From the NCBI GenBank assembly GCA_017883205.1, contig JADGNZ010000056.1, forward strand, positions 1 to 39,504: 39,504 nt of DNA. Reading direction: 5' to 3'. The DNA comes from Thermoanaerobaculia bacterium (GTDB lineage Bacteria; Acidobacteriota; Thermoanaerobaculia; Gp7-AA8). Below the pieces are notes generated by a model that saw nothing but the letters and a program-made list of their open reading frames with translations, searched no databases and was not told where the DNA came from. A program made the translations under genes and the position numbers. This document shows, in pieces, positions 1 through 39,504 of this stretch; position 1 is the first letter of the stretch, and each line of letters opens with the position of its first letter.

Positions 1-10
1 AACCACGCCT

Positions 11-58
11 CGTCCGAACTACCTGAAAACGCGGTACGTGCACGGATGTCGTCTCGTT
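11..58 (+). repeat. 50-nt dispersed sequence, copy 1
   Basis: This stretch aligns with 10636-10688 on the same strand. Both begin CGTCCGA, pass through an A-rich patch and share ACGTGCAC, GATG and CTCGTT. Both copies lie beside the hairpin element of 65-126, but that neighbour is inverted between the two sites, so the two blocks moved independently. Function is unknown. Confidence 0.5.
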
Positions 59-64
59 GGAACG

Positions 65-126
65 CCCCCTCATCCGCCTTCGGCACCTTCTCCCCCACAA
101 GAAGCGTGGGGGAGAAGGCGCTCGTT
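65..126 (+). repeat. Dispersed hairpin element, copy 1
   Basis: A perfect 13-bp stem (86-98 with 106-118) closes a 7-nt loop. It is flanked on the left by a 20-nt tail that includes CATCCGCCTTCGGCA. The reverse complement of the whole element recurs at 10542-10605, and a truncated copy lies at 39406-39426. This is a mobile or repetitive hairpin rather than a gene-specific terminator. Confidence 0.7.
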
Positions 127-259
127 TGGAAAGAGTTGCGATAGGAGTGTGAGAGAAAAGCGCGCTAGTTCGTAAGGGACTGCGCGATCCGGCCGGCTCA
201 GCAGTAAACTCTCCCGCCGTCAGACGTCATCGATCCTCACACCGACGCAAGGAGACTTG

Positions 260-673
260 ATGAGCGCTACCGTCCTTTACCGCATCGCCGCCGTCGTTTT
301 GGTCCTGTTTGCGGCCGGTCACACAGCCGGGTTCCTGAGATTCAAGCCACCATCGGCTGAAGGAATCGCGGTTCGCGATGCCATGAACGACGTCCACTTC
401 GCGGTCGGCGGCAAAGCCTTCACCTATGGCGGTTTCTACAAGGGCTTCGGCCTCATGATCACAGTCTATCTACTCTTCTCCGCCTTGCTCGCCTGGTACC
501 TCGGCGGCCTGGCCGCGATGCATCCCGAGGCGATCGGGATCCTCGGCTGGGCGTTCTTTGCGGTGCAGCTCGCATCGGTCGTCTTGGGCTGGGTTTATTT
601 CTTTCCTGTGACTGCTGTGTTCGCCGGTGTCACCGCGCTCTGCGTGGGCTGGGCTGCGGTGCTGGTGCGGTAG
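260..673 (+). CDS. Small four-helix membrane protein of unknown function
   Basis: The product is 137 residues with four hydrophobic segments: an N-terminal helix (about 3-22), then about 60-80, 90-112 and 115-135. The loop after helix 1 contains a GHTAGF motif and a short amphipathic stretch. Similar small membrane proteins of unknown role occur in many bacteria. The ATG at 260 is chosen over the TTG immediately before it because AAGGAG at 249-254 sits 5 nt upstream of the ATG. The gene stands alone, with its own spacer on each side. I do not recognise a specific function. Confidence 0.75.
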   Translation: MSATVLYRIAAVVLVLFAAGHTAGFLRFKPPSAEGIAVRDAMNDVHFAVGGKAFTYGGFYKGFGLMITVYLLFSALLAWYLGGLAAMHPEAIGILGWAFFAVQLASVVLGWVYFFPVTAVFAGVTALCVGWAAVLVR

Positions 674-778
674 CTTGCGGTCAGGAGAATCGAAGTCGTG
701 TGACTTACATAAGTGAGCCGTGGGATCTGGTACCGGATATTTCCAAAAAGACGCGTTGACAGGCCGTAAGATGCGGGC

Positions 779-2656
779 ATGTCCGTCCCCAAAGCCCTGA
801 TCGTCACGCTGTTCGTTCTCTTCGCTCTTCCCACCTTCGCCGCCGACAACCGCTGGAGCATCCAGGGGCCAGATGGCGGCAGCGTCAATCGGCTTGCGTT
901 CGATCCCGTCAGCTCGTCCATTGCCTATGCGGCAACCCCTAACGGCATTTTCCGGAGCGCCGACGGCGGCCAGCATTGGACGGCCGCCTCCGAGCTTCTG
1001 GGAACACCGATCAACGACGTCGCGGTCGCGGCCGGCGATCCCCAGAAAGTCTTCGCTGCCACGACGTATGGGCTTTACAAGAGCTCGGACCGCGGCCTGA
1101 CTTGGTCGGTGGTTCATCCGTTCGGCTCCTACGCGGTGGCCGTAAGCCGCACGAACGCCAGCATCGTCTACAGCGACTCAACGGGCGGACCCTTCCGCTC
1201 CTCCGACGGAGGAGCCACGTTCGGGAGCGTGGGCAGCGGACTCCCTTCCGCGCCGGCCGCGATCTCGGTTCTCGCCGTCGATCCGCAATCGCCTGACACG
1301 GTTTACGCCGCATACCAGACCAATGTCGGCGTTTACAAATCGGTCGATGGCGGAGCACATTGGACGCCGGCAAACTCCGGTCTGCCGCAGGCATTTGTCT
1401 ATTCAATGATCATCGATCCGTCGAATGGCTCCACGCTTTATGCCGGGACAGCGCCTGGGTTGTTCAAATCGACGGACGGCGGCGGATCGTGGACCGCGCT
1501 GTCGAACGGCCTTCCCGCGGCGCCCTATTGCTATTCGCTCTCGATCAGTGGCGGAACACCCGCAACGATCGTCGTCGGAGTCGGTGGTGGCCTTTTCAAG
1601 TCGATCGACGGCGGAACGAGCTGGACTTCTTCCGGATTCAACGGCAGCACCGTTACTCCGGCCGCCATCGATCCTGTAAATCCCGCAAATATCCTCGCCA
1701 GTGCGAACTCGGTCACCTTCAAGAGCGCGAACGGCGGAGCGAATTTTGCGGCCACGTCCGGCTTGACCGCGTTCTATACGCTTGCGATCGCGGTTGATCC
1801 TCAGAACGCATCGGTGGTCTATGCAGGAGGCTCCTCCGGTGTTCTCAAGAGCGTGGACCGAGGAGTGAGTTGGACGCAGTCACTAACAAATCAGACCGGA
1901 TCCATCGCCGTCGACTCCCAGAATTCGCAGATCGTCTATGCCACACCATCCGGCGTCGTGCGACGAACCACCGACGGAGGCACAACCTGGACCGATTTCA
2001 CGACCGGTCTCCAGCCCGGCTTCGCCTTAGTCGTTGTCGCTGACCCGCAGGTTGGAGGAACGATCTACACAATCGTCGGAAACGCGGTGTACAAGAAAGT
2101 CGGCAGCGCATCATGGGTGAAAGCAAGCACCGGCTTGCCCAACGGTTCTCTGACCTTCATTACGATCGATCGCAATAACTCCTCCACGCTCTATGCCGGC
2201 GGAGGAGTGGGCATTTACAAAAGCGTCGATGGTGGAACCAATTGGGTCGCGACAGGACGGCCGGCCGGCAATGTGACGCCGACGACTGTCATCATCGACC
2301 CGTTCGACTCCGGCCATCTCCTCTCCTGGTCGGGCTCCTCCGCGTTCGAATCGACGGATGGCGGCGCCAACTGGAGCTCATTTGACGTCGCCGGCGGGAG
2401 GCAGGCGATCACTCTCGCATTTGACGCGTCCGCTCCCGGCCGCATCTACAGCAGCGGCGCCGACAGCAACGGCGTCGCCATAGTCGATCGGAGCAACGAC
2501 GGTGGCAAGACCTGGTTCTCCATGAGGACCGGCCTCGGGCGCGGACTCAACACCATCTTCATCGTCGCGCCCGGCGGCAACATGCTCTATGGCGGCAGCA
2601 CGAACGGCGGCGTATGGGCATTTCACTTCGCAAGAGGACGTGCAGTGGGTAAATGA
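779..2656 (+). CDS. Secreted Asp-box (BNR/VPS10-like) beta-propeller protein
   Basis: A 625-residue protein starting with a typical signal peptide (hydrophobic residues 5-20, ending in FAADN). The rest consists of about twelve repeats, each with an Asp-box of the form S-x-D/N-x-G-x-x-W/F, such as SADGGQHW, SVDGGAHW, STDGGGSW, TTDGGTTW and SNDGGKTW. Asp-boxes mark beta-hairpins in BNR propellers (sialidases, Vps10 and YCF48-type proteins). I see no catalytic arginine triad pattern, so I would not call it a sialidase. It is probably extracellular and may bind glycans or proteins. The gene is monocistronic, with a repeat-filled spacer downstream. Repeats with an Asp-box every 45-50 residues suggest two propellers. 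Confidence 0.85.
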   Translation: MSVPKALIVTLFVLFALPTFAADNRWSIQGPDGGSVNRLAFDPVSSSIAYAATPNGIFRSADGGQHWTAASELLGTPINDVAVAAGDPQKVFAATTYGLYKSSDRGLTWSVVHPFGSYAVAVSRTNASIVYSDSTGGPFRSSDGGATFGSVGSGLPSAPAAISVLAVDPQSPDTVYAAYQTNVGVYKSVDGGAHWTPANSGLPQAFVYSMIIDPSNGSTLYAGTAPGLFKSTDGGGSWTALSNGLPAAPYCYSLSISGGTPATIVVGVGGGLFKSIDGGTSWTSSGFNGSTVTPAAIDPVNPANILASANSVTFKSANGGANFAATSGLTAFYTLAIAVDPQNASVVYAGGSSGVLKSVDRGVSWTQSLTNQTGSIAVDSQNSQIVYATPSGVVRRTTDGGTTWTDFTTGLQPGFALVVVADPQVGGTIYTIVGNAVYKKVGSASWVKASTGLPNGSLTFITIDRNNSSTLYAGGGVGIYKSVDGGTNWVATGRPAGNVTPTTVIIDPFDSGHLLSWSGSSAFESTDGGANWSSFDVAGGRQAITLAFDASAPGRIYSSGADSNGVAIVDRSNDGGKTWFSMRTGLGRGLNTIFIVAPGGNMLYGGSTNGGVWAFHFARGRAVGK

Positions 2657-2849
2657 CAGGCAATCTGTCGCCCAGAACGGCGCGCCCCAAGATCTGAAGC
2701 CCGCTTCAGCGGGCGACAGGTTCGGCGACCCAATGTCAATGTCCCGAAAAATCGGATGTAGGTCGGACCCACCTCGGTCCCATTCCTGGACTCACAAGGA
2801 CAACGCGCGAAGCGCAATCAACCGACAACCGAGAACGCGCGCAGCGCAA
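2657..2849. repeat. Spacer filled with repeat fragments
   Basis: The spacer lies between two converging genes and holds no ORF. It contains a GC hairpin (AGCCCGCTTCAGCGGGC, about 2698-2714) ending in GCGACAGG, a word also found at 14829-14838. It also holds a GTAGGTCGGA word shared with 8991-9042 and a single arm (ACAACGCGCGAAGCGCAA) that recurs at 5763-5780. Confidence 0.55.
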
Positions 2850-3617
2850 TTACTTCGCGCCGAAATACCCATCCAACTGCTCGTACGCCTGCCGCACGCC
2901 TTCGCTTTGCGTCTTGAGCTCTGCGAAGGCGCCGCGATAGATGCCGCCGACGCGCGTCACATTCCTCTCGCGCAACGCGTACAGCACTTCCCGCAGCGCC
3001 TCGGCTTCGGCCGGGGCGAGATCGGTGCGGGCGATTTCCCGCTCCAGCAGCGACTGCGCGACGCGGAGGCGATCGCCGTTTTCTTCGCGATGCGTTGGCG
3101 TTGGCGTCGTGCCGGGCTGTGAGCTTGGCGGAATCCAGGCTGCGGGCACCCGCCCTTCGATCGTGGCCGGCGTCGACATGTCGACCGTGCCGGGAAGCTC
3201 TTTCAGTTGGGGGCTGAACTTGCCCATCATGAAGAAGAGCTCCTTCTCGTTGGAGAAGTTCCCGACGAGGCGAGCGTTCTTCGCCATCTCGAGATGCTCG
3301 GACTCCTGCAGCATGATGAAGGCGCGGGCGCGCTCCTCGAGGGTGATGCGCTTGGCGTGAACGCGCCATGCCGTGAGCGTGCCCTGGATGAAGCAGGCTT
3401 GTCCGGCGCGGATGCTGACCGCTTCGACGGTCACGTTCTCCTCGATCCGGATCGATCCGTTGGTCGACTCGATCTCCGAATAGTTCCCGGAGTTCTGGAT
3501 GACGAGATTGCCCGGAGTCTTGATCGACAGTTGCCCGCTGGCATTGACACGGATCTCCGTGCCCCGCGGGATGATCATCGTGGGAAAGTTCGCCTGGTCG
3601 GCGGCGTTGCTGCTCAT
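2850..3617 (-). CDS. Bactofilin-like polymer-forming protein
   Basis: A 255-residue protein. Residues 10-130 are a regular succession of short beta-strands with glycines and asparagines (SIKTPGNLVIQNSG, SIRIEENVTVEAVSI, CFIQGTLTAW), the look of a small right-handed beta-helix of the bactofilin/polymer-forming type. The C-terminal half is Pro/Thr-rich (about 150-175), then helical and charged. There is no signal peptide, so it is probably cytoplasmic. It starts 2 nt downstream of the stop of an M23 peptidase gene, which suggests coupled translation. Bactofilins are commonly encoded beside M23 peptidases and jointly control cell shape or wall placement (Csd/CcmA in Helicobacter, for example). 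The fold call rests on pattern and context, not on a signature motif. Confidence 0.55.
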   Translation of the reverse strand: MSSNAADQANFPTMIIPRGTEIRVNASGQLSIKTPGNLVIQNSGNYSEIESTNGSIRIEENVTVEAVSIRAGQACFIQGTLTAWRVHAKRITLEERARAFIMLQESEHLEMAKNARLVGNFSNEKELFFMMGKFSPQLKELPGTVDMSTPATIEGRVPAAWIPPSSQPGTTPTPTHREENGDRLRVAQSLLEREIARTDLAPAEAEALREVLYALRERNVTRVGGIYRGAFAELKTQSEGVRQAYEQLDGYFGAK

Positions 3618-3618
3618 C

Positions 3619-4653
3619 TCACACCCTCCTGCGCCCGAGAAACGCCGTGGGAAGCGGATCGAAGTCCTTGTAATCCTTGCTCGTACGAGCCTTCATCAAC
3701 AGGGATGCTTCATTAGGCCACTGATAGTTGAGGATGTAAATGCGCGGGTCGATCGGGACGTAGGCGCCGGGCTGCTCGAAATCGCTGCGAACCTCGTAGT
3801 GGAGGTGCGAATTCGTGCTCCAGCCGGTCGAGCCGACCGAGGCGATGACCTCGCCCTGCTTGATCTGCTGTCCGGCGTGGACCTTGACCGTGTCGCAGTG
3901 GCCGTAGATGGTGATGAAGCGGTCGGAGTGATTGATGACGACGACGTTGCCGAAGCGCCACCAGGCCACGCTGTCGCGTAGCGGGAAGCGGCCGGCAAAG
4001 CTCACGACGCCGTCGGCCGTCGCGTAGACCGGCGTGCCGGTCGGTGCGGAAAGATCCATCCCCTTGTGAAAGTCGGAGGCTCGCGTGAATGGCGAGATGC
4101 GCATGCCGAACGGTGACGTGAGCACGAACTGATCGGAGGGAAGCGGCAGGATGGAGGGAGTGTGGCGCACGAGGTCGGCGTTCGCGGTCTCGTAGCTGGC
4201 CAGGAGCTCGATCTGATCCTGAAGGCGGCGCATGGCCGTGCGCAGCGCGGTCTCGCGGTGGCGTGCGTCGTCGATGTGGAGATCGGTCGGATCGGACTTC
4301 AAATGCAGCGGCAGCGAGAAACCGCCGGTGCCGAGGTTGCGATCGAGCCCGTAGATAGTGATGAGCTTCTCGACGCGGATGCGCTGCTCTTCCAGGCTCT
4401 TCTCGACCGACGTCATCTGGACGACGTTTTCCTGCAGGCGCTCGCGCTGGATGTCGCGCTCGTCGCGCATCGACTTGAGATAGTTGTCTTTGTAGACGCG
4501 CCGGATGACGGTTGGGGCGGCGGCCATGGAGCCGAGGAGGCCAGCCAGAAGGATCGAGAGAAAGACGAGCGCTACGACGACGCGGCGCCGGTCAAAAAAG
4601 ACATAGCGCACGCGACGACGGATATCGCTCGGTACGATCTGGATCTCGATCAT
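3619..4653 (-). CDS. Membrane-anchored M23 family murein endopeptidase
   Basis: A 344-residue protein: short cytoplasmic N-terminus, one membrane helix (about 24-46), periplasmic coiled coil (about 56-100), then a LytM/peptidase M23 domain (about 178-320). Zinc ligands are visible as H196 and D200 (HKGMD) and H285 in H283-L-H285 (HLHYE); the second catalytic His is in YGHCD. All the catalytic elements are present, so it should be an active peptidoglycan cross-link hydrolase, unlike degenerate EnvC-type activators. The frame is open further upstream, but ATG 4653 places the basic and hydrophobic anchor where the family expects it. The stop codon is separated by one base from the start of the bactofilin-like gene. 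Confidence 0.85.
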   Translation of the reverse strand: MIEIQIVPSDIRRRVRYVFFDRRRVVVALVFLSILLAGLLGSMAAAPTVIRRVYKDNYLKSMRDERDIQRERLQENVVQMTSVEKSLEEQRIRVEKLITIYGLDRNLGTGGFSLPLHLKSDPTDLHIDDARHRETALRTAMRRLQDQIELLASYETANADLVRHTPSILPLPSDQFVLTSPFGMRISPFTRASDFHKGMDLSAPTGTPVYATADGVVSFAGRFPLRDSVAWWRFGNVVVINHSDRFITIYGHCDTVKVHAGQQIKQGEVIASVGSTGWSTNSHLHYEVRSDFEQPGAYVPIDPRIYILNYQWPNEASLLMKARTSKDYKDFDPLPTAFLGRRRV

Positions 4654-4739
4654 GGCACGAACCCGCTGGACTGCGCGGGGTCGGTCAATATAACACAGGG
4701 TGTGTCGCGGAGGTTGGGCAGTGGGTTGCCTCGACGGTA

Positions 4740-4796
4740 CGCTTCGGCGGCGGCGGGACGCCGCCGGGCCAGCCGCCGAGACGGCGGCGCTCCGTT
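4740..4796 (+). repeat. GC-rich palindromic repeat, copy 1
   Basis: A run of GCCGCC/GGCGGC words able to form several alternative stems, ending in GGCGGCGCTCCG. A related element ending in GCCGGCGCTACG lies at 22626-22671. Both sit in spacers beside gene starts. It appears to be a dispersed extragenic palindrome. Confidence 0.5.
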
Positions 4797-4860
4797 GACT
4801 CTTCCGTGTTACCTTCGCGCTGCCAGCGAACCAATCATCGAGTTGGGCGCGCAAATCGAG

Positions 4861-5700
4861 ATGCAGCCGATGACGCAGCACGAATCGCGAGGCACCCGCA
4901 CCACAAAGCGATGGATTGTAGATCTCGCCCGCCTTGGCTACGCGTCGAAGGGCGTGCTGTACGCCACCGCCGGATTTCTCACCGCAGCCGCCGGCCTTCA
5001 TCGCGGCGGTACCACGGCGGACCGTCGCGACGCCATTCAGTTCATCGCCCAACAGACGTTCGGCCGCGCCATGCTTCTGGTGATCGCCGCCGGCCTGATT
5101 GGATACGCATTCTGGCGAATCGTCAGCGCGTTCACGGATGCCGACGCTCACGGAAGCGATGCCAAGGGCTTTGCCATTCGCACCGCCAGCGTCGTGCGCG
5201 GCCTCTTCTACGGCACCCTTGCCTACACCATCATCAGGATGCTGCTTCATCAAGGTGGAAGCGGACAAGGCAGCGACGCCACGAGCCGGCACTGGACAGC
5301 GCGGGCACTCGATCATCCCTGTGGTTTCGTGCTGGTGATGCTTGCTGGACTCTCGATCATTGTCTACGGCGGCGCGCAATGTTTCAGCGCGGCGGGCAAG
5401 AAGCTCAGCAAACAGCTTGACCTCACGTCCACATCTGCCCGTGGCCGAAGAGCCATCCTGTCGATCTCGCGCTTCGGAGTCGTCGCGCGGGGAATCGTCT
5501 TTGGAGTCATCGGAGCCTCACTCATCCGCGCTTCCCTTCGCCGCCACTCGGCCGACGCGAAGGGAATCTCGGGAGCGCTCCGGCAACTGTGGGCACTGCC
5601 AATGGGCAGTTGGATTCTCACCGTGGCCGGACTTGGGTTTGCCGCGTACGGCGCGTACGCGCTGATCAATGCGCGTTACCGGCGCATTCCTGCGGGATGA
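4861..5700 (+). CDS. DUF1206 multi-pass membrane protein
   Basis: A 279-residue protein with six hydrophobic helices arranged as three repeated helix pairs. Each repeat begins with the family pattern of a basic amphipathic segment then LGYASKGVLYATAGF, ASVVRGLFYGTLAYT or FGVVARGIVFGVIGA, and ends near a GY/YGAYA turn. This triplicated R/K-G-hhY/F pattern is characteristic of DUF1206, whose function is unknown. Two in-frame ATGs (4861 and 4870) are possible starts and neither has a clear ribosome site. It runs divergently from the M23 peptidase gene, with a GC-palindrome in the shared spacer. Confidence 0.8.
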   Translation: MQPMTQHESRGTRTTKRWIVDLARLGYASKGVLYATAGFLTAAAGLHRGGTTADRRDAIQFIAQQTFGRAMLLVIAAGLIGYAFWRIVSAFTDADAHGSDAKGFAIRTASVVRGLFYGTLAYTIIRMLLHQGGSGQGSDATSRHWTARALDHPCGFVLVMLAGLSIIVYGGAQCFSAAGKKLSKQLDLTSTSARGRRAILSISRFGVVARGIVFGVIGASLIRASLRRHSADAKGISGALRQLWALPMGSWILTVAGLGFAAYGAYALINARYRRIPAG

Positions 5701-5705
5701 CCATC

Positions 5706-5823
5706 TTGCGCTGCGCGCGTTATCGGTTGATTGCCCTTCGGGCGTTGTCCGTTGTCAGACTGACAACGCGCGAAGCGCAACGAACCAACAACCAACAACG
5801 CGCGGCCCGCCAGGGCCGCGCAA
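5706..5823. repeat. Inverted repeat with short-word arms (AACCAAC type)
   Basis: The left arm (about 5706-5757) and right arm (about 5761-5823) are imperfect complements. The right arm contains the 7-nt word ACCAACA twice between GCGCG-rich ends. It fills the spacer between two convergent genes. One arm resembles the single arm at 2799-2842. Confidence 0.6.
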
Positions 5824-5824
5824 T

Positions 5825-6973
5825 TCAAGGCTGTATCCACCCCGCAAAATGCGTCGTTCCCCCATCGATCTTGATCATCGCCACCGGCTTGATCGGATCG
5901 CGGTCGGGGCCCATGGTGATGACTCCGGAGACGCCCTGATAATCCTTCGTCGCGGCGATCTGATCGCGGATGGCTTTGCGGTCGAGTGAGCCGGCGCGCT
6001 TGATCGCGTTCGTGAGGGTGTAGAGCGCGTCGTAGCCGAGGGCGGAGTTGGCATCAGGATTCTTGCCGGAGCGTTTGAGGATCTCGGCGACGAATTTCTG
6101 TACCGCAGGACGGGGCTCACCGACGAAGTAATGATCCGAGAAGTAGCAGCCGTCGACCGACTTGCCGCCGATCTGAATCACGGTCGGCGAGTCCCAGCCG
6201 TCGCCGCCAACCATCGGGTAGGTGATGCCGAGGTCGCGGGCCTGGATGGCGATCTGCCCGACCTCCGTGTAGAAACCGGGGATGAAGAGCACCTCCGGAT
6301 TGGCCGCCTTGATCGCCGTCAACTGCGGGCGGAAATCGCTGTCGCCGCCGCTGTAGCTTTGCTCCGCGACGATCTTGCCGCCGAGCGTCTCGAACTCCTT
6401 CCGGATGACTTCCGCGAGGCCGACCGAGTAATCGTTCTTGTTGTCACGCAGAATCGCCGCCGTGGCCGCGTGCAGGTTGGCGCGGACGAACATCGCCAGC
6501 GCTTTCCCCTGGTACGGATCGGTGAAGCAGACGCGGAAGATGTAGTCGCCTTTCTTCGTGACGCTGGGGTTCGTCGACGACGGCGAGATCATTGGCACCT
6601 TCGAGGCCTGACAGATCGGCGCTGCCGCCAGCGACTGGTTGGAGGAGTTCTCGCCGAGGATGGCCAGGACGTTGTCGTGCGTGATGAGCTTGGTGACGAC
6701 CGAGGCTGCTTCCTCCGCTTTGCCCTGATCGTCTTCGATGACGAGGCGGATCTTTTTGCCGAGCACGCCTCCGGAGTTGTTGATCTCCTCGGCGGCGAGT
6801 TGCTCGCCCTGGACCGTTGCCTGCCCGAAGGCAGCCTCCGATCCGCTGGTCGCCGCATAGACGCCAACTGGAATATCGTTCGTCTCGGCGGCCGTTTGTC
6901 GTTCGGCTCCGGGACGGCAACCAAACCCGAGAACTGCCGCAACACACAGAGAAATCGAAATGATCCGGCTCAT
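5825..6973 (-). CDS. ABC transporter periplasmic binding protein, branched-chain amino acid (LivK) type
   Basis: A 382-residue exported protein with a signal peptide ending near a cysteine (VLGFGCRPG, a weak lipobox). A type I periplasmic binding fold follows: GVYAATSGSEAAFGQATVQGEQLAAEEIN at the start of the mature part, then SSNQSLAAAPICQ and SPSSTNPSVT, and the family's typical ending with YQGVSG and PVAMIKIDGG. These match Peripla_BP_6 proteins such as LivJ/LivK. No permease or ATPase gene is adjacent, so it is either an orphan component or a sensor-type binding protein. It is divergent from efp with only 38 bp between the start codons, so the promoters must overlap. Confidence 0.88.
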   Translation of the reverse strand: MSRIISISLCVAAVLGFGCRPGAERQTAAETNDIPVGVYAATSGSEAAFGQATVQGEQLAAEEINNSGGVLGKKIRLVIEDDQGKAEEAASVVTKLITHDNVLAILGENSSNQSLAAAPICQASKVPMISPSSTNPSVTKKGDYIFRVCFTDPYQGKALAMFVRANLHAATAAILRDNKNDYSVGLAEVIRKEFETLGGKIVAEQSYSGGDSDFRPQLTAIKAANPEVLFIPGFYTEVGQIAIQARDLGITYPMVGGDGWDSPTVIQIGGKSVDGCYFSDHYFVGEPRPAVQKFVAEILKRSGKNPDANSALGYDALYTLTNAIKRAGSLDRKAIRDQIAATKDYQGVSGVITMGPDRDPIKPVAMIKIDGGTTHFAGWIQP

Positions 6974-7011
6974 AGGGCCGGGAGTCTATCAGCGAAAGGA
7001 TTCACCACTTC

Positions 7012-7569
7012 ATGCAGGCCAACGACATTCGGAGAGGGATCGTCATCGTGTTCAACGGCGATCTCTGCAAGGTGATGGAGTTCAATCACCACACGCCCGG
7101 GAACCTCCGCGCGATGGTGCAGGCGAAGCTGCGCAACATGCGCACCGGCAACCAGTTCGAGCACCGCTTCCGCTCGCAGGACGAGATCACGCAGGCGTAC
7201 ATCAACCAGCATGAGATGGAGTACATGTACTCCGATGGCCATGCCCATCACTTCATGAACACCGAGAGCTTCGAGCAGGTCGAGATCTCCTCGGACGACC
7301 TCGGCGAGTCCGCCGCGTGGCTCGATGCCGGCGTGAAGCTGCAGGTGCAGTTCTACGAAGACAAGCCGATCGGCGTCGAGCTCCCGAAGACGATTCGCGT
7401 TCGCATCTCCGAGACCGAGCCGCAGGTCAAAGGTGCCACGGCCTCCGCGTCGTACAAGCCCGCCAAGCTCGAGAACGGCGTGACCGTGCTCGTGCCGCCG
7501 TTCGTCAGCGAAGGCGAAGAGATCATCGTCGACCCGAGCGAGAACCGGTACCTCGAGCGCGCGAAGTAG
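7012..7569 (+). CDS. efp: Translation elongation factor P
   Basis: At 185 residues this is the usual EF-P length, with KOW-like domain I, OB domain II (MNTESFEQVEI) and C-terminal OB domain III ending in the signature GEEIIVDPSENRYLER. EF-P enters the ribosomal E site and relieves stalling at polyproline runs. The domain I loop reads TPGNLRAM. The position of the modified lysine of E. coli (K34 in PGKGQA) is N31 here, with arginine two residues later (R33). Neither the EpmA-type lysine nor the EarP-type GRN arginine context is present, and no modification gene is in the window. AAGGA at 6996-7000 is a distant ribosome site. The stop is followed directly by a hairpin. Confidence 0.95.
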   Translation: MQANDIRRGIVIVFNGDLCKVMEFNHHTPGNLRAMVQAKLRNMRTGNQFEHRFRSQDEITQAYINQHEMEYMYSDGHAHHFMNTESFEQVEISSDDLGESAAWLDAGVKLQVQFYEDKPIGVELPKTIRVRISETEPQVKGATASASYKPAKLENGVTVLVPPFVSEGEEIIVDPSENRYLERAK

Positions 7570-7570
7570 C

Positions 7571-7658
7571 GTGGATCAGAGATCAGTGGATTAGAGATCA
7601 GTGGATCGGGATCGGGCCTCTCTTCTGATCGACTAATCCACTAATCTACTTGCTCCAC
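7571..7658. repeat. Inverted repeat with short-word arms (GGATCAGAGATCAGT type)
   Basis: The left arm 7571-7607 is a 15-nt word (GTGGATCAGAGATCA) repeated about 2.5 times. The right arm 7625-7658 is its imperfect complement. The element occupies the entire spacer, from 2 nt after the efp stop to 5 nt before the next ATG. Confidence 0.7.
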
Positions 7659-7663
7659 TGCCC

Positions 7664-8107
7664 ATGCCGTCCGTCAACTTCCTCTGTCTTCAATGCGAAA
7701 AGCGGCTCGCGCGCGATGCCGGCGAGGTGTCGCGGCCGTGTGATTTCTGCGGCGTCGCCAACAGCGTTGTTGCGCCGGCGGAAGACTCCATCATCGACCG
7801 CTGCGCGGCGTGCGGACACGAAGAGCTCTACTTTCAAAAGGACTTCAACCGCAGGACCGGCATCGCGCTCGTCGTCGCCGGCTCGATCTTCGTCCCCTGG
7901 ACCTACGGCCTCTCCCTCCTCGGCGTCACGATTCTCGACTACATCGTCTGGCGCATCGTGAAGGACGTCATCGTCTGCTACGAATGCCAGGCCGTGCACC
8001 GCGGCTATGCGCCCAATCCGCGCCTCAAGCCCTTCGATCTCGTGATTCATGACCGGCATGTTTACGGCGCTGCTCCACCTGGGGCCGAAGAGGGCCACAG
8101 CTCGTAA
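7664..8107 (+). CDS. Zinc-ribbon membrane protein, unknown function
   Basis: A 147-residue protein. The first third carries three Cys pairs, CLQC (about 8-11), CDFC (about 26-29) and CAAC (about 47-50), which look like zinc-ribbon knuckles. Two closely spaced hydrophobic segments follow (about 65-90), then CYEC and a HRGYAPNP segment. It is probably an inner-membrane protein with cytosolic zinc ribbons. I cannot assign a function. No ribosome site is visible because a hairpin arm ends 5 nt before the start codon, so translation could depend on that RNA structure opening or on coupling with efp. Confidence 0.75.
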   Translation: MPSVNFLCLQCEKRLARDAGEVSRPCDFCGVANSVVAPAEDSIIDRCAACGHEELYFQKDFNRRTGIALVVAGSIFVPWTYGLSLLGVTILDYIVWRIVKDVIVCYECQAVHRGYAPNPRLKPFDLVIHDRHVYGAAPPGAEEGHSS

Positions 8108-8194
8108 TTGACAATTGACAATTGACAACGAGGGACGGGCCGCTCCCAGTTGCCTGTTCTTTCGTTGTCAATTGTCAATTGTCCATTGTCAATT
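8106..8194. repeat. Inverted repeat with ATTGACA heptamer arms
   Basis: The left arm 8106-8132 is the heptamer ATTGACA three times, then ACGA. The right arm 8162-8194 starts TCGTTGTCAATTGTCAATTG and carries four complementary words. It starts on the stop codon of the zinc-ribbon gene and ends 5 nt before the stop of the next, convergent gene, so it is the whole spacer. Confidence 0.75.
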
Positions 8195-8199
8195 GATCC

Positions 8200-8940
8200 T
8201 CACACCGGTAAATGCGCGATTGCGCTGAGCCACGCGCCGAGCACTTCGCCAATCACGACTGCGACGACATCGACGTACAGGATGCCGGTCGCGGCCATCG
8301 TTGAGCGGATCTTCACCGTGCCCCAAACCATCGGATAGAGCAGCAGTGGTCCCATCAATCCCCATCCGGCGCGCATCCAGAAGAAGATCCCCTGCCGGAT
8401 GGCCACTTCGTACCAGGCGCCGCCGGCAACGATCGCGATGGCGACGGCGATGATCTTGATGCTCGTCGCGGCCAGCGTTGCGATCGTGAGCCGTTTGAGC
8501 GGATCGATGGCCATCCCGCGCACCACGAGATACCAGTGCCCGAGGAGCATGGCCAGATTGACGCTGCCGAGGAGCGCGACGCTCGATAACGCGCCAACGA
8601 TCGACCATTGGATCGACGTGTGCGTTGCCTCGCGCCAGGCGATCACGGGAAGCACAACGTAGACGATGCCGAGGAGTACGGCGGGAATGCGGAAGATCAA
8701 TCGCTTCGGAAAGCGGAGCGTGGCGTAGACGACGATCGTCAAGACGATGGCTGGCAACGCCTGGATCCTGAAGTGGCCACCGTGCGCGGCGAAGTCGGCC
8801 AAGTAGGCGCAGAGTGCGAGGACGCCGCTGGTGATGAGGATGAGGCGGTAGAACTTGACGCCTGCGTTGCGGCGGCCGACGAGCGGGAGAAAGAGATAGA
8901 GGCCGGCGGCGAGGTCGATCAGGAAGAGGGCGAGCAGCAT
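8200..8940 (-). CDS. Polytopic membrane protein, unknown function
   Basis: The protein has 246 residues and about seven hydrophobic helices over nearly its full length, starting at the first residues (MLLALFLIDLAAGLYLFLPL). Short charged loops separate the helices, with a GHWYLVVRGM segment between helices 4 and 5. A histidine in a GHWY context followed by a membrane helix could bind a cofactor, but I cannot name a family. Upstream is a triple-hairpin repeat that separates it from the deacetylase gene on the same strand. Confidence 0.7.
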   Translation of the reverse strand: MLLALFLIDLAAGLYLFLPLVGRRNAGVKFYRLILITSGVLALCAYLADFAAHGGHFRIQALPAIVLTIVVYATLRFPKRLIFRIPAVLLGIVYVVLPVIAWREATHTSIQWSIVGALSSVALLGSVNLAMLLGHWYLVVRGMAIDPLKRLTIATLAATSIKIIAVAIAIVAGGAWYEVAIRQGIFFWMRAGWGLMGPLLLYPMVWGTVKIRSTMAATGILYVDVVAVVIGEVLGAWLSAIAHLPV

Positions 8941-8977
8941 GGAGCGCGGAGTGTACCGTTGCCTACGGGTTGCGCAG

Positions 8978-9092
8978 GCTTCGGTTTTACGTAGGTCGGA
9001 CTCTCTAGTCCGACTGCTTCGGTTTTACGTAGGTCGGACTCTCTAGTCCGACTGCACGTGATGTCGGACTGGAGAGTCCGACCTACGTAAAC
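8978..9092. repeat. Triple GTCGGACT hairpin repeat
   Basis: A 38-nt unit is tandemly duplicated (8978-9015 and 9016-9053) and followed by an inverted third copy (9063-9092). Each unit holds an 8-bp stem GTCGGACT/AGTCCGAC with a 4-nt loop (8995-9014, 9033-9052, 9063-9082). The outer arms TTTACGTAGGTC and GACCTACGTAAA also pair. It may terminate the deacetylase transcript, but the duplication marks it as a repeat element. Confidence 0.8.
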
Positions 9093-9097
9093 CACGC

Positions 9098-9955
9098 TTA
9101 CTCGACGACCGCGCTTGCGCGCCGGAAGCGGAAGCCGTTTGCGCGCAGCGCCGGCGCGTCCTCCGTCAGGACGCGCACGGTCGACGGATACATGTGTCCA
9201 ATGCCGACTGCGATGCCGTGCGCTGCGGCGGCCTTCGACAGTTCGCCGAGCTGATGGCGGATCGACGCGTCGTCCTGCGCGTCGTCAAGGAAGACGTTGC
9301 GCGATGCGGTCTTCACGTTCATCGAATGCGCCAGAGATCCCGCTACCGAGTTGCCGGTCGTCTTCGAATCGATGAAGTACATCCCTTGCGGCAGCGCGCC
9401 GAGAACGTCCGTCATCACGCGCCGGTCCGCGGTGGCGCGCGAGCCCATGTGATTGTTGACGCCGCGCGCGAAGCGGATGGCATCGACGTTCGCGCGAGTC
9501 GTCCGCACGATCTCGGCATCCGACATCGACGTGAGCACAGCACCGGTCCCGGGCGAGATGCGCGGGAAGCCCTCCGGCTCCATCGGCAGATGGCAGAGAA
9601 GCTCGAAGCCACGGCCGTGCAGCACGGCTGCGAATTCGGTGGAGCGCTTGCCATTCGGGAGGATGGCGAAGTTCACATTCGGATCGATCGTCATCGCCTC
9701 CGAAAGCGGCTGATGATCGAAGCCGACGTCGTCGAGGATGAGAACGATGTCGCCGCGGTGCGGTTCGCTGATGGCCGAGGCGGTGACAGGCTTTTCGGCC
9801 GGTTTAGGACGCTGGAGCTCGGACAGCGCGTTGTTCAGAAAACTCCAGAAGAAAAAGAGGAGGATGCCGCCGATCGGGATGAGCATCAGCAGCGCTACCG
9901 ACTTGAATGAGCCGGCGCGCGGCGGCAGCTTCCGATTCCCCTCCCGTCCCGCCAT
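9098..9955 (-). CDS. YibQ-like divergent polysaccharide deacetylase
   Basis: The protein has 285 residues, with a basic N-terminus, one membrane anchor (about 18-40), then an extracytoplasmic (beta/alpha) barrel of the divergent polysaccharide deacetylase family (Pfam 04748). Visible hallmarks are VLILDDVGFD, FAILPNG, LLCHLPMEP, GVNNHMGSRATAD, GMYFIDSKTTG and GIGHMYPSTV. In this family Asp and His residues of DDVGFD and NNHMGS are proposed metal ligands; the natural substrate is not established. Length and start agree with the family. It is divergent from the small SNase-like gene. Confidence 0.88.
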   Translation of the reverse strand: MAGREGNRKLPPRAGSFKSVALLMLIPIGGILLFFFWSFLNNALSELQRPKPAEKPVTASAISEPHRGDIVLILDDVGFDHQPLSEAMTIDPNVNFAILPNGKRSTEFAAVLHGRGFELLCHLPMEPEGFPRISPGTGAVLTSMSDAEIVRTTRANVDAIRFARGVNNHMGSRATADRRVMTDVLGALPQGMYFIDSKTTGNSVAGSLAHSMNVKTASRNVFLDDAQDDASIRHQLGELSKAAAAHGIAVGIGHMYPSTVRVLTEDAPALRANGFRFRRASAVVE

Positions 9956-10059
9956 ACCGTTGCAGATTGTCGCACACCCGTGTTAATGTCCTGCTCCCCA
10001 CCCGAGACCGCCTTCCTCTGCGGTTGCGCCTCCGTCTTTCCGCACCACATAAAACAAAC

Positions 10060-10509
10060 ATGAAACGACTCATTCTTTGTGTGTCCCTTGCTGTCTATGC
10101 TGTCTTCACACCGAGCGTCATGGCCGCGGTGCCGATGGCCCGCTTCGTCCGCGTCACTGACAGCCGCACGATCGTGGTCGCGCGCGTTGGCGGCCCCGAG
10201 GAGGTCGTGCACCTCGCCAACGTCGAGGTTCCTGCCGCGGATGAAATCGCTGCGCGCGCGTTCATCCAACAGAGCCTCGCCGGCACGTTCGTCTACGTCG
10301 AAAACGGCAATGTCTACCGCTCGCCCGACGCGCTCTTCATCAACCGCGAGCTCGCGTACCGCGCCTACACCTCGCCCGGCCTGAAGATGTTCTACCTCGG
10401 CGAAGTGAATCCCGGCCGGCGCGCCCAGACCGCACCGAGCTCGACACCGGCCAAAGCACCGTTGAAGGCGCGGAGAACAAGCCCATCGCGCCGCCTGCGC
10501 CCCCGATAG
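10060..10509 (+). CDS. Secreted degenerate SNase-like (OB-fold) protein
   Basis: A 149-residue protein: signal peptide (about 1-22), a domain of about 85 residues, then a Pro/Ala/Arg-rich basic tail (QTAPSSTPAKAPLKARR). The domain follows the order of a staphylococcal-nuclease-like fold: RFVRVTDSRTIVV (in place of VVDGDTI), VVHLANVEVPAADE (in place of VRLxGIDTPE), then a long helix and a beta-hairpin INRELAYRAY (in place of VNxxLVxxGYA). The catalytic Asp/Glu/Arg set of nucleases is not preserved, so nuclease activity is doubtful. It may be a nucleic-acid or ligand binder. The family call is inference from pattern. Confidence 0.6.
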   Translation: MKRLILCVSLAVYAVFTPSVMAAVPMARFVRVTDSRTIVVARVGGPEEVVHLANVEVPAADEIAARAFIQQSLAGTFVYVENGNVYRSPDALFINRELAYRAYTSPGLKMFYLGEVNPGRRAQTAPSSTPAKAPLKARRTSPSRRLRPR

Positions 10510-10541
10510 AGACCTTCATGCTGGTCGGAGCTCTTCCCAAT

Positions 10542-10605
10542 CGAGCGCCTTCTCCCCCCGCGCTTTTTGCGGGGGGAGAAGGTGCCGAAGGCGGATGAGG
10601 GGGGA
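10542..10605 (-). repeat. Dispersed hairpin element, copy 2 (inverted)
   Basis: A perfect 14-bp stem (10548-10561 with 10569-10582) closes the loop GCTTTTT. The right flank TGCCGAAGGCGGATG is the reverse complement of the flank of the 65-126 copy. Confidence 0.75.
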
Positions 10606-10635
10606 GCAAATGCGCAGAGCGATCAACCGGTGCAT

Positions 10636-10688
10636 CGTCCGAGCTTGGCTAAAAAAGGCGGCACGTGCACAGATGCCGTACTCGTTCC
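10636..10688 (+). repeat. 50-nt dispersed sequence, copy 2
   Basis: The same sequence family as 11-58, including a GCACGTGC palindrome. It ends 50 nt upstream of the VWA gene start, so it could serve as its leader or promoter. I see no convincing -35/-10 pair. Confidence 0.45.
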
Positions 10689-10738
10689 GGTTTCTTTTTC
10701 AACTCCTCCGTGTCCAACGGAACGAAACGGAGGAAGTC

Positions 10739-12496
10739 ATGGCAAACCGGCAAATCCGCGCAGCACTCGACAGCGTCGTCCTGATCCTGTCCGCAGTTCT
10801 CTTCACGCTCCTTGCGCTCGTCTCGTGCAAGAGCGAACTGAAACCGTCGCTCGCTCCCCCACCGCCCAAGGTGGCGTCAACCACCGGCGTGTACGACACC
10901 GCCGCACAACAGCCCGCGTCAAGAGCGGTAGCGGAATCGATTCGGATCAGCTCCCCCGCCGCAAAGCATGATTTCGCAGGAACCGGCATCGCCGGAGGTG
11001 TCGTCGGTGGCGTTGAAGGTGGTGTCGAAGGCGGCGTCATCGCGGCGGAAGCGAAAGAGGAGCAATTCAACACCGAGGAGTACGGAAGGCTGGAGGAGAA
11101 CCCGTTCCTGAGCGTTGCGGACAATCCACTCTCCACCTTCTCCGTCGACGTCGACCGCGCGGCTTACAGCAACATCCGCCGGTTCCTCAGCAGCGGTCAG
11201 CGGCCTCCGCGCGATGCCGTGCGCATCGAGGAGATGGTCAACTACTTTACCTATGACTATCCCGACCCGTCCGGAACGCAGCCGTTCTCGGTGACGACCG
11301 AGGTGACGGGATGTCCCTGGAACGAACGGCATCGCATGCTGCTCGTCGGACTGCAGGGACGGCGGATGAAAACCGCCGATCTGCCACCGAACAACCTCGT
11401 GTTTCTCATCGACGTCTCCGGCTCGATGTTCGAACCGAACAAGTTGCCGCTCGTGAAACAAGGACTGGAGCTGCTCGTCAACCAGTTGCGGCCGCAGGAC
11501 CGCGTGGCCATCGTCGTCTACGCCGGCAACGCAGGGCTCGTCCTTCCTTCGACTCCAGGTTCGGACAAAGGAACGATTCTCTCCGCGATTCAGGCGCTCG
11601 AAGCGGGCGGCACGACCGCCGGCGGCGCAGGAATCAAACTCGCCTACGACGTGGCGCGGCAGAACTTTCTCGATCGCGGCAACAACCGCGTGATCCTGGC
11701 CACCGACGGCGATTTCAACGTGGGCGCGTCGTCCGACGGCGAGCTGGAGCAGCTCATCGAATCCGAGCGCAGCGACAACATCTTCCTCACCGTCCTCGGC
11801 TTCGGCACCGGCAACACCAAAGATTCGAAGATGGAGTTGCTGGCCGACAAAGGCAACGGCAACTACGCCTACGTCGACACGCTGGCCGAAGCGCGCAAGG
11901 TGCTGGTGCAGGAGATGGGCGCGACGCTGTTCACGATCGCAAAAGACGTCAAGCTGCAGATCGAGTTCAATCCGGCGAAGGTTGCCTCGTATCGCCTCAT
12001 CGGCTACGAGAACAGACTCCTGCGCAAGGAAGACTTCAACAACGACGCGAAGGACGCAGGCGACATCGGGGCCGGCCACTCCGTCACCGCCCTTTACGAG
12101 CTCGTACCGCCGGGCAGCGAAACCGCCACAGGCAGCAGAGTCGATCCGCTCAAGTATCAATCGACCCACGTCACCGCCGCCTCAGCCGAACTGCTGACGC
12201 TGAAACTGCGTTACAAAGAACCAACGAGCGAGACATCGAAGCTGCTCACCTATCCGGTCAACGACAGCGGCGCGACGGTCGCCTCGGCATCAGACAACGC
12301 GCGCTTCGCCGCCGCAGTCGCCGAATTCGGCATGCTCCTCCGCAACTCCGAGCACAAAGGCGACGCCACGTACGATGAAGTGCGCCAGCTCGCCCAGAAA
12401 TCGCTCGGCCGCGACTTCGAAGGCTATCGCCGCGACTTCCTGACGATGGTCGCCGATGCCCAACGCCTGGCGCCGGAGAATGTGGCGAGTAAGTGA
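10739..12496 (+). CDS. VWA-domain lipoprotein (YfbK family)
   Basis: A 585-residue protein. The signal peptide ends in a lipobox, LVSC, so the mature protein is a lipoprotein. A low-complexity linker follows, including GGVVGGVEGGVEGGV. Next comes the conserved VWA-preceding domain (about 110-200, with NPLSTFSVDVDRAAYSNIRRFL), a VWA domain with an intact MIDAS (VFLIDVSGSM, then a conserved T and D in ILATDGDFNVG), and the C-terminal DUF3520-type region (GYENRLLRKEDFNNDAKDAGDIGAGH). This order matches E. coli YfbK. VWA proteins bind partners through a metal ion; the partner is unknown. GGAGG at 10729-10733 selects ATG 10739. Downstream, 12521-12545 is a strong hairpin. Confidence 0.92.
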   Translation: MANRQIRAALDSVVLILSAVLFTLLALVSCKSELKPSLAPPPPKVASTTGVYDTAAQQPASRAVAESIRISSPAAKHDFAGTGIAGGVVGGVEGGVEGGVIAAEAKEEQFNTEEYGRLEENPFLSVADNPLSTFSVDVDRAAYSNIRRFLSSGQRPPRDAVRIEEMVNYFTYDYPDPSGTQPFSVTTEVTGCPWNERHRMLLVGLQGRRMKTADLPPNNLVFLIDVSGSMFEPNKLPLVKQGLELLVNQLRPQDRVAIVVYAGNAGLVLPSTPGSDKGTILSAIQALEAGGTTAGGAGIKLAYDVARQNFLDRGNNRVILATDGDFNVGASSDGELEQLIESERSDNIFLTVLGFGTGNTKDSKMELLADKGNGNYAYVDTLAEARKVLVQEMGATLFTIAKDVKLQIEFNPAKVASYRLIGYENRLLRKEDFNNDAKDAGDIGAGHSVTALYELVPPGSETATGSRVDPLKYQSTHVTAASAELLTLKLRYKEPTSETSKLLTYPVNDSGATVASASDNARFAAAVAEFGMLLRNSEHKGDATYDEVRQLAQKSLGRDFEGYRRDFLTMVADAQRLAPENVASK

Positions 12497-12503
12497 GGAG
12501 TGT

Positions 12504-12545
12504 GGGCGTCTCGCCCGCGGACGACGGGGCGTCTCGCCCCGTCGT
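12504..12545. terminator. Bidirectional terminator-like double hairpin
   Basis: A first hairpin GGGCG-TCT-CGCCC (12504-12516) is followed by a perfect 11-bp stem, ACGACGGGGCG/CGCCCCGTCGT, with loop TCT (12521-12545). It lies between the ends of two convergent genes. No T-run follows, so it may act with Rho or simply protect 3' ends. Confidence 0.55.
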
Positions 12546-12576
12546 GAAGCCTTTCAGCCAGATCCACGGATGCAGG

Positions 12577-12948
12577 CTATCCAACCATCGCTTCGCGCCA
12601 CAAACGCACGACCGTCAGGATGCCCACGACGCGCTGGCCCTCCACTAACTCCAGCTCGAGGCCGGATGCGAACCCGGCGCAGTCGAGCGCACCGCCTTCG
12701 ATCTCAACGACGACTTTCCCATCCTGACCAGGCGCAATCCACGGCGGTCCCTCGATGAAGCGGATCGGAATCGACGGCGTGTCCTGCAGCGCTCTCCGCA
12801 AGGCCGGGCAGTAGTTCCCGTCGCGAGGAGCAATCGGGCGGAGGCGCCCTCCCGCATCGGCCGGCAGCAGCGTCACGATCGCTTCCAGGAACCCGGACAC
12901 TGCCGCAATGATACGCGCGCTAAGCCCGCTTTTTGCGATTCCGTGCAC
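12577..12948 (-). CDS. Stand-alone EF-Tu domain III-like protein
   Basis: The protein is up to 123 residues; the true start may be internal. From about residue 20 the sequence follows the C-terminal beta-barrel of EF-Tu: EAIVTLLPADAGGRLRPI (EF-Tu: AxVYVLxKEEGGRHTPF), then NYCPALR, SIPIRFIEGPPWIAPGQDGKV, and finally LELVEGQRVVGILTVVRL (EF-Tu: FAIREGGRTVGAGVV). There is no GTPase domain. Short proteins of this shape occur in some bacteria with unknown function; in EF-Tu the domain contacts tRNA and EF-Ts. Expression is uncertain because no clear ribosome site is seen and a REP-like inverted repeat lies directly upstream. Confidence 0.55.
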   Translation of the reverse strand: MHGIAKSGLSARIIAAVSGFLEAIVTLLPADAGGRLRPIAPRDGNYCPALRRALQDTPSIPIRFIEGPPWIAPGQDGKVVVEIEGGALDCAGFASGLELELVEGQRVVGILTVVRLWREAMVG

Positions 12949-12966
12949 TTATCACAGCGCCGCGGA

Positions 12967-13059
12967 AGGGGTCAGGTCGAAACCGAAAGTGACGACAGGC
13001 TGCATCGAGTGGAATGTTCGTACCGATGCGTCGTCGGTTTCGGTTTCGACCTGACCCCT
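12967..13059. repeat. REP-like GGGGTCAG inverted repeat, copy 1
   Basis: The left arm 12967-12996 and right arm 13030-13059 are complementary except for two positions; the outer core is AGGGGTCAGGTCGAAACC. Sister elements with different inner sequence lie at 26982-27094 and 39303-39396. Confidence 0.8.
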
Positions 13060-13104
13060 CCGCCCCTCTTGCGCCCCATCGCTCCGAAGAACAAACTCCG
13101 CCCC

Positions 13105-14775
13105 ATGCTCCGCCGCCTGACCATCGCGCTCCTCCTCACAGCCGCCACCCTAACCGCCCAGACCCCGCCGCCCTCCCGCCCCGATCTCGTGGTCGTCATC
13201 TCCATCGACCAGTTCCCGTACTACTACATCACCCGCTTCCAACCGTACTTTGGAGCCGATGGGTTCAATCGCGTGTTGCAGCACGGGGCGAACTTCACGC
13301 ACTCGCTCTATCCCTATTCGACCACCTACACCGGCCCGGGACATGCGGCGATCGGCACCGGATACGTTCCCGCGCGAAGTGGCATCGTCGCCAACAACTG
13401 GTACGACCGCAGCACAGACACCGTCGAGTACTGCGTCCTCGACACCCGCGCGAAAGGCGGCTTCTCTCCGCTCAATCTCGCCTCCGACTCGCTCGGTGAC
13501 CGGCTGCAGGAGCACTTCGATCAATCGAAGGTCTACGGCATCTCGCTGAAAGACCGCGCGGCGATTCTGATGGCCGGACGGAAAGCCAACGCCGCCTACT
13601 GGTTCGATCCGAAACTTCCAGGCTTCGTCTCTAGCGCCTACTACCGTTCCGACAACACGCTGACCGGCAGCTTCAACGCCACCGTTCCGGCGTTCGCGTC
13701 CACGCACACTGCGTGGGAGCCGTCGCCCTGGATTCCGACCGCGGACCTCGAGCGCATCACGCACGACCCGGCCAGCCTGCGCAAGTTCAAGACCGATCAG
13801 AAAGGTCTGGGCGTTACCTTTCCGCATCCGATCAAGGATGCCGAGGCGGTGACATACACGCCGTATGGAAATCAGCTCGTGTTGCAGTTCGCGGAAAAGC
13901 TCATCGATGCCGAGCACCTCGGCACCGACGACGGCAACCCCGACCTCGTCTTCATCAGCCTCTCCTCCCCCGACTACCTCGGCCACGCGTACGGCCCCGA
14001 CTCGCTCGAAGCCGCGGACACCGTCGTGCGCACCGACCGCGATCTGGAGAACTTCTTTCACGATCTCGATGCGAAGTTCGGGAACCGTTGGACGCTCGCC
14101 ATCACCGCCGACCACGGCGTGCAATCGATCCCCGAGGTTGCGAAGGACATGGGGAGGGAGGGGGGGCGCGTCGACTTTCGGAACCCGAAGAAGACCGCGA
14201 AGGCATTGACATTCGCCGACCTCACCCCGCAACGGAAAGCGCTGGAAAAGAAAATCGCGATGAAGCTCGGCGTCCGCGTCAGCGATGCCACGCCCGTGGA
14301 GAAGGGATTCATCATCTACTTCGACGAGCCCGCGTTCTATCTGAACTGGACGCGCATCCGCGAACTGAAGCTCGATGGCGAGCGCGTCAAACGCGCGGCT
14401 CGCGACGCTGCCATCGAGGTCGACGGCGTTTCGGCCGCGTTCACCAACAGCGAGCTGTCGGCGCCGCACCCGGAGGCATCAGGGCTGGAGGCCGCGGTCC
14501 GCTTGTCCTTCCGCGCCGACCGGTCGGGCGACGTCCTCCTGACCTTGAAGCCTGGCTACATCTGGAACTACTCCGAACCACCCAACGGCACGACGCACGG
14601 CCAGCCCGTCGAAGCCGACCAGCACGTCCCGCTCATGCTCTGGGGCTCCGGGATTCGCGCCGGCTCGTTCGACGACGCGGTCGCGCCGACGTTCCTCGCC
14701 AAAACGCTCGGTCATTTACTCGGCGTCGACGCGGGCGGAGCGGAAACGCGCGTGTTGCCATGCGTAGCGCCGTAG
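13105..14775 (+). CDS. PafA-like alkaline phosphatase
   Basis: A 556-residue protein with a signal peptide (1-19). The active site matches Elizabethkingia PafA in order and spacing: D35 (VISID), nucleophile T76 in TTYTGPGH, N97 in NNWYD, and the K149-D-R151 pair (ISLKDR) that PafA uses to favour phosphate monoesters. Second-metal ligands appear in SPDYLGHAYGP and TADHG. A final His lies in the GQPVEADQHVPLMLWG segment. It is therefore a secreted or periplasmic phosphomonoesterase that should release phosphate from many organic esters. ATG 13105 is used because it gives the signal peptide; the frame is open further upstream through the REP-like repeat. Confidence 0.92.
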   Translation: MLRRLTIALLLTAATLTAQTPPPSRPDLVVVISIDQFPYYYITRFQPYFGADGFNRVLQHGANFTHSLYPYSTTYTGPGHAAIGTGYVPARSGIVANNWYDRSTDTVEYCVLDTRAKGGFSPLNLASDSLGDRLQEHFDQSKVYGISLKDRAAILMAGRKANAAYWFDPKLPGFVSSAYYRSDNTLTGSFNATVPAFASTHTAWEPSPWIPTADLERITHDPASLRKFKTDQKGLGVTFPHPIKDAEAVTYTPYGNQLVLQFAEKLIDAEHLGTDDGNPDLVFISLSSPDYLGHAYGPDSLEAADTVVRTDRDLENFFHDLDAKFGNRWTLAITADHGVQSIPEVAKDMGREGGRVDFRNPKKTAKALTFADLTPQRKALEKKIAMKLGVRVSDATPVEKGFIIYFDEPAFYLNWTRIRELKLDGERVKRAARDAAIEVDGVSAAFTNSELSAPHPEASGLEAAVRLSFRADRSGDVLLTLKPGYIWNYSEPPNGTTHGQPVEADQHVPLMLWGSGIRAGSFDDAVAPTFLAKTLGHLLGVDAGGAETRVLPCVAP

Positions 14776-14946
14776 AGCGAAGAGCCCGGGCCGGCTTCCG
14801 GAGTCTGTTGCCCGCTGAAGTTCCGGCAAGCGGGCGACAGGGAACGATTCGGGGAACGTTCTCCGCGTGCTCCGCGTCTCCGCGTGAAAAATCTCTCGTG
14901 CGATCAAACCCGGAATCGCCCTGTTGACCGAGTCGTTGTCAGCACC

Positions 14947-15363
14947 GTGACCAGCACGAAGACGCATCCGAATCCGCCGCTGAAGGTCGCTCTCTTCAAC
15001 GGCCTGCGCCGCCGATGCCCTCGCTGCGGCGAAGGTCAACTCTTCCGGCGCGGCCTCAAGACACACGAACGTTGCTCGGAGTGCAACCTTCTCTTCCAGC
15101 GCGACTACGGCGACACGCTGATGTTCATGATCATCACCGACCGCATCCCCATCCTCTTCGGGATCGCCGCGCTCTACTTCGGGATTCATCCGAACGGCTG
15201 GGCCAGCACGGTCTTCTTCTTCGCCGCGCTCTCCGTTCCGCTGCTGGCCACGCTACGCGAGCGCCAGGGACTCGCGCTCGCGCTCGATTACGTCCTGCGC
15301 GTCAAGCTCAGCGATCCATCCGACGAGCTGCACGCTGCCAGCCTGCCCAGCCACAGCGCGTAG
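14947..15363 (+). CDS. DUF983 zinc-ribbon membrane protein
   Basis: About 138 residues from GTG 14947. The family signature is a Cys-rich ribbon, RCPRCGEGQLF, then CSECNLLF, followed by DYGDTLMFMIITDR and two membrane helices. DUF983 proteins are small cytoplasmic-membrane proteins of unknown function, sometimes near cytochrome oxidase genes, which are not seen here. A GTG at 14884 is also in frame, but the sequence there is part of a CTCCGCGT repeat, so the downstream GTG is preferred. It converges on pilT. Confidence 0.8.
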   Translation: MTSTKTHPNPPLKVALFNGLRRRCPRCGEGQLFRRGLKTHERCSECNLLFQRDYGDTLMFMIITDRIPILFGIAALYFGIHPNGWASTVFFFAALSVPLLATLRERQGLALALDYVLRVKLSDPSDELHAASLPSHSA

Positions 15364-15393
15364 TTGGCCACTCGGCGACCCGGCAACCCCACT

Positions 15394-16569
15394 TCACACC
15401 GTGTTCGAGAAATCGAACGGCGATTCGTCCGCGAACGGATCGCTGTCGTTGGTCGCGGCCAGCTTCGAATCCATCTCCTCGCGGGCCATGTCCGACGTCG
15501 ACTGGATGCCCTGCAGCTTGAGGCGGAACTCGTCCGGATTCGAGGCCCGGCGCAGCGCTTCGTCGAGCGTGATCAGGCCGTTCTTGTAGAGCACGTACAG
15601 CGACTGATCGAACGTCTGCATGCCGTACTGCGACGTGCCGGCGGCGATCGCGTCTTTGATCAGCTTCGTCTTTTCCTTGTTCTCGATGCAGTCCCGGATG
15701 TACCCGGTCGAGATCATGACCTCGGCGGCCGGCACGCGGCCAAGCCCGTCGGCGCGCGGCAGAAGGCGAAGCGAGACGACCGCCTTGAGGACGGCAGCGA
15801 GTTGCAGGCGGATCTGTTTCTGCTGGTGCGGTGGGAAGACCGAGATGATGCGGTTGATCGTCTCCGTCGCGTCCATCGTGTGCAGCGTCGAGAGCACGAG
15901 GTGGCCGGTCTCGGCGGCGGTGAGCGCCGTCTCGATCGTCTCGTAGTCGCGCATTTCGCCGACCAGGATGACGTCTGGATCCTGACGCAGCGCCGAGCGC
16001 AGCGCCTGCGAGAACGACTTCGTATCCACTTCGATCTCACGCTGATTGACGATCGATTTCTTGTCGCGGTGCAGGAACTCGATCGGGTCTTCGACCGTCA
16101 TGATGTGCTCGGTGCGGTGCGCATTGATGTAATCGATCATCGCTGCGAGCGTGGTCGACTTACCCGAACCGGTCGTGCCAGTGCAGAGAATCAATCCGCG
16201 CCGCTCTTCGGCGATCTTCTCGAGGATGTTCGGCAGCATCAGCTCACGGATGGAGAGAATCTTGACCGGGATGACGCGAAGAACCATGCCCACGGTGCCG
16301 CGCTGCTGAAAGATGTTGCAGCGAAAACGCCCCAGCCCGGGAACTGAATAGGCGATGTCGATCTCGTAGTTGTTCTTGAACTTTTCCTTCTGGCGCGACG
16401 ACATGATCGAGAAGGCCATGGCGATCGTGTCTTCCTGCATGAGGCGCTTCAGCTCGACGAGCGGCACGAGCTCGCCGTCGCAGCGGATCACCGGATGCGA
16501 GCCGACTTTGATGTGAAGATCCGACGCGCGGCGTTCGGCAGCTATTTTCAGCAGGTCGTTGATATGCAC
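15394..16569 (-). CDS. pilT: Type IV pilus retraction ATPase, PilT/PilU family
   Basis: A 391-residue cytoplasmic hexameric ATPase that depolymerises type IV pili. N-terminal PAS-like domain (SDLHIKVGSHPVIRCDGEL), Walker A G131-TTGSGKST, Asp box HIMTVEDPIEFLH, Walker B region VILVGEMRDYETIETAL, His box HLVLSTLHTMDATETI. The usual PilT retraction motif AIRNLIRE is not present. Its place holds KLIKDAIAAG, followed by GMQTFDQSLYVLYKNGLI, which is closer to PilU. No pilin, pilB or pilC genes are present. The GTG start at 16569 is supported by AGGAG at 16576-16580 on the same strand. The C-terminal tail is acidic. Confidence 0.93.
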   Translation of the reverse strand: MHINDLLKIAAERRASDLHIKVGSHPVIRCDGELVPLVELKRLMQEDTIAMAFSIMSSRQKEKFKNNYEIDIAYSVPGLGRFRCNIFQQRGTVGMVLRVIPVKILSIRELMLPNILEKIAEERRGLILCTGTTGSGKSTTLAAMIDYINAHRTEHIMTVEDPIEFLHRDKKSIVNQREIEVDTKSFSQALRSALRQDPDVILVGEMRDYETIETALTAAETGHLVLSTLHTMDATETINRIISVFPPHQQKQIRLQLAAVLKAVVSLRLLPRADGLGRVPAAEVMISTGYIRDCIENKEKTKLIKDAIAAGTSQYGMQTFDQSLYVLYKNGLITLDEALRRASNPDEFRLKLQGIQSTSDMAREEMDSKLAATNDSDPFADESPFDFSNTV

Positions 16570-16625
16570 GAGGCTCTCCTAGGAAACGTTTATTTTATGT
16601 CATCCCTGCGTACAATTCGCGCCTC

Positions 16626-17297
16626 ATGACCCTCACCCGCCACGATGACCTCGCTCTCCGCTACGTTCTGAACGTTCCGAGCGGTAAACCTGATGACGCC
16701 GCGATGCCTCTCGTCATCGTCATGCATGGCCGCGGCGCAGACGCCAACGACCTCGCCGGCCTCGCTCCGATGATCGACGGCGGATACCGCTTCGTCTTTC
16801 CGAATGCGCCGAAAAAGTTCGAGCCGATGCCGGGATACTCGTTCGGCTACTCGTGGTTCGACGGCTGGCCGCCGGAGGGAGATTCGGTCGTGCAGTCGCG
16901 CGAGAAATTGCTCGCGCTGATCGACGAGCTCGTGGCCCGCTATCCGACGCCGGCCGGAAAACTCGGCATTGCCGGCTTCTCGCAAGGCGCCATGATGTCC
17001 ATCGACGTCGGTTTCCGCACGAAGCAGAAAGTCGCCGGCGTCGTCGTCATGAGCGGCGGGATCTACGAAGCGGACATGCCCGACCTTCGCACGCATCGTG
17101 ACCTGCCCGTGCTCCTCACCCACGGCACGCAGGACGACATGGTCCCGGTGATATACGCCCGCCGCACTCGCCACATCCTCGAAGAGCACGGCGTGATAAC
17201 CGAGTACCACGAATTCCCGATGGGCCATCACGTGACGCCCGAGTCGATGGCGGTGGTGCGGGAGTTTCTGCGGCGAACTCTGAAAGATGAAGGATGA
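16626..17297 (+). CDS. Phospholipase/carboxylesterase family serine hydrolase
   Basis: A 223-residue alpha/beta hydrolase. Motifs: HGRGADANDLAGLAPMID (oxyanion region), FPNAP, nucleophile Ser in GFSQGAMMS, acid Asp in GTQDDMVP and His in FPMGHHV, the pattern of YpfH/EstB-type carboxylesterases. It has no signal peptide, so the enzyme is cytosolic and probably acts on short acyl esters. The last codons (KDEG then stop) are made of the AAGATGAAGGATGA word of the hairpin that follows, so the repeat has become part of the coding sequence. Confidence 0.88.
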   Translation: MTLTRHDDLALRYVLNVPSGKPDDAAMPLVIVMHGRGADANDLAGLAPMIDGGYRFVFPNAPKKFEPMPGYSFGYSWFDGWPPEGDSVVQSREKLLALIDELVARYPTPAGKLGIAGFSQGAMMSIDVGFRTKQKVAGVVVMSGGIYEADMPDLRTHRDLPVLLTHGTQDDMVPVIYARRTRHILEEHGVITEYHEFPMGHHVTPESMAVVREFLRRTLKDEG

Positions 17298-17380
17298 AGG
17301 ATGACCGCAAAGCAGAGGGAGGATGACATTCGATCAAGCTGACGGGTCATCCTTCATCCTTCATCCTTCATCCTTCAAAG
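17282..17380. repeat. Inverted repeat with GAAGGAT heptamer arms, copy 1
   Basis: The left arm 17282-17305 carries three GAAGGAT/GAAAGAT words and contains the esterase stop codon. The right arm 17345-17380 carries four ATCCTTC words. It lies between two codirectional genes and ends 15 nt before the pepQ start. Confidence 0.78.
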
Positions 17381-17395
17381 TTATATTCTCCCGCC

Positions 17396-18721
17396 ATGAA
17401 CGACCGTTTCGCCGCTCTCTATCCCTCCCATCTCCAAACCGTCAAAGAACGTCACGACAAGGCGCTGGCCGAGGCGGGGTTCGATCACATCATCATCTTC
17501 GGCGGCGAGATCCACATTCAGTTTCTCGACGACTCGTTTTATCCGTTCAAGGTCAATCCGCATTTCAAGTCGTGGGTGCCGATCGTCGACAACCCGCACT
17601 GCTTCATCGTCTACACGCCGGGGAAGACGCCGCTGCTCGTCTACTACCAGCCGGTCGATTACTGGTACAAGCCAGCGGGCGCGCCGCAGGGTTACTGGAC
17701 CGATCACTTCGACGTGCGCGTCATCGGGACCGCGGAAGCCGCCAAAGAATTCTTTCCGACAAGTGGGCGCGCAGCCTTCGTCGGTGAGCCGAGTGACCTC
17801 CATGCCGGCGAAGCGAATCCCGAGGGGCTGCTGAACGCGCTGCACTTCGAGCGCTCGTGGAAGACCGACTACGAGATCGCCTGCCTCACCGAGGCCAACG
17901 TGCGCGGCGTGCGGGGACATCGCGCGGCGGCACGTGCGTTCCGCGAGGGAAAGTCGGAGTTCGAGATCCACATCGACTATCTCCTGCACTCCAGCCAGGC
18001 CGAGGAAGAGCTCCCCTACGGCAACATCATCGCCCTCAACGAAAACGCCTCCGTGCTCCACTACCTTAACCACGTGCGCGAGCAGCCGGGCGATCTGCGT
18101 TACTCGTTCCTGATCGACGCCGGCGCGCAGTGCAACGGTTACGCTTCGGACATCACCAGAGCCTACGCTCGCGACGAACAGGGCGAGTTCGCACGCATGA
18201 TCGAGGCGATGGACGCGATGCAGCAACGCCTCTGCACGATGGCGAAGCCGGGCGTGAACTACATCGACATCCACATGGCTGCACACGCCGAGGTAGCGAA
18301 GATTCTTTTCGATTTCGGCTTCGTGCGGGACCTTGATGCGGACGGCATCGTCGACAGGAAAATCAGCTCCGCCTTCTTCCCCCACGGCGTCGGCCACTTC
18401 CTCGGATTACAAGTCCACGACGTGGCCGGCTTCCACGGAAACCGCGCGGGATGCATCATCGCCAAACCGGAAGGCCACCCCTACCTGCGCCTCACGCGCA
18501 TCATCGACCCGCGCATGGTTTTCACCATCGAGCCCGGCCTCTACTTCATCGAGTCGCTGCTCGCCGATCTTCGCAAGAGCGAGAACGCGAAGTACGTGAA
18601 CTGGACAAAGGTGGACGAGTTCCGCAAGTTCGGCGGGATTCGAATTGAGGATGACATCGTCGTGACCGATGAGGGGCATATCAACCTCACGCGCGAGGCG
18701 TTTGCGGCTGCTGAGCAGTAA
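17396..18721 (+). CDS. pepQ: Xaa-Pro dipeptidase
   Basis: The protein has 441 residues, close to E. coli PepQ (443), and is a cytosolic M24 metallopeptidase that splits X-Pro dipeptides; homologues also hydrolyse organophosphate esters. The N-terminal creatinase-like domain is followed by the pita-bread domain. Dinuclear metal ligands are D241 and D252 (DAGAQCNGYASD, with the 11-residue spacing of PepQ), the His in HGVGHFLG, the Glu in FTIEPGLYF and the Glu in IRIEDD. The last 40 codons (18596-18721) recur in diverged form at 20253-20372, after the Fic gene. Confidence 0.95.
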   Translation: MNDRFAALYPSHLQTVKERHDKALAEAGFDHIIIFGGEIHIQFLDDSFYPFKVNPHFKSWVPIVDNPHCFIVYTPGKTPLLVYYQPVDYWYKPAGAPQGYWTDHFDVRVIGTAEAAKEFFPTSGRAAFVGEPSDLHAGEANPEGLLNALHFERSWKTDYEIACLTEANVRGVRGHRAAARAFREGKSEFEIHIDYLLHSSQAEEELPYGNIIALNENASVLHYLNHVREQPGDLRYSFLIDAGAQCNGYASDITRAYARDEQGEFARMIEAMDAMQQRLCTMAKPGVNYIDIHMAAHAEVAKILFDFGFVRDLDADGIVDRKISSAFFPHGVGHFLGLQVHDVAGFHGNRAGCIIAKPEGHPYLRLTRIIDPRMVFTIEPGLYFIESLLADLRKSENAKYVNWTKVDEFRKFGGIRIEDDIVVTDEGHINLTREAFAAAEQ

Positions 18722-18821
18722 CACACGGCACGCCGCGCTTGCGAATTCAGACGCGGAGCGTCGGCTCGTTTTCCGGTAACGCAACCAAAGAATTTCTATC
18801 GCGCCGAGGTAGACTAAGAGC

Positions 18822-20243
18822 ATGGTCGAGAACCGCGATCAGCGGACATTGGACACACGGCGAGCCGACGCCGATTACAGGAGTTTCCCCTCATTCGCAG
18901 ATTGGTTAGGAAGGACGAATGTAGATACCGGGCGATGGGAACGATATTCGAGTTTGCTTCAGGAGCGCACAGACCTCACTCCTGAATTGCTTGCGCGAGC
19001 TCGTGAAGTGGCGAAACGCGCTGCCGCAGTCGATACAGGAGCAATCGAAGGACTCTATGACGTGGACCGCGGCTTCACGTTCACGGTCGCGATGCAGATG
19101 GCGACATGGGAGTCTCAACTCGACGCGAAAGGTCATCGCGTACGCTCGATCATCGAGGCTCAGTTGGGCGCCTACGACTTTGTACTGGATTTCGCAACCC
19201 GGGCGGTACCAATCGCAGAGGCGTGGATTCGCGCCCTTCACGAAGTCATGTGCAAGGGCCAGGAGACGTACAGCGTATCTACCGAGGTGGGCACGCAAGA
19301 GCAGCCGTTGCCTTTGGGCCGATACAAGGTGCTTCCAAACCACGTCCTGAAGAACGACGGCGTTACCCACTCTTACGCTCCCGTCGATCAGGTACCCTCG
19401 GAGATGCACCGCCTCTGTTTGGAAGTTGAAAGCCCCGATTTTGCATCAGCGCACCCTGTTCAACAGGCTGCATATATCCACTATGCGCTCGTGGTGATCC
19501 ATCCTTTTGCTGACGGCAACGGGCGTGTGGCAAGAGCCCTGGCATCGGTTTACACCTATCGGGCCATCTCTGTTCCGTTGGTCATGCTGGCGGAGCACCG
19601 TCTCGAATACTATGACTCGCTTTCCGCGGCCGATGACGGTGACTACCAACGGTTTGTGGATTTTGTTCTGGCGCGAACGCTTGACTCCATCCAGCTTGTC
19701 TCGGAGACGCTGAAGGCAGCCGGTGTTCCCGCGCCCATCGAGGCTGCGCGAGGCCTTAAGCAGGTGTATTTGACGCGTGGAGGCTTTACTCACACTGAGG
19801 TCGATGCGGCCGGTTATAGATTGTTCGATGCTTTTGTTGCTGAGGTGCAGAGACAAGCGAGTGCGCTCCATACCGGCGAACTGGTGATCGCGTGCATCGG
19901 AGTGCAGACCGCTGCTACGCCGCAAAGCGATCGGTACCGTTTACCCGTCACCGGCGGGCCACGGCTGGCAATGATTCAACTCCGTACGTCTCCACCGGCT
20001 AGCGCCGAGCTCACACGTGAAGTAACTTTGGAAGTCCCACGCGACTCTGGGAAAGAGGACGATATCGTTCTTCGGTCCGCGGCGACGGGTGAGCTCTTCG
20101 GGGCGCGTGTCACGGAAGCTCAACCCGCATTGACCGGCACGGTGCAACTCCGGCTCGCCATATTTGTTCACGGCCTCCTGGGACAGGCGATTGCCGACAT
20201 CACGAAATCCGCCTCCAAAGTACTGCGCCAGAACGGGTATTGA
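18822..20243 (+). CDS. Fic family AMP-transferase, self-inhibited class
   Basis: A 473-residue protein. Fic core motif H227-PFADGNGR (227-235) is intact: the catalytic His, the metal-binding Asp, and Gly/Arg for the nucleotide phosphates. Upstream, T72-GAIEG77 fits the inhibitory helix motif [S/T]xxxE[G/N], with E76 blocking ATP gamma-phosphate binding, so it is expected to be a class II, auto-inhibited Fic. The part from about 290 onward does not resemble a standard winged helix to me. Such proteins AMPylate or otherwise modify target hydroxyls; the target is unknown. The gene is visibly more A/T-rich and less codon-biased than its neighbours and is bracketed by two copies of the pepQ 3' end, so transfer is likely. 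Confidence 0.9.
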   Translation: MVENRDQRTLDTRRADADYRSFPSFADWLGRTNVDTGRWERYSSLLQERTDLTPELLARAREVAKRAAAVDTGAIEGLYDVDRGFTFTVAMQMATWESQLDAKGHRVRSIIEAQLGAYDFVLDFATRAVPIAEAWIRALHEVMCKGQETYSVSTEVGTQEQPLPLGRYKVLPNHVLKNDGVTHSYAPVDQVPSEMHRLCLEVESPDFASAHPVQQAAYIHYALVVIHPFADGNGRVARALASVYTYRAISVPLVMLAEHRLEYYDSLSAADDGDYQRFVDFVLARTLDSIQLVSETLKAAGVPAPIEAARGLKQVYLTRGGFTHTEVDAAGYRLFDAFVAEVQRQASALHTGELVIACIGVQTAATPQSDRYRLPVTGGPRLAMIQLRTSPPASAELTREVTLEVPRDSGKEDDIVLRSAATGELFGARVTEAQPALTGTVQLRLAIFVHGLLGQAIADITKSASKVLRQNGY

Positions 20244-20372
<129 letters not shown>

Positions 20373-20383
20373 AAGCGTTTCAC

Positions 20384-20441
20384 GCGGAGGCGCGGAGTGC
20401 GCGAAGGTTTTCTCCCGCGCTCTCCGCGTCTCCGCGTGACC
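20384..20441. repeat. Inverted repeat of CTCCGCGT words
   Basis: CACGCGGAGGCGCGGAG pairs with CTCCGCGTCTCCGCGTG across a short loop. The same words precede the DUF983 gene at 14861-14886. It is a hairpin just downstream of the pepQ remnant. Confidence 0.6.
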
Positions 20442-20458
20442 GCTTTTCAACCAGAACT

Positions 20459-20609
20459 TCAACGCTGAAGTACATCGACGCGAATCTCATCGAGCACAAC
20501 GCACCAGTCCTCGCCGCGCTCCCTCTACCGCGTCCCGCGATCGCCGTTCGATCTCAGCGGCCGATGCGCGCTGCACGTCGTCTTCTGCTTCCAAACTAGC
20601 CTCGGCCAT
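20459..20609 (-). pseudogene. Possible addiction-module antitoxin remnant
   Basis: From ATG 20609 the minus strand reads a 40-residue peptide containing SAAEIERRSRDAVEG, which resembles the AEIERRxxxxxSG stretch of small addiction-module antitoxins (Pfam 09720 type). It stops soon after. Reading on in the +1 frame gives a family-like tail, GEDWCVVLDEIRVDVLQR, then a stop. I read this as a frameshifted, N-terminally truncated remnant. No partner toxin gene remains beside it. The assignment rests on short similarity only. Confidence 0.3.
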
Positions 20610-20670
20610 GCGAGGATTTTACCCCAGGGCGTATCATTCATGATGCGATGGTTTGTATCCGTTGGACATC

Positions 20671-21045
20671 ATGAAAAACCTGCCGGATGCGGTCGCTGAA
20701 GCTCGTTTCATGTGCGCGATGTGCGACCGGGAAGCCGGACATATTCAACTTGCAGGCAGCCCATCGTCATCTCAAGTCCGCCGCACCAGCTTTACCAGCA
20801 CTCTCACCGCAGCCGTGCCCGCTGAGCAATTCTCCGCACTTCGTTCTGCAATCGAGCAGGGTGACGCCCGGAGATTGCACGGGCTCGACCTGGAATATGC
20901 CCCGTTCTTTTGCCCGCAATGTGATGCCATCTATTGCGGCGCTCATTGGAAGACGAGGGACGTTTTCGATGAGGACGATCCTTCCTGGCATGATTCCATT
21001 CGCGGTCAGTGCCCGAAAGGACACGAACGGATGTTGGAGGACTGA
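20671..21045 (+). CDS. Conserved cysteine-rich hypothetical protein
   Basis: A 124-residue soluble protein from ATG 20671. The N-terminal pair CAMC precedes DREAGHIQLAG; the central part is helical; the C-terminal part has a second knuckle FFCPQCDAIYCGAHW and an isolated CPKGHERML, with WKTRDVFDEDDPSWHDSIRG between. The Cys/His arrangement suggests a structural zinc site. Similar proteins of unknown function appear in several phyla. It sits within the accessory island between the antitoxin-like remnant and mazEF. GCGTATCATT, about 40 nt before its start (20630-20639), is repeated before mazE (21099-21108) and may be the -10 region of both. Confidence 0.7.
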   Translation: MKNLPDAVAEARFMCAMCDREAGHIQLAGSPSSSQVRRTSFTSTLTAAVPAEQFSALRSAIEQGDARRLHGLDLEYAPFFCPQCDAIYCGAHWKTRDVFDEDDPSWHDSIRGQCPKGHERMLED

Positions 21046-21076
21046 GAATCGAAGTGGAGCCAAACCTTCACAAAGT

Positions 21077-21106
21077 TTGCCGGTCATGCCGCGAGCGGCG
21101 TATCAT
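21077..21106 (+). promoter_or_regulatory. Candidate mazEF promoter
   Basis: TTGCCG (21077-21082), an 18-nt spacer and TATCAT (21101-21106), followed by GAGGT (21118-21122) and ATG 21129. This is a good sigma-70-like arrangement. The -10 lies in a word, GCGTATCATT, also present at 20630-20639. Confidence 0.45.
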
Positions 21107-21128
21107 TATGTTGCTACGAGGTATTCGA

Positions 21129-21368
21129 ATGAAGACCAAAATCCAAAAGTGGGGAAACAGTCTGGCCGTTCGCATCCCCAAACCGGTAGCAGAGGAAATC
21201 GGTTTTACCAGCGAGAGCGATGTGGAGATGTCACTTCAGCACGGATCTTTGGTCCTGACACCGACTCGGCGGTCGTACTCACTGAAGGATCTGGTAAAGG
21301 GCATCACTCCCGCGAACCGGCATGAAGAGATCGACCTTGGACCGCCCATGGGTCGTGAGTTGCTGTAG
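21129..21368 (+). CDS. mazE: MazE-family antitoxin
   Basis: A 79-residue AbrB/MazE-type swapped-hairpin DNA-binding protein. It starts with the family signature IQKWGNSLAVRIPK, continues with ESDVEMSLQHGSLVLTP, and ends in a flexible acidic/proline tail (EEIDLGPPMGRELL) that normally wraps the toxin. The start at ATG 21129 is supported by GAGGT 6 nt upstream. Its last base is the first base of the mazF start codon, so the pair is translationally coupled. It is expected to neutralise MazF and repress its own operon. Confidence 0.93.
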   Translation: MKTKIQKWGNSLAVRIPKPVAEEIGFTSESDVEMSLQHGSLVLTPTRRSYSLKDLVKGITPANRHEEIDLGPPMGRELL

Positions 21369-21700
21369 TGCCTTACCTTCCTGATCGCGGTCACGCCATC
21401 TGGTTGTCGCTCAGCCCAACGCTCGGGCACGAACAGGGCGGTCGGCGTCCTGTAGTCGTACTCTCACCCGCGTTCTACAACAAGCGCTCGGGACTGCTCA
21501 TCGCGTGTCCGATTACATCCCGGGTGAAGGGCTATCCGTTCGAGGTTGCGATCCCTTCCGGTTTGGCAGTTGCGGGAGTTGTGCTCGCCGACCAACTCCG
21601 CAGCCTTGACTGGAGTGTCCGCGACATAGAGCGTATCGGCGTGCTGCCACCAGAACTGGTCGAGGAAGTCCTGGCTCGCGCTAGCGCTCTGCTTTCGTAG
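21368..21700 (+). CDS. mazF: MazF-family endoribonuclease toxin
   Basis: A 110-residue mRNA interferase. Visible family elements: PDRGHAIWLSLSPTLGHEQGGRRPVVVLSP, CPITSRVKGYPFEV, and LADQLRSLDW. The conserved Arg in the GRRPVVV segment and the Thr/Ser of CPITS are catalytic in MazF/ChpB. Length is normal and nothing is truncated, so an active toxin is likely. It uses GTG as start, overlapping the mazE stop by one base. Confidence 0.93.
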   Translation: MPYLPDRGHAIWLSLSPTLGHEQGGRRPVVVLSPAFYNKRSGLLIACPITSRVKGYPFEVAIPSGLAVAGVVLADQLRSLDWSVRDIERIGVLPPELVEEVLARASALLS

Positions 21701-21867
21701 CGTTAGACCCGGTTCCGAACGCAGTTCCCCACTTGCCAAACCCCGCTCGAATGCGCCATCATTACCTCGGAGCGGTGACCACGGGTCCAGATTCCGGCTT
21801 CGAGATCTTTGTGCCGGGGCGTCAGGACTGCTCTCAGAGCGAAATCCCGTTATCGGGAGCGCCTATC

Positions 21868-22590
21868 TCATTTGTCGGCACCGCTCCTTTTTTCTTCTCC
21901 CCTCAGGTTGAGCGCAACCACGGCGCCTCCCGGATGACTCATCTCCCGTATCGCGATTTCGTCCTCAGTCATGACGATCACGGTTGAGGAGCGAGTGCCA
22001 TAACCGCGATCGGGCAGCGAGACGAAGACTTCCTGTTCGATCGGCCCGCCGCGCGGCGTCGTCAGAAAGCGCATCAGGTCGTCAACAAGTTGACCAGGCG
22101 AACGATCGAGCGCTTCCGTCATCGCCTCGCGGGCGAATGCAATCTTCGGCCAGTCGATCGAAGCCGGAGCGTTGCTGACGGCGAAGATGCCGTCAGGCAG
22201 GAGACTCGCGGGTGTGTCGCTGGCGACGTGCGCGACTCGTGTTCGATCGCCGGCAATGAGATGGAATCCGGCGTATTCATCCGGCTGGATCTGCTGCGCG
22301 TAGTCGAGCGGATCGAGATTCGATCGGACGAAGTTCCCCACCAGTTCTCCGCGCGAGCGTGGGTTGGTGACATCGATGCCGCGGATGTTCGTCACCGCTG
22401 CGAAGCGGCCTTCGCGCGTAACGGCAAGCCAGCTTCCACCGGCGCGGAGATCGCGTCCGCCGGCGATGTTCTTGTCATCGTCCCAAACGTGCAAAGGGCG
22501 CGTCGGGCGGTCGTAAAACTCGTCGCGATTCGCGGCGATGACGATCGGGATGTGCGCGGATGTGTGGACGGCGATGGCGATGAGGCACAT
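21868..22590 (-). CDS. NRDE (TANGO2-like) family protein
   Basis: A 240-residue protein beginning MCLIAIAV, with Cys2 positioned as in N-terminal-nucleophile hydrolases, then the family signature AANRDEFYDRPTRPLHVW, GGRDLRAGGSWLAVTREGRFAAVTNIRG, NPRSRGELV and SLPDRGYGTRSSTVI. NRDE/TANGO2 proteins occur from bacteria to man; biochemical activity is unsettled (heme or lipid handling has been proposed). The start at ATG 22590 is chosen because the family starts at this Met-Cys; the open frame upstream belongs to another gene's shadow. It lies downstream of the acyl-CoA synthetase, separated by a GC palindrome. Confidence 0.93.
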   Translation of the reverse strand: MCLIAIAVHTSAHIPIVIAANRDEFYDRPTRPLHVWDDDKNIAGGRDLRAGGSWLAVTREGRFAAVTNIRGIDVTNPRSRGELVGNFVRSNLDPLDYAQQIQPDEYAGFHLIAGDRTRVAHVASDTPASLLPDGIFAVSNAPASIDWPKIAFAREAMTEALDRSPGQLVDDLMRFLTTPRGGPIEQEVFVSLPDRGYGTRSSTVIVMTEDEIAIREMSHPGGAVVALNLRGEEKRSGADK

Positions 22591-22625
22591 GGGATTTCTC
22601 GATAGTAATGCTGGTTCTGGGTCGC

Positions 22626-22671
22626 CGCCGGGCCGGCGGCGGTACAGCCGGCGGGCCGCCGGCGCTACGTT
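22626..22671. repeat. GC-rich palindromic repeat, copy 2
   Basis: GCCGCCGGGCCGGCGGCGG followed by GCCGGCGGGCCGCCGGC, then GCTACG. Two nested palindromes, related to 4740-4796, in the spacer between the acyl-CoA synthetase stop and the NRDE start. Confidence 0.6.
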
Positions 22672-22702
22672 GGCGCTACGTGGGCCGTCGCGTTTAAGTC
22701 GT

Positions 22703-24088
22703 TTATCGGGGCAACAGATGTTTCTGTGCTTTGCCGAGGGCGGTGCGGGGAATTGAATCGACGCGAACGAATTGGCGCGGGACTTTGAACGATGCGAGTT
22801 GTTCGCGGCAGATGCGCTCGAGGGCATCGATGTCGAGTGCGGACTCGGGCACAGGAACGATGAACGCGACCGGGACTTCTCCGCGCAGTTCGTCCGGCAC
22901 ACCGACGACCGCGGCCTCCGCCACTCCCGGTTGTTCGAGCAGCAACTCTTCGATCTCGCGCGGGTAGATGTTGAAGCCGCCGGAGATGATGAGATCGGAC
23001 TTGCGGCCGAGCAGGGTGTAGTAGCCGTCATCGGAGCGTGACGCCAGATCGCCGGTCCGGAACCAGCCGTCGGTGAACGCCGCGGCGGTGGCGTCCGGAC
23101 GGCGCCAGTAGCCGGCGAAGACATTCGGGCCACGCACGAGCAGCTCGCCATCTTCGATGCGCACGGAGATGCCGGGCAGCGGAAAGCCGACGGTCCCGGC
23201 GCGGCGCTCGCCGATGTACGGATTGCTCATCGTCATGAAGGTCTCGGTCATGCCGTAGCGCTCGAGGATGGCGTGGCCGAAGAGCTCGCGGAATCGGTCG
23301 AACACGTTCGCCGGCAGAGGCGCGGAGCCCGATACGAAGAGGCGCATTCGCGCTCCGATCTCGCGCGCGGAATCGGGCGGCGTTTCGAGCAGGCGGACAT
23401 AGATCGTCGGCACGCCGAAGAAGAGCGTCGGCTGGAACGCGTTGAATTCATCGAGCGCCGTCCCGTGGTCGAAGCGCTCCAGCAGCCGCATCCGGCAGCC
23501 GCTGCCCAGCCAGCAGTGCAGACCGTTGCCGAGGGCGTGAATGTGGAAAAGAGGGAGCGCGAGGAGGAAGCGGTCGCGGTCGCTGATCTGCCACATGGTC
23601 AACAAGTTGACGGCATTGGCGGCGAAGTTGTTGTGCGTGAGCACGGCGCCCTTCGACGCGCCGGTAGTACCCGAGGTGTAGATGATTGCGGCCGGGGTGT
23701 CGCCGTCGAGATCTTCGTCTGGACGCTCGCTGCTCGCGCTTTCTGCCTCGTTGATCAGTGACGCCAAATCCGCCTCGCGGATCACGAATCGAGGCTCCGC
23801 GTCGCCGGTGATGTGCGCGATCTCGCGGTCGCGGTAGAGGATGTTGATCGGGACGAAGATCACGCCCAGCTTGACGCAGGCGAGGTAGAGATCGATCAGC
23901 TCGATGCGATTGGCGAGATAGACGGCGAGACGGTCGCCCTTCGCCAGCCCTCGCGCGCGGAGCACGTGCGCGAGCCTGTTGCTGCGATTCTCGATCTCGC
24001 CGAATGTAAATTCAGCGCTTTCCCACTCCAAGGCGATCTGGTCTCGCCGCGCGATGAGCGAGAGGTCGAAGAGGTGGAGGAGGTTCAT
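22703..24088 (-). CDS. AMP-forming acyl-CoA synthetase, malonyl-CoA synthetase-like
   Basis: A 461-residue ANL-superfamily enzyme: carboxylate + CoA + ATP to acyl-CoA + AMP. Motifs: ATP P-loop YTSGTTGASKG (137-147), LPLFHIHALGNGLHCWLGSGCRM, GSAPLPANVFDRF, ERYGMTET, GWFRTGDLASRSDDGYY, GRKSDLIISGGFNIYPREIE hinge, and C-terminal Lys in LGKAQK. The HIHALGNGLH and ERYGMTET patterns and the short length (about 460) are those of MatB-like malonyl-CoA synthetases rather than long-chain ligases. The substrate call is inference. Divergent from treZ, with a heptamer hairpin in the spacer. Confidence 0.88.
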   Translation of the reverse strand: MNLLHLFDLSLIARRDQIALEWESAEFTFGEIENRSNRLAHVLRARGLAKGDRLAVYLANRIELIDLYLACVKLGVIFVPINILYRDREIAHITGDAEPRFVIREADLASLINEAESASSERPDEDLDGDTPAAIIYTSGTTGASKGAVLTHNNFAANAVNLLTMWQISDRDRFLLALPLFHIHALGNGLHCWLGSGCRMRLLERFDHGTALDEFNAFQPTLFFGVPTIYVRLLETPPDSAREIGARMRLFVSGSAPLPANVFDRFRELFGHAILERYGMTETFMTMSNPYIGERRAGTVGFPLPGISVRIEDGELLVRGPNVFAGYWRRPDATAAAFTDGWFRTGDLASRSDDGYYTLLGRKSDLIISGGFNIYPREIEELLLEQPGVAEAAVVGVPDELRGEVPVAFIVPVPESALDIDALERICREQLASFKVPRQFVRVDSIPRTALGKAQKHLLPR

Positions 24089-24108
24089 GGCGTGGGATGA
24101 TATTGCGT

Positions 24109-24275
24109 GGTGGGGGGTGGGGCGTGGGGAGTGGGGGGTGGGAGAGGAGTCAGCGACCGAATGATGCCTGCGCCGTGCGCTTCAGGCGGCGCGGTTCCGG
24201 GCTTCGGCCCAGGTCTCTGCGCGCCCACACGTTAAATCAATCTCCCACGCCCCACGCCCCACGCCCCACTCCCCG
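24109..24275. repeat. Inverted repeat with GTGGGGN heptamer arms
   Basis: The left arm 24109-24144 is five GTGGGGN heptamers; the right arm 24241-24275 is complementary CCCCACN heptamers. A GC-rich loop of about 95 nt separates them. It sits between two divergent genes, where a terminator would make no sense. Confidence 0.75.
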
Positions 24276-24314
24276 AAACACCATCGCACGCTGCTTGCAG
24301 TCACGACCAGCGCA

Positions 24315-26117
24315 GTGGCAAATCAGGGCACAACACGCAGGCGCGCCATCGGCGCGGAGATCATCGACGGCGGCGTCGACTTCCGCCTCTGGGCTCCTGA
24401 CCGAAAGAACGTCAGCGTCGTCATCGACGATCGGACGATTCCGCTCGATCGCGAGGCAGACGGCCACTTCCGAGGGACCGTGGCCGATGCGCGCGCAGGA
24501 ACCCGCTATCGATTTCGTCTCGATGATGACGACAAGCTCTATCCCGATCCTGCCTCACGCTTCCAGCCTGATGGCCCGCATGGCGACTCCGAAGTCGTCG
24601 ATCCTGCCGCGTATCGATGGAGCGACGGCGCGTGGCCCGATGTCGACAAACACAATCTCGTCATCTACGAGATGCACATCGGCACCTTCACTACCGAAGG
24701 CACCTGGCGCGCTGCCATCCCGCACCTCGGCGCACTTCGCGACATCGGCATCAACCTCCTCGAAGTCATGCCCGTCCACGAGTTCCCCGGCCGCTTCGGC
24801 TGGGGATACGACGGCGTCGATCTCTGGGCGCCGTCGCATTTGTACGGCCGGCCCGACGACTTCCGTGCTTTTGTCGACGCCGCTCGCGCTCACGGCCTCG
24901 GCGTCATTCTCGACGTCGTCTACAACCATTTCGGCCCCGACGGCTGCTATCTGCGGCAGTTCGCGAAGGACTACTTCACGAACAAGTACGTGAACGACTG
25001 GGGCGAGTCGATTAACTTCGACGGCGATGGCTCCCCCGGCGTGCGCGAGCTCGTCTCCGAAAACGCGGCGATGTGGATCGACGAGTTTCATCTCGACGGA
25101 CTGCGCCTCGATGCCACGCAGTCGATCAACGATGCATCCGATGAGCATGTGCTCGCGCTGATCGCACGGCGGGCGCGCGCGGCGGCGGCCGGTCGATCCA
25201 TCTTTCTCGTCGCGGAGAACGAGCCGCAGGATGTCGCGCTCATCGACGACTACGGCCTTGATGCGCTCTGGAACGACGACTGGCATCACGCTGCAATGGT
25301 CGCCGCAACGGGACGCCGCGAGGCCTACTACACTGACTACTTCGGTACGCCGCAGGAGTTCGTGTCGATGGCGCAGTTCGGCTTCCTCTACCAGGGCCAG
25401 TACTACTCGTGGCAGAAGGATGCGCGCGGCACGCCGTCGCTGCACCTGTCGCCGAAGCAACTCGTCTGCTTCACGCAGAATCACGACCAGATCGCGAACT
25501 CGGGACGCAGCGAACGGCTGCAGCAACTGACGAGTCCCGGCCGGTTTCGCGCGCTGACCGCACTGCTCCTCCTCGGACCGAATACGCCGATGTTGTTTCA
25601 GGGGCAGGAGTTCGGCGCATCGACTCCCTTCCTCTACTTCGCCGATCACAATCCCGAGCTGGCGAAGGCGGTGGGCAAAGGACGCCGCGAGTTCCTGGAG
25701 CAGTTCCCTTCCCTGCTCCGGATGAAGGGCGACTTCGCACCGCCCGAGGCCGAGGAGACGTTTCGGCGATGCAAACTCGATGATCGTGAGCGCGTCGGGA
25801 ACGCGGAGATGATCGCGCTGCATCGCGATCTCCTACGGTTGCGCCGCGAGATGACCGGCACGGTGCGCGGCGCTCTGCTCGCCGCGGAAGCGTTCGTGCT
25901 CCGCTTCGACAATCGTCTCCTCATCGTCAACCTCGGGCGCGAGGTACACCTCGACGTCGTCCCCGAACCGCTTCTCGCGCCGCCCGCGAAGCGCAACTGG
26001 GAGTTGCTCTGGTCGAGCGAATCGCCAGACTACGGCGGTACAGAAACACCACCAGTCGAGACCGATGGGAGATGGTGCTTACCGGCGCAGGCGGCGATCG
26101 TGATGAAGGCGTCGTAA
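24315..26117 (+). CDS. treZ: Malto-oligosyltrehalose trehalohydrolase
   Basis: A 600-residue GH13 enzyme that releases trehalose from the end of maltooligosyl-trehalose in the TreY-TreZ pathway. N-terminal CBM48-like domain (DFRLWAPDRKNVSVVI), then the barrel: GYDGVDLWAPSHLYG, DVVYNHFGPDGCYL, nucleophile D266 in GLRLDATQSI, acid/base E301 in VAENEP, and transition-state Asp D391 in FTQNHDQIAN. The sequence LYFADHNPELAKAVGKGRREF is typical of TreZ. GTG start. No treY, treX/glgX or glycogen gene lies nearby. It is followed by the 1-kb repeat-filled spacer. Confidence 0.94.
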   Translation: MANQGTTRRRAIGAEIIDGGVDFRLWAPDRKNVSVVIDDRTIPLDREADGHFRGTVADARAGTRYRFRLDDDDKLYPDPASRFQPDGPHGDSEVVDPAAYRWSDGAWPDVDKHNLVIYEMHIGTFTTEGTWRAAIPHLGALRDIGINLLEVMPVHEFPGRFGWGYDGVDLWAPSHLYGRPDDFRAFVDAARAHGLGVILDVVYNHFGPDGCYLRQFAKDYFTNKYVNDWGESINFDGDGSPGVRELVSENAAMWIDEFHLDGLRLDATQSINDASDEHVLALIARRARAAAAGRSIFLVAENEPQDVALIDDYGLDALWNDDWHHAAMVAATGRREAYYTDYFGTPQEFVSMAQFGFLYQGQYYSWQKDARGTPSLHLSPKQLVCFTQNHDQIANSGRSERLQQLTSPGRFRALTALLLLGPNTPMLFQGQEFGASTPFLYFADHNPELAKAVGKGRREFLEQFPSLLRMKGDFAPPEAEETFRRCKLDDRERVGNAEMIALHRDLLRLRREMTGTVRGALLAAEAFVLRFDNRLLIVNLGREVHLDVVPEPLLAPPAKRNWELLWSSESPDYGGTETPPVETDGRWCLPAQAAIVMKAS

Positions 26118-26271
26118 GCGCGGCGCAAGCGCAGGAAGAGGCTGTACTTAGGCAACATGACGCGTGACGATGAGGATGGGGATGTGCCGACGTTTGGCAT
26201 TTTCGATGTCAACGTTGTCACCGTGCGTGCGAAGTCGTCATTCATGGATGACACATCGGCAATTTTTACTC

Positions 26272-26583
26272 GAAATCGTGATCCCAGGATGTCATCGATG
26301 ACGTTTTTTAAGCGAAATCGGCTTCCCGGAAGTCATCGATGACATATTTTTAGGCATCGATGACATTTTTTAGGCAAAATTTGCATCGTGGAAGTCATCG
26401 ATGACATCTTTTAACCGAAATCGGCATCCTGGAAGTCATCGATGACATTTTCTAAGTGAAATCGGCATCCCGGAAGGCATTGATGACATTTCTCGAGCGA
26501 AATCGTCGTCATTGGATGCCGACGTAGTCAGTTCTTATTCGAAATCGTCATCCTGGGTGTCGGAATCGTCATTCCTTGATTGC
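26272..26583. repeat. 41-bp tandem array with phased 12-bp palindrome
   Basis: Seven units start with the word GAAATCG, or a degenerate form, at 26272, 26314, 26376, 26417, 26458, 26499 and 26541. Four units contain the perfect palindrome GTCATCGATGAC (26291, 26332, 26394, 26435). Near-perfect copies start at 26353 and 26476. Palindrome spacing is 41, 21, 41, 41 and 41 bp. A short T-tract follows each palindrome. The last two units have diverged. The unit length is not a multiple of three and stops occur in the frames I read, so it is non-coding. Confidence 0.9.
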
Positions 26584-26771
26584 TCGATGTCGACATTCGT
26601 CGATCTTCGCTCGAGTTTGGTGGCGGCGGCACGCCAGGCGGTCCCTTCGCTCATGACTGTTTGGGCAAACGCCTCAGAATCAAGCTCTCGGCGATACGCC
26701 GCTTTTCAACACGGCTAAATCTCTCCGAGGTGGCGTGTGCGGATGTCGTCCATCGTGTCATCCCAATTGTC

Positions 26772-26980
26772 GTGTCATCCTGAGACAGCCGGAGCCGCCG
26801 ACGCGAATCGATCCGCTCGCGGAGAATGTGTTCGGCGGCGGAGGACGGCGAAGGATCTCAAAATGCGACGCACAAGCCATGTGCCCGGCAACTTGAGATC
26901 CTTCGCCGTCCTGCGGCGCCTTCCCATCATGCGTGAAGGCGCGAGTCGTGCGGGCGCCTCCGGCAGGCTCAGGATGACAC
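26772..26980. mobile_element. MITE-like non-coding element with terminal inverted repeats
   Basis: The element is bounded by the perfect 13-bp terminal inverted repeats GTGTCATCCTGAG (26772-26784) and CTCAGGATGACAC (26968-26980), extended inward imperfectly (CCGGAGCCGCC with GGCGCCTCCGG). An inner stem, GGCGAAGGATCTCAA with TTGAGATCCTTCGCC, lies around 26848-26906. It holds no ORF. The length of 209 bp with double symmetry is typical of a miniature inverted-repeat element. Confidence 0.65.
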
Positions 26981-26981
26981 T

Positions 26982-27094
26982 GACTTTCAAAGTGGGGTCA
27001 GGTCCAAAATTGAAAGTGCCCGGAAGTGCCGCTGTCAGTAGCCCACCGGGGTTTCGTCACTTTCAATTTTGGACCTGACCCCACTTTGAAAGTC
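26982..27094. repeat. REP-like GGGGTCAG inverted repeat, copy 2
   Basis: Two perfectly complementary 37-bp arms (26982-27018 and 27058-27094) flank a 39-nt centre. The arms contain CAAAGTGGGGTCAGGTCC. The element starts 2 nt after the MITE-like element. Confidence 0.9.
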
Positions 27095-27111
27095 ACGAAC
27101 GCACCGAAACC

Positions 27112-27155
27112 CCCGCCGGGCAAGGACGCCCGGCGGTAGCAGGCAAGAATGCCTG
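27112..27155. repeat. Two adjacent hairpins
   Basis: CGCCGGGC with GCCCGGCG (27113-27134), then GCAGGCA-AGAA-TGCCTGC (27138-27155). They lie just past the stop of the convergent minus-strand gene and may act as its 3' end. Confidence 0.5.
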
Positions 27156-27157
27156 CA

Positions 27158-27637
27158 CTACGCCGTGAGCAATTTCCCTGGCCACGCTTCTTCCGCTCTG
27201 CGGATCCAGTGGCCGGTGCGGATCTCCGAGAGGCGGTCGGCGGTGGTGTCGAAGATCGTCGTGTGCAGGTCGGCGCGATTGCGAAAGTCGGCGCGGCTGA
27301 GCGCTTCGATGCGGCCGTCGGTGTGACGGACGAAGACGCGGTTGGCGTCGAGGATCGAGACGCCGAGCTCGTGCTCGAATTGCTTGAGGAGGCCGAACAT
27401 CCGGTCGATCGAGCATCCCGAGGTCTCGCTGCGCTCATCGACGGCGAGGGCGAGGAAGCTGCCGTAGAGCAGTTCGCGGGCGGACGTGACCGGAACATCG
27501 TGCGCCGCCCAGCCGTCGAGAAAGCGATCGACGCGGTCGAGAAACTGTTTGCTCTGCGTTTCGTTCAACGCAGGTGAGATGCCGAAGAGCCACGTGCGGG
27601 CGTGGTCGTCGAGTTGATTGATGTCGATTCGTGGCAC
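27158..27637 (-). CDS. Conserved hypothetical protein (often mis-named ABC transporter ATPase)
   Basis: A 159-residue soluble protein. It has the pattern FLDGWAAHDVPV, a LLYGSFLALAVDE stretch and the ASGCSID-like motif SGCSIDRMFGLLKQFEHELGV. Proteins with W-AHG, a VDE strand and SGCSID occur widely in Bacteroidota and related phyla. Some are labelled ABC transporter ATPase in databases without any Walker motif; none is present here either. The Cys/Ser in SGCSID is conserved and could be functional. Function is unknown. Divergent from the TerB-like gene, with a GAAGGAT hairpin between the starts. Confidence 0.72.
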   Translation of the reverse strand: MPRIDINQLDDHARTWLFGISPALNETQSKQFLDRVDRFLDGWAAHDVPVTSARELLYGSFLALAVDERSETSGCSIDRMFGLLKQFEHELGVSILDANRVFVRHTDGRIEALSRADFRNRADLHTTIFDTTADRLSEIRTGHWIRRAEEAWPGKLLTA

Positions 27638-27650
27638 GATAGACTCCTTG

Positions 27651-27725
27651 GAAGGATGAATGATGAAGGATGAACGGGTAACCGGCTACATTATTCATCG
27701 TTCCTCCTTCATCCTTCATCATTCA
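27651..27725. repeat. Inverted repeat with GAAGGAT arms, copy 2
   Basis: The left arm 27651-27674 (GAAGGATGAATGATGAAGGA) and right arm 27692-27725 (words ATCCTTC and ATCATTC) are complementary. The element lies between two divergent start codons and ends 5 nt before the ATG of the TerB-like gene. Confidence 0.75.
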
Positions 27726-27730
27726 CTCTC

Positions 27731-28201
27731 ATGAGCCTCGCAAAATTGATGCAACGCTTCAAAGGTGGCGTCTGTACCGACGACCGGCCGCCGCAACAGC
27801 AGGATCCTCTGCGCCTCGCCACAGCGGCGGTGCTGCTCGACATCGGTTATGCCGACGGCACGCTGAGCTCCGAGGAGGATGAGGATCTCCTCAGCTACCT
27901 CAAACGCGCCTTCGCTCTCGACGACACGATGGTGCAGGAGCTCGTGAAAGCGGCGGACGAGATCCGCACGCGCTCGATCGACCACTACGCGCTGACCAAT
28001 TTCATCCGCACCAGCGCTCCGCTCAGCGACCGCATCGAGATCGTGAAGACGATGTGGCGGATCGCCTACGCCGACGGCCGGCTCACAGACTACGAGAACT
28101 ACCTCGTCCGCAAGCTGGCCGACCTCCTCGGCCTCGAGCATCACGTGATGATCGACGCAAAGGTGAGCGTGCTGCGGGAGCTGGGTCTGGCGACGAGTTA
28201 G
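27731..28201 (+). CDS. TerB-family protein
   Basis: A 156-residue all-helical protein. Two TerB-type helix pairs carry the acidic motif GYADGTLSSEEDEDL (about 41-55) and its repeat AYADGRLTDYENYLVRKLADLLGL (about 116-139). TerB/TerB-like domains bind divalent metals through these D/E clusters and are linked to membrane-stress and tellurite responses, but most stand-alone copies are uncharacterised. The initiation region is occupied by the arm of a hairpin, and no Shine-Dalgarno is visible. The next gene, a flavoprotein reductase, is 102 nt downstream on the same strand. Confidence 0.83.
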   Translation: MSLAKLMQRFKGGVCTDDRPPQQQDPLRLATAAVLLDIGYADGTLSSEEDEDLLSYLKRAFALDDTMVQELVKAADEIRTRSIDHYALTNFIRTSAPLSDRIEIVKTMWRIAYADGRLTDYENYLVRKLADLLGLEHHVMIDAKVSVLRELGLATS

Positions 28202-28236
28202 TGGCCCAGGCGTCTCACCTTCTCCCACGGAGACAG

Positions 28237-28259
28237 CATTCGGGCGGGACGCCCGAATG
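28237..28259. terminator. GC hairpin
   Basis: A perfect 10-bp stem CATTCGGGCG/CGCCCGAATG with loop GGA, 35 nt after the TerB-like stop and 45 nt before the next start. No T-run follows. Confidence 0.45.
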
Positions 28260-28303
28260 CCCGCGTGCGAGACGCACGCACTCCTTCGGCTAGACTCCCG
28301 CCG

Positions 28304-29353
28304 ATGACCGAAAAACATCACGTGGCCATCATCGGCGCGGGTCCGATCGGGCTCGAGCTGGCGGTGGCGTTCAAGCAGTCCGGGATGGACTACATCCAGC
28401 TCGATGCGGGGCAGATCGGCTCGACCATCGCCTGGTATCCCGTCCAGATGCTCTTCCACTCCAGCTCCGACCGGCTGGGACTGGCGGGCGTTCCGATTCA
28501 GACTTCGACGCAGCAGAAGATCACGCGGGAGGAGTACCTCGCCTACCTCCGCGCGCTGGTGATGCAGTTCGGATTGCAGATTCGTTCGTACGAGCGGGTC
28601 ACACGCGCGACGAGACTGCCGGGCGGCGAATTCGAGTTGGTGACACGCGCGGTGGACGGCGAGCATCGCTATCACGTCGATCACGTCGTCCTGGCCATCG
28701 GAGCCTTTCACGCGCCGCGATTGCTGGACATCCCGGGCGAGGAGATGGCGCACGTCAGCCACTACTTCCACGATCCGCACACCTACTTCGGCAAGAAGCT
28801 GCTCATCGTCGGCGGACGCAACTCATCGGTCGAAGCGGCGGTGCGTTGCCAGCGCGCCGGCGCGAACGTTACGCTCAGCTATCGCCGCGATGATTTCGAT
28901 CCGAAGGTGGTGAAGTTCTGGCTGCTACCCGAGGTGCGCGCGCAGATTCGCGATGGGCTGATTCGCTACCTTCCTCGCACAAGTCCCATCGAGATCGGCA
29001 ATGGGACCGCCCTCCTCGCACCGACAGACGGTCGCGGCGCCGTCATCACAGACGCCGTGCCGATGGAGATCGACGCCGATTTCATCCTGCTGCTGACCGG
29101 CTACCGGCAGGACCCGACTCTCTTCGATCAACTCGGCGTCGAGCTTCGCGGCGACGATCGCCAACCTGTTTACGATCCCGAGACGATGGAGACGAACGTG
29201 CCGGGTGTCTTCGTCGCAGGCACCGCAGTGGCCGGAACACCCCCGCGCAAAGTGACGGTGATCGTCGAGACCTGCCACGTGCACGTGCCGCGGATCGTCG
29301 CGGCGATCCAGGGGAAGCGCGTGGCGTTGCCGGATGGGGCGGTGGATGACTAA
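28304..29353 (+). CDS. YpdA-like FAD/NAD(P) disulfide reductase
   Basis: A 349-residue flavoprotein. FAD-binding GAGPIG near the N-terminus, the YpdA-type stretch WYPVQMLFHSSSDRLGLAGVP, a second dinucleotide motif LIVGGRNSSVEAAVR (GGxNS, as in YpdA/bacillithiol disulfide reductase), and the FAD-closing motif VPGVFVAGT. There is no CxxC redox pair, as expected for YpdA. In Firmicutes YpdA reduces bacillithiol disulfide; whether this organism makes bacillithiol cannot be seen here. ATG 28304 is chosen because it places the GxGxxG motif about ten residues in. Confidence 0.85.
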   Translation: MTEKHHVAIIGAGPIGLELAVAFKQSGMDYIQLDAGQIGSTIAWYPVQMLFHSSSDRLGLAGVPIQTSTQQKITREEYLAYLRALVMQFGLQIRSYERVTRATRLPGGEFELVTRAVDGEHRYHVDHVVLAIGAFHAPRLLDIPGEEMAHVSHYFHDPHTYFGKKLLIVGGRNSSVEAAVRCQRAGANVTLSYRRDDFDPKVVKFWLLPEVRAQIRDGLIRYLPRTSPIEIGNGTALLAPTDGRGAVITDAVPMEIDADFILLLTGYRQDPTLFDQLGVELRGDDRQPVYDPETMETNVPGVFVAGTAVAGTPPRKVTVIVETCHVHVPRIVAAIQGKRVALPDGAVDD

Positions 29354-29361
29354 ATCGGGGA

Positions 29362-29479
29362 GCACAGACAAGAGTGTCTGTGCCACACAGATTCCGGATT
29401 TACAAGGACAAGAGTGTTAATGCCGCAGGGTTAGTGCCACATGGAGTATGTGATGTGGCACAGACACTCTTGTCTGTGC
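29362..29479. repeat. Perfect 26-bp inverted repeat (ACAGACAAGAGTGTCTGT type)
   Basis: Arms 29362-29387 and 29454-29479 are exact complements, with a third, degenerate copy of the word (ACAAGAGTGTTAATGCC) in the 66-nt centre. It fills the spacer between two convergent genes. Confidence 0.85.
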
Positions 29480-29490
29480 ACCACAAGGCA

Positions 29491-30507
29491 CTACTGCGTC
29501 ATCAACGCGAACCCGATCATCTTGTACAGCAGCCGCGCGCCGACGTTCGCATCCCACTCCGTCTGGCCGGGCGCGACTTCGCAGAGGTCGAGGCCGACGA
29601 TGCGCTTCTTCGCGCGGATGATCGCGCGCAGGACTCCGATTGCTTCGTTCCAGGAGAGGCCGCCTGGCACCGGTGTTCCGGTCGACGGGCATAGCGTCGG
29701 ATCGAGGCCGTCGATGTCCCAGGAGAGGTAGACGTCATTGGGAAGCGCGCCGACGATCTCATCGGCGATCTCCGCCCACGTCGCGCCTTCTTCCTTGCGC
29801 GCGGCAAGGTCGGAGTCGAAGAACGTCACGATGCGCCCGCCGGAATTCTCGATCATCGCTGACTCGGCGTTGCTGAGATCGCGCACGCCGAATTGCACGA
29901 GTTTCGCGACGCCGCCGAGCTTCGTCATCACGTTGTGAAAGATGGAGGCGTGGGACCAGGTGAAGCCTTCGTAGGAATCGCGAAGATCGGCGTGGGCGTC
30001 CAGATGAAGAATGCCGAGGCCGGGATAGGTTTCGGCGTAGGCCTGCATGGCGCCGAACGGGACGGAGTGATCGCCGCCGAGGATGACGGCCATCTTGCCG
30101 GCGTCGAGGAGTGCGCGAGTCTGCTCGTGAACCCACTCGTTTACCAGTTCCGAGATCGCATTCACCTCGGCCACTGCTTTCCGCGTGGCGCCATCGACAG
30201 GACCACCCTTTTCGATGACTGCGGCGGCGATCTCCTTCGCCTTCCGGTTGCAGCGCTCGATTTTCTTCGGGATGTCGAGCATGGCGATGCCGGCTTCGTA
30301 CGGGCGGCCGGTATCGCGATCGAAAAGATCGACCTGCTTCGACGCCTCGAAGATCGCGCTCGGCCCATTCGAAGTGCCGCCGCCGTAGGACGTCGTGGCC
30401 TCGTACGGAACGGGGACGACGACGACGCGCGCCTCGTCGGGCGTGAACGGCAAGCCGTAGATGCCAGCAGCGGAGGATGCCGGAGCGTCCGGATCGAAGG
30501 GACTCAT
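29491..30507 (-). CDS. speB: Agmatinase/arginase family ureohydrolase
   Basis: A 338-residue dinuclear manganese hydrolase. All ligand motifs are present: His in GGDHSVPFG, Asp-His-Asp in LDAHADLRDSYEG, and the Asp pair in SWDIDGLDPT. The early PYEATTSYGGGTSNGP segment and the length fit agmatinases (agmatine to putrescine and urea), but some family members hydrolyse arginine, formiminoglutamate or guanidino acids, so the substrate is inferred. The start at ATG 30507 is preferred over a TTG 15 nt upstream. It shares a 150-bp spacer with the divergent TetR gene, which may regulate it. Confidence 0.9.
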   Translation of the reverse strand: MSPFDPDAPASSAAGIYGLPFTPDEARVVVVPVPYEATTSYGGGTSNGPSAIFEASKQVDLFDRDTGRPYEAGIAMLDIPKKIERCNRKAKEIAAAVIEKGGPVDGATRKAVAEVNAISELVNEWVHEQTRALLDAGKMAVILGGDHSVPFGAMQAYAETYPGLGILHLDAHADLRDSYEGFTWSHASIFHNVMTKLGGVAKLVQFGVRDLSNAESAMIENSGGRIVTFFDSDLAARKEEGATWAEIADEIVGALPNDVYLSWDIDGLDPTLCPSTGTPVPGGLSWNEAIGVLRAIIRAKKRIVGLDLCEVAPGQTEWDANVGARLLYKMIGFALMTQ

Positions 30508-30618
30508 GATGCGAGCATACAAGAAGGTGAATGCGTCCTCGATGTCATAGTCGCGGTAGCAAGGTAACCACTTCTTAGATGGATCATGGCCACAAACTTG
30601 TAGGAATCAGTGGCGATG

Positions 30619-30648
30619 TTGACCAACTCTGGTAGTGGCACTACGATG
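30619..30648 (+). promoter_or_regulatory. Promoter with palindromic operator upstream of tetR-type gene
   Basis: TTGACC (30619-30624), an 18-nt spacer and TACGAT (30643-30648). The spacer holds the perfect palindrome GTAGTG-G-CACTAC (30632-30644), placed so that a bound dimer would block polymerase. The half-site AGTGGC occurs also at 30609-30614, with the inverse GCCACT at 30660-30665. It is probably the autoregulatory operator; it could also control the divergent speB. Confidence 0.5.
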
Positions 30649-30657
30649 CCTTCACTA

Positions 30658-31296
30658 ATGCCACTCGACTCCGACACCACACACACCTCCCGCTCGCGCC
30701 TGATGGAAGCGGCGAAGACGCTCTTCGCGCAGAACGGCTATGAGCAAACGTCGACGTCGGCCATCGCCCGCTCCGCCGGCTCCTCGGAGTCGCAGCTCAT
30801 GCGTTACTACGGCGGGAAAGCGGGACTGCTGGAAGCGATTTTCAATCACAGTTGGCTGGCGCTGAACCAGCGCATCCAGAACCGAATCGCCGCCTCCTCG
30901 GATGCGCACGAAGCGCTCGGAACGGTCCTCGATACGATGATGGAAGTCTTCTCCGCCGATCCGGAAGTGGCCTTTCTCTTCGTGTTCGAGGGACGCCGCG
31001 TGCGCACCGGCGCCGAGATCGCGCTGTCTCACGGGTTCACGGAGTTCCGGGAACTGCTCCGGATGGTCGTTCGACGCGGTCACCGGGACGGTACACTCAA
31101 AGAAGGCTACAACGACGAAGCGCTGGCCATCGCCCTGATCGGAGCCGCGGAAGCGCTGTTGCGGGAGCGCCTCATCGCCCGGCGCGCGAATCAACCCGAT
31201 CCATTCAACGACGAGGAGTTGAAGGCAGTGTTCCTGGCCCTTCTCTCCGGACTGTCGCGGCCGCGGCCTTCACAAGACGCAGCGCAAGATAGCTAG
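30658..31296 (+). CDS. TetR/AcrR family transcriptional regulator
   Basis: About 212 residues. The N-terminal HTH fits the family: RLMEAAKTLFAQNGYEQTSTSAIARSAGSSESQLMRYYGGKAGLLEAIF. The C-terminal ligand domain is helical (to about 200). Upstream in-frame starts (GTG 30610, ATG 30616, ATG 30646) exist, but the promoter and operator at 30619-30648 overlap them, and ATG 30658 places the HTH at the usual distance from the N-terminus. The ligand is unknown. The stop overlaps the stop of the convergent next gene by 3 nt within CTAG. Confidence 0.88.
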   Translation: MPLDSDTTHTSRSRLMEAAKTLFAQNGYEQTSTSAIARSAGSSESQLMRYYGGKAGLLEAIFNHSWLALNQRIQNRIAASSDAHEALGTVLDTMMEVFSADPEVAFLFVFEGRRVRTGAEIALSHGFTEFRELLRMVVRRGHRDGTLKEGYNDEALAIALIGAAEALLRERLIARRANQPDPFNDEELKAVFLALLSGLSRPRPSQDAAQDS

Positions 31297-31580
31297 TCGT
31301 CCATCGGATTCATGGGAGGTTTGTCGGACTTCTCCGCGCGCTGCAACGCCTCCTTGAACCGCTCGTCGAGAATCCGGGCGCGGTCTTTCTGGCTGGCCAT
31401 CTCCCTGTCGAATTTCTTTTCCATCTCGCTCTTCTGCGATTCGAGGCCGGCCACCATCGACTCGAGCGAGCCCCCCGCCCGCTTCTCTTTCACCTTGTGG
31501 AGGAGGACATCGCCCGAATTCCGGTCGATGATGATCGTCGCATCGCAGCAGGGACAGTTGATCTCGAAGTTGGCGGCCAT
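31293..31580 (-). CDS. Small zinc-finger/coiled-coil protein
   Basis: A 95-residue protein. N-terminal CPCC (about 9-12) is followed by two beta-strands (ATIIIDRNSGDVLLH), the layout of half a zinc ribbon. From residue 35 onward it is a highly charged helix (LESQKSEMEKKFDREMASQKDRARILDERF), probably a coiled coil. With only one Cys pair it would need to dimerise to bind zinc. No family function is recognised. Its stop overlaps that of the TetR gene. Confidence 0.72.
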   Translation of the reverse strand: MAANFEINCPCCDATIIIDRNSGDVLLHKVKEKRAGGSLESMVAGLESQKSEMEKKFDREMASQKDRARILDERFKEALQRAEKSDKPPMNPMDD

Positions 31581-31633
31581 GGTGTGGACATTTTACCGCT
31601 TGGTGTCGGCTTCGTCGGAATGGGGTCGAAAAC

Positions 31634-31697
31634 CATTAACCACAGAGGCACAGAGGACACAGAGAAACCTCTGTGATCTTTGTGACTCTGTGGTGAT
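31634..31697. repeat. Inverted repeat with CACAGAG arms, copy 1
   Basis: The left arm 31639-31667 repeats CACAGAG three times; the right arm 31668-31696 repeats CTCTGTG words. It is preceded by AAAACCATTAA, which also precedes the single-armed copy at 32359-32398. Confidence 0.75.
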
Positions 31698-31796
31698 GGG
31701 AGTGATCGCCGGACATCATCGGGTTCGTACTGCTTGTCCACGCCAAGCACTTGACACTCGATCATTCGCACCATAAATTGAGCGACCGAGGCCACG

Positions 31797-32360
31797 ATGC
31801 GACTCTTCATTCTTGTTGTCTGCGTCACCCTGCTCGCCGGTTGCTTTGCGATCTCGCGACACATGCCTTCGCTGATCGTCGCCGCACGCGAGGGCGACGG
31901 CCCGGCGATCCGCGAGATCGTCAAGAGGGGCTGCGATCCGAACGCTGCATACGGCGCGCTCAACTGGACGCCGCTCATGCACGCCATCTCCAGAAACCAG
32001 ATCGAGTCGGTGAAGGCGCTGCTCGATTCAGGCGCCGACGTGAACCGGACGGGCGACTACGAAACGGAGCCGAGGACGAAGCAGCTTCGCGTCACACCAT
32101 TGATGATGGCGTCTGGCTACGGCTACACGCCCATCGTTGAGCTGTTGCTGCAACGCGGGGCCGATCCAGCGCCGGCCGACAGTGACGGCAATCGCGCGCT
32201 CGACTACGCGCTGACCGGCATGCTCTATCGCACTCTTTTCGAATGTCATGACAGCACCGTTCGTGCGTTGATCGCCGCGCACGCACCTCTTCAGGTCAGC
32301 GCTGACTCCCGCAGGTGGGCCGGTATCAAGCGGTGCGAGACGCTTGCGCTCGTGCGGTGA
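31797..32360 (+). CDS. Ankyrin-repeat lipoprotein
   Basis: A 187-residue protein. The signal peptide ends in a clear lipobox, LLAGC (Cys16). Three ankyrin-like repeats follow: LIVAAREGDGPAIREIVKRGCDPNAA, TPLMHAISRNQIESVKALLDSGADVN and TPLMMASGYGYTPIVELLLQRGADP. A fourth is partial (ALDYALTG), with a short C-terminal helix (STVRALIAAHAP). Ankyrin repeats bind proteins, so it probably works as a membrane-tethered periplasmic adaptor; its partner is unknown. The gene is flanked on both sides by the CACAGAG repeat. Confidence 0.85.
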   Translation: MRLFILVVCVTLLAGCFAISRHMPSLIVAAREGDGPAIREIVKRGCDPNAAYGALNWTPLMHAISRNQIESVKALLDSGADVNRTGDYETEPRTKQLRVTPLMMASGYGYTPIVELLLQRGADPAPADSDGNRALDYALTGMLYRTLFECHDSTVRALIAAHAPLQVSADSRRWAGIKRCETLALVR

Positions 32361-32398
32361 AAAACCATTAACCACAGAGACGCAGAGGACACAGAGGT
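32359..32398 (+). repeat. CACAGAG repeat, single arm, copy 2
   Basis: AAAACCATTAACCACAGAG is identical to 31630-31648, followed by two more CACAGAG/CGCAGAG words. No complementary arm is present. It begins immediately at the stop of the ankyrin gene. Confidence 0.7.
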
Positions 32399-32412
32399 TG
32401 TCGTTGCGAAGG

Positions 32413-32490
32413 CGGAAGGATGAAGGATGAACTGTGTGCGCGATTCGGGCTCATTCATCCTTCATCATTCATCCTTCATCCTTCATCTTT
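32413..32490. repeat. Inverted repeat with GAAGGAT arms, copy 3
   Basis: The left arm 32413-32432 carries two GAAGGAT words; the right arm 32451-32490 carries ATCCTTC and ATCATTC words. It lies between convergent genes, and its right arm runs into the stop codon of the PLP enzyme gene. Confidence 0.75.
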
Positions 32491-33610
32491 AATCCAGCGC
32501 CCTGAGCAAATCCTCCACGAGATCGTCCGCATGCTCCAGGCCCGCCGAGATGCGCAGGAGGTTCTCCGCGGTCCGGCTGCCGGGGCCCTCGCTCGAGTTG
32601 CGATGTTCGATCAGGCTTTCCGTGCCGCCGAGAGATGTGGCGCGGGTGAAGATTTTCGTCTTCGCGGTGACGGCCAGCGCTGCTTCGCGTCCGCCGCGGA
32701 CGTTGAACGAGAGCATGCCGCCGAACGCGGACATCTGTTGCGCGGCGATGGCGTGGCCGGCATGCGACTCCAGTCCCGGATAGTGAACGGCCTCGACGCG
32801 CGGGTGCGTTGCCAGGGCGCGCGCGAGTGCCATGGCGTTCTCGCAATGTACGCGCATGCGCGCGGGGAGCGAACGGATGCCGCGCAGGATGAGCCATGAG
32901 TTGAAGGGCGAGGCCACGCCGCCGGTAATCTTGCGGCAGTGCTCGACGGCTTCGGCCAGTCCGTCGCGTTGCGCAAACGCAAGCGATCCGCCCTGCACGT
33001 CGCTGTGTCCGCCGAGGTACTTGGTGGTGGAGTGGAGCACGACGCCGGCGCCTTGCTCGATGGGACGCTGCAGCGCCGGCGTAGCGAACGTCGCATCGGC
33101 GATGAGGATCGCGTTTGCCTCGTGCGCGATCCGCGCGAGCGCGGACACATCGGCGATTCTCATCAACGGATTCGATGGGGACTCGCACCAGATGGCGCGT
33201 GTCGATGTCTGCACCGACGCCTTCACGGCATCGAGATCGTCCATCGCCACAAAGTCGAACGACACACCCCAGCGGTTCAGGTACTCGTTGGCCAGCGCGC
33301 GAACACCGTAGTAGCTCTCGTCCTGCAGCAACACGTGCGAGCCGGCCGGCAGCGCCTGCAACAAGCACGTCGTCGCTGCCATCCCGGACGCGAAGGCCAG
33401 CGCGTGCGAAGCCGAATCGATCGCCGCAAGCGCCTCTTCGAGACGTACCTGGGTTGGATTCCCGTCGCGGATGTAACTGAATCCGTGCGACGGCGAACCG
33501 TCCTCGGCGCGCCGCTCGAACGTCGTCGAAAGATGAATGGGGGCCGCGATGGCACCAGTTTCGTCGTCTGTCCCTGCTCCGGAATGAACCGCCTTTGTTT
33601 CGAATCGCAT
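32489..33610 (-). CDS. Cystathionine gamma-synthase/lyase family PLP enzyme
   Basis: A 373-residue fold-type I PLP enzyme. Signatures: TKAVHSG at the start, PIHLSTTFER, YIRDGNPT (Tyr/Arg phosphate contact from the neighbouring subunit), FASGMAAT, ESPSNPL, ADATFATP, the Schiff-base lysine K197 in LHSTTKYLGGHSD, and TSLGGTESLIEHR near the C-terminus. The family includes cystathionine gamma-synthase (MetB), cystathionine gamma-lyase and methionine gamma-lyase. The sequence alone does not decide between them, so no gene symbol is given. No other Met/Cys pathway gene is adjacent. Confidence 0.9.
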   Translation of the reverse strand: MRFETKAVHSGAGTDDETGAIAAPIHLSTTFERRAEDGSPSHGFSYIRDGNPTQVRLEEALAAIDSASHALAFASGMAATTCLLQALPAGSHVLLQDESYYGVRALANEYLNRWGVSFDFVAMDDLDAVKASVQTSTRAIWCESPSNPLMRIADVSALARIAHEANAILIADATFATPALQRPIEQGAGVVLHSTTKYLGGHSDVQGGSLAFAQRDGLAEAVEHCRKITGGVASPFNSWLILRGIRSLPARMRVHCENAMALARALATHPRVEAVHYPGLESHAGHAIAAQQMSAFGGMLSFNVRGGREAALAVTAKTKIFTRATSLGGTESLIEHRNSSEGPGSRTAENLLRISAGLEHADDLVEDLLRALD

Positions 33611-33630
33611 AGTGGAAGGATAAACTGTCG

Positions 33631-33715
33631 AGAGATCAGAAAAACCAGAGATAAGAGATTGGAGATCAGGAGACCGCGTCCTGATCTCTGATCTCTGGTC
33701 TTTCTAATCTCTTTT
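33631..33715. repeat. Inverted repeat with AGAGATCAG arms
   Basis: The left arm 33631-33671 and right arm 33679-33715 consist of variants of the word GAGATCAG/CCAGAGAT and pair over about 35 bp. It fills most of the spacer between two divergent genes. Confidence 0.72.
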
Positions 33716-33740
33716 ACAAATCCAACGTACTCAGATCCTC

Positions 33741-34634
33741 ATGGCAGCAGCACCCCGGTCCGCGTTTCTGGCAGTCTTCGCCTTCATGACTGCGGCAGCA
33801 GCACTTGCCCAGCCGGTGATGACCTATGTTTACAACGCCCCTGAGTCGGCGCTGGACGTGCGCTACCAGTATCACTGGGAGATCTTGAGAACGGCACTGG
33901 AGAAGACGACGCCGAAGTGGGGGCCGTACCGGATGGTGAAGTCGGAGCTCATGACCGAGCGTCGGCAGGCCCTCGAGCTGAAGAACGCCACCGGCAAGCT
34001 GACTGTGATGTATCTGAGCACGACTCCCGAGTTCGAGCGCAATCTCATCCCGATCCACATCCCCGTCGACAAGAACCTCGGCGGGTACTGCGTCTTCCTG
34101 ATCCGCAAGGACGAGCAGCAGCGATTCGCGTCCGTTCGCACGCTCGCCGACCTTCGCAAGTTCACGTTCGGACTCGGCCTCGGCTGGGTCGACGTCGACA
34201 TCCTCAATGCCGCTGGCCTTCCGGTGGTAACGGGATCGAGCTACGACGGTCTGTTCGAGATGCTGGTCAAAAAGCGCTTCGACATCTTTCTGCGCGCGGC
34301 GGTGGAAGTGCTCGACGAATACGATCAGCGCAAGAACCGTCTCCCCGATCTTTATATCGAAGACAGCCTCATCCTCTACTATCCGTTGCCGATGTACTTC
34401 TGGTTTCCGAAGACGGCGGAGGGGCGGCGCCTGGCAACGCGTGCCGAGGCAGGAATGCGGATGATGATCGCCGACGGAACGTATGACCGTATCTTCGACA
34501 GGTACCAGCGGCACAAGATCGAGCGCCTGCGTTTGAAGAGCCGGCGGATTATCAAGATCGGCAATCCGTTTCTCGGACCGGAAGTCCCGTTCAGCGACAA
34601 GCGGCTCTGGTTCGATCCGCAAACGTACAAGTAG
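33741..34634 (+). CDS. Periplasmic solute-binding (SBP_bac_3-like) protein of a sensor operon
   Basis: A 297-residue protein with a signal peptide (about 1-23, ending LAQP). The rest has the features of a type II periplasmic binding fold: VRYQYHWEILRTALEKT, a crossover region RTLADLRKFTFGLGLGWVDVDILNAAG, SSYDGLFEMLVKKRFDIFLRAAVEVLDE and a final helix. The crossover with a two-domain VGLGxGW pattern is common in amino-acid-type binding proteins that have become signalling components. Its stop codon abuts the ATG of the histidine kinase, so it probably reports an extracellular ligand to that kinase. Confidence 0.82.
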   Translation: MAAAPRSAFLAVFAFMTAAAALAQPVMTYVYNAPESALDVRYQYHWEILRTALEKTTPKWGPYRMVKSELMTERRQALELKNATGKLTVMYLSTTPEFERNLIPIHIPVDKNLGGYCVFLIRKDEQQRFASVRTLADLRKFTFGLGLGWVDVDILNAAGLPVVTGSSYDGLFEMLVKKRFDIFLRAAVEVLDEYDQRKNRLPDLYIEDSLILYYPLPMYFWFPKTAEGRRLATRAEAGMRMMIADGTYDRIFDRYQRHKIERLRLKSRRIIKIGNPFLGPEVPFSDKRLWFDPQTYK

Positions 34635-36788
34635 ATGCGCGCACGCAGATCTTCGGTCGCCATGGTTGTCGCCGCAACGCTGGTCGCGGTGACGACTGTC
34701 TTGCTCGGCACCTACGCGGCTCTCACGTACCGCGCGGACGCAAAAGCGCAGCGGGACTCTCTCCAAAGCCTCACCGAGCGACAGGCAGACGAGCTTTCTG
34801 TAGCGCTGGCGCTCCCGGTCTGGAACGTCGATCGTGCGCAGATCGACAAAGTGATCGAAGCGATGTCCCAGCCGAAGTCCGTCTACGGGATTGCCGTTCA
34901 TACCGCGGGCGAGGACGTTGGCCGCCTCCGAAATTCGGATGGGAAGTTCAGAGCGTGGGATGGGAAATCCGAACCCGAAGGCATGGTCGTCGAGGAAAAG
35001 ACGATCACCTTCGGCGGCCATCCGATCGGAACGGTGCGCCTGCTGGTGACGCAGGAATACCTTCGCAACGATCTTCGTATGTCGCTGATCCGCCTCGTGA
35101 CCATGATTGTCGAGGTCGACGTGCTGCTCGTCCTCGGCACCTACTTCATCCTCCTGCGCGTCGTGGTTCGTCCGCTGAACGAGATCGAAAAGTATGCCGT
35201 TGCCGTCAGCACGGGCGTGGGGCCGCAAAACGCGCCGCAGCCGGAGTCGCTTTTCACCGCCGATCTGGAGAACCTCCGTTCCAGCATCGCCACGATGGTT
35301 CGTCAGCTCGAACAGCGTTACACCGAATTGAAAGAGCAGGAAGAGTTCACGAACACCGCGATCAACGCCATCACAGGTCTGTTCTTCGTTCAGGACCGCG
35401 AAGGCCGTTTCCTTCGATGGAACGACAACATGGCCCGTCTGGCTCCAAGCGAGCACCTGCAGGCTGATCGCAACGACCGTCACCTCATTCATCCCGATGA
35501 CCGCGAGCTCATCGACGGGAAGATCGTCGAGGTATTCGAGACCGGTCAGGCGGATGTGGAAACGCGCCTCTTGCTCGGCGGGGAGGTCAGGAACTACTTG
35601 CTCAATGCACGGCGGATGGATGTCCGGGGCCAGCCGTTCATGGTGGCCACCGGCGTCGACATCACGGAGCGCCGGCAAGCCGAGGCGGAGCAGAGGCGGC
35701 TGCAGAGCGAGATTGCGCGCTCCGCGGCCGAGTGGAAGAAGACGTTCGACACGGTCACCACGCCGATTCTGATCACGGAGGAAAGCGGAGCGATCGTCCG
35801 CGTGAACCGCGCCGCTCTGGAACTGACCGGTCTGTCCGAGGAGCAGATCAGCGGGATGCCGATCGGACAACTCCCAGCGCGCGAGCCGTGGCACACAGCA
35901 GGACAGCTCGTCTCGTACATCGCCACCGAGCACCACGGAACGTCAGCGGAAACGAAGGATTCGGAGGGCAGAACGTGGGACATCAACGTCGCCCACTTCT
36001 CCGCTCCGAACGACGGCTCGGAGCGTTTCATCCTGGTGTTGTGGGAGATCACCGGCATCGTGGAACTGCAGGAATCGCTGCGCCGGAGCGAGACGGTGTC
36101 CGCGATGGGAAACCTCGTCGCGGGCGTCGCGCACGAGGTACGCAACCCGCTGTTCGGCATCTCCGCGACGCTCGATGCGTACCAGGAGGAGATGAGCCGG
36201 CCGGGCTATGTCGAGTTCGCGGCGACGCTGCGTCAGGAAGTTGACCGTCTCATTCATCTCATGAAGGAGCTGCTCGAATACGGGAAGCCGGGCGCACTCT
36301 CGATCGAGCGCGGGCACATCCAGGACGTCGTTGCGCAGGCTGTCGAAAGCCGGCAGCAGGCGGCGCACGCAGCGCATGTGCGCGTCGTCAATCAGATGAC
36401 CAACGGTCTTCCGACGCTGCTGATGGACTCTTCGCGCCTGCGCCAGGTATTCGAGAACCTGATCGACAACGCCATCCAGCACTCGGAGCGCGGGGCCAAG
36501 GTTCAGATCAGCGGATCGATCGTCGAGCACGCCGGCCGGCACTGGGTGGAGTGCCGCATCGATGATGAAGGCCCCGGCTTCGCCGTCGAAAACCTCGAGC
36601 GCGTCTTCGAGCCGTTCTTCACGATGCGCGACGGCGGCACAGGCCTCGGCCTTTCCATCGTGCAGCGCATCGTCGAAGAGCATTCCGGAAAGGTGTTCGC
36701 GGCGAACCGGCCCGAGGGCGGCGGCAGCATTCGCGTGCTCTTCCCGCTTGCCGGTAACGGAGCCGCGGCGAAAAGTGTCGCATCATGA
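34635..36788 (+). CDS. PAS-domain sensor histidine kinase
   Basis: A 717-residue protein. TM1 (about 8-28), periplasmic sensor domain (about 29-150), TM2 (about 155-178), a HAMP-like linker (RPLNEIEKYAVAVS), a short coiled coil, two PAS domains (about 235-350 and 365-475), a dimerisation domain with phospho-acceptor H500 in VAGVAHEVRNPL, then the ATPase domain with N box (FENLIDNAIQHS), G1 (DDEGPGFA) and G2 (GGTGLGLSIV). All catalytic motifs are intact. The A/S-HEVRNPL H-box and NtrB-like layout match its NtrC-type partner. The stop overlaps the regulator start as ATGA. It is in the same operon as the upstream binding protein. Confidence 0.94.
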   Translation: MRARRSSVAMVVAATLVAVTTVLLGTYAALTYRADAKAQRDSLQSLTERQADELSVALALPVWNVDRAQIDKVIEAMSQPKSVYGIAVHTAGEDVGRLRNSDGKFRAWDGKSEPEGMVVEEKTITFGGHPIGTVRLLVTQEYLRNDLRMSLIRLVTMIVEVDVLLVLGTYFILLRVVVRPLNEIEKYAVAVSTGVGPQNAPQPESLFTADLENLRSSIATMVRQLEQRYTELKEQEEFTNTAINAITGLFFVQDREGRFLRWNDNMARLAPSEHLQADRNDRHLIHPDDRELIDGKIVEVFETGQADVETRLLLGGEVRNYLLNARRMDVRGQPFMVATGVDITERRQAEAEQRRLQSEIARSAAEWKKTFDTVTTPILITEESGAIVRVNRAALELTGLSEEQISGMPIGQLPAREPWHTAGQLVSYIATEHHGTSAETKDSEGRTWDINVAHFSAPNDGSERFILVLWEITGIVELQESLRRSETVSAMGNLVAGVAHEVRNPLFGISATLDAYQEEMSRPGYVEFAATLRQEVDRLIHLMKELLEYGKPGALSIERGHIQDVVAQAVESRQQAAHAAHVRVVNQMTNGLPTLLMDSSRLRQVFENLIDNAIQHSERGAKVQISGSIVEHAGRHWVECRIDDEGPGFAVENLERVFEPFFTMRDGGTGLGLSIVQRIVEEHSGKVFAANRPEGGGSIRVLFPLAGNGAAAKSVAS

Positions 36789-38179
36789 CGGACATGACCC
36801 GCAACCGCGTGCTGATCGTCGACGATGAACCGTCGATCCGGATGGCCATTCGCCGCTTTCTCACGACCTCGGGATTCGAAGTATCGGACGCCGACAACCG
36901 CAGCTCCGCGCTGGCGCTGGCGCGCAAGGAACGGCCTGACGCGATCATTCTCGATTACAAGCTGCGCGACTGCACCGCGCTCGATCTCCTGCCGCAATTC
37001 CTGGCCATCGATGCCGAGGTCGCCGTCATCGTGCTGACCGCGCACGCCAGTGTCGAGCTGGCCGTCAGCGCGATCAAGGAAGGCGCCCAGCAATTTCTGA
37101 CCAAGCCGGTGGAGCTGCCAACGCTGCTCGTCATCCTCAATCGCACGCTCGATACGCAGCGGAGCCGGCAAGCGGATCAGGCCGATCGGAAGAAAGAGTC
37201 GCGCGACGTTCTCGATCCATTCACCGGCACGAGCACCGCCATTCGCCAGCTCGCATCCGACGTCGAGAAGATCGTCTCCACCGACCGGCCGATTCTGATT
37301 CAAGGCGAGACCGGAACGGGAAAAGGGATCCTGTCGAACTGGCTTCATCGGAACGGCCGGCGGAAGCAGGAGCCGTTCGTCGATTTGAACTGTGCGGGAC
37401 TATCCAAAGACTTCCTCGAGTCGGAGCTCTTCGGCCACGAGAAAGGGGCCTTCACCGGTGCGGTGCAGGCCAAGCAGGGCCTCTTCGATCTCGCGCACCG
37501 CGGCACGCTGTTTCTCGATGAGATCGGCGACGTCGATCTGCAAGTGCAGCCGAAGTTACTCAAAGTCCTCGAAGACAAACGCTTTCGAAGGCTCGGCGAT
37601 GTGAAAGACCGCTTTGCCGACGTGCGGCTGATCGCGGCAACGCATCACGACATGAACAACCTGGTGCGGACAAGAGCGTTTCGCGAAGATCTCTACTTCC
37701 GCATCAGCACGATCGTCCTTCGTCTGCCGTCGCTGCGGGAGCGGCCGGAGGACATTCCTGCGCTGGCCGATGATCTCCTGGCGCGGATCTCTCACGAGCT
37801 TGGCCGCTCCGGAACGAGTCTGGCCGCCCCCGCTGTCCGCGCATTGCAGCAGTACTCGTGGCCGGGCAACATCCGCGAGCTGAAGAACGTGCTGGAGCGG
37901 TCGCTGCTGTTGAGCGAACGAAACGAGATTCAGCGTGGCGATCTGCGCTTCGAACAACCGACCTCCGAGGGGGCGGCGGAGGATACGCGGCTGACGCTGA
38001 CCGAAGTCGAAGCGCGCCACATCACGCGCGTCCTGAAAGAAGAAGACGGCGTCATCGACCGCGCCGCCAAGCGCCTCGGCATCACGCGAAACACGCTCTA
38101 CTACAAGGTTCGCAAGCACCGGATCGCGCTGCGCAAGAATGTCAGCGCGGATGCCACCGACAGCGACAGCCGCGCTTAG
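36785..38179 (+). CDS. NtrC-family sigma-54-dependent response regulator
   Basis: A 464-residue protein. Receiver domain (about 8-120) with D13/D14, phospho-acceptor D57 (IILDYKL), T85 and K107. AAA+ domain (about 145-370): Walker A GETGTGKG (174-181), the sigma-54 contact loop GAFTGA (221-226) and Walker B TLFLDE. Fis-type HTH at the C-terminus (DRAAKRLGITRNTLYYKVRKH). It should activate sigma-54 promoters when phosphorylated by the overlapping kinase gene. The Walker A ends in G rather than the usual E. Targets are unknown; no -24/-12 element was recognised in the window. Confidence 0.95.
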   Translation: MTDMTRNRVLIVDDEPSIRMAIRRFLTTSGFEVSDADNRSSALALARKERPDAIILDYKLRDCTALDLLPQFLAIDAEVAVIVLTAHASVELAVSAIKEGAQQFLTKPVELPTLLVILNRTLDTQRSRQADQADRKKESRDVLDPFTGTSTAIRQLASDVEKIVSTDRPILIQGETGTGKGILSNWLHRNGRRKQEPFVDLNCAGLSKDFLESELFGHEKGAFTGAVQAKQGLFDLAHRGTLFLDEIGDVDLQVQPKLLKVLEDKRFRRLGDVKDRFADVRLIAATHHDMNNLVRTRAFREDLYFRISTIVLRLPSLRERPEDIPALADDLLARISHELGRSGTSLAAPAVRALQQYSWPGNIRELKNVLERSLLLSERNEIQRGDLRFEQPTSEGAAEDTRLTLTEVEARHITRVLKEEDGVIDRAAKRLGITRNTLYYKVRKHRIALRKNVSADATDSDSRA

Positions 38180-38235
38180 CCGGATCATACGTGCGGTGCC
38201 CGACTGTCATTTCGAAACGGCGTTGACGCCGAGCC

Positions 38236-38251
38236 TGCCTGCTGGCAGGCA
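38236..38251. promoter_or_regulatory. Perfect palindrome before the DUF2971-like gene
   Basis: TGCCTGC-TG-GCAGGCA (7-2-7), 57 nt after the response regulator stop and 20 nt before the next ATG. It may be a terminator hairpin or an operator; a TATTAT box (38259-38264) follows it. Confidence 0.4.
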
Positions 38252-38270
38252 TTTGCGGTATTATTTCCCG

Positions 38271-39260
38271 ATGCTATCTGTCGGCGCTGTCGAGGTATCG
38301 GATAAGTGGCATCCGGCGATCCAATCGTTTCGTCGCGACGAACTCCATTACAATCCAGAGTTTTGGGAGAGGTTGTACGGCGGATACGGTTACTTGGGGA
38401 ACGCAACCGCAGATGAGCTCTTCGCTCGTCACGAGCAGATCGCATCCAATTTTGCGGTATTTGGCTCGTACGAACGTCTGGCGTGGCCAGTTACCAGCCC
38501 GTTTAGCGCTTGGTATTGGTTGCGAAAAGATCATCACCTTCGCCTTGAAATGTGGCGGCGCGGAGTTCAACCTCTAATACATCTTTCATTTAAGGCTGGC
38601 GAAGTGTTACGGCCGATGCGCAATCGGGACGCAATCCTTGGTGAGGTGCTGTTCAGATTCTCGCGCCGGGAATGGCTCGAACGCACACTATCGGAAGGCC
38701 ACGTTTGGCTAAATGCAGCTTCCTATTTCAACAACTCATCGCTCAGCGCCTCCCAGCGGGACGACGAACTACGCAAAGAACAGGTATTGTCTGGTGAGCA
38801 TACCAAGATCACGACGAACGACGGCCGCACTATTCCGATTGCCGGCGATCTCACGCAATGGCGAGAGTGTAAGGAATACTTTATGTTCTCGACCTCTGTC
38901 GATTACCATCCATATCTCTATAGCGCGTTTCCGGGTAGCGAAGCGTGTCTCGTCATCAATGATGCTCATGAGTTTGCAAACCGCCTCGCGCAAGCCGTGT
39001 CGCGAAAGTTGCCGGACTGGGACTTCGGCGAAATGGCCGTTCATTACTACGACCCGAGGGAGCCTTCAACAATCGATGAGGAAGTCGATCCCATACAGTC
39101 GAAGAAGTTTCACTATGCTTTCGAGATGGAGTGGCGCTTCGCGTGCGTTCCGCCGATAGCGCCGAATTGGGATCATGTCGAGCTTACGATTGGGTCTCTG
39201 GCAGACATCGCGATGATTGTGCCAAGAAGCTGGACCGGCCTAGCTGCTGCAAGAAATTGA
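38271..39260 (+). CDS. DUF2971-like protein, probably acquired
   Basis: A 329-residue soluble protein without signal peptide or membrane helix. The central HVWLNAASYFNNSSL (compare the SxPxxFNDPFE region of DUF2971) and the C-terminal SKKFHYAFEMEWRF (compare KxxxWxxExEwR) suggest a divergent DUF2971 protein. That family is uncharacterised and often found in accessory or defence islands. Base composition is clearly lower in G+C than the preceding two-component genes, with frequent AT-ending codons, which suggests transfer. ATG 38271 is the first start in the lower-GC region. The family call is tentative. Confidence 0.6.
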   Translation: MLSVGAVEVSDKWHPAIQSFRRDELHYNPEFWERLYGGYGYLGNATADELFARHEQIASNFAVFGSYERLAWPVTSPFSAWYWLRKDHHLRLEMWRRGVQPLIHLSFKAGEVLRPMRNRDAILGEVLFRFSRREWLERTLSEGHVWLNAASYFNNSSLSASQRDDELRKEQVLSGEHTKITTNDGRTIPIAGDLTQWRECKEYFMFSTSVDYHPYLYSAFPGSEACLVINDAHEFANRLAQAVSRKLPDWDFGEMAVHYYDPREPSTIDEEVDPIQSKKFHYAFEMEWRFACVPPIAPNWDHVELTIGSLADIAMIVPRSWTGLAAARN

Positions 39261-39302
39261 CAGCTGAGCGCTTGTTTGCCACCGCGCCATCGACTGACGA
39301 GC

Positions 39303-39396
39303 GTGGGGTCAGACTCGAAGTGGAAGTGACGGAAAATGACCATTGCAAGGGCGCTAAGTCAATTCCCGTCCACTTCCACTTCGGGTCTGACCCCAC
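39303..39396. repeat. REP-like GGGGTCAG inverted repeat, copy 3
   Basis: Arms 39303-39328 (GTGGGGTCAGACTCGAAGTG) and 39371-39396 are complementary with one mismatch over 26 bp, with a 42-nt centre. The outer GTGGGGTCAG is shared with 26982-27094; the inner half differs. Confidence 0.85.
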
Positions 39397-39405
39397 TTCG
39401 GTTTC

Positions 39406-39504
39406 CCCAATCGAGCGCCTTCTCCCTGAACCGACCGGGACATCGAGGACACTAACCGGAGACATCGAGGACAGTTTCGGGACAGTATCAGGGTGTTGAA
39501 GTTG
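39406..39504 (+). repeat. Repeat debris at the contig end
   Basis: A truncated copy of the hairpin element (CCCAATCGAGCGCCTTCTCCC, 39406-39426) breaks off into two direct repeats of GACATCGAGGACA (39439-39451 and 39461-39473, period 22) followed by TTTCGGGACAGTATCAGGG. The GACATCGAGGACA words resemble the terminal regions of insertion sequences, so the contig may end at an IS copy. This is weak evidence. Confidence 0.4.

Follow-up and report, generated by a model that had tools for sequence, protein, structure and literature searches.

The array of short palindromes in the window (the whole analysed stretch of 39,504 nucleotides, contig C102 of a Thermoanaerobaculia genome) forms the central part of a MITE-like cassette, non-coding and intergenic, that spans about 450–560 bp; the cassette is copied whole to seven places in that genome and is present as two partial copies at contig ends. 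The first-pass annotation had described the array at this one locus and had proposed a genome-wide search for its motif at phased spacing. A search with the 312 bp of the array as query against the window's own genome (G000; 6.37 Mb in 105 contigs) recovered six further long copies at 81–84% identity and with the same layout.

Layout and copies of the cassette

The array comprises six sites, none of which (nor any of the modules described below) is assigned a strand. Four are perfect copies of GTCATCGATGAC (26291–26302, 26332–26343, 26394–26405 and 26435–26446), the third in order is GGCATCGATGAC with one change (26353–26364), and the last is GGCATTGATGAC with two (26476–26487); all were located by motif search, the second also by alignment of the copies. 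Start-to-start steps are 41, 21, 41, 41 and 41 bp, the 21-bp step containing a 9-bp AT-rich spacer, ATATTTTTA (26344–26352). Both the sites and their spacings thus stand as originally described, and they lie far above chance: motif matches with up to two mismatches number 23 across the window against 3.7 expected, with none of 100 shuffles reaching 23, and the four occurrences of one perfect 12-bp palindrome compare with a maximum of one in 500 shuffles of the region and of three in 60 shuffles of the whole window. T-runs of 6, 5, 6, 4, 4 and 3 follow sites 1 to 6, so that a T-tract behind every site is seen as described, the last one being weak.

An ORF scan found no reading frame of at least 80 aa overlapping 26272–26583, in agreement with the description of the spacer as gene-free. 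The extent originally assigned to the element, 26272–26583, is too short, since the homology shared with the other copies begins near 26158 and reaches about 26610, or in some of them about 26713–26740. To the left is a leader module of degenerate 41-bp units (26158–26290) with homology to contigs C32, C23, C31 and C28 and to C24 of the congener G002, and it is found whole or in part in other cassette copies. A right module of degenerate units (26488–26610) matches C31, C28, C1 and C32, where homology stops at 26596–26614. An optional tail module (26611–26713) is present only in the window's contig, C35, C23, C76 and C77, and its match in C23 and C76 continues to 26735–26740. The opposite strand of this tail (26611–26713 and the copies in C23, C76 and C77) is partly open, with similar residues by eye in C23 and C77, and the module may be a decayed gene end.

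All seven copies share the order of two sites, a 21-bp step and four sites, with 41-bp steps otherwise. The copy in C32 has one extra site, the third on its left side, and departures of 1 bp (42 for 41) occur once in C35 and once in C32. One further copy is cut short by the end of contig C76 and another by that of C77, in each case past the tail and before any site is reached. The genome contains 33 perfect sites, 28 inside arrays and five elsewhere, and all five of the latter lie in stop-to-stop open frames of 205–827 codons. An operator or regulon role was therefore dropped, the check having covered perfect sites throughout the genome and imperfect sites within the window. By inspection, each copy has different neighbouring ORFs, which form convergent, divergent and same-direction pairs.

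In the window the cassette occupies an intergenic spacer of about 1 kb (26118–27157), nearly all of which is extra DNA relative to the congeners. The gene to the left (24315–26117, + strand) matches the Pfam alpha-amylase and CBM_48 families and the ORF to the right (27158–27637, − strand) matches no Pfam family at E 0.001, these neighbours of the window's array being the ones searched for families; the two converge on the array. The same spacer carries two more dispersed repeats (26773–26986 and 27102–27165), both of which match the congeners G001 and G002 many times over, and a perfect 38-bp inverted repeat with 39 bp between its arms (26981–27095). The inverted repeat scores 47 bits against an Rfam miRNA family, under that family's cut-off of 79, perhaps through resemblance to a mobile repeat.

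Comparison with the two congeners identifies the cassette as extra DNA in G000, because both have the neighbouring blocks and neither has the insert. At the window locus 1139 bp separate matching blocks in G000 as against 87 bp in G002, and 1051 as against 26 bp in G001; at a second locus the intervals are 789 bp in G000, 68 bp in G002 and 51 bp in G001. Empty sites were checked at both loci in both congeners; they were located without exact cassette ends, and no target duplication was made out. The cassette is probably young relative to the genus. Searches with the cassette and with a profile found no relative in G001, and in G002 they found three related arrays (C24, C232 and C19) with units of 41 and 42 bp and half steps of 20–21 bp. 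The pair of perfect GTCATCGATGAC palindromes is missing from these G002 arrays, which do not support the phased layout proposed in the annotation. The 41-bp motif pair occurs in one of 18 genomes of the family and is absent from the other 17, G001 and G002 included, so a site conserved across species is unlikely; sites of the parS or matS type are instead marked by the same motif at chromosomal positions across related species.

Scans for the paired motif also returned six stretches in genome_contigs and one in viral_contigs, collections from which records near the window's genome may be absent. Two of these (L052 and L055) were dropped as homologues and read as coding VIDD motifs, and L053 was dropped as one isolated pair. 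The remaining four lie in 21-bp tandem arrays of unsettled coding status and were not counted. Three belong to a Verrucomicrobia MAG, in which arrays with a 21-bp step on three contigs contain GTCATCGATGAC pairs (L049:557–783, L050:1387–1615 and L051:4917–5119), and the fourth, from a Flavobacteriales MAG (L054:3954–4254), comprises 14 units of 21 bp that carry this same palindrome, is open in several frames and is possibly a heptapeptide-coding repeat. Plasmid and phage collections gave no match.

Conservation and helical phase of the palindromic sites

The copies diverge from one another by 6–25%, and the changes fall far less often in the palindromes than in the spacers. In the seven-copy alignment there is variation in 8 of 72 columns within palindromes and in 55 of 125 within spacers (Fisher p = 1.2e-6), the first site (26291–26302) being 100% identical in all seven copies. 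The 9-bp spacer of the 21-bp step is likewise invariant (0 of 9 columns). Over the 42 sites the consensus is G-N-CATCGATG-N-C, with the end positions G1 and C12 unchanged in every one; changes fall at position 2 in seven sites, at position 11 in four, at position 9 in three and at position 6 in one, and positions 2 and 11 are symmetric. This contrast suggests that the palindromes are under selection, their simplest role being that of putative dimer-binding sites; in behaving like selected sites they lend support to that part of the original interpretation. Selection may have acted on the palindromes once the cassette was inserted, or new copies may have arisen only from those whose palindromes were good, and the data are compatible with both.

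Individual units hold their position-specific sequence from copy to copy, as judged by eye, which argues that the cassette spread as finished arrays that diverged later; homogenisation within arrays does not explain this pattern. The shared spacing is mostly inherited from one founder, and the seven layouts, being copies of that founder, do not amount to seven tests of phase. A seemingly engineered spacing at a single locus can thus be a copied layout. Small indels number one (of 1 bp) in the array core, against 71 minimum substitutions in seven copies, and six in the tail module, against 60 minimum substitutions in five copies; the difference (Fisher p = 0.054, or 0.059 when limited to the three copies that have both regions) does no more than hint that the spacing has been held.

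A further claim, that all sites would face the same side of the DNA, fails for ordinary B-DNA. At 10.5 bp per turn the sites lie at 0, −34, −34, −69, −103 and −137 degrees, a modest drift per step that nevertheless sweeps 137 degrees; alignment would need 10.3 bp per turn, at which all sites fall within 14 degrees of the first. Nor do the T-tracts keep a common phase at a significant level, the coherence of A/T-tracts being 0.68 at 10.5 bp per turn (p = 0.06) and 0.87, with no p value computed, at 10.25. Bent DNA was rejected as an explanation on the p value at 10.5 bp per turn.

Arrays with a step of about 21 bp

With a two-unit profile, weak relatives were picked up in G000, in G002 and in G009, which represents another genus of the family; these were in fact arrays of different sequence, repeated at periods of 41–43. 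Since the profile is biased towards those same periods, we took a census of arrays with Tandem Repeats Finder in 400 kb each of G000, G009 and G049 and in 136–200 kb of six more genomes. The G000 sample consisted of contig C1, where a cassette copy is located, together with 60 kb of C31, and that of G009 of 400 kb of C29; the six other genomes were represented by the starts of ten contigs each, which may over-represent repeats. Among arrays of at least 180 bp, a basic period of 20–22 bp was found in 18 of 21 in G000, 8 of 9 in G009 and 2 of 2 in G016, or 28 of 32, as against 1 of 10 in the six other samples (G001 0/1, G012 0/2, G010 0/0, G018 0/2, G022 0/0 and G049 1/5). The grouping of three genomes against six is post hoc, so that the Fisher p of 1.4e-5 is descriptive, as is that of 3.6e-8 for arrays of at least 100 bp (32 of 38 against 1 of 17, three arrays lacking a measurable basic period, one in G016 and two in G018, being left out). 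When counted by family, the class makes up 32 of 44 arrays of at least 100 bp in the six sampled family genomes and 1 of 11 in the three outside it, and 28 of 35 against 1 of 7 for arrays of at least 180 bp. None of the six arrays in the samples of G001, G010 and G012 belongs to the class, which is therefore patchy and not family-wide.

The 32 periods have a mean of 21.04 and a standard deviation of 0.32, 20 of them being exactly 21.0 and 12 departing from it. At this level the idea of the 21-bp step as a unit of helical turns gains some ground, in that arrays in three genomes cluster at 21 bp, or two turns. An origin in heptad-coding sequence was considered for the whole class and rejected, as the 12 periods off 21.0 show that a codon-based origin does not cover all of the arrays; 29 of 34 arrays also overlap no ORF predicted by a purpose-built codon-usage caller. 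Several arrays with a period of exactly 21 have a stop-free frame with a codon score above zero, the highest being 0.49 per codon, and some of these may be coding now or have been so formerly.

The arrays share a period and little sequence. By blastn, 36 of them (including three of period 41–42 and the window's own) fall into 26 sequence groups. Of 31 units (one of the 32 arrays lacking a unit consensus), 17 contain an inverted repeat of 7 bp in which six or more positions pair, and the other 14 are not clearly palindromic. Inverted repeats are significant at p < 0.05 in 9 of 31 units against 1.6 expected (combined p = 1.4e-5, with shuffles that keep base composition only and related arrays left unmerged); the same test gave 2 of 13 among the other arrays, one of them a copy of the window cassette. 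In 15 of 18 arrays conservation is higher at palindromic positions than elsewhere in the unit (p = 0.014), a comparison that includes the C1 copy of the cassette and may be slightly favoured by the choice of palindromes from the consensus. With a clear palindrome missing from 14 of 31 units and a positive test in 2 of the 13 other arrays, palindromes cannot account for the class by themselves.

Dispersal is not confined to the window cassette. The array type with TGATCCGGATCA units matches seven places in G000, counting its own, and one in G002, and another type that was tested matches six in G000, again counting its own. The density of arrays in the G000 sample is 52 per Mb, which would correspond to about 330 per genome if the sample is typical. 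Half-units of the window array are too diverged for autocorrelation at 20.5 bp, and its C1 copy reads 41.0; its assignment to the class depends on 41 being 2 × 20.5 and on the single 21-bp step. The cassette appears to belong to a wider set of gene-free arrays, mostly with a step of about 21 bp whatever their sequence. A broader statement, that some genomes of the family contain hundreds of unrelated intergenic arrays in which a 20–22 bp step is held, many with a conserved palindrome, so that the period and not the sequence is conserved, is tentative and rather unlikely.

Examples of unrelated intergenic arrays with a period of 20–22 bp in the G000 and G009 samples are L171:4293–4604, L177:6901–7481, L180:14661–15004 and L161:10685–11208. 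Beside the C1 copy of the cassette there is an array of different sequence (L056:7121–7244) with GTTGAG-type units spaced at exactly 21 bp in four of four steps. A 22-bp array on C1 of G000 (L178:17673–18171) has flanks that lie on different contigs in G001 and also in G002, reflecting either rearrangement or an assembly break. In G002, a match on C82 that is 67% identical and 303 as against 302 bp long, beside a colinear flank, is suggestive of an orthologous array.

Candidate explanations and described elements

We favour, at a probability of roughly 45%, an explanation in which the palindromes are bound by a putative homodimeric protein and binding along the array of the MITE-like cassette keeps its unit in use. 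Each G-N-CATCGATG-N-C palindrome would be one binding site, and the protein might either help to copy or maintain the cassette or organise the DNA locally. The array would be built on a step of about 21 bp, with 41 as two steps of 20.5 and the one step of 21, and a step close to two helical turns would be favoured because neighbouring bound dimers touch.

The main rival holds that the arrays are purely selfish or neutral minisatellites, the cassette being copied by some recombinase and then decaying. The palindromes would look conserved only because source copies needed them, and the 21-bp step would reflect how the arrays are made, by hairpin-assisted slippage, rather than binding. The patchy presence between congeners, the dispersal of each of the three array types tested in a few copies, the breaking of contigs within copies and the lack of a regulon all fit this account, and we consider it a serious contender that is somewhat doubtful as a full explanation. 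Taken alone it leaves the common 20–22 bp period of unrelated unit sequences unexplained, and the single small indel in the core of seven copies against six in the tail of five (p = 0.054) also sits awkwardly with it.

Should the period, and not the sequence, prove to be what dozens of unrelated arrays have conserved, the question of what shapes intergenic minisatellites in bacteria becomes testable. Repeats defined by their geometry would be a new kind of bacterial repeat, implying either a protein system, of the host or of the element, that recognises palindromes together with their helical spacing or copying machinery that advances two turns at a time. A step of 20–22 bp with a palindromic unit in an intergenic position provides a search image for other genomes.

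Among familiar arrays, plasmid iterons and partition-site arrays also repeat binding sites at about two helical turns. These sit beside their own replication or partition gene, whereas the present arrays, many of them unrelated, are found between other genes.

The nearest counterparts in the literature are the BrickBuilt and PgRS/464 MITEs of Porphyromonas gingivalis, as presented in the available text of PMC4596501. The first-pass annotation's statement that no described element has this layout was too strong, as PgRS and BrickBuilt elements carry tandem repeats of 41 nt and 23 nt, respectively (PMC4596501); regularly spaced palindromes are not mentioned for either in the available part of that account. 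BrickBuilt elements are species-restricted and always intergenic, with 19 copies in one strain and predicted stem-loops (PMC4596501), and like the cassette they have imperfect tandem repeats between leader and tail modules. They differ in their 23-nt unit, as against steps of 41 and 21 bp with a conserved palindrome, and in their IS5-like terminal inverted repeats (PMC4596501), for which no exact 10-bp match was found in the cassette. PgRS/464 shares with the cassette 41-nt tandem direct repeats within a dispersed element that has repetitive flanks, but it comes from an unrelated organism and has terminal inverted repeats resembling those of IS elements (PMC4596501), the likeness considered here being one of unit length and arrangement. 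In common with elements of this kind the cassette is dispersed and intergenic, with internal tandem units and non-identical flanking modules. Like MITEs in general it is short, non-coding, multi-copy, intergenic and absent at orthologous sites (two loci in two congeners). No exact terminal inverted match of at least 10 bp was found between the outer 170 bp in three of three copies, a comparison with approximate ends that would miss imperfect or shorter repeats. We call the cassette MITE-like and do not claim membership, which would take terminal inverted repeats and target duplications. The cassette also resembles REPs, BIMEs and REPINs, which are dispersed extragenic palindromes that are often clustered (PMC3733652, PMC2817692, PMC3116915). 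REPs are imperfect palindromes of 20–40 bp (PMC3733652) and usually exceed 100 copies per genome (PMC2817692, PMC3116915), whereas G000 has 33 perfect sites; in REP and BIME elements the unit is a single palindrome, whereas here an entire six-site array has been copied, in seven copies and two partial ones. Other marks of REP and BIME elements are a GTAG or CGTC tag and an accompanying RAYT transposase. No period-locked 21-bp class in bacterial intergenic DNA was recognised in the literature available as titles and the beginnings of abstracts, with few subscription journals among them, which is weak evidence of novelty.

Another rival is a transcribed, structured RNA whose hairpins would, as in REP and BIME elements, affect where nearby transcripts terminate or how stable they are. 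Each strand folds better than shuffled sequences do (z = −4.9 and −4.7), the array in the window lies between convergent genes, and positions 17 and 24 of the unit, in a possible small hairpin, pair in 24 of 27 units (as T-A, C-G or T-G). Good folding on both strands is, however, expected of any array of palindromes, and the scan of 27 units yields 17 such pairs, most of them outside any helix, among which the 17–24 pair is not outstanding. On the alignment of the copies, two-sided changes affect 2 of 62 pairs, with an unfavourable covariation term of +1.09 and, as most pairs are invariant, little power; with so few compensatory changes and with 17 scattered pairs that form no clear helix, we give the folding little weight. 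The orientation of flanking genes varies among copies and includes a divergent pair, no promoter-like site was found and a single terminator-like site lies outside the array, and nothing in Rfam matches the array at gathering score, all of which makes a role as RNA improbable.

A helically phased platform presenting all sites on one face, as a nucleoid or partition site or as bent DNA, would suit the spacing shared by the seven copies (apart from the 1-bp departures in two), the class mean of 21.04 bp and the alignment expected at 10.3 bp per turn, but with a drift of 137 degrees at 10.5 bp per turn, A/T-tract phasing at p = 0.06 and most of the relatives searched lacking the array, we regard it as very improbable.

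Elsewhere in the window there are short arrays with a 7-bp unit, a third of 21 (8165–8195, 17347–17377, 24109–24142, 24244–24274 and 32454–32495), and a perfect tandem duplication of a 38-bp unit at 8978–9055.
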